Shown: piece after piece, positions 1 to 64,000 of the stretch
How the letters are laid out: each line of letters starts with the position of its first letter
Numbering within the stretch: the stretch's first letter is position 1
Notes under the pieces: generated by a model
The model's input: only the letters and a program-made list of their open reading frames with translations
Told to the model about the DNA's origin: nothing
The model's database searches: none
NCBI GenBank assembly: GCA_021739695.1
Contig: JAIPBM010000002.1
Coordinates: 124,001 to 188,000, forward strand
From: Flavobacteriales bacterium
Lineage (GTDB): Bacteria; Bacteroidota; Bacteroidia; UBA10329
Direction of reading: 5' to 3'
Length of the DNA: 64,000 nucleotides
Program-made: the position numbers and the translations under genes

Positions 1-983
1 TGGGTGATACGATCACTTCTGTGGATCGTCCTTGTGCTGAAGCTATTCAAGGCTTTGAGAATGTGAAACCGATGGTTTTTGCAGGTATCTACCCAGTTGA
101 CACAGAAGATTACGAGGAGTTACGCACCAGTATGGACAAACTCCAGCTGAACGATGCATCATTGACATACGAGCCGGAAAGTTCTGCGGCACTTGGTTTC
201 GGCTTCCGTTGTGGTTTCTTGGGAATGCTTCACATGGAGATCATCCAAGAGCGCTTGGAGCGTGAGTTCGACATGACGGTGATCACTACCGTTCCTAACG
301 TTTCATACATCGCCCACACCAAGAAGGGCGAAAAGTTGATCATCAACAACCCATCTGACCTTCCGGAACCCAACTACATCGATGTGGTGGAAGAGCCTTA
401 CATCGCTGCGCAGATCATCACTAAATCTGAATACGTTGGGGTGATCATGACGCTTTGCATTGACAAACGCGGCATTCTGAAGAACCAGATCTATTTGACC
501 AGCGACCGAGTGGAACTTCAATTTGAGCTTCCGCTAGGCGAAATCGTGTTCGATTTTTACGATAAATTGAAATCCATTTCGCGTGGATATGCTTCTTTCG
601 ATTATCAACCTCTTGATTACAAGCCAAGTCGGTTAGTGAAATTGGATATCCTGCTTAACGGAGATCAGGTTGATGCGCTATCAGCCCTTATTCACATGGA
701 TAATGCGCACACCTTGGGGAAAAAGATATGCGCCAAATTGCGCGAATTGATTCCGAGACAGCAGTTTGATATTGCTATTCAAGCAGCTATTGGTGCCAAG
801 ATCATTTCGAGAGAAACGGTAAAAGCGATGCGAAAGGACGTTACCGCCAAATGCTACGGTGGCGACATCTCGCGTAAGCGAAAACTCTTGGAAAAGCAGA
901 AAAAAGGGAAGAAACGTATGCGCCAAGTAGGAAACGTAGAAGTTCCTCAGTCTGCGTTTATGGCTGTTCTTAAACTGGATTGA
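1..983 (+). CDS. lepA: Elongation factor 4 (LepA), 3' part
   Basis: C-terminal 327 codons of the ribosome back-translocating GTPase LepA/EF-4; the reading frame is open from base 3, so the gene begins outside the window. Visible are the end of domain II (GDTIT, then a VFAGIYPVD stretch), the EF-G domain III/V-like part ([14 protein letters not shown]) and the LepA-specific C-terminal domain. That last domain carries the conserved [20 protein letters not shown] region and a basic tail ending in MAVLKLD. The GTPase domain with the G motifs is missing only because the window starts late. The gene converges on the minus-strand gene that ends at the very next base, with no terminator between them. 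Identification is secure because the C-terminal motif is diagnostic of LepA. Confidence 0.97.
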
Positions 984-2771
984 TCAGTCTTTGAGAGTAA
1001 TCACCTCATAGGTCACATCATCCACATAGACTTTTCCTGAGTTCGATAAGTAGGGATAAACGATCCATTGGTCTGTAGTGTCAGCTGCTTCTCTGAGGTC
1101 GGCTATGTGTTTCACTTCCATCCACTCTGCGGGCTTTGAAACGTACTGCCCGATACCAATGTAATCGTGGCCGTAATCTGTCGAATCGTTGCGGTAAGAA
1201 TAGGCAATGGTCAAATTCGGAAATGCCTCTTCAGACCAAACCTGAGCAGTGATCAGCAACTTCTTGTTCCCACTGGAACCAAGGGCCGCTACAGGAACCC
1301 CTAAAGTAGATCCGAAGGGGGCGTCACCCGTCAGTTTCGTGCTTTTTGTTCCTGCAAAGGCCATTTCTGTGTTGACTCCTTGCGTGCCCCAATTATCGTT
1401 TTCTTCGAATCCTGAATGGAAATCAACCCTGCTTAATACAGATTCATCATTGGGTATTTCCAGCACTTTCTCCTGACGGTAGAAAATGCCATCATATTCT
1501 CTTCCAGTCTGCATAAAAACCTGCCAATACCTATCCTTATCCATTCCATCCCAATGAAGAATGAACTTTTGATATTGATAGCTCTGAACCAAATTGACTG
1601 AGACGAAAAGCAGGCAGAACGTTATCACGATTCCTTTTGCCAAACGGCCACTATTTTGAATGAGAAATGCCAATCCGAAGATGAAAAATGGCAAGTACTC
1701 GATGAGAGCGCGCATGCCAAAACTGCCGCCATAGTACCAATTCCACCAACAGGAGATCACGTAAATGCTGATGGCGAGAAATGCCCAAAGCCAACTAGCT
1801 TCTTTCGGTCTTTTGAATAGGTACAAAACAAGGCCGATGGCGCCCAGAAATGCCACTGGCGAATACACAAAAAAGCCTTTTTTAAAGCTGAAAAGCACAT
1901 TCAATATTTCGGGAGAAAGGAAGTTGAATCCCTCGCCTTGGTACGACCAAACAAGTGGTTTTCCTACTTGCAACACGTACATCAGCGATTGAAGAGAAAG
2001 AATACCGACAACCACGATCATGGCGAAAATCATCTTGCTGCCGAAAGCTTGTATCAGGCGCGTTCTTATCGGTTCTATTCCACCAGCAATGAATGGAACG
2101 CTCAATAGCACAAGTCCATTCGCTGGGCGAACAAGTACAATCAGGGCGAAAATGGCTGCAGACGCAATCCAATATTTTTGACTGCCAACCTGTATGAATT
2201 GCTGAACCGTGTACAGAAAAGCACAGAAAAGCGCGAAGCTGTACGCGTGAGACATGGCCGGTTCGGAAATGGCATAGTGAAACAGTCCCGTGGCGAACAG
2301 GCAGCAGACAACCGCAAAAAGTGCTGTTTTCCGTTCAATTCCCTTTGCCTCAAGAAACTTGGAAAGAAAGTACATGCCCACGCCTGAATAGAACAGCGCG
2401 CTGAGCATTATGCCATATTGAAATGGAGATGAATAGCCATCCACAGGAAACCCAAATAAAAATGCTGCGCCACATGAAAGTAAAAAGAATGGTAGCGTGA
2501 GAATGGCCGTTCCTGCGTAGTATTTATTGATTCTTCCGAGGTCAGAAACCACGGTAAAATCGGCACCTCCACCATCAAAATAAACATCGGCATAAGAGTG
2601 GATGACCTGATCCCAGTTGAACGAATGTTCGAGGAAAATGGCTACCAGATATCCGTAGTATCCCTGAGCGTCCGCATGGATGAGGCCATACATCGCTTCG
2701 TTATCGAAAATACCAGAAAGAGCCAGAACAAAGGCTAAAACAAGGCTTGCTGAAATCACCGCAACCCTCAT
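984..2771 (-). CDS. Polytopic membrane protein with C-terminal beta-sandwich-like domain (GT-C-like), paralog A
   Basis: A 595-residue membrane protein of unknown exact function. An N-terminal hydrophobic segment is followed by a loop with HADAQGYYGYL, which resembles the first-loop acidic motif of GT-C glycosyltransferases that use lipid-linked sugars. About ten further hydrophobic segments run to residue ~410. The remaining ~180 residues are soluble, with a GFEENDNWG ... YVDDVTYEV pattern like carbohydrate-binding or jelly-roll domains, presumably outside the membrane. The next gene upstream encodes a paralog of exactly the same length and architecture, and the two overlap by 4 bases (ATGA), so they are translationally coupled. 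The location behind two GT2 genes and another GT-C-like gene suggests a role in surface glycan or glycoprotein synthesis. The enzymatic assignment is inference. Confidence 0.85.
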   Translation of the reverse strand: MRVAVISASLVLAFVLALSGIFDNEAMYGLIHADAQGYYGYLVAIFLEHSFNWDQVIHSYADVYFDGGGADFTVVSDLGRINKYYAGTAILTLPFFLLSCGAAFLFGFPVDGYSSPFQYGIMLSALFYSGVGMYFLSKFLEAKGIERKTALFAVVCCLFATGLFHYAISEPAMSHAYSFALFCAFLYTVQQFIQVGSQKYWIASAAIFALIVLVRPANGLVLLSVPFIAGGIEPIRTRLIQAFGSKMIFAMIVVVGILSLQSLMYVLQVGKPLVWSYQGEGFNFLSPEILNVLFSFKKGFFVYSPVAFLGAIGLVLYLFKRPKEASWLWAFLAISIYVISCWWNWYYGGSFGMRALIEYLPFFIFGLAFLIQNSGRLAKGIVITFCLLFVSVNLVQSYQYQKFILHWDGMDKDRYWQVFMQTGREYDGIFYRQEKVLEIPNDESVLSRVDFHSGFEENDNWGTQGVNTEMAFAGTKSTKLTGDAPFGSTLGVPVAALGSSGNKKLLITAQVWSEEAFPNLTIAYSYRNDSTDYGHDYIGIGQYVSKPAEWMEVKHIADLREAADTTDQWIVYPYLSNSGKVYVDDVTYEVITLKD

Positions 2772-4555
2772 CGTGCTTGTATAAAAGTGATTTCAAAGTC
2801 GTCTATATAAACCTGAGCCCCATCCGATTTCATAGGATAAACCACAACCTTATCTGAAGAGTCTCTTGGTGCGCCACATTTAAAAACAGCCGTGACCCAG
2901 CTCCATTCATTTCTGCCATTGAACTGCGGTCGAAGTGGATATTTTTTCCAAACGTAACTGCTTCCAGTACTATCGTCTATGGCGCAGACAAACGAAAGAT
3001 CGGTTGTTCTGGAATCTGAACGAACCCAGCCGCTTACTCGAATTAAGTTGAAAGGAACGGCTACTTCAGAAACAGGTTTGCGAAAAGTAATTCCGTACTG
3101 GTCTTCTGGCAACATGAGCGCTGAATGTGCTCCAGTGTAAAATGCTTCGTTGGTAATTTGCTGTTCGTTACCCCAACCGAATGGTTCTTCTAATCCGTGT
3201 TTGATCACCAAGCTATCGAGACCCAAATAGCTGTCCTCTCCAGGATAACCTGAGTAATACCAAGCAAGATCATTTCCAGTGCGCATGAACAGGCTCCAGA
3301 ATTTCACCTTCGACATGTTATCAAAAGGAATAATGTTGTGAACGTACTGATAGGTTTGCACTAGCTGCATGGGAACCAATGCGACTGCTGCGATCGTTAA
3401 AAGCCATGGTTTCAAAAATCCCAAACCGTATTGCAGCGCAGCCGCCAAACCAATGGCAAACAGCGGATAAACATCAATGAACGCGCGATGGCCGTAGCAG
3501 CCTCCATAGTACCACATCCACCAAGAAGAAATGACCCACGTAAATGCCGCAAGCACAAACAAAAGCCACCCGAACTGTGGCCTGTTGCGATGAAGTCTAG
3601 CCGCTAATCCGATAGCCGTAACAAAGAGAATCGGACAATAAACAACAAGTCCTTTCCGATAACCGAACAGTACATTGAAAATCTCTGGCGCGAGGAAATG
3701 AAACCCTTCTCCTTCGTAAGACCACACCATCAGTTGTCCTGTTTGAAAAAGGTAGATAACGGGCTGAACAGCTACAATTCCCCAAAAGATAAGTGCCGAA
3801 ATCAGTAACGCTTTCTTATTTGAAAAAAGACGTTCGATGAGATTTAGTGTTCCGAAAAATCCAGATGTGACAACCGGAACTGCAAGAACGATCAGCGCGT
3901 TAGTGGGACGGATGAGCACCGTGAGTGCTAAAAATCCAACAGCCAAAACCAGATTGCGAATAGTCAGTTGCTGAGCAGATTTCCAAACGAAAAACAAGAA
4001 TGCTGAAACAGTGAAAAACGTGTAAGCATGAGACATGCCTGGCTCGTAGATCACATAGTAGAACAGGTTTGTGCCGAACAGAACAAGGAATAAAGTAAGT
4101 AGGATGATGTTCGGTTTAAAGCCCATCGCATTGAGCAGTTTACCCAAAAAGAATAGCCCCAAACACACACTTACAATTGCTGCCAAAGCCACCATCAACT
4201 GAAACGGCCGCGAATATCCGTCAACAGGAAGTCCTAAAACCATACTTAGCGCGCAGCCCACAAAGAAGAATGGTGCTTGAACTACCGAGGTTCCGGCAAA
4301 GTACTTATTGACGTTTCCCGTAGGGGTTTCTACCACATAATTGGCACGTTTCCCTTCAGGATAATAGGTTTCATTAATCGCATCGACAAACGAAAACTGA
4401 AGGTCGTGATAGATGAAAACAGCTGGAAGATATGCGTAGTAGCCTTGCCCATCAGTCATAATAAGCGGCTCTTCCGAAAGGTTTTGCCAACGGGTAAAGC
4501 TGGCAAATCCGATCAGTCCGATGAAAACAAACCAGACAAATCGTGTTACGTTCAA
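2768..4555 (-). CDS. Polytopic membrane protein with C-terminal beta-sandwich-like domain (GT-C-like), paralog B
   Basis: A 595-residue paralog of the downstream gene. It shares the early loop motif (MTDGQGYYAYLPAVF), the AGTSVVQAPFF region, the WSYEGEGFHFLAPEIFNVLF segment, a WWMWYYGGCYGHRAF motif and a C-terminal soluble domain (HGLEEPFGWG ... VYIDDFEI). The start used is TTG at 4553-4555; the next methionine lies 32 residues later and would remove the first membrane helix, so TTG is preferred. The upstream GT2 gene ends 11 bases before it. Product and context suggest a membrane glycosyltransferase or a polymer-handling protein with an extracytoplasmic sugar-binding domain. No catalytic assignment can be proven from sequence alone. 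Confidence 0.85.
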   Translation of the reverse strand: MNVTRFVWFVFIGLIGFASFTRWQNLSEEPLIMTDGQGYYAYLPAVFIYHDLQFSFVDAINETYYPEGKRANYVVETPTGNVNKYFAGTSVVQAPFFFVGCALSMVLGLPVDGYSRPFQLMVALAAIVSVCLGLFFLGKLLNAMGFKPNIILLTLFLVLFGTNLFYYVIYEPGMSHAYTFFTVSAFLFFVWKSAQQLTIRNLVLAVGFLALTVLIRPTNALIVLAVPVVTSGFFGTLNLIERLFSNKKALLISALIFWGIVAVQPVIYLFQTGQLMVWSYEGEGFHFLAPEIFNVLFGYRKGLVVYCPILFVTAIGLAARLHRNRPQFGWLLFVLAAFTWVISSWWMWYYGGCYGHRAFIDVYPLFAIGLAAALQYGLGFLKPWLLTIAAVALVPMQLVQTYQYVHNIIPFDNMSKVKFWSLFMRTGNDLAWYYSGYPGEDSYLGLDSLVIKHGLEEPFGWGNEQQITNEAFYTGAHSALMLPEDQYGITFRKPVSEVAVPFNLIRVSGWVRSDSRTTDLSFVCAIDDSTGSSYVWKKYPLRPQFNGRNEWSWVTAVFKCGAPRDSSDKVVVYPMKSDGAQVYIDDFEITFIQAR

Positions 4556-4566
4556 ATCAGCAGAAA

Positions 4567-5289
4567 CTACTTGCTGAAGATATTATACTTCAGAATACAA
4601 TAGATGGCACGGAAACCGTCTTTGGCTCCGATCTTTTTTCCGTCTTCGTAGGTCCTTCCATAGTAAGAAATACCAACTTCATAGATTCGGATCTTAGGAA
4701 TGCGGCTGATCTTGGCCGTAACTTCTGGCTCAAACCCGAAGCGGTGTTCCTTCAACTTTAGGCTTTGCACCATTTTGGTATTGAACAGCTTATAACATGT
4801 TTCCATATCTGAAAGGTTCAGATTGGTGAACATGTTTGATAGGAACGTGAGGAACTGATTTCCGATCGTGTGCCAGAAAAACAGGATTCTGTGCGGATTT
4901 CCACCCAAGAATCGGGAACCGTAAACCACATCTGCATTGCCTTCTACAATCGGCTTCAGCAGGTCATTGTACTCGCGTGGATCATATTCGAGATCGGCAT
5001 CTTGAATTAACAGATACTCTCCCGTTGCCAGTTCAATTCCTTTATGAAGCGCTGCTCCTTTACCCATATTCACGGGTTGCGAAAAAAGCCGAATGTCCAT
5101 ATCTGGATTCTGCGCTTGGTAATTCTCAACAGCTTCAACGGTATTGTCAGAGGAGCAATCATTCACAATGATCAACTCTTTTTTAATTCCGTTCACCAGT
5201 TCAACCGCCTTTATTCTATCAAGGATCAGATGAATGGTTTTGCCTTCGTTGTAGGCCGGAATGACTAGGGATAGTTTTGAAATTGACAT
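4567..5289 (-). CDS. Glycosyltransferase family 2, dolichol-phosphate-mannose synthase-like
   Basis: A 240-residue GT-A fold enzyme. The N-terminal [13 protein letters not shown] nucleotide-sugar-binding strand, [12 protein letters not shown] and the metal-binding DADLEYDP (DxD) motif are typical of DPM1-like family 2 transferases, which move a sugar from NDP-sugar to polyprenyl phosphate on the cytoplasmic face. A later VYGSRFLGG motif and the hydrophobic stretch around the [14 protein letters not shown] segment fit the same family. Unlike the GT2 encoded at 6692-7630 it has no pair of C-terminal membrane helices. It lies between two membrane glycosyltransferase-like genes, which would use the polyprenyl-linked sugar. 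The exact sugar is unknown. Confidence 0.9.
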
Positions 5290-5328
5290 ATAACGAGTTG
5301 AATAAGACGCAAAAATCGCAATTCCTGT

Positions 5329-6705
5329 TTAACGGCAATCAAAAACACCAGTCTGTTGGTATTCTGCTACCAAAACACAATCACTTATTTCCGATTTTCT
5401 TTCGGTTAAAAATTGGCTCCCGTTACGAATTTGGAATTCGCTCCAAAAGTTTTGTGAATAGAGCGGCTGCACGATTGGACCTTCACCATGATACCAGGAA
5501 TAAAAATCGAGCATCGCTCCGCAATTGTTCCACCCATCTGTGTAAATCGTGTCCATCTTAACAACCATTTCATTCTGGCTGAGTTCTTTAGCAATTATCG
5601 AAGGGTTGTCCTTTTCAGGCAAAATTTTAACCATGGCAAAAATTAAAGAAAGTATTATTGCCGCGTACGAACCTGCTAAAGCTTTATTCATCGACTTACC
5701 GATAGACAACCCTTTCATATTCCAAACCAAAGAAATGGAGATGACAGCAGATAGATAACTGAATGTCCGAGGAAAGGGAAGGGTTCTGAAAACAATTACA
5801 TAGGCTGCTGCCGATCCAAGGAAAAACCACAAGAACCTCTTCTGCAAACCAAACAAATTCCGGTTAGGCAAAACCGTAAGAATCAAGCCCAGTACGAATG
5901 CCGGTCCCAGTAGGGTGAATATATCGTAGAGAAAATTAAGCTTCTCTCCATCGGCCAAATTATGCAGGTTCCTTTCGTTCACCCATTGGTTGCCGATTAT
6001 TGAATCTATGCCCGAATAATACATGAGCGGTGAATAAAGCGCGAAAGCGAAAACAATCGAGAGGATGGCGCTAACCAAAATCTTTACCACGGGAACTGTT
6101 CCTTCTTTTTGATAAAGCTCCCAAACTAGCATTGAACCAAGGCTAAATGCGGGAATAATAAAACTCGGCAAGGTAAATACCCCCAACGAAACTGAAATCG
6201 CAAGTAATGACCAGTATGCCCAACTGGAAAATTCACTTTTCGCTTTTTCCTCAGACAGAATCTTTATTGACCCATACAGGGCAACAAGGAAAAATGTAGC
6301 TTGAAGACCGTACCCTCTGGCTTGAGCAGAATATTGAATGGTTGCCATTGAACAGCTCCAAAAAAGAACCCCGATCAAAGACCAAGTAACAGATGATTCT
6401 ACTCTTAGAATTCTATAAATCAGAAACCCGCTTACTATTGCTGAAATGAGCGAAACAGACCGCATGGCAGTAAAGGGGTTCATCGGTATCTCCACTACAA
6501 AAGAGCCTAAAACAGAAAATAATACGTGGTTGTTTGGAAACGGATATGTGGAAATAGCGATCCTCCATCCCTGTGAAACGAAATGTCGATAAGTTAGCGC
6601 TTCGTCAATGTGAATTGGTTGGTTCAAAACAAGCCAGGTGGCGAAAAGGACGATAATCGACAAGGTCAGGCCAAGGCCAAAATTGACCCGCTTATTGTTC
6701 ACCAT
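5329..6705 (-). CDS. GT39/ArnT-like membrane glycosyltransferase
   Basis: A 458-residue polytopic protein with about ten hydrophobic segments. The first periplasmic loop contains PIHIDEALTYRHF followed by PFPNNHVLFSVLG. This matches the D-E and N-H pattern of GT-C fold enzymes of the PMT/ArnT superfamily (Pfam PMT_2 and relatives), which transfer sugars from polyprenyl phosphate outside the cytoplasmic membrane. The gene overlaps the upstream GT2 gene by 14 bases, so donor synthesis and transfer are probably coupled. About 40 bases separate it from the next gene downstream. The acceptor is unknown. Confidence 0.8.
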   Translation of the reverse strand: MVNNKRVNFGLGLTLSIIVLFATWLVLNQPIHIDEALTYRHFVSQGWRIAISTYPFPNNHVLFSVLGSFVVEIPMNPFTAMRSVSLISAIVSGFLIYRILRVESSVTWSLIGVLFWSCSMATIQYSAQARGYGLQATFFLVALYGSIKILSEEKAKSEFSSWAYWSLLAISVSLGVFTLPSFIIPAFSLGSMLVWELYQKEGTVPVVKILVSAILSIVFAFALYSPLMYYSGIDSIIGNQWVNERNLHNLADGEKLNFLYDIFTLLGPAFVLGLILTVLPNRNLFGLQKRFLWFFLGSAAAYVIVFRTLPFPRTFSYLSAVISISLVWNMKGLSIGKSMNKALAGSYAAIILSLIFAMVKILPEKDNPSIIAKELSQNEMVVKMDTIYTDGWNNCGAMLDFYSWYHGEGPIVQPLYSQNFWSEFQIRNGSQFLTERKSEISDCVLVAEYQQTGVFDCR

Positions 6706-7630
6706 CCGGCTGATTCGTTTCTTTCAACAAATAAAGTGGCCGTTTCTTAACGTTGTTGCTTATACGCCCAACATACTCTCCAATGATTCCAATTGAAAAA
6801 AGTTGAATCCCTCCAATAAAAAGGACACTCAACATCAACGAGGTCCAACCTGGTTCGTACACCTTCCAAACAAAGCGCGAATATAGGGCAAAGAGCATCA
6901 ACAAAAATGAAATGAACGATACCACAAAGCCCGAAATGGTGGCCATTTTGAGCGGAAAATTGGAGAAGGAAGTGATTCCGTCAAGAGCAAAACGGAGCAT
7001 TTTCCTGTTAGTGTATCCGGTACTTCCGCTAAGGCGTTGATCACGCTCATATTCCACAAACGTCTGGTTAAATCCGATCCATGCAATTTGCCCACGAAGG
7101 AATTTTTCGTGTTCCGGCATTTGTTTCAATGCCTCTACCACGCGTCTTGTGATGATTCTGAAATCGCCTGTATCAATTGGAATATTGACACTTGTGATGT
7201 TGGCCAGCAAGCGATAGAAAATTTTGGCCGAGGCTTTCTTAAAAACCGTTTCTCCTTTGCGAGCAATCCTCCGAGCATAAACAACATCAAAACCTTCTTT
7301 GGTCTTTTTGACCATTTCTGAAATCAGCTCGGGCGGGTCTTGAAGGTCAGCATCAATAATAACAACAAGGTCGCCTTTGCAACGGTCAAGACCAGCAGTG
7401 ACGGCAATCTGATGTCCGAAATTCCTGCTGAGATCCAGATAATTGATCGCTACATCTTGGTTCGAAAGCTTTTTGATCTCCCCTAAGGTGCCGTCTGCAC
7501 TTCCATCATTGATGAAAAGCAGTTCCGTCTTGGTTAATCCCAAGGTTTTGATGACAGCCACCAACCGATCAAACAAGGGTCGGATATTTTCCTCTTCGTT
7601 GAATACAGGTATGATGACTGATAGATCCAT
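6692..7630 (-). CDS. Glycosyltransferase family 2 with two C-terminal TM helices (GtrB/ArnC-like)
   Basis: A 312-residue enzyme. The N-terminal GT-A domain has LSVIIPVFNEEENI, LLFINDGSADGT and the catalytic IDADLQDPPELI motif. Residues ~230-300 hold two hydrophobic helices (GFVVSFISFLLMLFALYS and a second around LSVLFIGGIQLFSIGIIGEY), and a YVGRISNNVKKRPLY tail follows. This is the layout of GtrB/ArnC-type polyprenyl-phosphate glycosyltransferases, which load a hexose on undecaprenyl phosphate. It overlaps the downstream GT-C gene by 14 bases and begins one base after the preceding CoA-transferase gene ends. A very similar protein is encoded at 53761-54699. Confidence 0.93.
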   Translation of the reverse strand: MDLSVIIPVFNEEENIRPLFDRLVAVIKTLGLTKTELLFINDGSADGTLGEIKKLSNQDVAINYLDLSRNFGHQIAVTAGLDRCKGDLVVIIDADLQDPPELISEMVKKTKEGFDVVYARRIARKGETVFKKASAKIFYRLLANITSVNIPIDTGDFRIITRRVVEALKQMPEHEKFLRGQIAWIGFNQTFVEYERDQRLSGSTGYTNRKMLRFALDGITSFSNFPLKMATISGFVVSFISFLLMLFALYSRFVWKVYEPGWTSLMLSVLFIGGIQLFSIGIIGEYVGRISNNVKKRPLYLLKETNQPDGEQ

Positions 7631-7631
7631 T

Positions 7632-8288
7632 TCAGATCTTCATTTCTGGGATGTCTCCTTCAACAATCAGCCGCCCTTCGGTAGCAGCAACCACTTCTTC
7701 AACTGTTACTCCCGGAGCGGTTTCAATCAGTTTAAAACCATCTGGTGTTACGTCCAGAACGGCCAAGTTCGTAACCACGCGTTTTACACAACCCACACCA
7801 GTGATCGGAAGCGTGCATTGCTTCAAAAGCTTTGACTCTCCTTCCTTGTTTGTATGCATCATGGCTACAATGATGTTCTCTGCAGATGCCACAAGATCCA
7901 TTGCACCACCCATTCCTTTCACCATTCTTCTAGGAATTTTCCAGTTGGCGATGTCTCCGCTATCGGACACTTCCATGGCACCCAAAACCGTCAGTTGCAC
8001 GTGTTGACCACGGATCATGGCGAAGCTGGTGGCCGAATCGAAATAAACAGCTCCCGGACGTGCTGTGATGGTCTGCTTTCCTGCGTTGATCAGATCTGCA
8101 TCTTCTTCGCCATCAAACGGAAATGGTCCCATTCCGAGAATGCCGTTTTCTGATTGAAATTCCACCTCAATTCCTTCGGGAATATAATTAGCAACCAGCG
8201 TTGGGATCCCAATTCCAAGGTTAACGTAGTAACCATCGCGCAGTTCCTGCGCAATTCTTTTTGCTATTCCGTTCTTATCTATTGCCAT
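7632..8288 (-). CDS. scoB: 3-oxoacid CoA-transferase subunit B
   Basis: The 218-residue beta subunit of a succinyl-CoA:3-ketoacid (acetoacetate) CoA-transferase. It contains the catalytic glutamate motif [12 protein letters not shown] (E forms the CoA thioester), the [13 protein letters not shown] start region and [10 protein letters not shown]. The length is typical of a separate B subunit. It sits directly downstream of the A subunit with a 9-base gap, in the usual A-B order. The enzyme lets the cell activate acetoacetate, or related ketoacids, with succinyl-CoA. Nothing in the flanking envelope genes explains the location. Confidence 0.95.
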
Positions 8289-8297
8289 TACGAAATT

Positions 8298-8996
8298 TTA
8301 AATGCGTGGTCTGACGGTTCGCTGTTCGATTCGTTTTTCGAATTTCTCTCCTTGGAAAATGCGGTTTACGAAGATTCCAGGAGTGTGGATGAAATTGGGG
8401 TCCAATTCTCCCGGTTCTACCAATTCTTCCACTTCTGCAACAGTGATCTTTCCGGCCATTGCCATCATTGGGTTGAAGTTGCGGGCCGTTCCTTTATATA
8501 TGAGGTTTCCCAAATGGTCGCCTTTCCATGCTTTTACAATGGCGAAATCGGCAGTTAAAGCGGTTTCCAGAATGTGCGGTTTGCCATTGAATTCGCGAAC
8601 CTCTTTACCTTCGGCTACTTCTGTTCCGAAACCAGCAGGTGTGAAAAAGGCTGGAATTCCAGCTCCGCCAGCACGACATCTTTCGGCCAACGAACCTTGC
8701 GGAATCAGATCAACCTCCAATTCTCCGCTCAACATCAATCGCTCAAATAGATCGTTTTCTCCAACGTAAGAAGAGATCATTTTTCGGATCTGCCGTTTTT
8801 GAAGCAAAAGGCCAAGTCCGAAATCGTCAACTCCAGCATTGTTGGAGATGCACGTCAGATCCATGATTCCCATCTTGACCAATTGAGCAATGCTGTTCTC
8901 TGGAATTCCGCAAAGGCCAAATCCGCCTAGCATCAAGGTCATTCCATTTTTGATTCCGGCCAACGCTTCTGCCGGTCCTTTTACAACTTTATTCAT
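8298..8996 (-). CDS. scoA: 3-oxoacid CoA-transferase subunit A
   Basis: The 232-residue alpha subunit of the same CoA-transferase. The N-terminal [16 protein letters not shown] region is the CoA-transferase family signature, with the Gly-rich GGFGxxGxP loop. [14 protein letters not shown] and [16 protein letters not shown] are further conserved blocks. It ends 9 bases before scoB and starts 5 bases after the PBP gene ends on the same strand, so it is probably cotranscribed with its neighbours. Subunit pairing and order make the assignment secure; the preferred ketoacid is not visible. Confidence 0.95.
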
Positions 8997-9001
8997 CTTA
9001 C

Positions 9002-11485
9002 TTATTCAAAACCCGGATCGTACAATCCGCCCCGTTGGTTGCTATTCTGTTTATCGTATTTCTTACAATCGAGCTCAACACGAAGTTCTCCTTCTGGTCT
9101 ATCAAATGGTCCAGTAGAAATGCCGATCTTCTTGTCGTCATAAACCTGCTTCATGTAAAGTGCCCAAATAGGCAATGCCATGGATGCGCCTTGTCCTTCT
9201 AAAATTGTCCTGAAATGGGCGGCACGGTCTTCGCAACCGACCCAAACGCCTGTGACCAGGTCGGGCGTGTGGCCCATGAACCAACCATCTGATTGGTTCT
9301 GAGTTGTTCCTGTTTTTCCTGCTATCGGATAGTTGAGTTTGTATTTGTAGCGAAGTCGAATTCCAGAACCGGCCTGCACAACGCCTTCCATCAGGTTGAT
9401 CATGGTATAGGCGGTTTGCTCATCCATTACCTCGTGTGTTCTAGGAACAAACTCTTCCAATACGGTTCCTGTTTTGTCTTCAATTCGGGTAATGACCACT
9501 GGTTCGGTGTAAACGCCTTGATTGGTAAATGTGCAATGCGCTGCGGTCATTTCATAAACAGAAATGCTTGGTGTGCCTAAGCAAATTGCTGGATAAGGGT
9601 CAATCGGGGCCGTAATGCCCATTTTTCTGACTAGGTCAATTACAGCCTGCGGTCCAAACTTTTTCATGATGAACGCAGTGATGGAGTTGACCGAATGCGC
9701 CAACGCCTCTTTCAAGTTCATTTCGTCACCATCATGCTTATTGTCTGAGTTTTTAGGTGTCCAATCCTGGGGCAGATTCCACCTGTCTTTCTCAAACGTA
9801 ACCGGAATGTTGAGCACTTTCTCGCATGGCGACCAACCTTCTTGCATGGCCAAAGCATATACAAATGGTTTGAAAGTTGAGCCCACTTGACGGCTTCCTT
9901 GCTTCACGTTATCGTACTTGAAATGTTTGTAGTTGATACCGCCAACCCAAGCTTTCACAAATCCCGTTCTCGGATCCATCGACAATAGACCCGATTGCAG
10001 AAAATGCTTGTAATAACGAATGGAATCCAAGGGAGAAAGAACCGTGTCAATCTCGCCTTTCCACGAGAAAATGGTCATTTCGATGGGCTTATTGAAAACA
10101 ACCTTCAACGAATCATCAAAGGGTTCCCAAATTTCTTTGTAAAGCTTCCATGTTTTGTCCAGATCGGGCTGAAGTTTGGCAGATTTCTTCTTGAGCTTTT
10201 CAATCTCATCACGGATATCTTCCTGCTCATCTTCTTTCTCCATACGCTCTGCACGCTCGAACTCCTTGTATAGTTTGTCTATCTGACCCTCGTACCCATT
10301 TTGCTCGCTTTTAAAAACGAAATAATCGTGATAGCGTTTTCGAATATCTGGCCGCAGGTCGAGCCGTTCGTTGTAGCGCGTTGAACGTCTCATGGATTGA
10401 AGCATGATGCTTTCTATCTCATCTTCGCTTACTCCTCTGAATGGTGCGGTCTTATTGTTTTTCTGGTCTTTCCAAAACTTTGCCTGATGTTCTGTGATAT
10501 GTTCGGTAACTGCGTTTTCGGCATATTTCTGAAGACGCGAGTCGATGGTTGTATAAACACGCAAGCCATCGCGATACAGATCATACTTAGAACCATCCGG
10601 TTTCAGATGGGTATTGCACCATTTGGTGAGCTCGTTTCGCAGATACTCTCGGAAATAGGTTGCTGATCCCTCGTTGTGATCCGTGCTGTGGTAATCCAAT
10701 TCCAACGGCAGCGCGTCAAGCGAATCCATTTCGGTCTCCGTCAAATAACCATTGCGCTTCATTTGTCCGAAAACCGTGTTTCTCCGATCACGGGTCAATT
10801 CCAAGCGTCTTCTAGGATTGAAGAGAGCCGGATTTTTAAGCATTCCAACAAAAACGGCTGCTTGTTCGATTCTCAACGAATCGGGGCTGGTATTGAAGTA
10901 AACAGAAGACGCAGATTTGATTCCGACTGCTCCATTGATAAAATCGACCGTGTTCAGATACAGCGCAATGATCTCTTCTTTGGTGTAACGTTTTTCCAAA
11001 CGCGTGGCAATAATCCATTCTGCCGGTTTCTGAACCAACGCACCTCCGCGCAATCGATTATCGCCAGTACGCGTGTCGAAAAGGTTCTTGGCCAACTGCT
11101 GAGTAACCGTGCTACCTCCGCCCCGCTTTCCTGCAAGCATAATGGCACGTGCCAAACTGTAAAGATCTACACCGCTGTGTTGGTAGAAACGCTCATCTTC
11201 GGTAGAAACCAACGCGTGAACCAAGTGTGGAGAAAGATCTTCGTATTTGACATTCGATCGGTTTTGAACGAAATACGTTCCGAGCACTTTCTGGTCTGCA
11301 GAATATACTTCGGAAGCTAAGTTGCTTTTTGGATTTTCGAGTTCATCGAAGGTTGGAAGCGGCCCCCAAAGTCCTGCGGAAATTGAAAATAAATGAAGGA
11401 CAATAAGCATTGGTCCGGCCAATACCATCAGCCAGAAGTACAACACGTACTTTCTCTTAATCGGTGCTGTTTTTTTCTGTGCCAC
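9002..11485 (-). CDS. Class A penicillin-binding protein 1A (transglycosylase/transpeptidase)
   Basis: An 827-residue bifunctional peptidoglycan synthase. One N-terminal membrane anchor (around [20 protein letters not shown]) precedes the GT51 domain with [26 protein letters not shown] and [13 protein letters not shown]. The transpeptidase domain has STFKPF (SxxK, catalytic serine), SVNS (SxN) and KTGTT (KTG) motifs. Between them lies a charged insertion, rich in Lys and Glu, at roughly residues 370-455. The start is GTG at 11483-11485, overlapping the gldH stop codon by one base. The enzyme polymerises and cross-links glycan strands outside the cytoplasmic membrane. Confidence 0.96.
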
Positions 11486-11958
11486 TATTTCCCTACGTGC
11501 TTTTCGATTGATATTCCAACATCCAGAACAGACGGAAGAGCCTCTGTGCGCATACCTTGCTCAAACTGAAACGAATAAACCCCAGAGTTAGGAAAGCTGA
11601 TGTTCTGCTTGAACAGAATGTGATTGTCGAGAATGTCTCCCAATCCTGTGCCCAACCATCGGCCAGAACCATCGGCTAGAATACATTCTACCGTGTCTTT
11701 GGCGGTTTTGCCAGACGGAAATGTGGTGCTGACGAACATATAAATGTTTGCATACGGATACATGGCGTCATTCCTTAGATCGATATAGAAATCATATCCG
11801 GTCATGGTATCAGTAACTTCCACATCGAAGGTAATCTTATCTCCAACTTCCCAAATTTTGTTAGGCAAGGATTTGCTCGATTGATACATGGACTGTTTGC
11901 ACCCGACCATGGCGAACATGAATACAATTCCTATGACCAGGAATCGATTACGTGGCAT
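11485..11958 (-). CDS. gldH: Gliding motility lipoprotein GldH
   Basis: A 157-residue lipoprotein. From the ATG at 11956-11958 the protein starts with a short signal peptide ending in a lipobox-like FAMVGC, so the cysteine would be lipidated. A longer reading frame of 38 extra codons exists upstream but would bury the signal peptide, so it was not used. The mature part (WEVGDKITFDVEVTDTMTGYDFYIDLRN ... YANIYMFVSTTFPSGK) matches the GldH family, a Bacteroidota lipoprotein needed for gliding in Flavobacterium. The gene starts 11 bases inside the upstream ricT-like gene and ends on the PBP start codon, so the three genes are probably one transcript. Confidence 0.9.
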   Translation of the reverse strand: MPRNRFLVIGIVFMFAMVGCKQSMYQSSKSLPNKIWEVGDKITFDVEVTDTMTGYDFYIDLRNDAMYPYANIYMFVSTTFPSGKTAKDTVECILADGSGRWLGTGLGDILDNHILFKQNISFPNSGVYSFQFEQGMRTEALPSVLDVGISIEKHVGK

Positions 11959-13156
11959 TGTTGTTCGTGTTTCCAGAACTGTTATTCCGATTACGATTTC
12001 TGCTCTTTCTGCGTTTGTTGTTGCCCGAACCTTGCTTTTTATTTCCGCCTTGCTGTCCTTTCGGCCTGTCAAAACGAGTTAGATCATCTTGCCCAACCAC
12101 ATTTTCGTAGTCGTGTTTCACCACTGGAACCGCAGCATGCACCACATCTACAAGTACAGCCGGTTTTTTACCCTCCTTGTTCATTTTCAAGATTTCCTTG
12201 ACCCGCTCAATTGGAACCTCGATAAAATTGGATGGGTCATCGCGCATGGTAAACCACATCACGCCTTTGAAAATATCAACCTTCTGCGTGAACGCTGATC
12301 CTTTCTCGGTCTCCAATTTGGTTTTCTGATTCGGGAAATCTTTGAGCGCATCGAGATAACTGTCCAACTCGTAATTGAGACAGCATTTCAGTTTTCCGCA
12401 TTGGCCCGCCAATTTTTGAGGATTGAGCGACAGCTGCTGATAACGTGCTGCGCTGGTGCTTACGGTTCTAAAATCAGTCAACCAGGTAGAACAGCAAAGT
12501 TCTCTTCCGCAAGAACCGATGCCGCCAACGCGAGCTGCCTCTTGCCTTGCTCCTATTTGCTTCATTTCCACCCGCACCTTGAACTCGTCCGCATATCTTC
12601 TGATCAGATCGCGGAAATCAACTCGGTCTTCGGCCGTGTAATAAAAAACAGCTTTGCTCCTATCTCCTTGATATTCCACATCGCTGATCTTCATGTTAAG
12701 GCCCAACTCACGAGCAATGATCCTTGCGCGCGTTTTGGTCTGCTGCTCACTGTTCACGGCTTCCTGCCATTTGTCGATGTCAGCTTCGGTGGCCTTCCTG
12801 AATATCTTCTTAAAGTCTCCCGTTGCAGAATCTACGTTACGCTTGCGCATTTGCAACATCACGAGGTCGCCTGCCAAGGAAACCGTACCCACATCGTGAC
12901 CAGGAGAGGCTTCTACAGCTACCACATCTCCTTCTACCAAACGAAGATTGTCTTGTTTGAAAAACTGCTTTCTGGTGTTCTTAAAACGCACCTCCACAAA
13001 CTCAGAAACGGTATAACCTACCGTGTCTTCCATGTTTGACAGGTAATTGAAAACACTCAATTTATCGCAACTGCCTGTTTGACAAGCACCGTTATTCTTA
13101 CATCCTCTTGGCAGACCACTTTCGGTCTTTCCGTTACTACATCCGCTACATCCCAT
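11948..13156 (-). CDS. ricT: RicT/PSP1-domain protein
   Basis: A 402-residue cytoplasmic protein of the PSP1 family (RicT/YaaT). The diagnostic part has the pattern GGIGSCGRELCCSTWL followed by AGQCGKLKCCLNYE. These cysteines, together with an N-terminal Cys-rich start (MGCSGCSNG ... CKNNGACQTGSC), fit the Fe-S-binding RicT proteins of the RicAFT complex of Bacillus; the function in Bacteroidota is not settled. The last ~50 residues are low-complexity, basic and Asn-rich (KRRKSRNRNRNN), a possible RNA-binding tail. The gene lies upstream of gldH and downstream of the DNA polymerase delta' gene on the same strand, an order often seen in this phylum. Confidence 0.92.
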   Translation of the reverse strand: MGCSGCSNGKTESGLPRGCKNNGACQTGSCDKLSVFNYLSNMEDTVGYTVSEFVEVRFKNTRKQFFKQDNLRLVEGDVVAVEASPGHDVGTVSLAGDLVMLQMRKRNVDSATGDFKKIFRKATEADIDKWQEAVNSEQQTKTRARIIARELGLNMKISDVEYQGDRSKAVFYYTAEDRVDFRDLIRRYADEFKVRVEMKQIGARQEAARVGGIGSCGRELCCSTWLTDFRTVSTSAARYQQLSLNPQKLAGQCGKLKCCLNYELDSYLDALKDFPNQKTKLETEKGSAFTQKVDIFKGVMWFTMRDDPSNFIEVPIERVKEILKMNKEGKKPAVLVDVVHAAVPVVKHDYENVVGQDDLTRFDRPKGQQGGNKKQGSGNNKRRKSRNRNRNNSSGNTNNNAT

Positions 13157-13214
13157 CGTTCTACATTTTGTACTAAGAAGGCAAATTTAATTGTTTAACG
13201 GGCTGTGCCGTCAA

Positions 13215-14354
13215 TTACTTCAGTGCCCCGCTCATAAGCAGGTCTGAAAGTTGGAAAGACAGGTCGGTAAACACGATCCTGGCGTTGGCATTTCGTTCAA
13301 TGTGGTAATGGGCATCGTTGAAAGCGGTGAGAATTCCAGATGCATTTTCAACCGTAATGAAGCGAGAGAATTTATGTACGAACTCCATTTCCTCCCGCAG
13401 CAACTTGTCTTTTGTTTCTGGAAGCGTTCGATACATCAATACCTTTCGAAGAATGCCGCTTGATTGGGTGATCAATGCTTTCTGCTGCTCTCTTCCCAAA
13501 GCGTTGAACTCTTCAGAAAGGTCTTGGATCTTCTCCATGTTGAGCACAAAACAGGCACGCATCCAATCGATAAAAAACCGGACGGTTACGGTGATAGACT
13601 CTTGATCGTCCAATAATTGTTTGGCCAAATTAAGATTGCCATCTGCCAAATGTGCCAACCTTTTCATCTGTTCCAGATCAGCCCCATCTGCCGAAAGGGA
13701 CTCCGCAATTTCTGCATCGCTCAATCTACCAAGCAAGTGCATTTGCACCCTCGACAGTATTGTCTGCAACATGTTTTCGGTGCTTTCGGCCACAAGCAGA
13801 AAGACGGTTCTTGCTGGTGGCTCTTCTAAGATCTTAAGCAACTTATTGGCCGAAGATTCATTCATGTTTTCGGCCAGCCAAATAAGCACAACCCGATAAT
13901 CGGCTTCGTAGGCTTTATAACTCAGGTTTTGCAGCACTTCCTTACTGTCATCCACATTGATAGCGCCCTGCTTGTTGTCGATTCCCAACTCCTTCAACCA
14001 GTCGTTCAGGCTGAGGTAAGGATTGTTGATCACTGCTTTTCTCCATTCGGGTAAGAAGTCCTTACTGGAAAAATTCTTGTGGTCAACTTTGGATGTTTTG
14101 TTTTTCGGGAAGATCAATTGGAGGTCTGGATGTTCCAGCTTCGCATACCGAATGCATGAATCGCATTTTCCGCAGGAATCTATTTCTCCTCTGTCTTTAC
14201 AAGCAAGATATTGAGCGAAAGCAAGCGCCAACGGCAACGAGCCAGCTCCAGACGGGCCAACGAGCATCTGAGCATGTGCCACACGTCCGTTACGAACAGA
14301 ATTGCACAGTTTGGATTTGAGTTGTTTTTGCCCTACGACCTCTGAAAAAAGCAT
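13215..14354 (-). CDS. holB: DNA polymerase III subunit delta'
   Basis: A 379-residue AAA+ clamp-loader subunit. The N-terminal block FSEVVGQKQLKSKL and a P-loop relative (GPSGAGSLPLA) that lacks the catalytic lysine are typical of delta', which does not hydrolyse ATP. A zinc-binding group CKDRGEIDSCGKCDSC follows, then the sensor-like block NKLLKILEEPPARTVFLLVAES and LSRVQ. The C-terminal ~160 residues are the helical collar domain. It acts with DnaX and HolA to load the sliding clamp. The gene is followed after 58 bases by the ricT-like gene on the same strand. Confidence 0.92.
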   Translation of the reverse strand: MLFSEVVGQKQLKSKLCNSVRNGRVAHAQMLVGPSGAGSLPLALAFAQYLACKDRGEIDSCGKCDSCIRYAKLEHPDLQLIFPKNKTSKVDHKNFSSKDFLPEWRKAVINNPYLSLNDWLKELGIDNKQGAINVDDSKEVLQNLSYKAYEADYRVVLIWLAENMNESSANKLLKILEEPPARTVFLLVAESTENMLQTILSRVQMHLLGRLSDAEIAESLSADGADLEQMKRLAHLADGNLNLAKQLLDDQESITVTVRFFIDWMRACFVLNMEKIQDLSEEFNALGREQQKALITQSSGILRKVLMYRTLPETKDKLLREEMEFVHKFSRFITVENASGILTAFNDAHYHIERNANARIVFTDLSFQLSDLLMSGALK

Positions 14355-14374
14355 GCGTCAAATTTAATGAGAAG

Positions 14375-14440
14375 AGACAAGAGATATAGAGGTAAGAAAC
14401 AAGGCCTCTTGGTCCGCCCTTATCTCTATATCTCTTGTCT
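14375..14440. repeat. Long inverted repeat (22-bp arms) between holB and the acylase gene
   Basis: Arms 14375-14396 and 14419-14440 are reverse complements over 22 bp with one mismatch that would be a G-U pair in RNA; the spacer is 22 bp. It lies 12 bp past the stop codon of the minus-strand acylase gene and 20 bp upstream of the holB start. It could end transcription of the acylase gene, but no clear T-run follows on either strand. A dispersed hairpin-type repeat is therefore equally possible. Confidence 0.7.
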
Positions 14441-14451
14441 GTCCAGTCTCC

Positions 14452-16515
14452 TTATTCAGGATGATAGATCTGCTTGGCATTTTTCAGAATCTCCTCCTTG
14501 TCCAAGGTCATTGGTTTGGTTTCGTGACCTGCCAATAGATCCATCTGGTCGTTGTAGTGAGGGCTGTTTGGCCTGTCGCAATTTCCACCAGCCATCAGCG
14601 ACTCGATGTGAGGCAGTCCTTCTTTTGAAAAACTAACCAACTGCAGGTAAGAGTCTCCTCCTTTGCAATCCATGGTTCCGGCATCAGCATCCCACTCGCT
14701 GGCCGATGCGGCCAACACATCTGCAATGCCACCAAGGCCAACGGTTTTTCCGTTTCGCGTAAACGTTTGAGCCTCACCAAATGGAAATTCGAGCTTATTG
14801 AAGTGACGCATGAATTCCTCTTTCGTTTTGCGAATGGCCGATACCCAGACACTATCGTCCACAAACAATCCTTGCTCCACGGCCTCCGACCTTCTACCGG
14901 TTTGCTTCATAACCTTCTGCGCGGTGGCATAGGCAAAAGCCGCTTGCATGTTTTCTGGCCCCATGTTGTAATTCCAACGATGCATAACCTCAATGGCATC
15001 CGCGATGTCTGGATATTTCGTAGCATCAAGATTGTAGGCGTTTTTCATGCTCTCGATGAAAATATGATTCTCAGGCACCTGTTGATCCCATTTTATCGCC
15101 TTGAACTCATCCCAATCAAGCTTTCCGTATTGTTTCATCAGATTCTGAAACTGCACACTTCTATTGTTGTCATAAATTCTGAACCCCATGTGCTTAGGAT
15201 AACCCTTGGCGCTGAGGTTTTCGGCCTCACACGTTGCGTTGAACGGTGTGTTGTTCGTGTTAAAAACGTAGCCACATGTTGGATTCAGGTATTGCGGAAG
15301 TTTCTCAATCGGCACAATGCCCGTCCAGTTGGTTTTTGATGTGTTTCCTGGAACCAAGCCTTCATAGTTGAACGAGGTGTCGCGATCAGGAATCAAACCG
15401 TAATCGATGTAATAGATGGTATCCTGTCTATCAGCATAAATAATGTTGAAGCGACCTAAGGCCATCATTTCCAGCGCTGTTTTAAACTCGGTGAAATTGC
15501 TGGCCTTGTTCATGTTGAACCATTGATTGGCCACACGGATATCTTCCGAAGCAGGGCATTTGACCGAGTAGAACATCTTTCCTTTTTTGGAGCGGAGTGT
15601 TGGGCCATACTTGCTCCAATAGCTCATCATTTTCACTGGAATCACAATTCCGCCAACTTTCACTTTCAGCCAAACGGGGCGTTTTTCCAGCTTCAACCAT
15701 TCTCCATCATACTCATACATCAACTTTTTCTTGGGATGCATTTTCAGCTTGTAGGTGTCCACAAGATCGAGCCCGTTCCAAGTATGCGTCCAACCCAGAT
15801 TCTCGTTGGTTCCCAAAAAGATGCTCACGCCTCCCGGAAATAACCCGCCAAGAATATTGAGTCCTTCCTCAGAGTTCAAATGCGCCTCATACCACGAGAA
15901 CGCGCCATCATAAGGCATGTGTGGATTCACCGCCAGATAGGTTTTCCCATCTTCCGTAGCGGCCGAGTTCATTGCAAAGGCGTTTGAGCCCATCGGCACC
16001 TCTTCTTTATCAAACTTATTGCCGATGATCTTCTGGATCGGTTTGTGCGCATTGCAGATCACGCTCAACGAAAACACATAACTGGCAACAACATCTTTAG
16101 GAGTAATTGGAAATGCCTTTTTAATGAATTTTTCGTCCTTCCAATGCTTTTTGGCATAGGCATTTATCCCAGCACAAAAACCCTCCAAGTACTTTTTGAA
16201 CTCTGGTGAAATGTCTTGTTCATAGCGCTCCTCCACCAATTTTTGAATGCCGAGTGTGTGGGTCAGAAAGTCGCGGCCCGCTCCGTCTTTACCTTGATAA
16301 CGCCCAGCAAATCCTTTGCCTGCATAAAGCATCTCCTGCATGGTCGGAAAAAGATCTTCGGCACTTGCCCATGCCAAACCATAGGCTACTTCCGCATCTG
16401 TTTTGGCAAAAATGTGCGGCACGCCATATTCGTCTCGCGCAATGGTGATGTTGGTCGGGTCGATCTGGGCAAAAACCGTGTGTGACAGAAGGACAAGCAG
16501 GAGGGTCTTTTTCAT
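14452..16515 (-). CDS. Penicillin acylase family protein (S45 N-terminal nucleophile amidase)
   Basis: A 687-residue secreted or periplasmic hydrolase. The signal peptide is MKKTLLLVLLSHTVFAQ. The N-terminal chain has ITIARDEYGVPHIFAKTDAEVAYGLAWASAEDLFP, a hallmark of the family. The maturation site appears as MGSNAFAM, where the serine becomes the N-terminal nucleophile after autocleavage. HMPYDGAFSWYEAHL and GWTHTWNG follow, as in acyl-homoserine-lactone and aculeacin acylases. The substrate could be N-acyl-homoserine lactones or other acyl amides; it cannot be read from the sequence. It is the first gene of the minus-strand series, so the long spacer upstream should contain its promoter. 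Confidence 0.92.
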   Translation of the reverse strand: MKKTLLLVLLSHTVFAQIDPTNITIARDEYGVPHIFAKTDAEVAYGLAWASAEDLFPTMQEMLYAGKGFAGRYQGKDGAGRDFLTHTLGIQKLVEERYEQDISPEFKKYLEGFCAGINAYAKKHWKDEKFIKKAFPITPKDVVASYVFSLSVICNAHKPIQKIIGNKFDKEEVPMGSNAFAMNSAATEDGKTYLAVNPHMPYDGAFSWYEAHLNSEEGLNILGGLFPGGVSIFLGTNENLGWTHTWNGLDLVDTYKLKMHPKKKLMYEYDGEWLKLEKRPVWLKVKVGGIVIPVKMMSYWSKYGPTLRSKKGKMFYSVKCPASEDIRVANQWFNMNKASNFTEFKTALEMMALGRFNIIYADRQDTIYYIDYGLIPDRDTSFNYEGLVPGNTSKTNWTGIVPIEKLPQYLNPTCGYVFNTNNTPFNATCEAENLSAKGYPKHMGFRIYDNNRSVQFQNLMKQYGKLDWDEFKAIKWDQQVPENHIFIESMKNAYNLDATKYPDIADAIEVMHRWNYNMGPENMQAAFAYATAQKVMKQTGRRSEAVEQGLFVDDSVWVSAIRKTKEEFMRHFNKLEFPFGEAQTFTRNGKTVGLGGIADVLAASASEWDADAGTMDCKGGDSYLQLVSFSKEGLPHIESLMAGGNCDRPNSPHYNDQMDLLAGHETKPMTLDKEEILKNAKQIYHPE

Positions 16516-16557
16516 GTATAATGGAGGTGAATGGCGAACTTACTTTAAACAGATCAC

Positions 16558-16846
16558 TCAGCCAAAGACAACTGGCCCTCCCATCAGCATGTTTGCGGAT
16601 AATTGCTGCTCAATCGTCTTTAAGCGGCACATCCAATTTAGATTATCAGTAGCAATGGTTACGTTATGCGTGTATTCGGCTAGAACATCCGAAGAATGGG
16701 TTACTTCATCTCTACTTTCAACTACATCATATGTGGATTGCGCTATATCATATGTGGATTGGGTTACTTCATCCCTGAATTGAATGATATTATGATGAGA
16801 TTCGTTTAGGTCATCCGTAGCTTTGATTACTTCATCCGTAGCTTAT
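16558..16846 (-). pseudogene. Open frame with heptad repeats, no start codon
   Basis: On the minus strand a frame is open for about 95 codons down to a TGA at 16558-16560. It begins directly after three TAA codons in a row, so it has no usable start before a methionine late in the frame. It reads as ten 7-residue units such as ATDEVIK, ATDDLNE, FRDEVTQ, STYDIAQ and SRDEVTH, then a tail MCRLKTIEQQLSANMLMGG. The fifth residue of every unit is Val, Leu or Ile although the codons differ, which hints at past selection for a coiled-coil-like strand. It may be the 3' remnant of a decayed gene, or chance coding in a repeat. Confidence 0.4.
16637..16846. repeat. Ten degenerate 21-bp tandem repeats
   Basis: Units start at 16637, 16658, 16679, 16700, 16721, 16742, 16763, 16784, 16805 and 16826, each exactly 21 bp, with a loose consensus like gttacttcatccgtagcttgg. 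Neighbouring units differ at several bases; the pairs 16721/16742 and 16805/16826 are closest. There are no unique spacers between units, so this is not CRISPR. The period equals seven codons or two helical turns. Confidence 0.85.
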
Positions 16847-17162
16847 TATTAGCTTATAATTACTTCACTTTAAGCCAAAGGATTTTTTTGAGGTGTTGAT
16901 AACGGTCTGATAATGATGCCGCTGACCGCTGCGCTGATTTTCTTGTGAGCCTTCAGTAGACTGCCTCTGGTCTTCTAAGTGGCTGAGCGTATTTTACTGT
17001 TAGCGCTGTTTCTTGCAACTGTAAATCCCCAAATTAGTTGAGAATTTAGTTTTCCAAAGCGAATCATTCGCTGATTTTCGAACTACAGCGCCCTTTATGT
17101 TTTTAGTTTCAAATAATGTCGAATTGCAGTCGATTATCGACTAATGCCCAAAAACGATAGAC

Positions 17163-17189
17163 TTGTTAAAAACAATGCCATTACTTTTG
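17163..17189 (+). promoter_or_regulatory. Bacteroidota-type promoter
   Basis: TTG at 17163-17165, a 16-bp spacer, then TACTTTTG at 17182-17189, matching the TAnnTTTG -7 element of Bacteroidota sigma factors. The predicted start near 17195 leaves a leader of about 20 bases before the ATG at 17218. Confidence 0.65.
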
Positions 17190-17217
17190 CAGGGATTATC
17201 CATTTGTACGCAAACAC

Positions 17218-19176
17218 ATGAACGGATTCAAATCCCTCATCCTCTTATCAGTGTTAGCAATAGCTTCTACCGATTCAATCGCCCAAACGGGAGTTGCTAT
17301 TAACGCTACTGGTGCTGCCCCAAATTCAAATGCAATTCTAGATGTTACAAGTGCCACCAAGGGGGCGTTGCTTCCTCGAATGACATCTGCAGAGCGGACT
17401 GCCTTTGTTCCAACCGGGTTATCTGGTATGACTGTTTTCGATACTACAACACAATCATATTGGTATTGGGATGGAAACACAAACATCTGGAAACAAATTC
17501 CTACTACCACAGGAACCTCACTTGATGCAGCATATGATGCGGGTGGTTCTGGCCTAGGAAGAACCATCACTGCTGATGCGGGAAACGTGGAGATTCAAGG
17601 GGCTGGTTTTTTGACCGTGGCTTCGAACATTGGAGTTGGAACAACCTCACCAGATAGGAGAATGAAGATCTCTGGAGCCGGTTGGACTGCTCTTGAGGTT
17701 GAGAACACCGATAACCAAGATGCCGCCATTGAGTTGACATCGCAAAGTGTTTCAAATTACATTTTTACGGACAACACCGGGTATTTAGGGCTGGAAAGTG
17801 CTGCTGGAAAGGAAATCTCACTGAGAACAGATGGTGCAAATGAAAGAATGGTGATTCAATCCGATGGTCGGGTTCGGGTGAACAATCTTGCAGATGCGAA
17901 CAGTGCGGTAGTGCTTTCAAATGCAGCGGGGGTTCTAGGCAAAAGACCACTTACGGGAAGCACAACAGATGTGCTTTTAGGCACAGGGGCTTTCGGTCCG
18001 GCTTCGGCCTTTGCAGATGATGATTGGTATCAGGTGCTATCTACCAATACACCCACAGGCATCAACGATTGGATCTACACGAATGGGCGTGTTGGAATAG
18101 GGGTAGGTGCTTTATCAAACCCATCATCTCCTTTAGAGGTTGGCGCATCAGGCTCGGGTAATCCGGATGCCAATTCCATTGTTGCATCAAATCCTACCAA
18201 CGCGGTATCAAACGATGCTATCATCATGACTCGCGTAGCTGGTTCTTCAGCTGGCGATCCTTTTTTCTCCATGGATATTTCGGGAGAGGCAGGTTGGTCT
18301 ATGGGAGTGGATAATGACCATGGAAATAGATTTAAGGTTGCTCCAAGTTGGAATAACCTTTCATCAAGCACCGCTTTGACCATTAAACCAGATGGGAACG
18401 TGGGGGTTGCTACAGACGACCCCAACCAAAAACTCCAAGTGAATGGAGTAATTAGAAGTAATGGTTCTTACATGATTGATGTGGATGCGGCAAATGGTGC
18501 TGGTCCTCGAATTGCGTGGGGTACCACTTCAGACGTTTACGCCATGATGAATTTGGGCGCATATGCTGGAATAAACAACCTCGAAACAAAGGACCGCGAT
18601 TTCAGGATCGGTTCAACTGCGGTTACCAATGCCATTTATTTAAAAAATGCAGATGGTAATGTGGGAATTGGTACCGCTGGCCCTGAACGTAAGCTTCATG
18701 TTGACGGAGATATGAAAATCGGTGTAGACGCCTCTACTTTGCGAACACTGTATTTTGGAGACGCTAGCTACGTTTATCTTCAGGAAACAGCGGACGATTA
18801 CCTGACCATTGAAGCTGCTAACGGAACCAGAATCGGAAATCAAGGCACCTACATCAAAGATGTTTTTCACGGATCGTTCCTAGTGGGAAATAGTAACGCA
18901 GATCAATGTTCTGTGTGTTCTTGGGACGGATTTGGGTCCGGTCACTTAGAAATTCAAGTGCTATTCAGCACTTTGGGAATCCCCAGCGGTACGAATAAGA
19001 CCATTATGCTGACTGTTGATTCCGGGAATAATACTTACGATGATGAATTTGCTGTTAGTTTGCAGAATTTTTCCACTGATAGAATGGACATATTCATAAG
19101 AAGAATAGACAGCTCTGGAAGTACGTGGGGATTGACCAGTATGCGCGTTAATTATATAATCATGAATAACAACTAG
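17218..19176 (+). CDS. Secreted tail-fibre-like surface protein
   Basis: A 652-residue exported protein. The signal peptide is about 22 residues (MNGFKSLILLSVLAIASTDSIA). Then comes the TGVAINATGAAPNSNAILDV region and GALLPRMTSAER, a common N-terminal pattern of Bacteroidota surface proteins. Several IGIGT-type units (IGVGTTSPDRRMKI, NVGVATDDPNQKLQV, NVGIGTAGPERKLHV) recall the beta-repeat shafts of phage tail fibres and trimeric adhesins. The C-terminal ~100 residues are a distinct globular part with CSVCSWDGFGSGH. No T9SS sorting domain is evident. The gene stands alone behind its own promoter and converges on an M42 peptidase gene, overlapping it by 4 bases. Role unknown; an adhesin or structural surface protein is possible. 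Confidence 0.8.
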   Translation: MNGFKSLILLSVLAIASTDSIAQTGVAINATGAAPNSNAILDVTSATKGALLPRMTSAERTAFVPTGLSGMTVFDTTTQSYWYWDGNTNIWKQIPTTTGTSLDAAYDAGGSGLGRTITADAGNVEIQGAGFLTVASNIGVGTTSPDRRMKISGAGWTALEVENTDNQDAAIELTSQSVSNYIFTDNTGYLGLESAAGKEISLRTDGANERMVIQSDGRVRVNNLADANSAVVLSNAAGVLGKRPLTGSTTDVLLGTGAFGPASAFADDDWYQVLSTNTPTGINDWIYTNGRVGIGVGALSNPSSPLEVGASGSGNPDANSIVASNPTNAVSNDAIIMTRVAGSSAGDPFFSMDISGEAGWSMGVDNDHGNRFKVAPSWNNLSSSTALTIKPDGNVGVATDDPNQKLQVNGVIRSNGSYMIDVDAANGAGPRIAWGTTSDVYAMMNLGAYAGINNLETKDRDFRIGSTAVTNAIYLKNADGNVGIGTAGPERKLHVDGDMKIGVDASTLRTLYFGDASYVYLQETADDYLTIEAANGTRIGNQGTYIKDVFHGSFLVGNSNADQCSVCSWDGFGSGHLEIQVLFSTLGIPSGTNKTIMLTVDSGNNTYDDEFAVSLQNFSTDRMDIFIRRIDSSGSTWGLTSMRVNYIIMNNN

Positions 19177-20180
19177 TTTGCTTCAAGATAAGCCAAACAC
19201 AAATCCACAGCAGCCTCCACTCCTTTCTTGTGCGTTCGCTCCATACCGTGCGATGCTGCCACTCCAGGACCAATAAGACCAACTCGGAAATCATTACCTG
19301 CACGAAGTGCGGCTGAGCCGTCAGAGCCATAATATGGATAGATGTCTACTGCGTAAGCAATCTTATTCTTCTCCGCTAGCTCCACAAGCTTTTTACGGAA
19401 TTCATAATCATATGGGCCGCTAGAATCCTTAGCGCAGATAGAACAGGCCGTTTCTTTGCCCTCGCAAGCATCCCCAATCACACCCATATCTATGACTAGC
19501 AGTTCTTGGATTGTTGGGGCATATCCACAAGTGCCGCCATGACCAACCTCTTCGTAATTACTGAAGAACAGCTCAACCTGTGCGCTTTTTCCTGATTCTT
19601 TCAGTCGTCTGGCCACCTCCATCAAAACAAAACATCCGGCTTTGTTGTCCATGAACCGACTTTTGATGTATCCGCTTTCAAGCTCCTGATACTTAGTGTC
19701 GAACGCAATGATATCACCATTGGAAATACCGAGCTGCTTCGCGTCATCAGCTGACGAAACCTCCTCGTCCAAACGGATGAACATGTTTTCTAACGAACGC
19801 TGTTTAGTGTTCGTGTCCTTATTTGCATGCACAGATGGGTCTTTCAGTAAAAGTGTTCCTGAATAAACCTTTCCGCTATGAGTATGAATCCGACAATATT
19901 CGCCTTCAAATCCGTTGAGAGACAATCCGCCCAAAAGGGAAAACTTGAGATGTCCGTCCTTTTGTATGCCGCTAACGATGGCACCAAGTGTGTCGACATG
20001 TGCTGCCATGGCAATGGTCGGGTTTGATCCCAGCGAACATTTCACTGCTCCTTTATTGGTATACTCTGGTGAGTAGCCCAAGCAATGGAAATAATCGAAA
20101 ATATATTTGCAAGCATTGGTGGTAAATCCCGTTGGCGAATCTATCTCCACCAATTCTCTCAACTTGTCGTAATGGTTCAT
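19173..20180 (-). CDS. M42 family metallopeptidase (glutamyl aminopeptidase/endoglucanase M family)
   Basis: A 335-residue cytoplasmic di-zinc aminopeptidase. Metal and catalytic residues are in place: MAAHVDTLG (HxD), RFMDNKAGCFVL (bridging Asp), YEEVGHGG (catalytic and metal Glu pair), LVIDMGVIGD (Asp) and ASHGMERTHKKGVEAA (His). It would trim N-terminal residues from peptides as a large oligomer. A second cysteine-containing segment (CEGKETACSICAKDSSGPYD) is also family-like. The gene overlaps the 3' end of the surface-protein gene by 4 bases in convergent orientation. Confidence 0.93.
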   Translation of the reverse strand: MNHYDKLRELVEIDSPTGFTTNACKYIFDYFHCLGYSPEYTNKGAVKCSLGSNPTIAMAAHVDTLGAIVSGIQKDGHLKFSLLGGLSLNGFEGEYCRIHTHSGKVYSGTLLLKDPSVHANKDTNTKQRSLENMFIRLDEEVSSADDAKQLGISNGDIIAFDTKYQELESGYIKSRFMDNKAGCFVLMEVARRLKESGKSAQVELFFSNYEEVGHGGTCGYAPTIQELLVIDMGVIGDACEGKETACSICAKDSSGPYDYEFRKKLVELAEKNKIAYAVDIYPYYGSDGSAALRAGNDFRVGLIGPGVAASHGMERTHKKGVEAAVDLCLAYLEAN

Positions 20181-20211
20181 GTTTTGGTCTTTGGCTCAAA
20201 GAAAGAAAAAC

Positions 20212-20275
20212 CTGACAGACCTGACATCACGACCCGAAAATGAATGTCCAATTCACCCTCTGTCAGACCTGTCAG
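20212..20275. repeat. Imperfect inverted repeat upstream of the M42 gene
   Basis: Arms 20212-20226 and 20261-20275 pair at 13 of 15 positions, and both contain the core cagacctg. The spacer is 34 bp. It lies 32 bp upstream of the M42 start. CTGACAG-type repeats of this look can be dispersed in genomes of this phylum; here only one copy pair is visible. Confidence 0.55.
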
Positions 20276-20333
20276 TAATCGCGTTTTTTGGCACTATTTA
20301 GTGGCAAGACACGCTGACTTTTTCTGAATCCCT

Positions 20334-20368
20334 TTGTTTACAAGGCTTTCAGCGCGTTTTTACGTTTC
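20334..20368 (+). promoter_or_regulatory. Possible promoter of the phasin-like gene
   Basis: TTG at 20334-20336 and TACGTTTC at 20361-20368, one mismatch from TAnnTTTG, with a long 24-bp spacer. This would give a leader of roughly 85 bases before the ATG at 20458. Confidence 0.35.
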
Positions 20369-20457
20369 GTAACTTCTGGATGGCATGGCCTTGTGCATGG
20401 TAATTGCCTACTGCCCATCGTCAAACATTAATTCACAAACAACTAAAAACAAATATT

Positions 20458-20793
20458 ATGGAAGACGCATTCAAAAAATTCCTTTACGCTGGTGTTGATT
20501 TAGCTGCTGAAGTATCTACAAAATTCGAGCAATCTGTAAAAGAGCTTATCGAGAAAGGTAAGATCTCTGATGTAGAAGGTAAGAAAATGGTTGATGAGCT
20601 TTTCGAGAAAACAGAAGCTCGTAAAGAAGAGTTCGAAGCAAAATATGCTGAGATCAAAGAAAAAGTTGGTATCGTTAAGAAAACAGAAGAAGAAATTCTT
20701 GCTGACCTTAAATCAAAAGTTGCTGACTTGGAAAGCAAAATTGGAAAGTCTTCAGCTAAAGCTGCAGCTCCAAAAGCTGCTGTTAAAGCTTAA
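20458..20793 (+). CDS. Phasin-like small helical protein
   Basis: A 111-residue, strongly helical, Lys/Glu/Ala-rich protein: EDAFKKFLYAGVDLAAEVSTKF, then EQSVKELIEKGKISDVEGKKMVDELFEK. A heptad-rich middle and an Ala-Pro-Lys tail (KAAAPKAAVKA) follow. The layout is that of PhaF/PhaI-type phasin-like proteins, which coat polyester granules or act as small stress-related scaffolds. The ATG at 20458 is preferred over a reading frame opened 18 codons earlier, because homology-like helical sequence begins here. Codons are strongly biased towards few AT-rich choices, which suggests high expression. Two hairpins follow the stop codon. Granule binding is inference. Confidence 0.8.
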   Translation: MEDAFKKFLYAGVDLAAEVSTKFEQSVKELIEKGKISDVEGKKMVDELFEKTEARKEEFEAKYAEIKEKVGIVKKTEEEILADLKSKVADLESKIGKSSAKAAAPKAAVKA

Positions 20794-20803
20794 TTGAACC
20801 GTT

Positions 20804-20878
20804 GAAGCAAGATTTAGCCGTCTTGCTTCTATGTTTGTTAGTAAGCGCCCAAACACGATGTTTGGGCGCTTTTTTTTG
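20804..20878 (+). terminator. Two hairpins, the second a rho-independent terminator
   Basis: A 9-bp stem (20804-20812 with 20821-20829) sits just after the phasin-like gene. A strong 11-bp stem follows (20844-20854 with 20860-20870, loop 5), continued by a run of T. The second is a classical intrinsic terminator for the short transcript. Confidence 0.9.
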
Positions 20879-21307
20879 TCATTTAATGGCCTTTTACCTT
20901 AAATTCTAAAACTTAAATTTAGCTGCCAATTCTCAAGTTGGGAAAGAACAACATTCCAAGTTGGCAACTACATTAGCCAACGTTGTTTGAAACTGAAATG
21001 CAGATTGCTTCATTTTCCAGCCTTGATTATGGAATTTGTTACGGTAATTGGTCACCTGAACAGTTTTTAACAAATTTATTTGACGCAATGGAAAATACAA
21101 TTTTTTGTGTTTTTTGTGCGAAAATGGTGATTTTTTTGCGTTGTTTACATTTAGTACCATGTGCAAATTCATGTTTAGCGGGACAACAAAGGTTCTGATC
21201 CTGTCCTGATAAAAATGTTTTCGTCAAGTGTGGTGGTGTTTTCGTAAGGTTCAAAGCAAATAACGAGTATGAAAATTTTACGTATATTGTTACAAGTATT
21301 TCGCAAC
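20879..21307. other. AT-rich spacer without a supported gene
   Basis: Open frames of about 70 codons exist on both strands here, but none has a signal peptide, known motif or supportive codon use. No clear TAnnTTTG promoter was found in front of the next gene. Confidence 0.5.
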
Positions 21308-21670
21308 ATGATAAATAAATTCACTTCGGCATTCTTTCTTTCTGTGATATTATGTTTTTACTATGACAGCGTTTGGGCACAAGAACCTCATCCAGACCAA
21401 AGTTACCTGAAGGCAATTCAAGGCATCCAGTCCAAACCCGCAGAACCAATTACGTTTGGCCCTGACGTTGAAAGTCTTAACCTCCAAAACCAAAATCTTT
21501 CTGAGTTGCCAGCTGAGGTTTTTCAATGTTTGAACCTTGTTTCTGTAGACCAGTCTTTCCAAATTCTGGAAATGTTACTTAAAAACTTTAAAAGAACCTT
21601 GCTCAATTACTCCGCTGAGCTAGTGTATTTGTTTTTTGGTTTATCCAAGCCACAAATCATCCCTTATTAG
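21308..21670 (+). CDS. Secreted protein with one leucine-rich repeat, probably truncated
   Basis: A 120-residue protein. The start at 21308 gives a clean signal peptide (INKFTSAFFLSVILCFYYDSVWA). After EPHPDQSYLKAIQGIQSKPAEP comes an LRR-type segment: VESLNLQNQNLSELPAEVFQCLNL. The pattern then dissolves into LVSVDQSFQILEMLLKNF. In the frame two bases further on, residues such as FPNSGNV and KNLAQL appear around 21555-21617, interrupted by stop codons, as if an LRR array had suffered frameshift and stop mutations. The gene may therefore be a decayed LRR protein gene that still has an intact first part. It is followed by another small secreted protein 24 bases later. Confidence 0.5.
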   Translation: MINKFTSAFFLSVILCFYYDSVWAQEPHPDQSYLKAIQGIQSKPAEPITFGPDVESLNLQNQNLSELPAEVFQCLNLVSVDQSFQILEMLLKNFKRTLLNYSAELVYLFFGLSKPQIIPY

Positions 21671-21694
21671 TCTCCAAACTAGCCATATAGAAAA

Positions 21695-22273
21695 ATGACA
21701 TTCGTAAAAATCATACCCACTTTACTGTTGAGCTCATTTCTTCAGGTAGCTGTTGCACAAACCAACGATGTAAAACCTACAGAGAGCAATGAAGCAAAGC
21801 AAGAGTCAACAGATGAAATAAACCCTTATGCTAATGAGCAAATTGCTGATGACGCAACAAACCCTAGTCCATTGGGCCTGGACACCAACAACATCAGCAT
21901 CACTTACGATGATTACAATATTGAAGTAGCGGATTTTCTATACGGCACTTGGGGTCTACAAAATGTACTCATTACAAAACCCGATTCTACCGAATTATTA
22001 GTCCCACAGATAGATTTCTTTCAACTCCGTTTTACCGATTCAAAAACGCTGATTTTTAGGCTAAATGACAGGCTTCCTGAGCAAAAGGCTGTTTGGAATT
22101 ATGAGGGCAATGCCATTGTTGCCGCAGCAATGATTCTTAAGGGATGCGAAGATTGCGTCAACCAAATTCGCCTGGATAATTTCGTCAAAACGGAGACTGG
22201 TTTTGAGGCTGATATCTTTATTGAAAACAATATGTCCCAATCAGCAAATGGCCATATTAGCTGTAATAAATAA
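21695..22273 (+). CDS. Small secreted protein of unknown function
   Basis: A 192-residue protein with a signal peptide (MTFVKIIPTLLLSSFLQVAVAQ), then a Glu/Thr/Asn-rich linker (ESNEAKQESTDEINPYANEQ). A globular part follows with LYGTWGLQNVLI, VPQIDFFQLRFTDSKTLIF and AVWNYEGNAIVAA. The GTW start and the alternating beta pattern recall lipocalin-like folds of Bacteroidota, but no family is recognised with certainty. Two cysteines (KGCEDCVNQ) may form a disulphide or bind metal. It sits 14 bases before the giant Gly-rich protein gene, so the two may be co-expressed. Confidence 0.7.
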   Translation: MTFVKIIPTLLLSSFLQVAVAQTNDVKPTESNEAKQESTDEINPYANEQIADDATNPSPLGLDTNNISITYDDYNIEVADFLYGTWGLQNVLITKPDSTELLVPQIDFFQLRFTDSKTLIFRLNDRLPEQKAVWNYEGNAIVAAAMILKGCEDCVNQIRLDNFVKTETGFEADIFIENNMSQSANGHISCNK

Positions 22274-22287
22274 AGGAAATGCAATAC

Positions 22288-25200
22288 ATGAAAACGACAT
22301 ACATCTCTATTTTCTTCTTCCTCTTTGGCATTTCTTCCGTGTTCTCGCAGGTGGCTGTAAACGCCTCTATGAATGTTACGCAGCTAAACCATGGCTATGA
22401 CTGTGGTAGTGATGCTTCTGGAGCGTGCTGTGGCTGTTTTATCAGCATTTGTAACGACCCTGAACCTCGATGGGAGGTTTGGGGTGGTCACAGCGGAGGC
22501 AGCTTTAATGCCACTGCTATCACTCAAAATCCAGGAACCCGAAGTTGTGGTGTTTGGAATGTGGCCGATTATGACCTTAATGATTTTACTAATATCACAG
22601 CTACTCAATTGAATGTTGATCTGCGCAATTGGGAAGAAGATGGTTGCGGAAGCGATAATAACTATAATACTGGTTGTGTAAACAATGATGACGCTTATGA
22701 TGCCCGTGCCAGGGTTGGCAATATCAACTTTAGAACCGGGTCTCCATGTCAATTCAACGAATACGGCTTTTTTTATAATAACAACAGTTACGGTGTTAAA
22801 GTAGATGTGTACTGGAGCTGGGCAGCCGCTCCAACATTCACAACCAATATCACATCTGATGGTAGTACTTACACCGTTTGTCCAGGTGTGCCACTTACGT
22901 TCAGCGGAGTTACTAATGTTGATAACGGACAAGAGGTTGGCCGATGGTTCAGATGGCAGAGCAGTTCCAACGGTACCACATGGAATACTATCGCTGGAGC
23001 AACCAGCGCAAATTATTCGTTTACAACCGTCAATGCTACCGCTTCGGGTATTGTAACATATTATCGATTACAGGCAAGTAGCGGCTGTAGCGCCAATTGG
23101 TCGGCCCCTTACGTGGCTAATTCGGCAACTATTACTGTAACCGTGCTTGCGCCAAGCAACGCAACCTGCAATTTACCAACATGTGAAACCATATACGTTG
23201 ACCCGGTCAACGGTAATGACGGCAACACCATGCGGCCTAATACACCATACAAGACCGTTACCAAGGCCCTGAGCGACATTGCATCTAACAACAGCACGCT
23301 CAAGACAATTAAGGTGGCAAAGGGCGCTAACACTGAAACCCAAACATGGGTAATGAAGCCTTATACCACAATAGAGGGCGGGTATGTTCCCGGTACGGGC
23401 AATACAGACTGGTACAAATCTTCGGCCGCTGCTAACAAGACCACGCTCACCTTTTCTACAGCAGCTGTGCGCACAGAAAACAACAATGTCAAAAACCTCA
23501 CTGCCGTGTATAGCAATGGAACTAGCAATTGGACAATTCAAGACATTAGCCTTGTAACCAACAATGCCACTGGCACCTCGGTTAGCGGAAGGGGGGTAAG
23601 CAACTACGGATTCCACATCGTAAACAGTAGCTCTAACTACACCATCAACAGAGTGAATATGACAGTAGGAAAAGGGAGCAACGGCACAGCCGGTTCCGGA
23701 AATGCTAATAACGGGGGCAATGGTGCCACAACTGGTGGCGGTGGTGGTAGTGGTTCCAATGGAAACGGAAACCCTGGTGGCGGATCTAATGGAACGGTTG
23801 GTTCTGCTGGAACCCAGCCAACAGGTCTTACCGGAGGAGGAGGGGGAACTGCAGGCACTGGATCAGATGTTTGCGGGAGCACTTCTGGTGGCTGTCCTGG
23901 TTCAAAAGGGGGCTGTAATGGAAGTAACGGTACTGCTGGCGGGAACGGTGCCCCAGGGGGGGCTTGGGCAGCTAACAACAGACCTACTGCGCCAGCAGTT
24001 AGTAATACGGCTTTTTATACTCCTGGTGGCCAGGCAGATAGTGGTGGTGGTGGTGGTGGTGGTGGACATGGCGGTGGTGGTGGTGGTTCTCGCGGTGGTA
24101 GAATCGGCTGTGTTAACTGTGACGGTAAGACCGGTGGCACCGGAGGCGACGGTGGCAAAGGTGGAGCTGGAGGCCTTGGCGGATTTGGTGGTGGTGGTGT
24201 ATTCGGTATGTGGCGAGATAACTCAACCACGGGCGTAAGTGTCACAGAGTTAAACATTGCAATAGGTACAGCAGGAACAGGGGGTGCTGGAGCCGCTGGG
24301 GAAACAGCCCCAAGCACCGGTAGAAACACTGGAAAGTCTAACGGTAGCTGTAATAACTGTGCCGCTGGACAAAGGTGTTCTGGTAATGGGGGCAACGGAG
24401 GATATGGTGGTGATGGAGGTAGAGGTAGGGATGGTTCGAATGGCACAACGGCCAATACAGTTGTGGATGGCGTTACCTCTAGCAACACGGCAACAATTGC
24501 TTACGTACCAACGATTAACTTAAATAATGGTGCCACAAGGGGAAACATGCCTGGTGTATATTGTATCAACTCAGAAATTTCCATGACCAAGAACGCTGGC
24601 AACTGGGCCTTGCCTTCTGGTCTGACTTATGTTAAAGACATTACATCAAGCACTAGTAGCTACTCAAACACAACAAATACTGCAGTTGTGACCACAAACA
24701 CTGCTGGAAAATATGATATAACTGCCAATTCTGTTGTCTTCAATGACTTCCTGAATGTGGCGCCTACATCACTTTTTAATAGAACGTTGCCAACCGTGTC
24801 GGCCAGTCCGTCAACCATTTGTGTCGGTGGTACAACAACCCTTTCTATTGCAAACACATTTAATCCAGGGGGAAATTCCCGTAAAGAACAGGAGTTGCTA
24901 ATTTATACCACTACTCCGTCCAGCCCCACATTCAGTTATAGTACAGGATCTGTAACGACCAGTGCATTCACAACGGCCGGAACGTACATTGTCAGATACC
25001 GTGAACGACACGAGTGCTGCGGTTGGAGTCGACCTGTTTTCGCGACAATTACGGTGGAGGAGGATCCATCAGCTCCAACTATAGCCCCTAATCCGAATGT
25101 TGCCTCGGTTTGTGAAGGAAGTATTGTGAAAGCGGTTATTACAGCGGGATCGAACGGGACTGGTTGCGCAGACCTATACGAATATTCCACTAACGGGGGG

Positions 25201-26481
25201 GCAGATTGGCTTCCGTACACTTCTAACTCAAACATCACTGCTCCTGTCGGGGCATCCGTTGTTACAATCAGAGTTAGTCGTTCATGTACTGGAAACGGCT
25301 GTACTCCATATGTGGAGAACAGCTATACGTGGTCCGTTAACCCCTTGCCCACTATCACATTCGATCCAATGCCAGAGGCTTGCAGAAGCAATAGCGCACA
25401 GACGGTGGGGCTTGGTTATTCGGCCACGTTGAACAATCCAATTGAATATACAATTGATTTTAATGCGGGTGCAAATACCGCTGGATTCATTGATGTTGCG
25501 TACACATCATTGACTACCTCGCCAATCGTAGTGAACGTTCCAGCAAACGCTGGTTCGGCAACAACACAAATCGTGTATAACGGAACCCTTAGCCTGCGTA
25601 ACGGAAACGGGTGCGTAAGTGCAAGTTATCCAATCACAATAGCCATAAATCCGAATCCAACTGTTGCGCCAACGAATAACAGCCCAATTTGTGAGGGCCC
25701 TACGTTAACCTTAACGGGAGGTGGCGCTTTAGGAACAACTCCATATACATACAGTTGGTCGGGTCCAAGTGGTTATACTGGCTCAGGAAGCCCGCTTGAC
25801 CGCACATCAAGCACAACTGGAATGTCTGGAACATACTCGGTCACCTTAACAGACGCCAAAGGTTGTGCTGCTACCGGAAGCACCGTGGTCAGCGTAGTGC
25901 TTGATCCAACCCTCTCTGGGCAGCCAACTGGTACAACCATCTGTGCTGGTCAAACTCATAGCACGTCCATTTCGGTTTCTGGAGGAACTGGACTGGTTTA
26001 CCAATGGCAATACTCAACAAATGGAACCAACTGGTTCAACGTGGCCACCAACTCTCCTGCAAACGGATTCAGTTACAGCGGAGCGACAAGCCCGAACATA
26101 ACGATCTCTACGTCTACTGCTGTGCCTTTGTCTGATCAATACAGGTTCAGGTGTCAAGTAACTTCTGGTACTGGCTGCAATCCTAATCCTTTGAATAGCA
26201 GTTCAATCACACTCAATGTCGTTCCAGCAACAATTACAGCCAGTCACAGAACGTGGACAGGTATGGTCTCTAACGATTGGCTGAACGCGCTTAATTGGGA
26301 TTGCGGTGGGGTGCCAGATATAACTGTAGATGTTATCATTCCTGCCGCACCGAGGTATCCGATCATCACAACCGGACAGTTTGCTGAGTGTAACATCATC
26401 AAAATAAATGAGAACGGCCCTCCATCCACCATTATAGTAGAAGTGCAGAATGGTGGTAACCTAAAGGTTGATAGTCCATAG
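22288..26481 (+). CDS. Giant secreted Gly-rich multidomain surface protein
   Basis: A 1397-residue exported protein. The start chosen is the second ATG (22288), giving MKTTYISIFFFLFGISSVFSQ; an ATG three codons earlier is possible. In order: a Cys-rich N-terminal domain (DCGSDASGACCGCF, residues ~20-185), an Ig-like module, and a YVDPVNGNDG ... PYKTVTKAL segment typical of parallel beta-helix (pectate-lyase-like) proteins. Next comes a Gly/Asn/Ser-rich tract at about residues 459-718 with a run of seven GGT codons (24043-24063). Several Ig/PKD-like repeats (STICVGGTTTL, NSPICEGPTLTL, TTICAGQTHSTS) follow. The end (WTGMVSNDWLNALNWDCG ... NLKV) is a domain often placed just before a T9SS sorting domain, yet the protein stops there. 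A surface or matrix role is inferred. Confidence 0.85.
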   Translation: MKTTYISIFFFLFGISSVFSQVAVNASMNVTQLNHGYDCGSDASGACCGCFISICNDPEPRWEVWGGHSGGSFNATAITQNPGTRSCGVWNVADYDLNDFTNITATQLNVDLRNWEEDGCGSDNNYNTGCVNNDDAYDARARVGNINFRTGSPCQFNEYGFFYNNNSYGVKVDVYWSWAAAPTFTTNITSDGSTYTVCPGVPLTFSGVTNVDNGQEVGRWFRWQSSSNGTTWNTIAGATSANYSFTTVNATASGIVTYYRLQASSGCSANWSAPYVANSATITVTVLAPSNATCNLPTCETIYVDPVNGNDGNTMRPNTPYKTVTKALSDIASNNSTLKTIKVAKGANTETQTWVMKPYTTIEGGYVPGTGNTDWYKSSAAANKTTLTFSTAAVRTENNNVKNLTAVYSNGTSNWTIQDISLVTNNATGTSVSGRGVSNYGFHIVNSSSNYTINRVNMTVGKGSNGTAGSGNANNGGNGATTGGGGGSGSNGNGNPGGGSNGTVGSAGTQPTGLTGGGGGTAGTGSDVCGSTSGGCPGSKGGCNGSNGTAGGNGAPGGAWAANNRPTAPAVSNTAFYTPGGQADSGGGGGGGGHGGGGGGSRGGRIGCVNCDGKTGGTGGDGGKGGAGGLGGFGGGGVFGMWRDNSTTGVSVTELNIAIGTAGTGGAGAAGETAPSTGRNTGKSNGSCNNCAAGQRCSGNGGNGGYGGDGGRGRDGSNGTTANTVVDGVTSSNTATIAYVPTINLNNGATRGNMPGVYCINSEISMTKNAGNWALPSGLTYVKDITSSTSSYSNTTNTAVVTTNTAGKYDITANSVVFNDFLNVAPTSLFNRTLPTVSASPSTICVGGTTTLSIANTFNPGGNSRKEQELLIYTTTPSSPTFSYSTGSVTTSAFTTAGTYIVRYRERHECCGWSRPVFATITVEEDPSAPTIAPNPNVASVCEGSIVKAVITAGSNGTGCADLYEYSTNGGADWLPYTSNSNITAPVGASVVTIRVSRSCTGNGCTPYVENSYTWSVNPLPTITFDPMPEACRSNSAQTVGLGYSATLNNPIEYTIDFNAGANTAGFIDVAYTSLTTSPIVVNVPANAGSATTQIVYNGTLSLRNGNGCVSASYPITIAINPNPTVAPTNNSPICEGPTLTLTGGGALGTTPYTYSWSGPSGYTGSGSPLDRTSSTTGMSGTYSVTLTDAKGCAATGSTVVSVVLDPTLSGQPTGTTICAGQTHSTSISVSGGTGLVYQWQYSTNGTNWFNVATNSPANGFSYSGATSPNITISTSTAVPLSDQYRFRCQVTSGTGCNPNPLNSSSITLNVVPATITASHRTWTGMVSNDWLNALNWDCGGVPDITVDVIIPAAPRYPIITTGQFAECNIIKINENGPPSTIIVEVQNGGNLKVDSP

Positions 26482-26527
26482 ATACCAAGTTTAAAAATGA
26501 CTGTCCACAGAAATAGGAGCGACAATA

Positions 26528-26560
26528 AAACACCCCGACCAAATGGTTGGGGTGTTTTTG
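26528..26560 (+). terminator. Rho-independent terminator
   Basis: A stem of about 11-13 bp (26528-26540 with 26545-26557, one G-T pair, 4-base loop) is rich in GC, with A's before it and a T-run after it. It lies 46 bp after the stop codon of the giant surface-protein gene. Confidence 0.9.
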
Positions 26561-26612
26561 TTTAATGGCATGCCTGCCTATTTAGTACATTCGCTGTTTA
26601 GCGTTCGCTAAC

Positions 26613-28304
26613 ATGATATTTGACGGCCAGACCTTCCAGAACATTAACCGTATCCGCGAAATCATCGCGGTCCTGGTTAAATATGGCTTTGAAGATGTGG
26701 TGACCAATTCCACTTTACGAAACTTCGTTTCTGAGAAAGGCCGTATTTCTTGGACACGCCAAGGACAACCCGTTTTTCAGTACACAAGATGGGAGCGTAT
26801 TCGCATGGTCTGCGAAGAATTAGGTCCAACATTCATCAAGTTGGCGCAGGTTCTCAGTAACCGACCAGACATGCTTCCTGCTCCCCTCATTCTTGAACTT
26901 GAGAAGTTGCAGGACAACGTTCCTCCTGTTCCTTTTGAAGAAATAAAAGCCACCATTGAGCGTGAAACAGGCAAGAAGTTAGAAGACGTTTTTCAGGTTT
27001 TTAACGAAAAGCCTTTAGCAACTGCTTCCATTGGACAGGTTCATAAGGCACGCTTGCATTCTGGTAAAGAAGTCGTTGTAAAAATCCAACGGCCAGGAGT
27101 GAAAGAATTGGTCTACCGTGATCTTGCGATTCTTACAGATGGCGTGAACCGTGCTGATCGATACCTGAAAAAGCAAGGAGTTCTTAACGCGATGGACATG
27201 GTCCGTTCGTTTGAGCGAAGTATGCATAAGGAACTCGACTACCGAACCGAGGCCCGCAACTTAGATCGTTTCCGAAATCTTTATAAGAGTTATAAGAACT
27301 TCATTATTCCAGCGGCTTTTCGTGAATACAGTACGGAAAAACTGATGGTGATGGAATTCGTTGGTGGATGTAAGATCTCTGATGTTGCCCAAATAAAGGC
27401 CTGGGGTTTAGATCCGCGCAAGGTGGCAGAAAATGGAATGGACATCTATCTGACCCAGATATTTGAGTTCGGTATTTTCCATGCCGATCCACACCCGGGG
27501 AATGTTTTGGTTCGCAAGGATGGTGTAATCTGCTTGCTCGATTTTGGGATGGTGGGTACGCTTATGCGTAAGGATAAATACGCATTTGCTGGAATTTTTG
27601 TGGGAATGGCAGAACATGATCCCGCCAAAATGGCGAGTAATCTGAAGGTTTTGGCCATTGACCATGGAATTACCGACATGCGTCAGTTAGAATATGAATT
27701 GAATGAGCTGATTGAGGATTTTGCCTCTTTAAATGTTGACGAGGCAAGCATTGCAGAAACGGTAGAGCGTCTTCAGAAAATAATGTTCGACCACCAGATC
27801 CGTGTACCTGGCGATATTTTCTTGATTTTTCGGGCCTTTGCGATTCTTGAAGGAATTGGGAAAACCATTCACCCACATTTCAATACCTACGACTTCATCC
27901 GTCCGTACGGACTGAAGTTGATGAAGGAGAAGTATTCTCCTCAGAATATTTGGCATGATGTGAATCAACGCTTCACATCCATTAATGCGTTCCTCACATC
28001 TTTCCCAAAAGACGTGCGCGAAATCCTGGATAAAACCAGAAATGGAAAAATCCATTTTGAGGTTGAGCTACAGGGCTACGGCTACCTGCTCAAGAAAATG
28101 GACAGCATTGCTAACCGAATGGCCATCACATTCCTGATCATGGCCTTTATTATCGGTTCTGCCATCACAATGACAGTCGACTGGGGTGATCGTATCGGCT
28201 ACATCTATGGGTTGCCAGAAATAAGCGTTTACGGCCTTTGGTGCGCGGGCATTCTAATGCTTCTCCTCTTCTACTCTATTATTCGTAGGAGGAAGTACAA
28301 ATAG
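26613..28304 (+). CDS. UbiB/AarF/ABC1 family protein kinase-like protein
   Basis: A 563-residue member of the ABC1/UbiB atypical kinase family. It shows the KxGQ-type region (GPTFIKLAQVLSNRPD, here with KLAQ), the Ala-rich loop TASIGQVHKA in place of a P-loop, VVVKIQRPGV with the ATP-site lysine, HADPHPGNVLV with the catalytic HxDxxxxN pattern, and LLDFGMVG (DFG). Two hydrophobic helices near the C terminus (AITFLIMAFIIGSAITMTVD, GLWCAGILMLLLFYSII) anchor it in the membrane. Relatives help ubiquinone or other isoprenoid lipid metabolism. A Flavobacteriales cell would use menaquinone, so the substrate is unclear. It is a single gene, convergent with the downstream lipase gene. Confidence 0.92.
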   Translation: MIFDGQTFQNINRIREIIAVLVKYGFEDVVTNSTLRNFVSEKGRISWTRQGQPVFQYTRWERIRMVCEELGPTFIKLAQVLSNRPDMLPAPLILELEKLQDNVPPVPFEEIKATIERETGKKLEDVFQVFNEKPLATASIGQVHKARLHSGKEVVVKIQRPGVKELVYRDLAILTDGVNRADRYLKKQGVLNAMDMVRSFERSMHKELDYRTEARNLDRFRNLYKSYKNFIIPAAFREYSTEKLMVMEFVGGCKISDVAQIKAWGLDPRKVAENGMDIYLTQIFEFGIFHADPHPGNVLVRKDGVICLLDFGMVGTLMRKDKYAFAGIFVGMAEHDPAKMASNLKVLAIDHGITDMRQLEYELNELIEDFASLNVDEASIAETVERLQKIMFDHQIRVPGDIFLIFRAFAILEGIGKTIHPHFNTYDFIRPYGLKLMKEKYSPQNIWHDVNQRFTSINAFLTSFPKDVREILDKTRNGKIHFEVELQGYGYLLKKMDSIANRMAITFLIMAFIIGSAITMTVDWGDRIGYIYGLPEISVYGLWCAGILMLLLFYSIIRRRKYK

Positions 28305-28306
28305 CA

Positions 28307-29605
28307 TTAATCAAATACTGCGATTGTTACCCCATCGGTTTCTGAAGGCCAACTAGGAACGTGCAGTTCACGTTGATTGAAATTCAAGTCAATTGTTTCT
28401 TGCTGGTCTGTCGGGAAGAAAACATCCACCCCGGTTAAGAACGAAGTAAAGCTGAACAGCCCAACCGAGGTTTCGTCTGTTTGCTCATTACCATCATCAT
28501 AAAGGAAATAAGCGATGGTCGTGTTGCTTTCAGAAGCGAACTCCTGTGTGCTCAGATCATATCCTTCCACTGTCATTTCGTCTCGATTGTAAATAACTGC
28601 TTGGCTTGATGTAAACGAAATAACAACAGCTTGATTATCATCTGAAGGGAGGCTAGCAAGAAGAGTCCCGGCTAATGTGTTTGCTGGCGGAAAAGCCCGC
28701 AGATAGACTAATGCATCTGATGTTAAAAATGGTTCACGGTAATAGTGGAGTTTTCGATCTGCTGGATTCGCAGAAATGACTTCAAATTCATAATGAACGC
28801 TTTCCTTGGCATTGAAACTTCCCCATTTTCCCTCAGAATTTGTTGTGTACGTGTTGATTGGAGTTTCGTTCAATCGTTCTCCTGTTGCTGAGTTCAATTC
28901 ATAGATATTCACAATTGCCCCTACCAATGCTTCATTCTCTCCGAGAGTTAGCACCTTGCCGGCTACCATTCTTTTTCCATCAGATACAATTGCCGTGGAA
29001 CTTGGGGCAATTCCTCTAAAAAATTCGAACATCTCTGAAAATGTCTCTTCAGACGTGGCTACTTCATAGTGATCCTTTAAAGCAAGAGACACATTCGTGG
29101 CTCCTGGAATATCAGCACCAGACACGATTGCATCATAAGGCGAGTAAATATTTAGGGTTGGAATTTCTGCATTTGGACCCGCTGGTCCTGATTTCGGATT
29201 ACTAGCCAGATGGACATAATGCGCCACTTTTGCAGCTCGTGCGGCATCTGCAAGATAGTCGTATCCTAATCCTCCTCCTGCACTATGTCCTACAAGTTCA
29301 ACTTTCGATGCTCCTGTAGAAGACAGCACATTATCAATGAAATCATCCAGCGCATCAACAGATGAGCCTCCTCCCAATGAGTTCCAGTCGAACACATAAG
29401 TGCTATTTCCACAGTAATTACTCTGTGCAAATCGCTTCACTTGACTGGCATAGGTATCTCCAGAAGCCAAAAATCCATGACACATGATTATTGGGTAAAA
29501 AGATGTGTCGCAAGCTGAGGGCGGATTACCGATAACTTCATCGTCCTTTTTACATGATGACAAGCCAAAGGAAACCGCAAAAACTAATAGAAGAGCTTTT
29601 TTCAT
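28307..29605 (-). CDS. Secreted lipase/esterase-like alpha/beta hydrolase lipoprotein
   Basis: A 432-residue lipoprotein: MKKALLLVFAVSFGLSSC ends in a lipobox, so Cys18 would be lipidated. The hydrolase domain starts with YPIIMCHGFLASGDTYASQ (oxyanion HG motif). It carries the nucleophile elbow VGHSAGGGLGYDYL, an acid candidate in YSPYDAIV and a histidine in KDHYEV, as in triacylglycerol lipases. From residue ~210 the sequence changes to beta-rich carboxypeptidase-regulatory-like or Ig-like segments (GEWGSF-type regions, LVGAIVNIYELN). It would act at the cell surface or in the periplasm. The stop codon lies 2 bases past the stop of the convergent UbiB gene. Confidence 0.9.
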   Translation of the reverse strand: MKKALLLVFAVSFGLSSCKKDDEVIGNPPSACDTSFYPIIMCHGFLASGDTYASQVKRFAQSNYCGNSTYVFDWNSLGGGSSVDALDDFIDNVLSSTGASKVELVGHSAGGGLGYDYLADAARAAKVAHYVHLASNPKSGPAGPNAEIPTLNIYSPYDAIVSGADIPGATNVSLALKDHYEVATSEETFSEMFEFFRGIAPSSTAIVSDGKRMVAGKVLTLGENEALVGAIVNIYELNSATGERLNETPINTYTTNSEGKWGSFNAKESVHYEFEVISANPADRKLHYYREPFLTSDALVYLRAFPPANTLAGTLLASLPSDDNQAVVISFTSSQAVIYNRDEMTVEGYDLSTQEFASESNTTIAYFLYDDGNEQTDETSVGLFSFTSFLTGVDVFFPTDQQETIDLNFNQRELHVPSWPSETDGVTIAVFD

Positions 29606-29652
29606 GGCGCTACAGTTTTAAGAACCACTAATGTAATTCAATATGGTTTGAA

Positions 29653-30252
29653 TTAGGACCCCATCATCACCATAACTACCTGAATCCAGCCGATAAGAAA
29701 ACCGATTACGGCTCCGATATACTCGATAAACTTAAACTCCTTTTTGAGAAGCATCATTATCAGATTTTCGAGTCGGTCTGCGGGTAGATTGTTCACCTTT
29801 TCTTTAATGATGTGCTCCACATTAAACCTCTCTTCAATGTTTGATAAGTAGTGGTCAATCATAGCAGGAACAGATTCCTCTACCTCTTCCATCACCGTAT
29901 CTTTAAACTTGGTTTTACGCTTATCGCCAACCAGGGCCGCAGTTATAGGATAATTCTTTGGAAACGTGACGTTGAGGTAATAATCAATCTTTACTTCCAC
30001 CAGCTCCTTTATAGATAAGATATTCTCTGGGTTGTTGAGCTTCTCTTTCAGATCCTCGGAAGACAGTAGTTCTTCTGCCACCATTTTCCCAATTTTCTCA
30101 GCAACCTGTTTCTGGTTTTTCGGGAAGATTCCGTGTAACGTATAAATCCCTAGAATATTCACGGGTTTCTGAGGGTGAAAAAGCATTTTCACCGCTATGT
30201 AGTTGGTAAACCAACCCACTAGGGCCGCTATAAACGGGAGAGTGTAAATCAT
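29653..30252 (-). CDS. DUF445 family membrane protein, short form
   Basis: A 199-residue protein with one hydrophobic helix at each end: FIAALVGWFTNYIAVKMLFHP at the N terminus and YIGAVIGFLIGWIQVVMVMMG at the C terminus. The N-terminal motif GWxTNxxAxxxLF with PxxP-like residues is the DUF445 signature. The middle is helical and charged. The typical DUF445 protein is longer, so this is the compact version found in several Bacteroidota. Function is unknown. The gene overlaps the upstream M28 peptidase gene by 4 bases, so the two are translationally coupled. Confidence 0.88.
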   Translation of the reverse strand: MIYTLPFIAALVGWFTNYIAVKMLFHPQKPVNILGIYTLHGIFPKNQKQVAEKIGKMVAEELLSSEDLKEKLNNPENILSIKELVEVKIDYYLNVTFPKNYPITAALVGDKRKTKFKDTVMEEVEESVPAMIDHYLSNIEERFNVEHIIKEKVNNLPADRLENLIMMLLKKEFKFIEYIGAVIGFLIGWIQVVMVMMGS

Positions 30253-31820
30253 TCTGTAGGTATTACGTCCACTTTCAAACGCTCATCACGATTGGCAATT
30301 TCCCATGCTGTATGAAATATGAGTCGGGCAATCTTCTCCATTTTCTGAAACATGATCTTATCAACCGTGTCTGTCGTCTGATGGTAATCTTCGTGAACTC
30401 CGGTGAAATAAAAAATGACAGGAATCTTGTTTTTGGCAAAATTGTAATGATCGGAGCGATAATAGAATCGATTCGGGTCGTTCTCGTCATTATACGTGTA
30501 GTCAAACTCGATTCCAGCGTAGCTTGAGTTTGTTTTTTCGCTCAGCGCATGCAGTTCGGTGCTGAGTTTGTCTGAACCAATGATGTAAACATAATTACTG
30601 TCTGGTGCATGGTTTTCATCAATCCGTCCGATCATATCGATGTTCAGATTCGCAACCGTGTTTTCCAATGGAAACACGGGATGATCGGTGTAAAACTCAG
30701 AACCAAGCAACCCTTTTTCTTCTCCAGAAACAGTCATGAAAAGCATGCTTCTTTTCGGTCCGTTTCCATCTTTTTTTGCTTGCGAAAATGCCTGCGCCAA
30801 CTCAATCAACGAGCTGGTTCCCGACCCATCGTCATCAGCTCCGTTATAAATATCATCTCCTTTTTTGCCAAGATGATCATAATGCGATGTAACTATCACT
30901 AATTCGTTTGGCTTTTCCGTTCCTTCCAAATAAGCCAACACATTTTCCGAGGTCAATTCTTCCCTGTTCTTCTTTACATCAATCGTTACAGATACATTGA
31001 GCTCCTCTTTTAGCGGAATTCCTTTCTTGTTGATTTTATCGTCCAATTTTTGGTGTCCTCCTTTAATTCCAGCACCATTCAAAATGCGGTTCGCCATTTT
31101 CGAACTTATATAAATCAACGGAATTCCTTCTGGTGCGACAGAAGCATCTCCTAATTGCAAATCTGGCCGTTTTATATACCTGCCAAACTGCGAAACTGAC
31201 GAAGTAAAATTGTTGTCAACGATAAGCAGGGCTTTTGCTCCTTTTGATTGCGCCAACTCAATTTTCTTGGTCCAATCAACCGTCCAGTCACTTTTCTCCT
31301 TGGTTCCACTAACCCACGAATTGCCTTTTTTGTCTGTTGGCTCACCGCCAGATATCATCACCACACGACCGCTAACCGAAGCACCATTATAATCGCTGTA
31401 CTTCTTAGCATCTATTCCGTAACCTAAATACATCAGGTTTTCGGTTTTGATGAGCATGTCACCAAATCCAGGAAAATAATACATGTCCTTAAGGAACTTC
31501 AGCGTGTCTGTACCAACCACCAATTTAACCGTATCCGGATAGGTCAACTGAAGTTTGAACGGTTGGAAATATCCTCCTATTTCTTTTATCGGCTGAAAAC
31601 CGAACTCCTGAAATTGGCTTTTAATGTATTCAGCCGCTTTTTTCTGACCTGGTTGTCCCGTTTCGCGTCCTTCAAAATCGTCAGAAGCAATGATTTCCAA
31701 ACGGGATTTCAGGTCTTTAGCCGTGATGGTTTCTGCGTATTTCATTTGCAGTTCGTCCTGCTGCGCGAAGCCATAAAACCAGCCCGAAACGAATGCGAAT
31801 GTTAGAACCGTTCTCAGCAT
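30249..31820 (-). CDS. M28 family zinc peptidase, secreted
   Basis: A 523-residue exopeptidase with a signal peptide (MLRTVLTFAFVSGWFYGFAQ). An inserted PA-like domain covers roughly residues 120-280. The M28 domain shows zinc ligands and catalytic residues in VTSHYDHLG (HxD), NGADDDGSGTSSLIEL (bridging Asp), SGEEKGLLGSEFY (catalytic Glu pair), LNIDMIGRID (Asp) and YHQTTDT (His). It would release amino acids from peptides outside the cytoplasm. It overlaps rpiB by 7 bases upstream and the DUF445 gene by 4 bases downstream. Confidence 0.94.
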   Translation of the reverse strand: MLRTVLTFAFVSGWFYGFAQQDELQMKYAETITAKDLKSRLEIIASDDFEGRETGQPGQKKAAEYIKSQFQEFGFQPIKEIGGYFQPFKLQLTYPDTVKLVVGTDTLKFLKDMYYFPGFGDMLIKTENLMYLGYGIDAKKYSDYNGASVSGRVVMISGGEPTDKKGNSWVSGTKEKSDWTVDWTKKIELAQSKGAKALLIVDNNFTSSVSQFGRYIKRPDLQLGDASVAPEGIPLIYISSKMANRILNGAGIKGGHQKLDDKINKKGIPLKEELNVSVTIDVKKNREELTSENVLAYLEGTEKPNELVIVTSHYDHLGKKGDDIYNGADDDGSGTSSLIELAQAFSQAKKDGNGPKRSMLFMTVSGEEKGLLGSEFYTDHPVFPLENTVANLNIDMIGRIDENHAPDSNYVYIIGSDKLSTELHALSEKTNSSYAGIEFDYTYNDENDPNRFYYRSDHYNFAKNKIPVIFYFTGVHEDYHQTTDTVDKIMFQKMEKIARLIFHTAWEIANRDERLKVDVIPTE

Positions 31821-32251
31821 GGTATTGCAATTTTTTCTACTCGAGTTGCGTGTCTTCCTCCTTCAAAATCAGTGGTCAGAAATTTATCCACGCAATCAAG
31901 AGCGACTTGTTCGGAAATGAATCGTGCTGGTAAAGACAACACGTTTGCATCGTTATGCTGACGCGTAAGCTCTGCCAACTCTGGTGTCCAAGCAATTCCC
32001 GCTCGTACATTCGGGTATTTATTGGCCGTCATTGCCACACCATTTCCGCTACCACAAATAATGATTCCCAAAGATATTTCACCCGAATCAATGGCTTTGG
32101 CCAATGGATGTATCGCATCTGGATAATCCATTCTATCATCTGTACTTGGACCAAAGTCCTTTACATCATAACCTTTTTGTATCAATACTTGCTTGATTCG
32201 CGTCTTCAGTTCAAATCCAGCGTGGTCGCAAGAAATAGCAATGTGTTTCAT
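31814..32251 (-). CDS. rpiB: Ribose-5-phosphate isomerase B
   Basis: The 145-residue RpiB: ISCDHAGFELK at the N terminus, DFGPSTDDRMDYPD, the active-site cysteine loop IICGSGNGVAMTANK and the arginine-containing GRHATRVEKI near the end. It interconverts ribose 5-phosphate and ribulose 5-phosphate in the pentose-phosphate pathway. It is the first gene of a minus-strand operon with the M28 peptidase and DUF445 genes. The spacer upstream is AT-rich and separates it from the divergent MORN-repeat gene. Confidence 0.96.
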   Translation of the reverse strand: MKHIAISCDHAGFELKTRIKQVLIQKGYDVKDFGPSTDDRMDYPDAIHPLAKAIDSGEISLGIIICGSGNGVAMTANKYPNVRAGIAWTPELAELTRQHNDANVLSLPARFISEQVALDCVDKFLTTDFEGGRHATRVEKIAIPC

Positions 32252-32788
32252 CCGTTTATTGTTGTTAGTAACCGTTTAGGTGATTTCTTCAATTTTTAAT
32301 CTTTTTCTGAATGACAGCAGGCGTTTCAGCCGCTTTTCCAAACTTCCTACTTATTCACGGTCATTCTCTGTAAAACTAATTTGGTTGTCAACATCTTCTC
32401 AAATAAAAGTTTGTCTTATCCGTTCTTAAATCGCAGTTGGGCAAAACATTGGATAATCCAAATAAAATGATCGGGCAAATTTCAACGATCGTGATCCTTT
32501 GTAGTACATCTAATTCACACATCAATTACCAACGATCAGCGTTATCCACAAACCGTGCATAACTGTCTAATCACCTCATTTTATGGAACCTTAACTCAAT
32601 TATTGTTGTTCATTTCGTGTTATCTAAAGCTGATAAGTCCATCTGCCAAACCAAGAGACAATTTGTTTTACACGGATCAACAATCATATATTATTACCAT
32701 AAATCTTAAATCAATCTTTTTAAATAGTTCTTTAGGTTGTTCATCAAATTTCTATGAAGATTTAATGGAACTATCTTTATCGCCCTGA
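32252..32788. other. Candidate replication-origin-like spacer with DnaA boxes
   Basis: A 537-bp gene-free region between divergent genes. It holds a perfect DnaA box TTATCCACA at 32542-32550. Twelve bases on, at 32554-32562, is an inverted near-match (CGTGCATAA, reverse complement TTATGCACG). TTATTCACG is at 32351-32359, and another near-match lies inside rpiB at 31884-31892. A very AT-rich stretch at about 32684-32735 could serve as an unwinding element. parS-like sites 5-7 kb to the right fit an origin-proximal location. It could also simply contain the promoters of rpiB and the MORN gene. Confidence 0.45.
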
Positions 32789-34318
32789 ATGAAATTTCAA
32801 GTTAGCCTTTTCCTTCTTCTCTTTTTCAGCGCTGGTCTTTCGGTTGGACAGGAACTCGAATATGTTTCATACAAATTCGATAATGGTCAAGTTTCTAGCG
32901 AAGGCTATATGTTGGATGGAAAACCTGAGGCTTATTGGAAAACGTTCTACGATGATGGAACGCTAAAATCTGAAGGTAATAGAACAAACCATCAGTTGGA
33001 TAGTATTTGGAAGTTCTATGCTCCTACTTCTATCATTTCCCAAAGTATCACCTATCAAAACGGTAAGAAGAATGGACTTCGCAAGACCTTTTACGAAGAT
33101 GGCACAATTCAAAAAGAAGAAGCGTTTTTGAATGATGTTCTGATAGGAACAATCAGAAAATTCTACCCATCAGGAAATTTACAGGAAACAATTCCCTTAG
33201 ATACACTTGGAAAAGGAATTGAGCATGGTTTAGGTTACGAATTTGCTGAAGATGACGGACGTATAACAGCTGTCACTGAGTATAGAAATGGGTATGTGTC
33301 CAGTAGAGAGCGAATCAACAGGAAAGATAAGTTCAATCAGAAGCAAGGTTTATGGAAGGAGTTCTACGATAACAGAACGGTTAAAGTGGAAGGCCGGTAC
33401 AGGAATGACAAGAAAAATGGCTATTTCAAAACCTATGATGAGCAAGGAAATTTATCAGAAACATTAAAGTATGAAGATGGAATTCTGATTCCAGATCCAA
33501 AAGAACTTGCCAAGCTAGACATCAAACGAGAGTATTATCCAAATGCTCAGGTTAAATCGGTTGGTAGTTACAGTAAAGGAGTAAAAGAAGGTGTGCACAG
33601 AGAATATAAGGAAACGGGAGAGGTTGCAGCAGCTAAGATTTACAGCAAAGGAAAAGTGGTAGGAGAAGGAATAGTTGATGCAGAAGGCAGGCGTCAAGGT
33701 CCTTGGAAAGAATTCTATGATACAGGTGAATTAAGGAGTCAGGGCAAGTATAAAGATGGTTTGCGTGATGGTGATTGGGTATTCTTCTATCGAGAAGGAA
33801 ATGAAGAACAGCGCGGAACGTATCATAAAGGAAAGCCGGATGGGAATTGGAAGTGGACCTATGAAAATGGTCAGACTTGGCGCGAAGAAATTTTCTATGA
33901 TGGTTTGGAAGAAGGATTAGCTATTGAATATAATGACACGGGAAAAGTTGTATCAAAAGGCAATTATCTCTCAGGGGAAAAAGAAGGAGAGTGGTTTCAA
34001 GATCTGGGCGATGACCGAGAAGAGGGAACTTATGTGGCCGGACAACGTAATGGCATGTGGAAACATTATTATCCTTCCGGAAAGCTGAAATTTGAGGGAA
34101 AGTTTGAGCAGGGGATGGAGAATGGAAAACACACTTATTATTACGAAAAGGGTCAGATACAGGAGATAGGAAGCTACAAATTCGGATTGAAAGAAGGAGA
34201 CTGGTTTGCGTACAATGAGGAAGGAATTCAGACGCAAGTGGTAAATTTCAAGCAAGGAGAAGTAGTGAAAGTGGATGGCGAAAAAGTAGTGCAAGCAGAG
34301 AAGGAAGATGAGCCCTAA
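32789..34318 (+). CDS. Secreted MORN-variant repeat protein (YwqK-like)
   Basis: A 509-residue protein with a signal peptide (MKFQVSLFLLLFFSAGLSVGQ). It is followed almost to the end by more than a dozen repeats of about 23 residues, such as GTLKSEGNRTNHQLDSIWKFY, GPWKEFYDTGELRSQGKY and GMWKHYYPSGKLKFEGKF. This is the MORN-2 (toxin-antitoxin YwqK antitoxin) repeat, which forms beta-hairpin strips. Despite that name no toxin gene is adjacent. The C-terminal tail is acidic (QAEKEDEP). The next gene, a histidine kinase, begins 11 bases before this one ends, so the repeat protein may be an extracytoplasmic partner of that signalling pair; this is inference. Confidence 0.9.
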   Translation: MKFQVSLFLLLFFSAGLSVGQELEYVSYKFDNGQVSSEGYMLDGKPEAYWKTFYDDGTLKSEGNRTNHQLDSIWKFYAPTSIISQSITYQNGKKNGLRKTFYEDGTIQKEEAFLNDVLIGTIRKFYPSGNLQETIPLDTLGKGIEHGLGYEFAEDDGRITAVTEYRNGYVSSRERINRKDKFNQKQGLWKEFYDNRTVKVEGRYRNDKKNGYFKTYDEQGNLSETLKYEDGILIPDPKELAKLDIKREYYPNAQVKSVGSYSKGVKEGVHREYKETGEVAAAKIYSKGKVVGEGIVDAEGRRQGPWKEFYDTGELRSQGKYKDGLRDGDWVFFYREGNEEQRGTYHKGKPDGNWKWTYENGQTWREEIFYDGLEEGLAIEYNDTGKVVSKGNYLSGEKEGEWFQDLGDDREEGTYVAGQRNGMWKHYYPSGKLKFEGKFEQGMENGKHTYYYEKGQIQEIGSYKFGLKEGDWFAYNEEGIQTQVVNFKQGEVVKVDGEKVVQAEKEDEP

Positions 34319-36143
34319 TATCAGATTTGACCATAACTCAACGAGGTATCAAAATCTCATTGAGAATTTGCCTGTTGGGGTTATCATAATCAACGATGGA
34401 GAGGTCGATTATGCCAATCCTCATGCATTAAAAATGCTAGGAATTAGCGAGAAGCAGGCTGTAGGAATGAAGCCGGTTCAATTCCTGCATCCCTCCTACA
34501 ATAACCAGTTCGATCTGCTATTGAACAGTATTGGAATTGGTAAATCGCCTGGATTTATTGAACTTAAGATTCAGCGTTTGGATACGGGAACCATTCTTGA
34601 TGTTGAAACAAGTGGTGGGCTATTAGATGATGGTTCGGTGCAAATGTTGTTGCATGATATATCCACTAGAAAGCAGTTAGCAAGAGAACAATTGCGTGCA
34701 CAGATTGCCGAGGAAACGAATCTTCAGCTTCAAAGAGAAATCATTGAACGAAGCAAGGCCGAAAAAGATTTGCGACATGCGCAGCAATACGCAAGAAGCA
34801 TCATTGATAGTTCGCTAGATATGATTGTTGCCACTGATATCGATTATCGAATTAACGAGTTCAACACGGCAGCTGAAAGCACTTTTGGTTACACGCGTGA
34901 AGAAGCGATTGGTAAGCCGTTATCAATGCTCTTCTCTGATGAAAAAGAAATGAATAAAGTGGTTGAACGGATCACTGTGGAAGGTTCTTTGGCCAATGAA
35001 ATCATAAATAGAAAGAAAGACGGTTCTTTTTTCATTTCCTTCCTCTCCGCTTCTGTGCTCAAGAATGATAAAGGAGAAATTGTTGGGGCGATGGGCGTGT
35101 CTCGTGATATCACTGCTATTAAAAAGGCAGAGGAAGAGTTAAGATTAAGTGAGGAGCGACATAGAGCGATTTATGATCAGGCATATATTGGAATTGCTAG
35201 GATTGCTAAGATGGGTCGTTTTCTTCTCGCTAACGAGCGGCTGTGTGATATGCTTGGTTATTCAGCAGAGGAGCTATACAGGAAGACTTTCTATGAGTTA
35301 GGTGTTCAAGAAGAGGTTGAAGAAGGCTTGGTTGATTGGGATCAATTGCTAAGTGGAAGAATTAAGAATTTCTCTCGTGAGCAGACATATGTTAGGAAAG
35401 ATGGCGAACTGCTAAGTGCTAATGTGACTGTTTCTCTGGTAAGAGATTCTAATGACAGTCCAAATTATTTTGTGGCTGTTTTTGAGGATATTACTGAACG
35501 TAAAGAGTACGAAAGACAGCTTGAAGAGTCTATTAAGGAAAAGGAAGTTCTGCTCAAGGAAGTTCATCATCGCGTTAAGAATAACATGCAGGTTATTTCT
35601 AGCATTTTGAATTTGCAGTCTTCTTACATTGATGATGAAACAGCGTTAAGTATTCTCAGAGAAAGTCAAGACAGGATAAAATCCATGTCTTTTGTTCACG
35701 AGAGTTTGTACCAGAGCAAGACCTTGTCTGAGGTTAATTTCTCTGAGTACATACAGAATATTGCACGAAACCTGTTTCATTCTTATGGAAGACCGGAAGG
35801 CGGATTATCGCTTGATTTTGATTTGGAAGAACTCTATCTGAATCTCGATACGTCTATTCCATGTGGACTGATAATTAACGAAGTTGTGTCTAATTCCTTG
35901 AAGTATGCATTCAAAGGTCGCGAAACAGGTTCGATCAGGATCGAGTTTTCGAAACTTTCCGATGGTAAATTGAAACTTATTATCAGTGATGATGGTATAG
36001 GATTACCAAGTGATTTTGATATTGACAATGCTGATTCTTTGGGTTTACAGTTGGTTACAACACTTATTACACAAATAAGTGGAGTATTGCAAATTGACAC
36101 TATCAATGGAACTCAGTTTAATATTGTGTTCAAAGAACAATAG
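34308..36143 (+). CDS. PAS-domain sensor histidine kinase (HisKA_2 type)
   Basis: A 611-residue kinase with no clear membrane helix. Three PAS domains are visible at about residues 10-125, 160-275 and 283-400 (for example SLDMIVATDIDYRINEFNTA and AYIGIARIAKMGRFLLANERL). A helical linker leads to a HisKA_2 dimerisation domain with the phospho-acceptor histidine in LKEVHHRVKNNMQVIS near residue 420. The ATPase domain follows: INEVVSNSLKYAF (N box), ISDDGIGLPSDF (G1 box) and LGLQLV. Such kinases typically sense small ligands or redox state in the cytoplasm. The gene overlaps the MORN-repeat gene by 11 bases and ends 2 bases before its response regulator gene. Confidence 0.94.
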   Translation: MSPNIRFDHNSTRYQNLIENLPVGVIIINDGEVDYANPHALKMLGISEKQAVGMKPVQFLHPSYNNQFDLLLNSIGIGKSPGFIELKIQRLDTGTILDVETSGGLLDDGSVQMLLHDISTRKQLAREQLRAQIAEETNLQLQREIIERSKAEKDLRHAQQYARSIIDSSLDMIVATDIDYRINEFNTAAESTFGYTREEAIGKPLSMLFSDEKEMNKVVERITVEGSLANEIINRKKDGSFFISFLSASVLKNDKGEIVGAMGVSRDITAIKKAEEELRLSEERHRAIYDQAYIGIARIAKMGRFLLANERLCDMLGYSAEELYRKTFYELGVQEEVEEGLVDWDQLLSGRIKNFSREQTYVRKDGELLSANVTVSLVRDSNDSPNYFVAVFEDITERKEYERQLEESIKEKEVLLKEVHHRVKNNMQVISSILNLQSSYIDDETALSILRESQDRIKSMSFVHESLYQSKTLSEVNFSEYIQNIARNLFHSYGRPEGGLSLDFDLEELYLNLDTSIPCGLIINEVVSNSLKYAFKGRETGSIRIEFSKLSDGKLKLIISDDGIGLPSDFDIDNADSLGLQLVTTLITQISGVLQIDTINGTQFNIVFKEQ

Positions 36144-36145
36144 TT

Positions 36146-36898
36146 ATGGCTAAAACAAGCGTATTAGTAGTTGAAGATGAAAGTATAGTTGCGAAGGATA
36201 TCCAGAATAGCCTAAAGAAATTGGGTTATTCTGTTCCTAGCATAGAAAATACAGGCGAAGATGCCATTGATGCAGCTGGTCAGCATAGACCTGATTTAAT
36301 TCTTATGGACATTATGTTGAAAGGAGAAATCAGCGGTATTGAAGCTGCTGAGCAGATTAAAAATCGTTTCCAAATTCCTGTGATTTTTCTCACTGCGTAT
36401 GCTGATGAGAGTACATTGAGTAAAGCGAAGGTAACAGAACCTTATGGGTATATAATTAAGCCTTTTAAGGAAATTGATTTGCATACATCCATTGAGATGG
36501 CTCTCTATAAGCACGGAAAAGAGCAGGAGGTGAAAAAAGAGCGAGATCTATATTCATCGATTGTGCTGGACAAATCGTCTGATGACTGCATTTTCGTTAA
36601 GTCTAACAGTCGACTGGTGAAAGTGAAGACGAAGGAGATTTATTTCGTAGAGGCGTTAAAAGATTACGTAATAATACACGCTAAGGATGCGAAGTACACT
36701 GTTCACTCTACTATGAAGGATATGTTGTCAAAACTATCTGTGAGCGAATTCTTAAGGGTTCATCGATCATTTATTGTAAGGGTTGATAAGATCATCGCCA
36801 TAGAACAAAGTAATTTGGTGATGGAGGACGAAAAGAAGATTATACCTGTAGGGGGATCTTATCGGGATGAACTCAACAGTCGGTTAAAGTTCGTGTAA
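36146..36898 (+). CDS. LytTR-family response regulator
   Basis: A 250-residue transcription regulator. The receiver domain covers residues ~1-120, with the acidic pocket VVEDES and phospho-acceptor Asp55 in LILMDIML, then FLTAYAD (Thr/Ala) and the lysine in GYIIKPFKE. After a charged linker the C-terminal LytTR DNA-binding domain starts near residue 148: IFVKSNSRLVKVKTKEIYFVEALKDYVIIH ... FLRVHRSFIV. It forms a two-component pair with the upstream PAS kinase. Targets are not visible; the neighbouring MORN protein gene could be one. Confidence 0.95.
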   Translation: MAKTSVLVVEDESIVAKDIQNSLKKLGYSVPSIENTGEDAIDAAGQHRPDLILMDIMLKGEISGIEAAEQIKNRFQIPVIFLTAYADESTLSKAKVTEPYGYIIKPFKEIDLHTSIEMALYKHGKEQEVKKERDLYSSIVLDKSSDDCIFVKSNSRLVKVKTKEIYFVEALKDYVIIHAKDAKYTVHSTMKDMLSKLSVSEFLRVHRSFIVRVDKIIAIEQSNLVMEDEKKIIPVGGSYRDELNSRLKFV

Positions 36899-37021
36899 TT
36901 GTTTGATAATTAGCACGTTAAGACACATAAATAAACAGTGTTAATTGGAGGCTGTTAAGGGCGTTTCGTTTTATAAGTGGCGACTAGGTTGGTTTATCAC
37001 CAAAAAGCCCGTGTTTCTACT

Positions 37022-37936
37022 CTAATTGCTCTTTTCGAAGATATAAGTGACACTGGAACAGCGCGAAGTCTTGTTCAGCGCATATAGGTTGGAAATCGTT
37101 CCTACGTAAATTGCTCGTATCCAACGGATGACAGTTGTGGTTCCGTTTTTTTCACTAGCGTTTTTTTCGCTTAGCAAGCTTACGTAGTACGAATCGAACC
37201 ACATTGGTTTGATTGTTTTCAATCGAAAACCTAAACGTGCCATTAATGTCTCTATGGTAGTTATGTCAAAGTGGTAAAGATGCCTTGGTACATCGTAAGC
37301 TGCCCAATTCTTTTTGTAGAATCTTGCGTCAAAAGAAGTGTGGTTGGGAACTGCAATTATCAATAGACCATCATCATCGAGTATTCGATGGAAATGTCCG
37401 ATTGTCTCTTGTAATTTATGAACGTGTTCGAGAACATGCCAAAGAGTTATCACGGATTTGGATTGCTTGGTAATGTCGTCCAAGCTTGTAGCAATACGAA
37501 TTCGTGAGTCTTTTTCTATTATTAGTGTTCTTGCTTTGGAATCAGGCTCAAAGGCTTCAACGCTCCATCCGTGACTCGCCAGTTCAACTGAGAAATCACC
37601 ACTTCCTGCACCATAGTCAAGGACGGTTCGCTGCTTCGTATGCTTCTGAAGTAGCAATCTTTTTTGCTTCAAAGTGAAGCTCTTCACAATTCGGTATAAC
37701 CTAAATAGTAGTCCTGTTTTCGTATCCGTGTGGGAAACATACTCAGGATTATCGTAGTAGGCGCCTATAGAATCTTCTGTGGGTCTCGGGTTGGTAAATA
37801 GGAGTTGGCACGACTCGCAAGCAACTATCTCAAAGGGATATTTAGAGTAAGTGTAATCTATGGATGTGATGGCGTGTTCGTAGCCGGATGTTCCGCAGGA
37901 TGGGCACGCATTCAACGTTTCTAAAGAATGTTCCAC
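37022..37936 (-). CDS. Class I SAM-dependent methyltransferase with N-terminal zinc ribbon
   Basis: A 304-residue protein. Residues 10-45 hold CPSCG ... CESCQLLFTNPRP, a four-cysteine zinc ribbon. The methyltransferase domain has motif I VLDYGAGSGDFSVEL, the acidic strand VEAFEPD and the post-I WHVLEHVH segment (Methyltransf_23 type). Similar proteins modify sugars or lipids in surface glycan pathways. The start is GTG at 37934-37936, which lies inside a parS-like palindrome; the frame is closed by the mnmG stop codon two codons upstream. It follows mnmG by 6 bases on the same strand. Confidence 0.88.
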   Translation of the reverse strand: MEHSLETLNACPSCGTSGYEHAITSIDYTYSKYPFEIVACESCQLLFTNPRPTEDSIGAYYDNPEYVSHTDTKTGLLFRLYRIVKSFTLKQKRLLLQKHTKQRTVLDYGAGSGDFSVELASHGWSVEAFEPDSKARTLIIEKDSRIRIATSLDDITKQSKSVITLWHVLEHVHKLQETIGHFHRILDDDGLLIIAVPNHTSFDARFYKKNWAAYDVPRHLYHFDITTIETLMARLGFRLKTIKPMWFDSYYVSLLSEKNASEKNGTTTVIRWIRAIYVGTISNLYALNKTSRCSSVTYIFEKSN

Positions 37937-37944
37937 GTGAAACT
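37929..37944. promoter_or_regulatory. parS: parS-like ParB-binding site (15 of 16 bases)
   Basis: TGTTCCACGTGAAACT differs from the near-universal parS sequence TGTTCCACGTGAAACA only in the last base. It spans the junction between the mnmG stop codon and the GTG start of the methyltransferase gene. ParB nucleates here for chromosome segregation in the model established in Bacillus and Caulobacter. Confidence 0.85.
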
Positions 37945-39811
37945 ATTTACCTAAATGAACTAATAAAACTGATATATCTGATGGAGAGACACCACTTATT
38001 CTGGCTGCTTGGCCTATAGAAGAGGGTCTGATTTTATTCAATTTCTGCCTTGCTTCTGCTGACAAAGATTGTAGGGAATTGTAATCGAAATCAGGAAGCA
38101 AAACTATTCCTTCAAAGCGAACAAGCTTATTTGCTGATTCTTGTTCTTTATCGATGTAACCGTTGTATTTGGCTCTAATTTCCACCTGTTCCAATATCTC
38201 CACATCAGTGCTAACTGAGCTAATGGAATTTGCTACGGACGGTATGCTATCAAGCATAGATGTTAAGGTCACTTCAGGCCTTGAGATTAGGCTGTATGCC
38301 TTAAGTTTCTGATTAACATTGGCGCTATTCCGTGACGTCAGGTAAGTGTTTGCTTCCTCGGTGTCTAAGCTGATTTTACCTAGCAGTTTCTCAACATCTG
38401 AAACGTATTGATTTTTCAATTCAACTTGTCTCAAACGATCATCCGAAGCGAGTCCAAGAGAATGACCCAATGGAGTAAGTCTGGCATCTGCATTATCTTG
38501 TCTTAGAAGTATGCGATGCTCCGCTCTTGAAGTAAACATTCGGTATGGTTCTTCAGTGCCTTTCGTTATTAGGTCGTCTATGAGAACACCGATATAAGCC
38601 TCTGATCTGCCAAGGATAAATGATTCTTTGTCTGAAGTGTTTTGGTGCGCGTTAATTCCTGCCATTAAGCCTTGGCAAGCTGCTTCCTCGTAGCCTGTTG
38701 TTCCATTTATCTGACCAGCTAGAAATAGGTTTTTTACAAGTTTAGTTTCTAGGGTATGGGTTAGTTGAGTGGGGGGGAAATAGTCGTATTCGATCGCATA
38801 TCCTGGGCGGAACATTTTTGCGTTTGCCATTCCGGGTATCTGCCGAAGAGCTTTGTACTGGATCTCTTCTGGAAGCGATGTTGAAAAGCCATTTAGGTAG
38901 ACTTCTACAGTATCCCATCCTTCTGGCTCAACAAATAGCTGATGTCTGTCTTTGTCTGAGAAACGTTCAATCTTATCTTCGATAGACGGACAGTAACGAG
39001 GTCCTATTCCTTGGATTCTTCCTGTAAACATAGGAGAACGATCAAAGCCTTCTCGTAGAATGTCATGGACCGCTTCGTTGGTGTATACGAGATGGCAGCT
39101 TCGCTGCTTCTTGAGCGCTGTTGTATTGGTGAATGAAAACTTCCTAGGAGTTACATCTCCGGGCTGTTCTTCCATTAATGAGTAATCAATGCTTCTTCCG
39201 TCAATTCTAGGTGGTGTACCTGTCTTCATTCTCCCGCTTTCAAACCCAAGGGATTCAAGGCATTCAGTTAGCCCAACAGAGGCCTTCTCAGCGCTTCTGC
39301 CGCCACCAATATGTTTTTCTCCAATATGGATCAATCCATTAAGGAATGTTCCGTTGGTGAGAACCACTGCGGAGCAATGGAATTCATGTCCCATACTAGT
39401 TCGCACTCCGCAAACAGTTTCATTCTGAACGATAAGTTCGGTTACGTTGTCTTGCCAAAAGTCGAGTTTCTCGGTCTGTTCGAGCATCATTCGCCATTCG
39501 TATGCAAATTTGAACCTATCGTTCTGTGTACGTGGACTCCACATAGCGGGTCCTTTAGAACGATTCAGCATTCTGAATTGAATTGCCGACTTGTCTGATA
39601 CGATTCCAGAGTATCCGCCCAGTGCATCAATTTCCCGAACGATTTGGCCTTTTGCTACACCGCCCATTGCTGGATTACATGACATTTGGGCGATGGTGTT
39701 CATGTTCATCGTAATGAGCAAAGTGCTAGACCCAAGGTTAGCTGCTGCTGCTGCTGCCTCGCAACCAGCATGTCCGCCACCCACTACTATTACGTCATAA
39801 TGCTTATGCAT
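37943..39811 (-). CDS. mnmG: tRNA uridine-5-carboxymethylaminomethyl(34) synthesis enzyme MnmG (GidA)
   Basis: The 622-residue FAD enzyme that, with MnmE, installs the cmnm5 group on wobble uridine of several tRNAs. The N-terminal dinucleotide fold is VIVVGGGHAGCEAAAAAA. CNPAMGGVAKGQIVREIDALGG and the GTFLNGLIHIGE, GRMKTGTPPRIDG and AGQINGTTGYEEAACQG blocks are all conserved in MnmG, and the length is typical. It is bracketed by two parS-like sites (37929-37944 and 39823-39838). mnmG lies near the replication origin in many bacteria, which fits these sites. It shares the strand with ybeY, the HATPase gene and the DUF4175 gene upstream. Confidence 0.98.
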   Translation of the reverse strand: MHKHYDVIVVGGGHAGCEAAAAAANLGSSTLLITMNMNTIAQMSCNPAMGGVAKGQIVREIDALGGYSGIVSDKSAIQFRMLNRSKGPAMWSPRTQNDRFKFAYEWRMMLEQTEKLDFWQDNVTELIVQNETVCGVRTSMGHEFHCSAVVLTNGTFLNGLIHIGEKHIGGGRSAEKASVGLTECLESLGFESGRMKTGTPPRIDGRSIDYSLMEEQPGDVTPRKFSFTNTTALKKQRSCHLVYTNEAVHDILREGFDRSPMFTGRIQGIGPRYCPSIEDKIERFSDKDRHQLFVEPEGWDTVEVYLNGFSTSLPEEIQYKALRQIPGMANAKMFRPGYAIEYDYFPPTQLTHTLETKLVKNLFLAGQINGTTGYEEAACQGLMAGINAHQNTSDKESFILGRSEAYIGVLIDDLITKGTEEPYRMFTSRAEHRILLRQDNADARLTPLGHSLGLASDDRLRQVELKNQYVSDVEKLLGKISLDTEEANTYLTSRNSANVNQKLKAYSLISRPEVTLTSMLDSIPSVANSISSVSTDVEILEQVEIRAKYNGYIDKEQESANKLVRFEGIVLLPDFDYNSLQSLSAEARQKLNKIRPSSIGQAARISGVSPSDISVLLVHLGK

Positions 39812-39822
39812 GTCTTCGACTT

Positions 39823-39838
39823 TGTTTCACGTGGAACA
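39823..39838. promoter_or_regulatory. parS: parS ParB-binding site (exact match)
   Basis: TGTTTCACGTGGAACA is the exact reverse complement of TGTTCCACGTGAAACA, the canonical 16-bp parS of the ParABS system. It lies in the 62-bp gap upstream of mnmG, 12 bases before its ATG. Together with the site at the other end of the gene it forms a parS pair 1.9 kb apart. Confidence 0.92.
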
Positions 39839-39873
39839 ACCATAAGTTGTTGATAACCAAAGGATTGTAAAAG

Positions 39874-40296
39874 CTAAAAGGACCGCAAAGATAGATAAAA
39901 ATCCTCTTTGGTTGTCATTAACTGTTTTGCAGGTTTGGTCTTGTCCTTGTATCCGAGTAAATGGAGCACTGAATGGACCATTATTCGGTGAAGCTCATTT
40001 TCAAAAGTAAAACCAAGTGTTTCTGCATTTTCTCGAACTCGGTCTATGCTAATAAAAACATCACCTGACACAGCGGATTCAATGGTGTAATCGAATGTGA
40101 TCACGTCCGTGTAATAATCGTGATTGAGATGTTTTCTATTGATGTCGAGCAAATAATTGTCAGAACAAAAGATGAATGATAATTCCATCAACTTCTGACC
40201 TTCAGAATGACATACGTCTGAAAGCCAATCGACAATTTTTTGTTCGTTGGAAATAGAGAAAACGGTTTGCTCCGAATGGAACGAAACATCAGCCAT
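39874..40296 (-). CDS. ybeY: Endoribonuclease YbeY
   Basis: The 140-residue rRNA maturation factor. The metal-site motif is MVHSVLHLLGYKDKT: two histidines of the usual H-x3-H-x5-H triad are present, but the third position is Asp (GYKD rather than GYDH), a variant I associate with Bacteroidota YbeY. A preceding block LDINRKHLNHDYYTDVITFDY matches the family's NxxxR ... TDVLSFP signature. It processes 16S rRNA 3' ends and takes part in ribosome quality control. The gene begins exactly where the upstream HATPase gene ends. Confidence 0.93.
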   Translation of the reverse strand: MADVSFHSEQTVFSISNEQKIVDWLSDVCHSEGQKLMELSFIFCSDNYLLDINRKHLNHDYYTDVITFDYTIESAVSGDVFISIDRVRENAETLGFTFENELHRIMVHSVLHLLGYKDKTKPAKQLMTTKEDFYLSLRSF

Positions 40297-40698
40297 TTAG
40301 CCGACTTTGAAAATCATTTCAACCCTAGTTCCGTTTTCTGAGAATTCTACTTCGTCAGCCAAATGCTTCATTAAGAATACTCCCCGGCCGCTGATTTTTT
40401 CAAGATTCTCCGGGTCTGTTGGGTCAGGAAGTGCTTCATGGTCAAACCCTTCACCTTCGTCCTTTATACTGAAGGACAGACGATCGCCACGTTCTATGAA
40501 ATCTAAATGGACCTTTTTTTCAGGATTCTGACGGTTACCATGGTTTATGGCGTTGTTTACCGCTTCAGTCACGGCAATCAAGATGTTCCCGTAGTAATCT
40601 TCGTCTACCGAGAATTTCTTGCAAACGTCATCTACCAGTTTTTCAGCGATGACAATATTGTCGGCCTTAGAGTCAAAATTCAGGCTTTGTTTTTCCAT
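40297..40698 (-). CDS. Anti-sigma-factor-like HATPase (RsbW/SpoIIAB type)
   Basis: A 133-residue single-domain GHKL ATPase. The N box is EAVNNAINHGNR, G1 is IKDEGEGFD, and a G2-type GRGVFLMKHLADEV segment follows. There is no dimerisation or sensor domain, so it resembles RsbW/SpoIIAB-like serine kinases that bind sigma factors or anti-anti-sigma factors. No sigma factor or STAS protein gene is near, so its partner is encoded elsewhere. It sits between the DUF4175 gene (8 bases away) and ybeY (no gap), probably as one operon. Confidence 0.9.
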   Translation of the reverse strand: MEKQSLNFDSKADNIVIAEKLVDDVCKKFSVDEDYYGNILIAVTEAVNNAINHGNRQNPEKKVHLDFIERGDRLSFSIKDEGEGFDHEALPDPTDPENLEKISGRGVFLMKHLADEVEFSENGTRVEMIFKVG

Positions 40699-40706
40699 TA
40701 GTGCAG

Positions 40707-43700
40707 TTATTCCACCTGCTTCTTAAAGTACTCATCAACCTTTTCTCGGTAAAACGGATTAAGGTTCGGTGGCACGGTTCTCAGCAGCTCGGTCTCATTA
40801 TTTTTCTGCCTTATATACTCGAAAAAAATCTCAGGGTTACCATAATCTTCATTTTTTGCCTCCTTCGATTCTCTCCGCTGTTCTTGCTCTCTTTCGCGTT
40901 CGGCCGATTCTGCTTCCAATAGCCGAGTTAGAATTTCCTGTTGCCGGTTAAGCGTCTCTTGTGTTATCATTTTATTGACGAGGTCCGTCTCTGTCTGTTC
41001 CATCAATTCTTGAAGCTTCTTCATCTCGCCAGAACCACCTTTTCCTCCTTCGCCTTTTTTCAACTGAGATTCATATTCCCGCGCCATGTTGCGTAGCGCC
41101 TCTTGTTGTGCAGCCATTTGTGCCATTTGCTTACTCATTCCCTTGCTTCCTGGAGTCATGCCTGGTTTTTCTCCTGGCTTTTTACCTCCAGGTTGCATTC
41201 CTTTTTTCATGTCTTCCAACTGCTTATTCATTTGTTCCTGAAGTTTGCGCATAGCACCGGCTGAAGGTTTACTGCCCTTTCCACCGGGCTTGTTGCAAGA
41301 GCCAGAACCAGATGCTTGCGCTGCTGCTGCTTGCATTTGCTGTACCGTTTCGCTTAGAAGCAAGGCTAAATTATTTAATGATGTAAGTGCAAACTGTTGA
41401 CGAGACAAAGCTTCGGGTGTCTTGCGGTCTGCCATTTTTTCGATAGACTTTTTCATGTTTCCATTCACCGAACGGATCTCTCGATTCACAATGGTTTCTA
41501 TCTGCGGAACGCGTTTGCTTAATGCATAAAGAGAGTCTTCTATTAGTTTGCTATCATCTTTTAGTTTGAGCTGCTCACGCGCCAGATCCGTGTATTTAGG
41601 ATCGTTCTGATTGGTGGTTTTGAGATTACCAATAAGCTGTTCTTGATCAAAGGAAAGTGTCAGGAGGTTTTCCACGATTTGACGCAATGCCTCTAAGTCT
41701 TCTTCTTGTCCTTGGGACTGCATCTGCATCATCATGTTACCCATTTTCTGGGCCATGTTTTTCATTTGTTCAGATGCTTTTTTCTGCGATTCAGACGCCT
41801 TTTTATTCTGGTTCTGGTCGAGTTGCTCCTTGCTTTCTTTTTGATTTTCAGACACGGACTCTTCTTCGTTCTTGAAGTCTTCCATATCGTTTGGTTTTTC
41901 CAGCTCCTCGTTCTTCTTTTCTAGGTCTGTGAGGTCGTCTTTTATCTTTTCGAATTCTTCGTTCAGTTTTTCCTGCTTCTCACTCAACTCTTCGTTTTCT
42001 GCCGTTTTTTCCTTCGTTTCTTCGGATAATTGTTCTTGGTCTTTTGCTAGTTCTTCCAAGCGCTCCATCGTCTGTTCAAGTTTTTGTTCAAACTCCAATT
42101 GTTTGAATAGCTCCAAGCTTCGGTCCAGTTCTTTCTCTAGATCTTCATTCGTTAACTCAATATCTTCAAGGAGCTCCTGAGCCTTTTCTTTGGTCATTTC
42201 ATCCATCAGGCGCTCCATTTCATCAAAGAGCTTCTTCATGTCATCTGACATTACTTCCTCGAACAGCTTCTCCAATTGTTCTTGCTTCTCAACAAGCTTT
42301 GGGTCAAACTCCATCATTTCGTTCATTTTGGAGTTCTTCTGTTCAGATTTCTGCTGAATGTCCTCCATTTTCTTCTGAAGGGATTTCTGCATCTGCAGCA
42401 TCTCTTTCATTTTTTCCTTGTCTTCCCAATCAAGGTTTTTCTTGTTTACGAGGTCTTTTTGTAGGTCAGCCAAGTTCTTTTTCATTTCCTCGGCCATTTT
42501 TAGACTTTCGGATATTTCTTGCTTCAGTTTCTCACTTTTTAGGTCGTTTTCTGCGGCCAACTCATTCATGGTGGCCACTCGGTAGGTGCTTTTTTCCGAA
42601 CGACTGGATTTGCTTCCATTCACACCATCGTTATCCCAAACTTCGAAATAGTACTCCACTGCATCGCCTGGTTCTAAACCTATCTGCGTTAGATCCCAGA
42701 AATGGAAGAATGTTTCTGATTTCTGATTTTTGGAAACGCTCAATAGTTGTTCTGATTCATCGGCTTGTGAACCAGTTTCATTCAGTCGTTTGTATTTGAA
42801 AACCAGCGATGAGAATCCATAATCGTCTTTCACCTGTCCGTTGAAGTAAAGACGTTTTGGGTTCAGCGAATCTTCTACACCGGTCACGGAAATTGAAGGG
42901 TAAAGATCTGGAACAACCGTGACCGTGTATCGCAACGAATCACCAGATTCCATGTATTCGTTGGAACCAACAATCGTGTAGGCCGCACTTTTTTTGAATT
43001 GCTCCGAAAAAGTGAAGTTGTTGTCCGAGACACGATTAAGTTTGCGCGGTTCATTATCCAAAACCATGCTCAACCCAATCGTTTTGGCTGTTTCGAAATT
43101 CCAGTTTATCCGCGTTCCTTCTGGGACCAATAAGTCTCCGCTGTTCTGACGGTTTTCGTTCGTACGACCAGTGTATTTAGGAAATTCCAAAGCAACATCA
43201 AACCCAACCACCGAAGGTTTTGGCAGCACTTTCAAAAGGTGTTCTGCTGAATTAAAACCGTTTCCGCTTAAACGGAAATCAACATCTTCTCGAGGTTGAT
43301 GAAAAACGAAAGAAAATTTAGCTGCGCTTAGCTTGTTCATTAGCGCTCGTTTTCCATCCACTTCAACGTAAAGATCGTTCGGCACTTCTTTGCCATCTAA
43401 GGAAACCACGAGTTCAAAATCCTGTAGCTCAATGGTAGAAAGCTCTTCATTCTGAATATTGAAAAGGAATGGCGCGAGGTTTTCGAACGCTGTTCGATGA
43501 TTGACGATTCTCCTTGTTCCCTCAGTCAATAACGAAGGAAAAACAACCAAAATCAACATCAACAGAATAACTGGAGGAAGAGCATAACGCAGGAATTGTT
43601 TGTTTTCCTTCAGGTCTATTGCTGTTGTAAATGGAATTGGCTTCAATTCCCCAATTCGCTGGTCGATGCTTGCAAGAAGCAGCTCAGAATTGGATGATTC

Positions 43701-44057
43701 AGCAGCACGTTGCAATTGCAAGGTGTTCAGTAATCGGTCTTCAATAGTTGAAAAATGTGCGCCAACGATTGTTGCCGCTTCATCGTAAGAAATTCCCGGG
43801 CGAATGTGCCAAAGGCGAATAATTGGCTCCGCTACCCAACGAGCGATGGCTAAACCAGAAACACCTAGAAGGGTATAGAAGAAAATGGTTCGACCAGTTA
43901 CCCCGAAATGCCCAAAATATTCTAGAGAAACGAAGGCTAAGAAGAAAGCTAAAAGCAAGCCTGTTGTAAGCAGCGTTCCGCGAATAAGCTTATTCAGATA
44001 GTATTTCCGAATAAACTCATCTAACTTATGGAGTAATAGTTGACCGTCCCTGCTCAT
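40707..44057 (-). CDS. DUF4175 family protein, large coiled-coil membrane protein
   Basis: A 1116-residue protein of the DUF4175 type found across Bacteroidota. Two hydrophobic helices lie near the N terminus (TLLTTGLLLAFFLAFVSLEYF, IFFYTLLGVSGLAIARWV), with another around residue 150-170 (LPPVILLMLILVVFPSLL). A beta-rich extracytoplasmic region follows up to about residue 500 (SVTGVEDSLNPKRLYFNGQVKDDYGF). After that comes a very long Lys/Glu/Gln/Met-rich coiled coil (for example QEQLSEETKEKTAENEELSEK) and a Met/Gly/Lys-rich segment (MKKGMQPGGKKPGEKPGM). The role is unknown. The gene faces gltX divergently across a 133-bp gap. Confidence 0.9.
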   Translation of the reverse strand: MSRDGQLLLHKLDEFIRKYYLNKLIRGTLLTTGLLLAFFLAFVSLEYFGHFGVTGRTIFFYTLLGVSGLAIARWVAEPIIRLWHIRPGISYDEAATIVGAHFSTIEDRLLNTLQLQRAAESSNSELLLASIDQRIGELKPIPFTTAIDLKENKQFLRYALPPVILLMLILVVFPSLLTEGTRRIVNHRTAFENLAPFLFNIQNEELSTIELQDFELVVSLDGKEVPNDLYVEVDGKRALMNKLSAAKFSFVFHQPREDVDFRLSGNGFNSAEHLLKVLPKPSVVGFDVALEFPKYTGRTNENRQNSGDLLVPEGTRINWNFETAKTIGLSMVLDNEPRKLNRVSDNNFTFSEQFKKSAAYTIVGSNEYMESGDSLRYTVTVVPDLYPSISVTGVEDSLNPKRLYFNGQVKDDYGFSSLVFKYKRLNETGSQADESEQLLSVSKNQKSETFFHFWDLTQIGLEPGDAVEYYFEVWDNDGVNGSKSSRSEKSTYRVATMNELAAENDLKSEKLKQEISESLKMAEEMKKNLADLQKDLVNKKNLDWEDKEKMKEMLQMQKSLQKKMEDIQQKSEQKNSKMNEMMEFDPKLVEKQEQLEKLFEEVMSDDMKKLFDEMERLMDEMTKEKAQELLEDIELTNEDLEKELDRSLELFKQLEFEQKLEQTMERLEELAKDQEQLSEETKEKTAENEELSEKQEKLNEEFEKIKDDLTDLEKKNEELEKPNDMEDFKNEEESVSENQKESKEQLDQNQNKKASESQKKASEQMKNMAQKMGNMMMQMQSQGQEEDLEALRQIVENLLTLSFDQEQLIGNLKTTNQNDPKYTDLAREQLKLKDDSKLIEDSLYALSKRVPQIETIVNREIRSVNGNMKKSIEKMADRKTPEALSRQQFALTSLNNLALLLSETVQQMQAAAAQASGSGSCNKPGGKGSKPSAGAMRKLQEQMNKQLEDMKKGMQPGGKKPGEKPGMTPGSKGMSKQMAQMAAQQEALRNMAREYESQLKKGEGGKGGSGEMKKLQELMEQTETDLVNKMITQETLNRQQEILTRLLEAESAEREREQEQRRESKEAKNEDYGNPEIFFEYIRQKNNETELLRTVPPNLNPFYREKVDEYFKKQVE

Positions 44058-44162
44058 CGTTGTCTCAACGCCTGCATAATTTCTTTGTTGCTGCGACCAC
44101 CAAAAATACGGCTATTCTGCGCGCTTCAATGTTCGCGTCTAAGTATAAACACGAAATAAGGC

Positions 44163-44170
44163 TACCTTTG
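44163..44170 (+). promoter_or_regulatory. Possible gltX promoter (-7 element)
   Basis: TACCTTTG at 44163-44170 fits TAnnTTTG and would start transcription near 44176, giving a leader of about 15 bases. No good TTG is seen at the -33 distance. Confidence 0.4.
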
Positions 44171-44190
44171 CGCGCCCAAAATCAACCTTG

Positions 44191-45720
44191 ATGGAAAGCC
44201 GAAAAGTAAGAGTACGATTTGCCCCTAGCCCAACCGGGCCACTGCACATGGGTGGCGTAAGAACTGCACTTTACAATTATTTGTTCGCCAAGAAAATGGG
44301 CGGAGATTTTATTCTGCGAATTGAAGACACCGACCAAACACGATACGTTCCTGGTGCCGAAGAATATATCATGGAAGCGCTGGAATGGTGCGGAATGAAG
44401 CTGGATGAGGGACCACGAAGTGGAGGCCAATATGGTCCATACAAGCAATCGGAGCGGAAAGCCAGCTATCTGGAGTTCGCTGAGCAATTGATTGAAAGCG
44501 GTCATGCATATTATGCGTTCGATACTCCAGAAGAGCTAACCGAAATGCGGGAACGCTTGACTAAAGCGAAGGTTGCAGCGCCACAATACAATGCGGTCAC
44601 TCGTGAAACAATGAAGAATTCACTCACGCTTTCTGAAGATGATGTGAAAAGACGCATTGATGAAGGAGAAGCGTACGTAATCCGTATAAAGATTCCACGA
44701 AAGGAAGAGGTTCGATTTCATGACGTAATCCGTGGATGGGTTGTGGTTCATTCATCGCAAATGGACGACAAGGTTCTATTCAAGTCGGATGGTATGCCAA
44801 CATATCATTTGGCAAATGTGGTTGACGACTACAAGATGAAGGTCACACATGTGATCAGAGGAGAAGAGTGGTTGCCATCAGCTCCGCTGCATGTGCTCTT
44901 GTACCGTTATTTAGGATGGGAAGAGGTGATGCCTGTTTTCGCACACCTCCCGCTTATTTTAAAACCTGACGGAAACGGCAAACTAAGTAAGCGAGATGGA
45001 GATAGACTTGGGTTTCCCGTGTTTCCGCTGAACTGGAAAGATCCAGAAACGGGAGAAGAGTCTCATGGCTATCGAGAAAGAGGCTATTTTCCAGAGGCCT
45101 TCGTAAACATGCTTGCTATGCTAGGATGGAACCCAGGAACCAATCAGGAGATTTTCTCTTTGGATCAACTTGTTGAGGCGTTCTCTTTAGAGCGAGTTGG
45201 AAAATCAGGTTCAAAGTTTGATCCAGAAAAGGCAAAATGGTACAATCAGCAATATCTCAGAACGTATGACGATTCTGAATTGGCCGATATTTTCACTGTA
45301 ACGCTTAATCAGAAGGGAATTAACGTTGATAAAGATTATGTCACCGCGGTCTGTTCGTTGATTAAGGAGAAAACACAGTTTACTGGAGAGTTTTGGGACA
45401 TCGGAAGTTATTTTTTCCAGAAGCCAACGCATTACGATGAGGGTGTGATAAAGAAGCGTTGGAGTGATCAAGCTGCAATATTTTTCTTGGCGGTTGCTGA
45501 TGCTTTATCCGAATTAGCCGAGTGGAAATCGGAAGAGATTGAATTGACGTTTAAATCAACCGCTGAAAAGTTGGAGATAAATCCAGGGCAGGTAATGCAA
45601 TTGTTCCGGGTTTTATTGAGCGGTCAGGCTGGTGGCCCAGTGATTTTTGAAATGACTGAGCTGATTGGCCGTATAGAAGTGGTAGCTAGATTACGAGATG
45701 GGGTCGAAAAATTGAAATGA
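44191..45720 (+). CDS. gltX: Glutamyl-tRNA synthetase
   Basis: A 509-residue class I aminoacyl-tRNA synthetase. The start is ATG at 44191; a TTG one codon upstream is not needed. FAPSPTGPLHMGGVRTALYNYLFAK carries the HIGH-type motif (HMGG), followed by LRIEDTDQTR. KLSKRDGD is the KMSKS-type loop. FLHL-like and PLHVLLYRYLGWEEVMPVFAHLPLIL blocks and the C-terminal anticodon-binding domain are complete. It charges tRNA-Glu in the cytoplasm. Its stop codon overlaps the folB start. Confidence 0.97.
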   Translation: MESRKVRVRFAPSPTGPLHMGGVRTALYNYLFAKKMGGDFILRIEDTDQTRYVPGAEEYIMEALEWCGMKLDEGPRSGGQYGPYKQSERKASYLEFAEQLIESGHAYYAFDTPEELTEMRERLTKAKVAAPQYNAVTRETMKNSLTLSEDDVKRRIDEGEAYVIRIKIPRKEEVRFHDVIRGWVVVHSSQMDDKVLFKSDGMPTYHLANVVDDYKMKVTHVIRGEEWLPSAPLHVLLYRYLGWEEVMPVFAHLPLILKPDGNGKLSKRDGDRLGFPVFPLNWKDPETGEESHGYRERGYFPEAFVNMLAMLGWNPGTNQEIFSLDQLVEAFSLERVGKSGSKFDPEKAKWYNQQYLRTYDDSELADIFTVTLNQKGINVDKDYVTAVCSLIKEKTQFTGEFWDIGSYFFQKPTHYDEGVIKKRWSDQAAIFFLAVADALSELAEWKSEEIELTFKSTAEKLEINPGQVMQLFRVLLSGQAGGPVIFEMTELIGRIEVVARLRDGVEKLK

Positions 45721-46073
45721 TGCAAGAGTTGTACATCGAAGATATCAGGCTCCATGCATATCATGGTTGTCTGGAAGAGGAAGGAAGAATAGGAGGGAAG
45801 TACCGCATTGACATCAAAGCCGTTGCTGATTTTTCTGCTTGTGCAGATTCGGATGACCTGAACAAAACCGTAGATTATGTGGTCATTTACAATCTAGTGG
45901 AGGAAGAGATGGCGGTACGATCAAAACTCATTGAAACGGTTGCTAAACGAATTGCGCTTAAATTGAGAGAACAATACACGTGGGTTTCAGAATGGGAAGT
46001 TAGTTTGACCAAATTCAATCCTCCTGTTGGTGGAAGCCTTGGTCAGAGTCGTATTGTCTGGAAGCTAAATTGA
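45717..46073 (+). CDS. folB: Dihydroneopterin aldolase
   Basis: The 118-residue FolB. MQELYIEDIRLHAYHGCLEEEGRIGGKYRIDI contains the conserved H-G-x-x-x-x-E substrate-site motif, LNKTVDYVVIYNLVEEEM the DY block, and the C terminus the VSLTKFNPPVGG catalytic lysine motif (typically K-P-x-A). It cleaves 7,8-dihydroneopterin to 6-hydroxymethyl-dihydropterin and glycolaldehyde in folate synthesis. The first ATG overlaps the gltX stop codon; a second ATG follows one codon later. Confidence 0.95.
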   Translation: MMQELYIEDIRLHAYHGCLEEEGRIGGKYRIDIKAVADFSACADSDDLNKTVDYVVIYNLVEEEMAVRSKLIETVAKRIALKLREQYTWVSEWEVSLTKFNPPVGGSLGQSRIVWKLN

Positions 46074-46075
46074 AT

Positions 46076-46107
46076 TTGTTTGAGTTAAGTTTGGATTATT
46101 ACTTTTG
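46076..46107 (+). promoter_or_regulatory. Promoter of tRNA-Cys
   Basis: TTG at 46076-46078 (or TTTG at 46079-46082) and a perfect TACTTTTG at 46100-46107, 6 bases before the tRNA 5' end at 46114. The position fits a transcript starting at or just before the tRNA. Confidence 0.7.
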
Positions 46108-46113
46108 CAGCAT

Positions 46114-46184
46114 GGTCGAGTGGCCGAGCGGTTAGGCAGAGGTCTGCAAAACCTTGTACAGCGGTTCAAATCCGCTCTCGACCT
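46114..46184 (+). tRNA. tRNA-Cys (GCA)
   Basis: A 71-nt cloverleaf. The acceptor stem is GGTCGAG with CTCGACC, the D arm lies around GCCGAGCGGTTAGGC, and the anticodon stem AGGT/ACCT has the loop CTGCAAA and anticodon GCA. The T arm is AGCGG-TTCAAAT-CCGCT, and the discriminator base is T. The CCA end is not encoded. A strong hairpin terminator follows. Confidence 0.96.
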
Positions 46185-46187
46185 CAA

Positions 46188-46223
46188 GAAACCCCACTAA
46201 TTTCAGTGGGGTTTCTTATTTTT
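46188..46223 (+). terminator. Rho-independent terminator after tRNA-Cys
   Basis: An 11-bp perfect stem (46188-46198 with 46205-46215), loop 6, followed by a T-rich stretch. It starts 4 bases after the tRNA. Confidence 0.92.
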
Positions 46224-46258
46224 GATAGGCGCTAAAGAACTTTACAGGAAAGACATAG

Positions 46259-47074
46259 ATGAAACACACAGCTTTTTTAATCTTAATTATCCTCTGGTCG
46301 ATTAGGGGTTTCTCCCAAATACCACCGTATGGTGACTACGCAGTTCAAGTGGATGTCGTTGGAAATGGTTTTGCAAATACAGCCTTGATTTATTTTGAGG
46401 ATGATGGGTGGAATCCGCCAGCAACGACTCCAACTTATGGTTGGGATGGGTGTTGTGATGCACAGATGCTATTAGGAAACGTTAATCAGCCTCATATTTA
46501 CACCGAAGTCGTATCACCTCCCTTACCCCCTGGAAACCCACCAGCAAATTCAAGACTATCAATTAATGGATTGCCACATCTTTTTGAGCCAGTTGATGTA
46601 CCATTGGGCTTTCTACCAGGCACATTGGCACAGTATGACTTCAAATTCACCCTTCTTAGCACGCTACCCTTGGGCGTTGTAGTTGAATTGGAAGACGTTA
46701 CCCAGAATGTTACTCAAGACCTTCTAGGCGACTCAATTTATAGCACATGGGGGGCGGTATCAGATGACCCGGCCAGATTTATTATTCATTTCTATCCGTC
46801 AAATGTAACTTCCAATGAGCAAAACCCTAATCGAACGGAACGTGAAGTAGAAATGTTTATTAGACACGACAATATTATTTTTAGGGGATTGAATGAATTA
46901 GGGGTGGTTGATTTTATGATGTTTGACACACAAGGAAGGGTTGTTTGGTCTGAGAAAGTTTTTGACAGAAAAAACATGATGTCCCTAAATAGAACTACCT
47001 TTTCTGATGGCGTCTACGTTTTGCGGTTCAGACTGACGGGTGGATCAATTATTACACGAAAGATCCATTTATAA
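46259..47074 (+). CDS. Secreted protein with T9SS C-terminal sorting domain
   Basis: A 271-residue protein. The signal peptide is MKHTAFLILIILWSIRGFSQ. The globular part (residues ~21-185) starts with IPPYGDYAVQVDVVGNG and contains WDGCCDAQMLLG with a vicinal cysteine pair. The C-terminal ~75 residues match a type A T9SS sorting domain: VVDFMMFDTQGRVVWSEKVF ... SDGVYVLRFRLTGG and a basic end (ITRKIHL). The protein would be exported by Sec and then moved through the outer membrane by the type IX system. Its function is not recognised. Confidence 0.9.
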   Translation: MKHTAFLILIILWSIRGFSQIPPYGDYAVQVDVVGNGFANTALIYFEDDGWNPPATTPTYGWDGCCDAQMLLGNVNQPHIYTEVVSPPLPPGNPPANSRLSINGLPHLFEPVDVPLGFLPGTLAQYDFKFTLLSTLPLGVVVELEDVTQNVTQDLLGDSIYSTWGAVSDDPARFIIHFYPSNVTSNEQNPNRTEREVEMFIRHDNIIFRGLNELGVVDFMMFDTQGRVVWSEKVFDRKNMMSLNRTTFSDGVYVLRFRLTGGSIITRKIHL

Positions 47075-47106
47075 AAAAAAACTAAATTTGTTGTACAATT
47101 AAACTC

Positions 47107-47301
47107 ATGAAAAAGCTTATCTCTTTCATTTTTTTGCTTTTTGGTACGGCCGATTTTTCAGTTGCTCAAGGGCCACCGCTTCCTCCGCCTCCACCGCATG
47201 CACACACGTCTTTAGATTTGGTTGTGTCGGTGCTTGTTTTGGCAAGTATTGTGTATGGCTCGTATAGGCTGCGTTCTTCAAAGCCGCATAAAGCAGCCTA
47301 G
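47107..47301 (+). CDS. Micro-protein: signal peptide, Pro-rich linker, C-terminal TM and basic tail
   Basis: A 64-residue protein. MKKLISFIFLLFGTADFSVAQ is a signal peptide. A run of Pro residues follows (PPLPPPPPHAH), then a hydrophobic helix (LDLVVSVLVLASIVYGSY) and a basic tail (RLRSSKPHKAA). The mature chain would hardly be more than a membrane-anchored Pro-rich stub. The layout recalls the small PID-CTERM-type proteins of Bacteroidota. It is encoded 32 bases after the T9SS cargo gene on the same strand, so it may be coexpressed with it. A TAAATTTG element at 47083-47090 could be its own promoter. Confidence 0.75.
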   Translation: MKKLISFIFLLFGTADFSVAQGPPLPPPPPHAHTSLDLVVSVLVLASIVYGSYRLRSSKPHKAA

Positions 47302-47334
47302 TTTACAGGACTTTATTAATCTCTTCCGAGGCAG

Positions 47335-48378
47335 CTAGTATAAACCTTGGTTTCCTAGAATTCTATCAACTAACATTTCTAGTTGATCTTTTATGGTATC
47401 GAACTTCACATCTCTGATTGATTCGTATTCAAGTTCGCCGTTGGTGTTTTTGTGGATTCTGAAATAGAATGAAAATGAACCAATAGGTTCGGTCGACTCA
47501 AATTTACTTCGGCCAAATTTCAAGGTGTAAAAATCATACGTTTCTGGAGAGGCCTCAGAGACAATGTAAAGTTGGTCAGAGAACCATCGTAGGCGCTCTA
47601 CGCCATAATCGTTCTCTATGTCTTTAATGAGGTAATGGTTTTTCTGAAACGAGACCCATTTAACGTCTTTACTTTGGTCGAACAACGAATGATAGCCAAT
47701 TTGAAATGTCGAATCTGTTTCTGCTACCCCGTACCATAGAATGATGTTCAACGGTGTGGTTCCAACAAACACAAGTTTTGGTTTTTGGGATTCAGAGAGC
47801 AGGTCATTTTCAAAGACCTCCGCTACGATAAGTTTGTTTACTAGGCCGGCTATTAGATACGTTGAGCTAAGTGCCACTCCGAAATAGTTGACCTTTCTGC
47901 GCCAACCGCTAGTGCGTTTAATAAACAATAGCGCAATCACACTAAGCAGGAATGGAACTGTATAGAAGAGATCAACTACGAATACTGATGCTATACTTAC
48001 CCTGTGATCGGAAAATGGAAGAAATAGCTGAGTCCCATAAGTAGTGAGGCAATCAAGTAGCGGATGTGTGAAAATTGACCAGAAGAAAAGCCATGTCCAA
48101 CCCTTATAATCTGCCTCAGGTTGTTTGCGGTAGAGCCAATTGACCAACCACCCCAGTATTGGCGCCATTACAATGGCAAAAAGGATAGAGTGTGAAATAC
48201 CTCTGTGCAAGACGATCTCATCAATTGCCCCACCTCCAATGAGTTTGATATACAGCACATCAAGATCTGGAATGGTACCCGCCACGGCACCCCACAGTAA
48301 AGCCTTGTTCCCTACTTTTTTACCGAGAACAGCTTCTCCAACAGCAGCTCCGAGTACAATTTGAGTTAAACTATCCAC
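47335..48378 (-). CDS. YdjM/DUF457 membrane-bound metal-dependent hydrolase family protein
   Basis: A 347-residue protein. The N-terminal half carries the family signature DSLTQIVLGAAVGEAV, GTIPDLDVL and HRGISHSILFAIV, in which Asp and His residues are the proposed metal ligands. TWLFFWSIFTHPLLDCLTTYGTQL follows with another His-Asp pair. Four to five hydrophobic helices cover residues ~1-190; the rest is a soluble domain of ~150 residues. The E. coli relative YdjM is SOS-regulated, and the role here is unknown. The start is GTG at 48376-48378. It converges with the micro-protein gene. Confidence 0.9.
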   Translation of the reverse strand: MDSLTQIVLGAAVGEAVLGKKVGNKALLWGAVAGTIPDLDVLYIKLIGGGAIDEIVLHRGISHSILFAIVMAPILGWLVNWLYRKQPEADYKGWTWLFFWSIFTHPLLDCLTTYGTQLFLPFSDHRVSIASVFVVDLFYTVPFLLSVIALLFIKRTSGWRRKVNYFGVALSSTYLIAGLVNKLIVAEVFENDLLSESQKPKLVFVGTTPLNIILWYGVAETDSTFQIGYHSLFDQSKDVKWVSFQKNHYLIKDIENDYGVERLRWFSDQLYIVSEASPETYDFYTLKFGRSKFESTEPIGSFSFYFRIHKNTNGELEYESIRDVKFDTIKDQLEMLVDRILGNQGLY

Positions 48379-48453
48379 GTAGCAAATCTAGTAACCGAAC
48401 AAATGGAATTCGTTAAGAATTTCAGATTGCCGCAACATGGCTATATTTGAATC

Positions 48454-48861
48454 ATGTCGGTCGAAGTAAATGATAGAACCAAAGCTCAACGTCTTCACCA
48501 AGAGGTAAAGCAGTGGCAGTCTGAGCTTAATTCACATGTTATTGACCTCATGTTTTTTCAGCGCATGCTGGACATATATGCCTTGAAGGATGTTGGAACA
48601 ATTTCGGAGTCTGCTGATATCGGACATCTCAAACAAACCCTAAGCTCATTTTTGCAGTTTCGGGTAGAGCGACAAAAACAGCAATTAAGAGAACATGAAG
48701 AATATCTCCTGAAAATTGCTGAAGACCGCGTGTTGCTTAAGGATCGGGAATTTCCATTCAAACATCAGGACGTGGAGAAGGAGATGCGTGACTTTAGGAC
48801 AGGTTATCAGGCGCTTCAGGCCAGTTTGTATGAAAAAATTGAGCAACTCAAAAACTACTGA
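48454..48861 (+). CDS. Small helical coiled-coil protein, unknown function
   Basis: A 135-residue protein with no signal peptide or membrane helix, predicted to be almost entirely helical and charged: RTKAQRLHQEVKQWQSELNSH, DIGHLKQTLSSFLQF, RVERQKQQLREHEEYLLKIAEDR and DVEKEMRDFRTGYQALQASL. No family is recognised. It reads as a cytoplasmic coiled-coil adaptor. Coding preference and the clean boundaries between two divergent operons support it as a real gene. Confidence 0.7.
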   Translation: MSVEVNDRTKAQRLHQEVKQWQSELNSHVIDLMFFQRMLDIYALKDVGTISESADIGHLKQTLSSFLQFRVERQKQQLREHEEYLLKIAEDRVLLKDREFPFKHQDVEKEMRDFRTGYQALQASLYEKIEQLKNY

Positions 48862-48998
48862 TGTTCTGCGGTAATCATGCTGATTACTCTTTTTGAGTTT
48901 TCTTGAGCTAGAACTGAGCGAAAACGAATGGGTAAAACGCTTGATTGAAATGTCTTTGTCATTTCGAAGGAGCCGCAATCGAAGAAGAAAAAATCGGC

Positions 48999-49439
48999 CT
49001 ATTTTATAATTTCTGCCTGAAACATTTGGTAAGGCACAGCATTCATTTCGCCTTGCGTGTTGATCTGTAAGATTCCTTTGAATGTGACCATCTGATCGGT
49101 GCTGAAGCGAGGGAATTTACCGTTAGGAAAAAGCTCGACAACTGTTTCTGGCCCTGCGTTACCGCAGAAAAAGCAATTGGCAAACGGATTGGCAGAAACC
49201 ATGTACATGCCCAATTCCACATCAACTGGAATCACGTAGCCCTTCACTTTGATTTCCTTCCCGTTCAAGGCCATTAGTTCCTTGGAAAACTCTGGTGGTT
49301 TCACATTTACTTCAAACCCGAATGTTTCAGAATATTGTCGATGGAATTTCACTTGGGCAAACGTGTTCCAGCCGACTAGGGTTTGTCCTGAAACGGAGAG
49401 AGAACCAACTATGAGAAAAAACGAAAGAAGAAACCTCAC
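48999..49439 (-). CDS. Secreted CFFCG-motif protein A (DUF3299-like)
   Basis: A 146-residue exported protein with a signal peptide (MRFLLSFFLIVGSLSVSGQ). The core contains KVKGYVIPVDVELGMYMVSANPF followed by CFFCGNAGPETVVEL, with two cysteines in a CxxC arrangement, and a small beta domain afterwards. A paralog of identical length (146 residues) with the same CFFCGNAGPE block is encoded directly upstream. The start codon is GTG and overlaps the stop codon of that paralog by 4 bases. The block resembles DUF3299 proteins, which have been linked to zinc-regulated ABC systems; metal binding is inferred from CxxC only. Confidence 0.8.
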   Translation of the reverse strand: MRFLLSFFLIVGSLSVSGQTLVGWNTFAQVKFHRQYSETFGFEVNVKPPEFSKELMALNGKEIKVKGYVIPVDVELGMYMVSANPFANCFFCGNAGPETVVELFPNGKFPRFSTDQMVTFKGILQINTQGEMNAVPYQMFQAEIIK

Positions 49440-49876
49440 TTGGGCGTAGCGTTTTGAAGAATGTAATTGCAGTGTTCCAGATCATCCCAATTCAGCTTCA
49501 ATCTTCCTCGGAACGTCAGAATCTCATCTGTTTTATAAGCGCCCTTATTTCCTTCGATAAATTGAAGCTCCATCACACTTTCCGGCCCTGCATTTCCACA
49601 GAAAAAGCATGAGGCGAATGGATTGGCTGAGAGAACATAGTAGCCCGATTCAACATCAACTGGAATAATGTAGCCTTCGAGTTCAACGAGCGCGCCATCC
49701 AGCGCCAACACCTCTTTACTGAAATCGGGATAATAGACCGTTTCGTCATATTCCTCGAAGTATTTTTCGCCCCATACAACCTTTGCCAGTAACGACCATT
49801 CAATCTTTTTGTGCTGCGCCCTTCCTTCGGAGAAAAGAGAAAAAGAGAAAAAGAGAAAAAAGACCAGCCTACTCAT
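49436..49876 (-). CDS. Secreted CFFCG-motif protein B (DUF3299-like)
   Basis: A 146-residue paralog of the downstream gene, with signal peptide MSRLVFFLFFSFSLFSEGRAQ. A longer frame with 20 extra residues at the N terminus exists, but the ATG at 49874-49876 gives a proper signal peptide, a length equal to the paralog's, and only an 8-base overlap with the permease gene. The core has ELEGYIIPVDVESGYYVLSANPF and CFFCGNAGPESVMEL. It follows the FtsX-type permease gene of an ABC transporter, so both small proteins are likely partners of that transporter outside the membrane. Confidence 0.8.
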   Translation of the reverse strand: MSRLVFFLFFSFSLFSEGRAQHKKIEWSLLAKVVWGEKYFEEYDETVYYPDFSKEVLALDGALVELEGYIIPVDVESGYYVLSANPFASCFFCGNAGPESVMELQFIEGNKGAYKTDEILTFRGRLKLNWDDLEHCNYILQNATPK

Positions 49877-51092
49877 TGCGCAAAATGCTTGAAATATCTG
49901 AACGATAAGCACGAATGGCCGGAATAATGGCCGCAATCAATCCAACACCCAGCGTGAATGGCAACAACCACAGTTCAACAGTTGAGACACCGCTTTGCAT
50001 CACACTAAAGTGAAATTGTTCTTCGCCAAAAGATGAAAGCATCATAATTCCAACACGCCCTAAGATGATGCCAAAAGCGTATCCGACCAAGCACAGCAGC
50101 AAACTTTCCTGCACGACCAGACCGAATAATTTAGAAGGTGAAGCACCGAGCGAACGCATAAGCGCCAATTCGTATTTCCGCTCTTTAAGCGAATTGAGCA
50201 ACGAAATGAAAACGCTTAGCGCGGCAATTAACATCATCAGCATTCCAATGGCTTGCAATGTGCTGAAACCAATTCCCATCAACTCATATAGACGATTGAT
50301 TTCGATGGCAGGGAGCCCAGCCTGCATTGAGGTTTTTTCGTTCACCATGCGTGGTATTTGCATGATTCCCATCGGACTTTTAAACTTGACCAATAGAGCG
50401 GTTATCTCGCCTTTTTCTTCATCCAAGTGGTGTTCGTGCTCGTCTTTATGAGCATGCTCTTCGTGTGCCGGCTCATCATGATTGTGGATATCCCAAACAC
50501 TTTCTGTGGATGTAAGAATGAGCCGGTCGACCACCGTTCCTGTTGGATTTAGAATTCCAACCACGTTATAATGCGATTCTTCGTGCGCGTGGCCTTCTTC
50601 GTCAAATCCATGGTTTCCATGAAAATGAGAACCTATTTTGAGACCAAGTTTTTCGGCAGCAGCGCTTCCCAAAACCACATCCATACTGTGGTTCCAAATT
50701 GTTCCATCAGAAAAAGTTGCCTCATAGTGACGGAGGTAAAGCGAGTCGGTTCCTACAATCCGAATGCCCTTGTAACTATCGCCATACGAAAGCGGGATGC
50801 TGTATTTGATAAGTGGATGTCGCTTCAGTTTATTTGCCTCAGCAAGCGGAATATTTCCGGTTGGGTTATCAATTTGATAAACGGCCGAAAGAATGAGTTG
50901 CAGCGGACTTCCTTTTGCGCCCACAACCATGTCAATACCGCGAATGTCACGCGTAAATCGATCATTCAGTTGTTCGCTTACGGTAACGATGAATGAAACC
51001 ATTCCCACACCGATGGAAAGCAGCATAATGCTAAGCGCAGTGGTGAGGAAATGTTCCTTCAGATTGGCGTATGCGAGCTGCAGCGTCTTCAT
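49869..51092 (-). CDS. ABC transporter permease, FtsX/MacB-like, with His-rich external loop
   Basis: A 407-residue protein: one N-terminal helix (TALSIMLLSIGVGMVSFIVTV), a large extracytoplasmic domain (residues ~45-275), and three more helices in the C-terminal part (around 280, 330 and 375). This is the four-helix LolC/MacB/FtsX architecture. The external domain contains two His clusters: residues 156-174 (six His, HFHGNHG ... HAHEESH) and residues 203-222 (eight His, including HAHKDEHEHH). Such clusters usually bind zinc or other transition metals. The gene overlaps the ATPase gene by 4 bases (ATGA). Confidence 0.9.
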   Translation of the reverse strand: MKTLQLAYANLKEHFLTTALSIMLLSIGVGMVSFIVTVSEQLNDRFTRDIRGIDMVVGAKGSPLQLILSAVYQIDNPTGNIPLAEANKLKRHPLIKYSIPLSYGDSYKGIRIVGTDSLYLRHYEATFSDGTIWNHSMDVVLGSAAAEKLGLKIGSHFHGNHGFDEEGHAHEESHYNVVGILNPTGTVVDRLILTSTESVWDIHNHDEPAHEEHAHKDEHEHHLDEEKGEITALLVKFKSPMGIMQIPRMVNEKTSMQAGLPAIEINRLYELMGIGFSTLQAIGMLMMLIAALSVFISLLNSLKERKYELALMRSLGASPSKLFGLVVQESLLLCLVGYAFGIILGRVGIMMLSSFGEEQFHFSVMQSGVSTVELWLLPFTLGVGLIAAIIPAIRAYRSDISSILRNE

Positions 51093-51715
51093 ATTTCCAC
51101 CGAATTCAGAAAGCGGTTTTTCAATCGTTGATCGTGTGTGACGATGACGAGCGCTGCGCCATGACCAGTGACGGTTTTCTGTAGCAGGTCTGCTACTAAC
51201 TCGCAGTTTTCATCATCCAAAGCGGAGGTCGGTTCATCTGCCAGAACAACTTTTGGTTGCGTGATCAAAGCCCGCGCAATTCCCGCACGTTGACGTTCCC
51301 CGATACTCAACTCATTTGGTCGATTTTTGGCTTTATCGGCAATACCGAGTTCAGAAAGAAGCTCATTGGCAAAAGCCTCGTCATTGGGAAGTCCAGCAAG
51401 CGAGCGCGCCAATTGCAAGTTTTGCATCACGCTGATGGAGCGGATAAACTGCGCCTGTTGGAAAACCATTCCGATGTTTTTCCCTCGGAAAGCATCACGC
51501 GCTTTTCCTTTCAGTTTGGTGATGGACTGTCCATCGATGGTCACAGAACCTGAATTCGGCTCCATCAATCCGGCCAACAGATGCAAAAGCGTTGTTTTTC
51601 CTTTTCCTGAGCGACCTAGAACCAAAAGAACCTCAGTAGGTTCAACTGAAAGGTCAGAGAACGAGAAGCTCGGTCCGTTCGCGTAGCTAAAAGAAAGGTC
51701 TTTTGTTTGCAGCAT
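51089..51715 (-). CDS. ABC transporter ATP-binding protein (LolD-like)
   Basis: A 208-residue nucleotide-binding subunit with all motifs: Walker A GRSGKGKTT, Q-loop MVFQQAQF, signature LSIGERQRAG, Walker B VVLADEPTSALDDE and the H-loop THD. The short length and sequence type place it in the MacB/LolD group that pairs with FtsX-like permeases. It is the first gene of a four-gene minus-strand operon (ATPase, permease, two secreted CFFCG proteins). Given the partners, release of lipoproteins seems less likely than metal or redox handling in the envelope; this is inference. Confidence 0.93.
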   Translation of the reverse strand: MLQTKDLSFSYANGPSFSFSDLSVEPTEVLLVLGRSGKGKTTLLHLLAGLMEPNSGSVTIDGQSITKLKGKARDAFRGKNIGMVFQQAQFIRSISVMQNLQLARSLAGLPNDEAFANELLSELGIADKAKNRPNELSIGERQRAGIARALITQPKVVLADEPTSALDDENCELVADLLQKTVTGHGAALVIVTHDQRLKNRFLNSVEI

Positions 51716-51780
51716 TTCTTAATGATGCAAAACTAATGGGTTGACCGTAGGTTCGTACTTTTAGCCGACATTCTAAGAAC

Positions 51781-52764
51781 ATGCTTGAACGACCTAGACG
51801 AAACCGCGCCACCGAAACCATCCGAAGTTTGGTTCGAGAGACGCGCCTCGACCTTTCCAATTTGATTTATCCACTTTTTATGGTGGATGGAAAAGGAATT
51901 AAGGATGAGATTGGTTCGCTGCCTGGCATTTATCGTTTTTCGGAAGACAAATTGCTGAAGGAGGTGGAAGAGTCGATGAACCTTGGATTGCGTTCGTTTG
52001 TGCTTTTTCCTGCTGTAGAAGATTCGCTTAAGGACAAGGTTGCGAGCTACGGTTATGATGAGAAGAATTTCTACTTGCGCATTATCGCGAAGCTGAAAAA
52101 AGAATTTCCAGAAAGCTGCTTGATCAGCGATGTAGCCATGGACCCGTACAGTTCTGACGGACATGATGGATTGGTGGAAGACGGAAGAATATTGAATGAT
52201 GAAACGCTCGATATTCTTGGACAAATGGCGGTTGCCCAGGCCGAAGCGGGCATTGACATCATCGGTCCGTCTGATATGATGGACGGCCGCGTGCAACACA
52301 TTCGAGAAGAATTGGACGATGCCGATTTTGAGAACGTGGGCATCATGAGTTATACCGCCAAATATGCGAGTGCTTACTACGGTCCGTTTCGCGATGCGTT
52401 GAGTAGCGCGCCAAAATCGGGGGACAAAAAGACATACCAAATGGATCCCGCCAATAAATGGGAAGCGCTTCGCGAAGCAGAACTGGACGCTTCGGAAGGA
52501 GCAGATTTTCTAATGGTGAAACCAGCACTTCTGTACTTGGACATCATCCATCTTCTGAAAGAAAAGTTTGAATTACCGATTGCCGCCTACAATGTGAGCG
52601 GAGAATATGCCATGCTGAAAGCAGCGGCACAGAACGGTTGGTTGGATTATGATAAGGCGATGCCCGAAATGCTGTTGAGTTTCAAGCGTGCTGGAGCTTC
52701 GGCAATCCTTACCTATTTTGCCAAGGAATACGCCCAAATGCTAAAAGATGGGAAGCTTGCTTAA
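51781..52764 (+). CDS. hemB: Delta-aminolevulinic acid dehydratase (porphobilinogen synthase)
   Basis: The 327-residue HemB. The metal region reads DVAMDPYSSDGHDGL, with Asp replacing the cysteines of the zinc-type enzymes, so a magnesium-type enzyme is expected. GADFLMVKPALLYLD contains the Schiff-base lysine, and the second lysine lies in the KSGDKKTYQMDPAN block. The C-terminal AILTYFAKEYA is family-typical. It condenses two ALA molecules to porphobilinogen for haem synthesis. The next gene overlaps its 3' end by 17 bases. Confidence 0.96.
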   Translation: MLERPRRNRATETIRSLVRETRLDLSNLIYPLFMVDGKGIKDEIGSLPGIYRFSEDKLLKEVEESMNLGLRSFVLFPAVEDSLKDKVASYGYDEKNFYLRIIAKLKKEFPESCLISDVAMDPYSSDGHDGLVEDGRILNDETLDILGQMAVAQAEAGIDIIGPSDMMDGRVQHIREELDDADFENVGIMSYTAKYASAYYGPFRDALSSAPKSGDKKTYQMDPANKWEALREAELDASEGADFLMVKPALLYLDIIHLLKEKFELPIAAYNVSGEYAMLKAAAQNGWLDYDKAMPEMLLSFKRAGASAILTYFAKEYAQMLKDGKLA

Positions 52765-53764
52765 GATTGACATGCATACGCATATCATGCCGCGCGAAAT
52801 GCCCGATTTCGCACGCAAGTTCGGCTATGGCGATTTCATCATGCTCAACCATGTGGAGCCAGGTAAGGCAAACATGATGCAAGGAAGACGGTTTTTCCGC
52901 CAGATAACGGAGAATTGCTGGAACCCCGAAATACGCATTGCCGAGTACGAGCAATTCAATACGCAAGTGCAGGTGGTTTGTACCATTCCGGTGCTGTTTT
53001 CGTATTGGGCAAAGCCCGAAGATGGTGCGGAGGTTGCCCGTTTTCTGAATGATGATATTGCGAGATCCATCGAGCCATTCAAAAAGAATTACATCGGATT
53101 GGGAACGCTGCCGATGCAAGACACTGATCTGGCGATTAAAGAATTGCAGCGATGTAAAGAACTCGGTTTTCCTGGCGTTCAGATCGGCTCAAACATCAAC
53201 GATAAGAATCTGGATGAACCTGAGTTCTATCCAATATTCGAAGCTTGCCAAGACCTTGGAATGGCTGTTTTTGTCCACCCTTGGAACATGATGGGAATGG
53301 ACCAGATGCGTAAGTATTGGCTTCCGTGGTTGGTTGGAATGCCAGCCGAAACCTCGCGAGCTATTTGCTCCATGGTTTTTGCTGGAATTTTTGAAAAACT
53401 ACCAAATCTGAGGGTTTGTTTCGCGCATGCAGGCGGATCTTTCATTCCAACAATTGGCAGAATTGAACACGGCTTCAATTGCCGACCGGATTTAGTGGCT
53501 ATTGATAATGACGTGAGCCCTAGGGAATATCTCGGCAAATTCTGGGTCGATTGCATTACGCACGATGCAGATGCTCTCAAGTTTATTATCGACAAAGTCG
53601 GTTCTGAAAAAGTTTGTTTGGGAAGTGATTATCCGTTTCCGTTAGGTGACCTTGAAATCGGTAAATTCATTGAAGAAATGAACTTGCCTCAACAAGACAT
53701 CGACAATATTTTCTGCCATAGTAGTTTGGATTGGTTGGGGCTTAACGAAAACGAATTCAATTGA
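52748..53764 (+). CDS. ACMSD-like amidohydrolase (decarboxylase)
   Basis: A 338-residue metal-dependent hydrolase-fold protein of the 2-amino-3-carboxymuconate-6-semialdehyde decarboxylase type. Zinc ligands and catalytic residues: DMHTHIMP (HxH), VFVHPWNMMGMDQMRKYWLPWLVGMP with His in VHPW, CFAHAGG (catalytic His) and LGSDYPFP (Asp). The arrangement fits the ACMSD branch, which removes CO2 in tryptophan/kynurenine degradation. No other kynurenine genes are visible here, so a related decarboxylase activity is possible. It overlaps hemB by 17 bases and the next gene by 4. Confidence 0.9.
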   Translation: MGSLLKIDMHTHIMPREMPDFARKFGYGDFIMLNHVEPGKANMMQGRRFFRQITENCWNPEIRIAEYEQFNTQVQVVCTIPVLFSYWAKPEDGAEVARFLNDDIARSIEPFKKNYIGLGTLPMQDTDLAIKELQRCKELGFPGVQIGSNINDKNLDEPEFYPIFEACQDLGMAVFVHPWNMMGMDQMRKYWLPWLVGMPAETSRAICSMVFAGIFEKLPNLRVCFAHAGGSFIPTIGRIEHGFNCRPDLVAIDNDVSPREYLGKFWVDCITHDADALKFIIDKVGSEKVCLGSDYPFPLGDLEIGKFIEEMNLPQQDIDNIFCHSSLDWLGLNENEFN

Positions 53765-54699
53765 GTAGCGAGATAGAAATTTCAGTTGTAAGCCCCGTTT
53801 ATCGTGCTCAGGCACTTCTGCCAGAATTAGCGTCTAGACTGGACCAAGTGTTAGGTGCAATGGGTGTTGCGTATGAGATTGTGCTTGTAGATGACCGCAG
53901 CCCTGATGATTCTTGGGTTGTTTTGAAAGAATTGGCAGAAAAGAGACCATCCATTAAGGCACATAGGTTGAGTAGAAATTTTGGTCAGCATTATGCAATT
54001 ACCGCAGGCCTTGGGTTAGCAAAAGGCAAATGGATAGTGGTAATGGATTGCGACCTACAGGACAGACCTGAGGAAATCCCAGCTTTATATGCCAAGGCTC
54101 TAGAAGGTCCAGATGCGGTTGTTGCTAGAAGAGTGCAGCGACAGGATAAGTGGTCAAAGCGTATGTCTTCCAAGTTGTATTATTCTACGTTCAGTTACCT
54201 TACTGACACTGTTCAAGACCCAGCAGTGGCCAACTTTGGAATTTACGACAGGAAAGTGGTGGACGCGATTCTTACCATGAAAGATGCAATTCGTTATTTC
54301 CCAACGATGCTGCAGTGGGTAGGTTTCGACCGGGTTTATTTGGATGTGACACATGACGCTAGAGCAGAAGGAGAATCATCATATAATTGGACAAGCCTGT
54401 TTGCTCTTGCGTTCAACAACATCTTAGCCTTTTCTGACAAACCGCTCAGGCTGACAGTGCGATTGGGTTTTTACATTTCGGCTATTTCAATGAGTATCGG
54501 AGTCTTTTATTTGGTGCAGTATATTTTGGGAGAAATAGACGTCCTCGGTTTCGCCAGCTTGATTATCTCCATCTCATTCTTTTCGGGAATGATTATTATG
54601 ATTCTTGGGATTATCGGACTCTATCTCGGAAAAGTGTTCGAAAAAGTGAAAGATCGGCCCAATTATATCATTAGCGAAACCACCGAAAGAAGCTCATAA
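53761..54699 (+). CDS. Glycosyltransferase family 2 with two C-terminal TM helices (GtrB/ArnC-like)
   Basis: A 312-residue enzyme, a close functional relative of the one encoded at 6692-7630. ISVVSPVYRAQALLPEL, IVLVDDRSPDDSW, the catalytic VMDCDLQDRPEEI motif and the NFGIYDRKVV region are GT-A features. Two helices (GFYISAISMSIGVFYLVQY, LIISISFFSGMIIMILGIIG) end the protein. It likely makes a polyprenyl-phosphate sugar. The start is TTG, overlapping the stop codon of the amidohydrolase gene; no ATG exists before the first conserved strand. It opens the glycan gene cluster on this strand. Confidence 0.9.
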   Translation: MSSEIEISVVSPVYRAQALLPELASRLDQVLGAMGVAYEIVLVDDRSPDDSWVVLKELAEKRPSIKAHRLSRNFGQHYAITAGLGLAKGKWIVVMDCDLQDRPEEIPALYAKALEGPDAVVARRVQRQDKWSKRMSSKLYYSTFSYLTDTVQDPAVANFGIYDRKVVDAILTMKDAIRYFPTMLQWVGFDRVYLDVTHDARAEGESSYNWTSLFALAFNNILAFSDKPLRLTVRLGFYISAISMSIGVFYLVQYILGEIDVLGFASLIISISFFSGMIIMILGIIGLYLGKVFEKVKDRPNYIISETTERSS

Positions 54700-55391
54700 T
54701 GAAGCTAACCAAGTTGGAATGGGATTCTGGTTTTTTCGGATACCCGGTTGGCAGTTTAATCCTCGAAAAAGAACCATTCGATGAACATCAATTCATCCAA
54801 ATGACACAGGAATTCAGACTCGTGTATGTGAATAGTTCGGATCCGATTGAATCAAGTTGGCTTTGCTACGGAGACTCAAAAATTCTTTTTGCCAAAGAAC
54901 CGACAGACAGACTTGCCGAAGTTGATGTTGTGGAAGCACCCATATTAAGCTTGTTGCAGATGAAGGATATCGGGCAGCAAAGTGGGCTTTATTCACGTTT
55001 CAGATTAGATCCTCATTTTAAGAATAATGAATTCGAACGACTTTATGAGGTTTGGGTGGAGCGGAGCATGAAGAAGGAAATTGCATATTCCACATTGACC
55101 ATATTAGAGGAAGACCAACCCACTGGAATCGTTACGCTATCAGAAGATAAAGAGGGCAATTCAAGCATCGGACTTTTTGCTGTTTCAGAAGGCTTTAGAG
55201 GCAAGGGAATTGGAGGAAAGTTGCTTCGTGCAGCAGACCGAATGAGCTTTTCGAAAGGAAATTCGAGTTTAAGAGTCGCAACTCAAGGGAAAAACCAAGC
55301 GGCACGTGCGGTTTACGAACACTTTGGTTTCAGAAAGCACAGTCAATCGTACATTTATAATTACTGGAATGAAGGATTTACCATTCAATAA
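54699..55391 (+). CDS. WecD-like GNAT acetyltransferase
   Basis: A 230-residue protein. The N-terminal part (LEWDSGFFGYPVGSL) and the C-terminal GNAT domain (GLFAVSEGFRGKGIGGKLLRAAD, with the acetyl-CoA Q/R-x-x-G-x-G/A loop, then NQAARAVYEHFGF) match WecD, the dTDP-4-amino-4,6-dideoxygalactose acetyltransferase. The next gene encodes the matching WecE-type aminotransferase, which strongly supports this substrate. The gene overlaps the GT2 gene upstream by one base and the aminotransferase gene by 23 bases. Confidence 0.85.
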   Translation: MKLTKLEWDSGFFGYPVGSLILEKEPFDEHQFIQMTQEFRLVYVNSSDPIESSWLCYGDSKILFAKEPTDRLAEVDVVEAPILSLLQMKDIGQQSGLYSRFRLDPHFKNNEFERLYEVWVERSMKKEIAYSTLTILEEDQPTGIVTLSEDKEGNSSIGLFAVSEGFRGKGIGGKLLRAADRMSFSKGNSSLRVATQGKNQAARAVYEHFGFRKHSQSYIYNYWNEGFTIQ

Positions 55392-56514
55392 GCCTCACTT
55401 AACAGGTAAGGAGGTCGAGTATCTGAACGATGCTGTTGCCACGGGAAAAATTTCTGGCAATGGCATTTTTACTAAAAAGTGTCAAGCCATTTTGGAAGAG
55501 ATAACGGCTACGCCCAAGGCACTGTTGACCACGTCTTGTACCGATGCATTGGAAATGTGTGCCATTCTTATGGACATTCAACCAGGAGATGAGGTCATCA
55601 TGCCTTCGTTCACATTCGTATCCACGGCAAATGCCTTCATACTAAGAGGAGCAAAGGTTGTTTTTGTGGATAGTAGGCCCGATCATCCTGGCATGGACGA
55701 GAACTTGGTGGAAGAGCTGATTACCGAACGTACCAAGGCCATTGTTGCTGTACATTATGCTGGCGTGGCCTGCAATATGGAAATGCTTAGTGCCATTGCA
55801 AAAACACACAACATCTATTTGATTGAAGATGCAGCCCAGGCCATTGACGCAAAGTTCAAATGGTCTGATGGAAAGGAATCGTTCCTTGGTTCAATTGGGG
55901 AGCTGAGCGCTTTATCATTTCACGAAACCAAAAATATTCAGTGTGGTGAAGGTGGAGCCCTGCTGATAAACCAACGGGAATTCGAAAAACGGGCGGAGAT
56001 CATTTGGGAGAAAGGCACTAATCGCACCGCTTTTTGGAGAGGTGAAGTGGACAAATATGGCTGGGTGGATATCGGGTCATCATTCCTTCCATCAGAATTG
56101 AGTTCGGCATTTCTATTTGCACAGTTGGAAGACCTGAAATCGATTCAAGAACGAAGGCTGGAAATATGGAATCGATATTACGATGGGCTGAAATCTATAA
56201 TTGATGACAAACAGGCACGACTTCCAAGTATCCCGAACTACGCAACAAATAATGCGCATATGTTCTATACGGTCTGTGCTTCGGAGGATGAAAGAACAGA
56301 GCTGATCTCACATTTAAAATCCGAAGACATTCATTCGGTATTCCATTATCAATCACTTTATGCTTCGCCATATTTCAAAGGCAAGCATGATGGAAGGCAT
56401 TTGCCATGGTCCGATTTGTATAGCTCATGTTTAGTCAGACTGCCTCTTCATTTGCATTTGACCAACGAGGATGTTGATCGGATTGTTGCTTCAGTAGTTG
56501 AGTTTTACAGCTAA
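55369..56514 (+). CDS. wecE: dTDP-4-amino-4,6-dideoxygalactose transaminase (WecE/RffA-like)
   Basis: A 381-residue PLP-dependent sugar aminotransferase. The start at ATG 55369 gives MKDLPFNKPHLTGKEVEYL, the normal WecE N terminus; an upstream frame extension overlaps the previous gene and was rejected. EVIMPSFTFVSTANAFILRGA, LIEDAAQAIDA and SFHETKNIQCGEGGALL (lysine forming the Schiff base) are present. It converts dTDP-4-keto-6-deoxyglucose to dTDP-Fuc4N, which the WecD-like enzyme would acetylate. The dTDP-sugar precursors would come from RmlA/RmlB, not encoded here. Confidence 0.9.
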   Translation: MKDLPFNKPHLTGKEVEYLNDAVATGKISGNGIFTKKCQAILEEITATPKALLTTSCTDALEMCAILMDIQPGDEVIMPSFTFVSTANAFILRGAKVVFVDSRPDHPGMDENLVEELITERTKAIVAVHYAGVACNMEMLSAIAKTHNIYLIEDAAQAIDAKFKWSDGKESFLGSIGELSALSFHETKNIQCGEGGALLINQREFEKRAEIIWEKGTNRTAFWRGEVDKYGWVDIGSSFLPSELSSAFLFAQLEDLKSIQERRLEIWNRYYDGLKSIIDDKQARLPSIPNYATNNAHMFYTVCASEDERTELISHLKSEDIHSVFHYQSLYASPYFKGKHDGRHLPWSDLYSSCLVRLPLHLHLTNEDVDRIVASVVEFYS

Positions 56515-57621
56515 ATGAAGGTTCCGTTCATCGACCTTCGGTTCGTTAACGATTCATTGAGGCCCGAGATGGAGAACGCGATAAACAGCGTTTTCAAAAC
56601 GAGTGCATTTATATTGGGGGAAAATGTAGACTCGTTTGAAAAGGAATACGCTACGTTCAATCACACGCGAGACGCCATAGGTGTCAGCAGTGGTTTAGAT
56701 GCGTTGATGCTTTCACTTCGAGCACTCAATATTGGACCCACAGATGAAGTCATTGTTCCCTCAAACACCTACATAGCAACCGCATTAGCCGTGAGTAATG
56801 TAGGTGCAAGACCTGTCTTTGTTGAGCCGAAAATGGACACGTTCAATATTGATCAAGGCCGAATTTCAGCTGCAATTAATTCACGGACGAAGGCAATCAT
56901 TCCTGTTCATCTTTACGGACAAGCGTGTGAAATGAGCGCAATAATGGCGATAGCAAATAGCCATGATTTGTTTGTGATTGAAGACAACGCCCAAGCGCAT
57001 GGAGCCGCTTTTGAAGAAAGGCTAACCGGAAGTTGGGGTCACATTAACGCAACAAGTTTTTATCCGACAAAAAATTTAGGAGCATTGGGAGACGCTGGCG
57101 CAATAACTACCAATGACCAAATGCTTGCCGATTCGGTTCGGTCTCTAAGGAATTATGGAAGCCGAGTAAAAAACATTCACGACCACCTTGGGTTTAACAA
57201 TCGATTGGATGAAATTCAAGCTGCAATTCTCCGGATCAAACTCAAACGTTTAGAAGCTTGGACCAAACAACGTCAGGATGCAGCAGCATATTACCATACG
57301 CAGCTTTCGGGAATAGGAGACGTCATTCTGCCTTTTGTTCATCCAGAGTCAACGCACGTTTATCATCTTTTTGTCATAAGAACGAACAGTCGGGACGATA
57401 TCAAGCAATCTCTCTTAGAGCGCGGAATTGAAACGGCCATTCACTACCCAACACCACCACATATGCAGCCGGCCTATTCTCATTTAGAACTCAGGAAAGG
57501 GGCATTCATGTTGGCTGAAGAACTAGCCACAACAAGTTTGAGCCTGCCTCTTTATCCTGGAATTACAGAAGCACAGCAAGAAGTGGTTGTAAACGGGATA
57601 AAAGCGTTTTTTGATGCCTAA
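56515..57621 (+). CDS. DegT/DnrJ/EryC1 sugar aminotransferase (FdtB-like)
   Basis: A 368-residue PLP enzyme. PFIDLRFVNDSLRPEME, the glycine-rich GVSSGLDALMLSLRAL, EVIVPSNTYIATALAVSNVGA, VIEDNAQAHGA and SFYPTKNLGALGDAGA (Schiff-base lysine in PTKN) are all in order. The sequence type fits dTDP-3-keto-6-deoxysugar transaminases such as FdtB, making a 3-amino sugar. With the WecE-like enzyme the cluster would make two different amino sugars. The gene starts on the base after wecE ends, and the next GT2 gene overlaps its end by 8 bases. Confidence 0.88.
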   Translation: MKVPFIDLRFVNDSLRPEMENAINSVFKTSAFILGENVDSFEKEYATFNHTRDAIGVSSGLDALMLSLRALNIGPTDEVIVPSNTYIATALAVSNVGARPVFVEPKMDTFNIDQGRISAAINSRTKAIIPVHLYGQACEMSAIMAIANSHDLFVIEDNAQAHGAAFEERLTGSWGHINATSFYPTKNLGALGDAGAITTNDQMLADSVRSLRNYGSRVKNIHDHLGFNNRLDEIQAAILRIKLKRLEAWTKQRQDAAAYYHTQLSGIGDVILPFVHPESTHVYHLFVIRTNSRDDIKQSLLERGIETAIHYPTPPHMQPAYSHLELRKGAFMLAEELATTSLSLPLYPGITEAQQEVVVNGIKAFFDA

Positions 57622-58360
57622 GATTTCGGTAGTAATTCCGTGCTATTTCAACGAGGACAACATTCCGGTCACTACGGCTGCTCTTATTGCAAACGAAAGC
57701 ACGCTTCCTTCGGATACGACATTGGAATATGTTTTTGTTGATGATGGTTCCGGTGATGAAACATTGGATAGGTTGCTCAACTTCAAGCGAAGCCATCCCA
57801 AGAAAGTAACGGTGGTAAAACTTGCTTCGAACGTGGGCTCGTACAATGCGATTTACGCTGGTTTGAAGCACGCAACTGGAGACTGTGTTGTTGTGATGGC
57901 GGCTGACCTGCAAGACCCACCAGAACTGATTATAGAGATGTATCAATTTTGGCGTGATGGATCAAAACTGGTCCTAGCAACCGGAACAAAGCAACGGAAT
58001 GCTTTCGCAAATATTTTTTATTGGTTCATGAGGTCATTCGCCTTACCAACATTGCCGGCAGGCGGATTCGATTTTTGTCTTTTCGACAAAAAGGCAAAAG
58101 ACCGGTTACTGACGCAGATGCAAGCAGATATCAATTCGCTTTACTTGCTGCTCACTATGAATTTGCCCCACGAAATCGTTATGTATCAAAAACGACAAAG
58201 AGTGATTGGCACTTCGAAATGGACAACGAAAAAGAAATTTAGACTTGCGTGGAAAACACTCGGATTTTTTATGGCCGAGCGAAGTGTGATTCTCGCGTAT
58301 TTTTGGAGAAGTACAAAACCCGAAAACCCAGAACCGTTTATTATCGATGAAGTTTTCTGA
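57614..58360 (+). CDS. Glycosyltransferase family 2
   Basis: A 248-residue enzyme. The start is ATG at 57614, one codon after a TTG. KISVVIPCYFNEDNIPVT, YVFVDDGSGDETL and the DxD-type MAADLQDPPELI are the GT-A hallmarks. LPAGGFDFCLFDKKAKDRLLTQM and an FMAERSV segment near the end are typical of DPM1-like GT2 enzymes without long C-terminal helices. It probably transfers one of the sugars made by the aminotransferases encoded in this cluster. The gene overlaps the upstream aminotransferase gene. Confidence 0.9.
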   Translation: MPKISVVIPCYFNEDNIPVTTAALIANESTLPSDTTLEYVFVDDGSGDETLDRLLNFKRSHPKKVTVVKLASNVGSYNAIYAGLKHATGDCVVVMAADLQDPPELIIEMYQFWRDGSKLVLATGTKQRNAFANIFYWFMRSFALPTLPAGGFDFCLFDKKAKDRLLTQMQADINSLYLLLTMNLPHEIVMYQKRQRVIGTSKWTTKKKFRLAWKTLGFFMAERSVILAYFWRSTKPENPEPFIIDEVF

Positions 58361-58381
58361 TCGTTTCCTCACAACTTACAA

Positions 58382-59752
58382 ATGAGTGAATTTAAATTAA
58401 AAGAGGGCGTCTTCTTGGCTGTGTTTACCTTGCTTTTTGGGACAACATTTTTGTTGTATCATCTAGGATTGGACCAATACTATTGTTTGAGCGCAGATGA
58501 CTTCGCTGGTATTGACAACTCCATTCACGGAATTCCTGGATTGAGCCATGCATGGCATTTCTATTGGAATTGGGAGGGACCATTCCTTTCTCATTTCATA
58601 AATGGATTAATTCTATGGACTGTTTCTTTTGGTGCGGCGCCAATGATTGTTTTTATGTTGGTTAAGTTGGCATTATTAGGGTCTACCGCTCTGCTGATTC
58701 GTTCTGTGTTTATTCGATTTCAATGTTCGTTGTCGTGGTCAAAGAGTTGGCTTGTTGCAATAACGTTCAATATCATCCTATATCTCATTTCACCGAATAA
58801 ATCTGAAATCTGGCATTGGTTAACGGGCACGCTTTATCTGGTGCCGCTCATTTGTTTGCAACTTGGTGCGGCTGCAATTATGAGAGATAAGTTACTGTTG
58901 TCAGTTGTTCCGTTTGCGGTGGTAATGCAGAGTAAGGTCACCTATGCTGTCTTGGTTTTTGGGTTTCTTGTGCTGTTAACTGCACTAACCTGGATTCTGA
59001 ATTCTGATAATCGGAAACGGGCGCTTTTCTGCCTTACTGCCTTGTTTCTTTTTTTGGCTGCCTACATTGTCGCACCTGGCAATTATGTTAGGCTGACAGA
59101 TCACGGTAAATCAAATGAGGAACTCTTATGGCAATTCATTATCGGCCTGTATAATCTTTTCATTTCTTTCAACCTGGCTAAACTAGACAGGGTGATTCTC
59201 GGTCTTTTGATCGGGATTCCAATACTTGGAACGAAAACGAAATTGCTCAGACCAAGTAAATTTTGGTATTGGCTCGTTCCTGTGTTTCTTTATTTGGGTT
59301 TTTCTGTAATGCATGAGGTGCTTTTTGTATCCATTACCGGCTGCAGAGAATGGACTCGTGTTCTATCATTACACTCATATCTTTTTCTGGTCATGGTCTT
59401 CGTTTATGGCGTTTGGCTATTTGGTCTAATTCCTGAAAAGTGGCAGTTAAAAATTTGGCCAGCCTCAGTTATAGGAGTCGTGGGGATGTGTTTGCACCTT
59501 TTTAATGGACATCATGTACAACTTCAAATGGGCGAAGAGCTTAAATCGAATTATGACTCTCGTATGGCAACGATAATGAAACATGAAGAAATTGGCGATA
59601 CTCTTTATGTAGAACCAATGAACTACGAGGGCGTACTTTACTTTCAAGATTTTTCCGAAGACCCAGGAAATTGGATCAACAAGGATTTTACGAAAGCCCA
59701 TGAGATAGATTTCGAAATTGCCCTGAAGGCGGGGGTGTGTCAACTTGAATAG
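58382..59752 (+). CDS. Polytopic membrane protein (DUF6056-like, GT-C-like)
   Basis: A 456-residue protein with about ten hydrophobic segments. Early loops contain YYCLSADDFAGIDNSIHG and HAWHFYWNWEGPFLSHFINGL; acidic residues in the first loop and a WxGR-like region recall GT-C glycosyltransferases of the DUF6056 group. It may transfer sugars at the outer side of the cytoplasmic membrane, or act in repeat-unit handling. The gene lies 21 bases after the GT2 gene on the same strand. Confidence 0.8.
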   Translation: MSEFKLKEGVFLAVFTLLFGTTFLLYHLGLDQYYCLSADDFAGIDNSIHGIPGLSHAWHFYWNWEGPFLSHFINGLILWTVSFGAAPMIVFMLVKLALLGSTALLIRSVFIRFQCSLSWSKSWLVAITFNIILYLISPNKSEIWHWLTGTLYLVPLICLQLGAAAIMRDKLLLSVVPFAVVMQSKVTYAVLVFGFLVLLTALTWILNSDNRKRALFCLTALFLFLAAYIVAPGNYVRLTDHGKSNEELLWQFIIGLYNLFISFNLAKLDRVILGLLIGIPILGTKTKLLRPSKFWYWLVPVFLYLGFSVMHEVLFVSITGCREWTRVLSLHSYLFLVMVFVYGVWLFGLIPEKWQLKIWPASVIGVVGMCLHLFNGHHVQLQMGEELKSNYDSRMATIMKHEEIGDTLYVEPMNYEGVLYFQDFSEDPGNWINKDFTKAHEIDFEIALKAGVCQLE

Positions 59753-59875
59753 TCTCTAATTGAATTCAATAATCTAGCGAAAGAGCGTCTCAGCTAAGGT
59801 TAATGCCATGCGGTTATTGTAAATTTGAAGGATGAATCATTTGCGCAATAGACTTAACTGAAAAGATATCACGGT

Positions 59876-61744
59876 ATGATTTCAATTCCGCAAATTATTC
59901 AAATTTATTTTTCTGGGATTACGGTTTTGTTGGTTTTGGCATTGTTTAGCTTACTGCTTTGCCGCCATGTGGGAGAACAACAAAGGAAAGTGCTGCCAAT
60001 ATTTGCCTTTGTGACCCTTGGGTTTTTAACGGCTGTATGGTTTACTCGAGGAAATACTTCTTTATGGCCAGCATTCATATTGGTAATTGTTGGGCTTTGG
60101 CATGGCGAAAAGCACATAAATAGTAGTGTGTTGGGAAAAACACTTGTTGAGGTTGCATATCTGTTTTTCTTATTCACAGGCTTTTTTATTTTGATGTTCA
60201 TTCTGTCATCAAATAGAGATGGAGACTTAATTATATCGAATTACGACACACCCTTCTATGTGCGGTTGGTGGAACACCTAATGTTGACTGGAAACGAATC
60301 TTTTTATTTAGAGCGTTTGTATCCGGAAGAGAACGGTGTACTGCTGTATCATTATTTAGAACATTGGTTGGCTGCTTTTATAAAAATCATTACTCCGAAT
60401 ATTCCAACCATCTATTCTTTTGACCTGGTTCTTAACCCTTTGCTGTTCAGTCTTGCTACGCTGGGTTTTTTCCATCTAGTTGGCGCTGTGACGAAAAGAA
60501 CAGACGGATTTGTCTACATGTTGGCCCCTATCATAGTTTTCGGAATTGCAACTCCAGAAATCGTTGATGCGCTGCCAAGCGGTATTCCTTGCAACCTTAA
60601 TAGGTCATGGTCTCCTTTTGAGCAACCAAAAGCTGCGGTCGCCTATATTTTTCTTTCTCCTCTTCTGCTGGCGGTGCACATACGCCATCTTAAACAGCTA
60701 TGGATTATGTCTATGCTATTGGGTGTTTGTTTTATTCCTACCATTCCAACAGTTACGCTTAGTGCAATGCTTATTACTGTTTTATGGGTATTGTTGCTGG
60801 AGGTAAATTGGCAAAAAGCATTGATAAGCGCAGCCACGAGCGTTTTAATTGCCTCCTTAGGGCTGGGAATTTGGCTTGTGTTTAACTATAAAGCAAAGTC
60901 CTTTGGTGGTCAAATAACCGCGGATGAAATTCTTGCGTTTTATCATCATTATGCGGTTGGTATAATTGGGGTTTCCGTTATTTCGTCTGTTGTGATTTTT
61001 CTACCCGCACTTATTTTATTGACCGCCATAAGGAGGTTGAATTTGGAAATTGTCGTTTTTGTTTTGTCGCTTTACGGTTTCGGCCTAATTTGCTATGCTT
61101 CACTGGGCTTTGAATTTGAATCATTTCAACTTTTTCAGACCATTTCTCTACCGGCTTTAACCAGCCTATTGCTTCTTTTGGCCGCTGTCATTTTGATTAA
61201 AAGCAATCACATTTTGTTAAGGGCCGTGGTTTTCGTCTTTTTAGTTCTGGTGGCGAACACACGAATAGTTAATTATGGGTTTATTATTGCCAAAGGACAG
61301 GAAATAATCGACCTTAAATCTTTTGTAACACAAGAGGATGTTCAGACAGCGTTTATTAGAAACCCTAAAGAGTATGAAGGCGCTGTGCAGGGAAAACAAC
61401 CGTATTTGCATTTTCCTATAGAACAGTTGCACTCGACTTCATCAAGTTATCATTCGTTTAGTCTCAATGAATTGTCGTGGCAAGTTGTTTCCCCACTTTA
61501 CCAAGAAGAATATCGATTTAAGGAATTTTCTAGTTTTTGCAGGTTTGTCAACCATGAAGGGGTTCAAGATTCTTCCCTAGAATCTCAGCAAAGGACTTTT
61601 TTAGTTAAGAATAATATTCATTATCTGGAGGCTTCAGCAATGTCGGACATTAGCGCGTTGAACCTTACAATTGTTGATAGCTTGGTGTTCCAAAATGGTT
61701 CTAGGCTCTACAGGTTAGATTACGATTCCCGTCAGTATAAGTAA
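59876..61744 (+). CDS. Large polytopic membrane protein of the glycan cluster (GT-C-like)
   Basis: A 622-residue protein with about 13-14 hydrophobic segments. An extracytoplasmic loop after the fourth segment has SNYDTPFYVRLVEHLM and NGVLLYHYLEHWLAAFIKI, reminiscent of the first-loop D residue and H/E residues of GT-C enzymes. The C-terminal ~150 residues are soluble (HFPIEQLHSTSSSYHSF). No family is named with certainty. Context suggests a membrane glycosyltransferase or polysaccharide polymerase. A 123-base gap separates it from the upstream gene, and 209 bases follow before the next. Confidence 0.8.
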   Translation: MISIPQIIQIYFSGITVLLVLALFSLLLCRHVGEQQRKVLPIFAFVTLGFLTAVWFTRGNTSLWPAFILVIVGLWHGEKHINSSVLGKTLVEVAYLFFLFTGFFILMFILSSNRDGDLIISNYDTPFYVRLVEHLMLTGNESFYLERLYPEENGVLLYHYLEHWLAAFIKIITPNIPTIYSFDLVLNPLLFSLATLGFFHLVGAVTKRTDGFVYMLAPIIVFGIATPEIVDALPSGIPCNLNRSWSPFEQPKAAVAYIFLSPLLLAVHIRHLKQLWIMSMLLGVCFIPTIPTVTLSAMLITVLWVLLLEVNWQKALISAATSVLIASLGLGIWLVFNYKAKSFGGQITADEILAFYHHYAVGIIGVSVISSVVIFLPALILLTAIRRLNLEIVVFVLSLYGFGLICYASLGFEFESFQLFQTISLPALTSLLLLLAAVILIKSNHILLRAVVFVFLVLVANTRIVNYGFIIAKGQEIIDLKSFVTQEDVQTAFIRNPKEYEGAVQGKQPYLHFPIEQLHSTSSSYHSFSLNELSWQVVSPLYQEEYRFKEFSSFCRFVNHEGVQDSSLESQQRTFLVKNNIHYLEASAMSDISALNLTIVDSLVFQNGSRLYRLDYDSRQYK

Positions 61745-61953
61745 GGGTCTAGCAATAATTATTAGGGCGTTAGGCCAGCAATTTTCTTATTAATTGATAG
61801 GAGTTGCACCCTCGATAAGTGACCATCAGTTTTTAGCAAATAGAACTTGTTGGTTTCCAGGTTGGACAGGCTGGTCAAAAACGGTAGCGCATCTAAATTT
61901 TAAGTTGAATTCGGAACAAGCTCGGATATCACCAATTATCATAGATTTGTTGT

Positions 61954-62661
61954 ATGTCTCAGTCCATAGAGTTATCAGTCGTCATCCTCTGTTATCGTTC
62001 AGAAGCAACGGTTGTAGATTTCGTTAAAAAAGCAGAGGAATTAATAAAAACGCTTACCGATAGTTATGAGTTAGTGCTTGTTGCCAACTATATCGAGGGT
62101 TCTGATGACCGGACACGCGATTATGTAGTTAAAATAGAACAAGAGAATACACATTGCAAAGTAATATGCAAGCCCAAGCAAGGGATGATGGGCTGGGACA
62201 TGCGCTCGGGTCTGGACGCGGCTAGCGGGGACTACATTTGTGTCATTGATGGTGACGGACAATTCCCAATAGAAAGCATCTCTGCATGTTTCGAGCAGGT
62301 TAGAACAGGAAAGTTTGATCTTGTGAAAACGTACAGGGTCAAGAGGGGAGATGGGGTTTATCGAAGGTTCATCAGTAAAGGCTACAACGCTTTGTTTTCC
62401 TTGCTTTTTCCGGGAATAGCTTCTCATGATGCAAATTCAAAGCCAAAGATTCTGAAACGAGAAGCATATCAGAAGATGAAGCTCCGTTCTGATGATTGGT
62501 TTATTGACGCTGAAATTATGTTAAATGTTCGTGATCTTGGGATGACATATCATGAAATTCCGGTTGAGTTTTATGAATTGGAAGGAAGAGCCTCATTCGT
62601 TAAGCTTCCCGCTATCGTTGAATTCGTTAAGAACCTACTTCAATACCGGTTTGGCCGATAG
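61954..62661 (+). CDS. Glycosyltransferase family 2
   Basis: A 235-residue GT-A enzyme. IELSVVILCYRSEATVVDF, ELVLVANYIEGSDDRTRDY and VIDGDGQFPIESI (DxD) are present, and SDDWFIDAEIML is a later conserved block. The shape is that of DPM1-like transferases. It may act on the lipid-linked intermediate of the same pathway. A TAGATTTG element ends 4 bases before the ATG, too close for a normal promoter. Confidence 0.88.
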   Translation: MSQSIELSVVILCYRSEATVVDFVKKAEELIKTLTDSYELVLVANYIEGSDDRTRDYVVKIEQENTHCKVICKPKQGMMGWDMRSGLDAASGDYICVIDGDGQFPIESISACFEQVRTGKFDLVKTYRVKRGDGVYRRFISKGYNALFSLLFPGIASHDANSKPKILKREAYQKMKLRSDDWFIDAEIMLNVRDLGMTYHEIPVEFYELEGRASFVKLPAIVEFVKNLLQYRFGR

Positions 62662-62665
62662 CCGA

Positions 62666-63556
62666 ATGGCAGAGCGAAAAAAGGTATTTATTACAGGGGC
62701 CTCTTCTGCACTTCTTAAAGAGGTGGTTTCGTTGGTCAATCTATCAGAGTATGAGATAGTTGGCCTGACCAGAACGCATTTTGCACTCGTTACTGGCAAC
62801 ATAAGATGGGTAGTGGGAGACCTTTTGAACCCATTAAGCTATAGGGAAGAGCTTCTAACCGCTCATATTGTTATTCATGCTGCAGCGCTGACCCATACAA
62901 GTGAGGCGTTTGAATATTTTCGGATAAACGTTGATGGTACTCTGGCAATACTTAATCACATTCCTAGTTCAAATCAACCTCTTTTTGTTCTGATTAGCTC
63001 TAGGGTTGCGGGAGAAAACAGTGGTGCTTATGGTGAAAGCAAGCTACTCGCGGAAGAGTTAGTACAGCAGATGTCAAAAAAATGGCTCATTATACGACCG
63101 GCAGAGGTTTATGGTGGTGCTAAGAACGAAGGAATTGACAGCGTGATCAGCTCCTGCTTAAAGGGGGGCATTAAACCATGTCCAATTGGGCTGAAGAGTA
63201 AAATGTACCCGATTCACCAAATAGATGCTGCCAAAGCCATTCATAACAGCATATTTGTGGAGCCATGTGTAATGGATACTATGTATGTAAATGGCCCACA
63301 GGGCTATTCTTATTTACAGCTTTTGAAATTCATTGAAGGAATCTCTAGCAATAGAATCATTCCTTTCGTTGCACCAAAATTCGTACTGAAGCTTGCAGCA
63401 TTTTTTGGGGCTTCACTCGGTCTAAAAATAGGTTTTGTTCCCGACCAAATTGCTCGGCTTTACTCAGAAAAAAATCACGGACCAGCACCCGAAATATCTG
63501 TAACATTAGAGGCCTATATTACTGAAATCATCAAACGAAATGATACCATCACGTAA
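62666..63556 (+). CDS. NAD(P)-dependent nucleotide-sugar epimerase/dehydratase (SDR)
   Basis: A 296-residue extended SDR protein. The ATG at 62666 lies 4 bases after the upstream stop codon; a longer frame inside the GT2 gene was rejected. VFITGASSALLKEV is the nucleotide loop, but the third glycine of GxxGxxG is replaced. HAAALTHTSEAFEYFRINVDGT, SSRVAGENSGAYGESKLLAEEL (YxxxK) and RPAEVYGG follow in the usual order of UDP-glucose 4-epimerase relatives. It would modify a nucleotide sugar for the cluster. The next gene overlaps its end by 17 bases. Confidence 0.88.
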   Translation: MAERKKVFITGASSALLKEVVSLVNLSEYEIVGLTRTHFALVTGNIRWVVGDLLNPLSYREELLTAHIVIHAAALTHTSEAFEYFRINVDGTLAILNHIPSSNQPLFVLISSRVAGENSGAYGESKLLAEELVQQMSKKWLIIRPAEVYGGAKNEGIDSVISSCLKGGIKPCPIGLKSKMYPIHQIDAAKAIHNSIFVEPCVMDTMYVNGPQGYSYLQLLKFIEGISSNRIIPFVAPKFVLKLAAFFGASLGLKIGFVPDQIARLYSEKNHGPAPEISVTLEAYITEIIKRNDTIT

Positions 63557-64000
63557 AGTAATTCTCTCGGCGATAACGCTCATTATGCTTGCGTCATGTG
63601 GAGCTAGTAAGAGCAACAAACAAGGATTGAGCATGAAACCACCCATCGCGGCCATTGAGCCGTACGAAATGACCATTCATGATCACACACGAACAGACAA
63701 CTATTTCTGGCTGAACGACCGCGAAAATCCGGAGGTCATTAAGTATCTGGAAGAAGAGAATGCGTATACCGAAAACGCGCTAGCCGATACCAAACAGTTA
63801 CAAGAAGACCTTTACAAGGAAATGCGTGCTCGGATTAAGGAAGATGACGAAAGCGTTCCTTACAAAGACAATGGCTATTTCTATTACACGCGCTTCGAAG
63901 AAGGGAAGGAATACCGACTGCATTGCAGAAGAAAAGACTCGATAGAATCGCCAGAAGAGGTTTTCATTGACGAGAATGAATTGGCGGAAGGCCACGACTA
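63540..64000 (+). CDS. Prolyl oligopeptidase family (S9, oligopeptidase B-like) lipoprotein, 5' part
   Basis: An open frame from ATG 63540 to the window end, 153 codons. The N terminus (VILSAITLIMLASCG) is a lipoprotein signal with lipobox Cys. Then comes the propeller start of the S9A oligopeptidases: HDHTRTDNYFWLNDRENPEVIKYLEEEN and YLEEENAYTENAL, followed by LYKEMRARIKEDDESVPYKDNGYFYYTRFEEGKEY. This is the PtrB/oligopeptidase B N-terminal pattern. The catalytic domain lies beyond the window. It overlaps the epimerase gene by 17 bases but is not a glycan enzyme, so the glycan cluster seems to end here. Confidence 0.92.
   Translation, partial: MIPSRKVILSAITLIMLASCGASKSNKQGLSMKPPIAAIEPYEMTIHDHTRTDNYFWLNDRENPEVIKYLEEENAYTENALADTKQLQEDLYKEMRARIKEDDESVPYKDNGYFYYTRFEEGKEYRLHCRRKDSIESPEEVFIDENELAEGHD

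Follow-up and report, generated by a model that had tools for sequence, protein, structure and literature searches.

What might an operon of the Zrg type do without ZrgA, a protein required in Vibrio cholerae (PMC9820375)? The question is raised by four minus-strand genes of an uncultured Flavobacteriales bacterium from a MAG lineage near UBA10329, which encode an ATPase, a permease, and two exported paralogs of 146 amino acids (A and B) and lie in a stretch of 64,000 nucleotides referred to here as the window. In the named systems, ZrgB is the permease, ZrgC the ATPase, and ZrgE a DUF3299 protein (PMC9817125); zrg operons are repressed by Zur and are required under zinc limitation. How a MacB-like ABC protein might contribute to zinc uptake is disputed: import, with ZrgA as the binding protein, has been argued for Vibrio (PMC9820375; import also in PMC9817125), whereas export has been argued for Pseudomonas (PMC11481552). 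With a probability of approximately 60%, the window operon is regarded here as a ZrgA-less Zrg-type (ZrgC-ZrgB-ZrgE-ZrgE) type VII ABC system that deals, under scarcity, with zinc or a similar transition metal. No description of a ZrgA-less Zrg system from Bacteroidota was found in the open literature, subscription journals being outside the search.

Operon anatomy and kinship with Zrg systems

The first gene (51089..51715, minus strand) encodes a ZrgC-type ABC ATPase of 208 aa (PF00005, 4.5e-34) with Walker A (GRSGKGKTT), signature (LSIGE), and Walker B (LADEP) motifs. It is followed on the same strand by the gene for a ZrgB-type permease of the FtsX/MacB kind with a His-rich ectodomain (49869..51092, 407 aa; FtsX 6.6e-16, MacB_PCD 2.4e-10) and by those for small proteins A (49436..49876, ATG start) and B (48999..49439, GTG start); for A, a longer ORF with a TTG start and the same stop also exists. 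The original prediction had described four genes linked by overlaps of 4-8 bases and twin secreted paralogs sharing the block CFFCGNAGPE. In operon order, the overlaps measure 4, 8, and 4 bases (ATGA, ATGAGTAG, and GTGA), and both paralogs, each 146 aa long, carry the block as well as a Sec-type signal with no lipobox in the N-terminal sequence. A spacer of 65 bp (51716..51780) separates the operon from a divergent hemB, and TAGTTTTG at 51735-51728 within it resembles a -7 element of Bacteroidota; scans for sigma-70 promoters and terminators gave matches at shuffle level only.

Within the host genus, two adjacent small proteins are encoded in 8/9 genomes, and hemB adjoins the operon in most of them. 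Among 56 Bacteroidota permease loci, the ATPase gene is directly upstream of the permease gene in 45, and a small protein is encoded at most 1 kb downstream of it in 41. In one genus member (L053:4669-5838), a Fic-family gene splits the operon between ATPase and permease. The divergent hemB of the window (51781-52764) encodes DPYSSDGHDG where a Cys-rich zinc site would be and is presumably of the zinc-independent type. A coiled-coil ORF (window 48454-48861), with a weak spectrin-repeat match below the cut-off, also adjoins the operon across the genus.

The core Zrg kinship of the operon is well supported by sequence comparison. Phaeobacter ZrgB matches the window permease at 178 bits (8e-53), and a search with Phaeobacter ZrgC retrieves the corresponding ATPases from the operons of relatives. 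The best annotated relatives of the permease are located on plasmids. In Phaeobacter, the operon runs Fur-DUF2796-ATPase-permease-DUF3299; its DUF2796 protein scores above the NCBIfam ZrgA cut-off (219.7 vs 185 bits), and its Fur protein fits Zur best, below the cut-off (90.8 of 167 bits). The annotated Pseudooceanicola operon reads ZnuA-GTPase-GTPase-...-DUF2796-ATPase-permease-DUF3299-DUF3299, and the same four genes occur in an Aeromonas record. In the permease tree, Zrg-type permeases are split from 11 FtsX paralogs of the window genome by a branch with a support of 100; Proteobacterial ZrgB proteins form one clade (100), and Bacteroidota permeases form one group with modest support (73). 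On these matches and this tree, the window permease is classed as a ZrgB relative. The likeness to the Vibrio system proposed in the original prediction extends to the permease and the small proteins, which are related to ZrgB and ZrgE, respectively. Like ZrgABCDE of V. cholerae and V. parahaemolyticus and PA4063-PA4066 of Pseudomonas aeruginosa, the window operon combines a separate ATPase, a MacB-like permease with four transmembrane segments, and a periplasmic DUF3299 OB-fold protein. It differs from these systems in that ZrgA (DUF2796) is missing and a His-rich stretch is present in the permease instead, the DUF3299-type protein is doubled, CFFCG replaces CxHxPPPP, and a Zur box was not found.

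The nearest solved folds to the permease model (pLDDT 85.6) are LolE and MacB. The type VII ABC permease fold and the MacB_PCD ectodomain are shared with MacB and LolCDE, but in the window operon the ATPase is not fused to the permease, MacA and lipoprotein partners are absent, and the scores are far below curated cut-offs. MacB is a fused ATPase-permease of about 650 aa; membership in this family was rejected, as the ATPase and permease of the window are separate genes and the score reaches 18 of 966 bits. It is very improbable that the operon represents a housekeeping type VII ABC system, LolCDE-like or otherwise, acting in lipoprotein release or envelope stress, in which the histidines would be incidental. 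The ATPase does score best against LolD and the permease weakly against LolCE, and the permease model matches the LolE fold, but these equivalog scores (171 of 308 bits for LolD, 48.5 of 362 bits for LolC/LolE) led to rejection of LolCDE membership. Moreover, the operon is found in only approx. 12% of Bacteroidota genomes, whereas Lol is essential; the small proteins are not related to lipoprotein chaperones, and the histidine triad described below is absent as a set from 12 FtsX paralogs of the same genome.

Permease histidines and the absence of ZrgA

Two His clusters of the permease, at residues 156-174 and 203-222, had been noticed in the original prediction, and they hold 14 of its 19 histidines (hypergeometric chance 4e-12). 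The most telling feature was overlooked there and is new here: three of the permease histidines, H161, H170, and H203, are near-invariant, and an insert occurs mainly in the ZrgA-less branch. The alignment comprised 64 Zrg-type permeases from three phyla, namely 56 from Bacteroidota, 3 from Deinococcota, 1 from Shinella, and 4 Proteobacterial ZrgB proteins (Phaeobacter, Pseudooceanicola, Aeromonas, and Catenovulum; ZrgB of Vibrio and Pseudomonas lay outside it). H161 and H203 are conserved in 100% of these proteins and H170 in about 95%, the four Proteobacterial ZrgB sharing all three with the window. In particular, H161 to H170 span an HG...H motif (50583..50612, minus strand), and H203 (50484..50486, minus strand) belongs to a WxxH motif and is present in 64/64 Zrg-type permeases and 0/12 paralogs. 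None of the 12 FtsX paralogs taken from the window genome has a histidine at 170 or 203, and two have one aligned at 161. We infer that H161, H170, and H203 form a putative metal site of the ectodomain. The three residues offer a precise site for mutation, by which the mechanism could be tested in any member of the family.

H203 is followed by a His-rich insert (residues 204-224; 50421..50483, minus strand) that is predicted to be disordered, with pLDDT below 50 at model residues 205-224. In Bacteroidota permeases, this insert is acidic and contains a median of 5 and a maximum of 27 histidines; at least three are present in 44/56 Bacteroidota permeases, 0/4 Proteobacterial ZrgB, and 0/3 Deinococcota permeases, fewer than three in the remaining 12/56 Bacteroidota proteins, and six in that of Shinella.

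ZrgA had been expected to be missing, and this was borne out: PF10986 (DUF2796) gave no match above the cut-off in 395 Bacteroidota genomes or in 9 genomes of the host genus, whereas the same search detected ZrgA in 3/3 Proteobacterial records. Four Bacteroidota genomes gave weak hits to PF10986 that stayed below the cut-off. Judged by these profile searches, the absence is real and phylum-wide among the 395 Bacteroidota genomes. It has been reported that ZrgA and ZrgE homologs invariably accompany the ABC pair (PMC11481552); in contrast, the Bacteroidota systems imply that the core consists of the ABC pair and a DUF3299-type protein. Because ZrgA, needed in V. cholerae, is missing, the operon might serve another function. 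The ZrgA-bearing Phaeobacter, Aeromonas, and Pseudooceanicola have permeases without the His-rich insert, and the ZrgA sequences of Phaeobacter and Aeromonas are His-rich. This apparent swap of the His-rich part between ZrgA and the permease insert is a pattern and not a rule, since the Proteobacterial sample numbers four, Catenovulum has no annotated ZrgA adjacent, and Deinococcota have neither element. A more specific proposal, to which somewhat less than an even chance is given, is that the operon belongs to a separate Zrg branch that has given up the zinc-binding protein and in which zinc is received directly by the permease, with His-rich capture on the ectodomain placed over an ancestral, three-His metal site common to all ZrgB proteins.

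The exported proteins A and B

Proteins A and B are approx. 40% identical. Their shared block is encoded at 49580..49609 in A (C90, C93) and at 49146..49175 in B (C89, C92), both on the minus strand; in an alignment of 54 homologs, its first Cys is invariant and its second is conserved in at least 90%. CFFCG aligns with CIHVPPPP of ZrgE. Distant small proteins (L086:7784-8197 and L079:7811-8308) have CYFE or CYFH in place of CFFC, the second Cys being swapped for other possible metal ligands. The suggested comparison with DUF3299 (PF11736) succeeded for the family and fell short for the individual twins: B reached 15.1 bits against a cut-off of 22 and A gave no match, but 30/54 family members match the domain (best 3.4e-9). 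The top PDB sequence for the family profile is 4hsp, P. aeruginosa PA4066 (2.8e-4), a ZrgE homolog, and the same entry is the top fold match of the AlphaFold2 model of B (pLDDT 90; 3.5e-4, TM 0.49) and its sole match at E < 0.001. Profile, predicted fold, and intermediate sequences all place A and B among the DUF3299 (ZrgE-type) OB-fold proteins, as divergent members.

In the small-protein tree, the A and B sequences cluster in a group restricted to the genus (support 91), and the twins are, by this tree, a genus-level duplication. B lies on a long stem (0.99) and therefore diverged faster than A. The original prediction treated the duplication as a distinguishing trait, which does not hold: tandem DUF3299 genes are present in the Pseudooceanicola zrg operon and four copies in a Bacteroidota locus, L085, and these tandem copies fall in other branches of the tree. 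The zrg cluster of Pseudooceanicola algae p111 resembles the window in that ATPase and permease genes precede two tandem DUF3299 genes; it differs in its adjacent DUF2796 (ZrgA), ZnuA, and two GTPase genes and in a permease without the His-rich insert. The four tandem small proteins of L085 (6496-8787) are encoded with a Fur-family regulator among them. No phage relatives of protein A were found.

Zinc context and the direction of transport

A search for a Zur-type operator upstream of 51715, proposed in the original prediction, returned none near the operon: no GTTATANTATAAC-like site occurs near 51.7 kb, though the Bacteroidota Zur motif could differ, and Zur-like palindromes in the whole window number 20 versus 22 expected by chance. 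The window locus itself has no zinc gene (no CobW, MerC, PhoA, or Zur-like neighbour). As it has neither a Zur box nor a zinc gene, the zinc role of the operon rests on homology. The host genome encodes one Fur-family regulator, located away from the operon, and ZnuA was found in 0/9 genus genomes (control positive in 11/14). In one genus member (L162), a second Fur gene adjoins START and DUF4625 genes, with no zinc genes. A convincing CobW was not found in the host genus: matches are only near the cut-off (20-32 bits) and fall in frames whose lengths suit other GTPases, e.g., MeaB or SRP proteins, so that a local link to ZigA is lacking.

Neighbourhoods were compared, as the original prediction had proposed, over 76 loci, with genes within 3 kb set against those lying farther off at each locus. 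CobW (10 vs 0, Fisher p 8e-4), MerC (6 vs 0, p 0.014), and PhoA (4 vs 0, p 0.06) occur near the operon, with p-values that are optimistic because the baits were picked after being sighted there; the loci are also partly related. Against the ZigA zinc-metallochaperone model (cut-off 600), two of the neighbouring CobW proteins reach 565 and 529 bits and a third reaches 292. MerC lies in front of the L085 operon, which has a Fur-family gene inside it, and MerC and a Fur-family gene closest to Zur, weakly, precede that of L150. At another Bacteroidota locus, L062, the operon is preceded by two CobW GTPases and followed by a PhoA alkaline phosphatase. Copper was considered as the metal, given a Sco-like and a cytochrome c-like gene, both identified by eye alone, that turn up repeatedly at the loci of one family; neighbours of the ZigA-like, Zur-like, and PhoA kinds speak for zinc instead.

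In Deinococcota and Shinella, PhoA (by PF00245), a small protein, the ATPase, and the permease are encoded in this order without ZrgA. This operon shares with the window a ZrgB-like permease with the His triad and a small exported CxxC protein; it differs in its order, alkaline phosphatase first, and the Deinococcota permeases have no insert. It carries no name in the records (L088:3710-8203, L089:4069-8197, L090:4119-8224, L185:1961-6188, L187:1918-5717). The arrangement suggests a link between the ABC module and a zinc enzyme, and, together with PhoA at L062 and orphan small genes that occur without the ABC pair, it is consistent with a system that loads or matures secreted zinc enzymes, the small proteins being metallochaperones and the cytoplasm not being fed. 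This reading is nevertheless considered unlikely, because such an enzyme is missing next to the majority of Bacteroidota loci, that of the window among them, and the CobW/ZigA and Zur-like neighbours serve cytoplasmic zinc.

According to the preferred reading of a ZrgA-less Zrg system, the operon would act on scarce metal at the inner membrane, on its outer side. The flexible His/Asp/Glu-rich insert might gather the metal, replacing the His-rich loop of ZrgA, and H161, H170, and H203 would bind it; the exported OB-fold proteins A and B may accept it or pass it on via the CxxC-bearing block. ATP hydrolysis would move the ectodomain by mechanotransmission (cf. MacB/LolCDE) and thereby power metal transfer. 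The net effect is most likely zinc acquisition, although the direction of transport is disputed in the literature. Several points speak against this reading: the missing Zur box and zinc gene at the window locus, the absence of ZrgA, ZIP importers, which are present in the host genus and could supply zinc, the lone distant Fur gene, the low-His inserts of 12/56 permeases, and the argument for export in P. aeruginosa.

Cells of P. aeruginosa that had lost PA4065 contained more pyochelin and cobalt, from which the authors concluded that a pyochelin-cobalt complex is exported (PMC11481552); the roles of PA4063 and PA4066 have been described as unclear (PMC8561739). On an exporter reading, the MacB-like pair would expel a metallophore, either free or complexed with metal, that the cell produces or takes up when zinc is scarce, and the exported proteins would serve as adaptors. 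A classical import pathway is indeed absent from type VII ABC folds, and the permease model is nearest to LolE and MacB. Export is still held to be improbable for the window operon, as genes for MacA or TolC-like proteins are not a recurrent part of it or of the conserved neighbourhoods of relatives, no metallophore synthesis gene was recognised in those neighbourhoods, which are only partly annotated, the near-invariant ectodomain histidines fit bare metal better, and the V. cholerae data favour zinc import.

The neighbourhoods also suggest a role for DUF3299, a family of unknown function. DUF3299-like genes without the ABC pair are found directly beside genes of CobW-family GTPases at L066:7820-9332, L070:6442-8196, and L084:6193-8224; the GTPase of L066, the one tested of the three, is ZigA-like.
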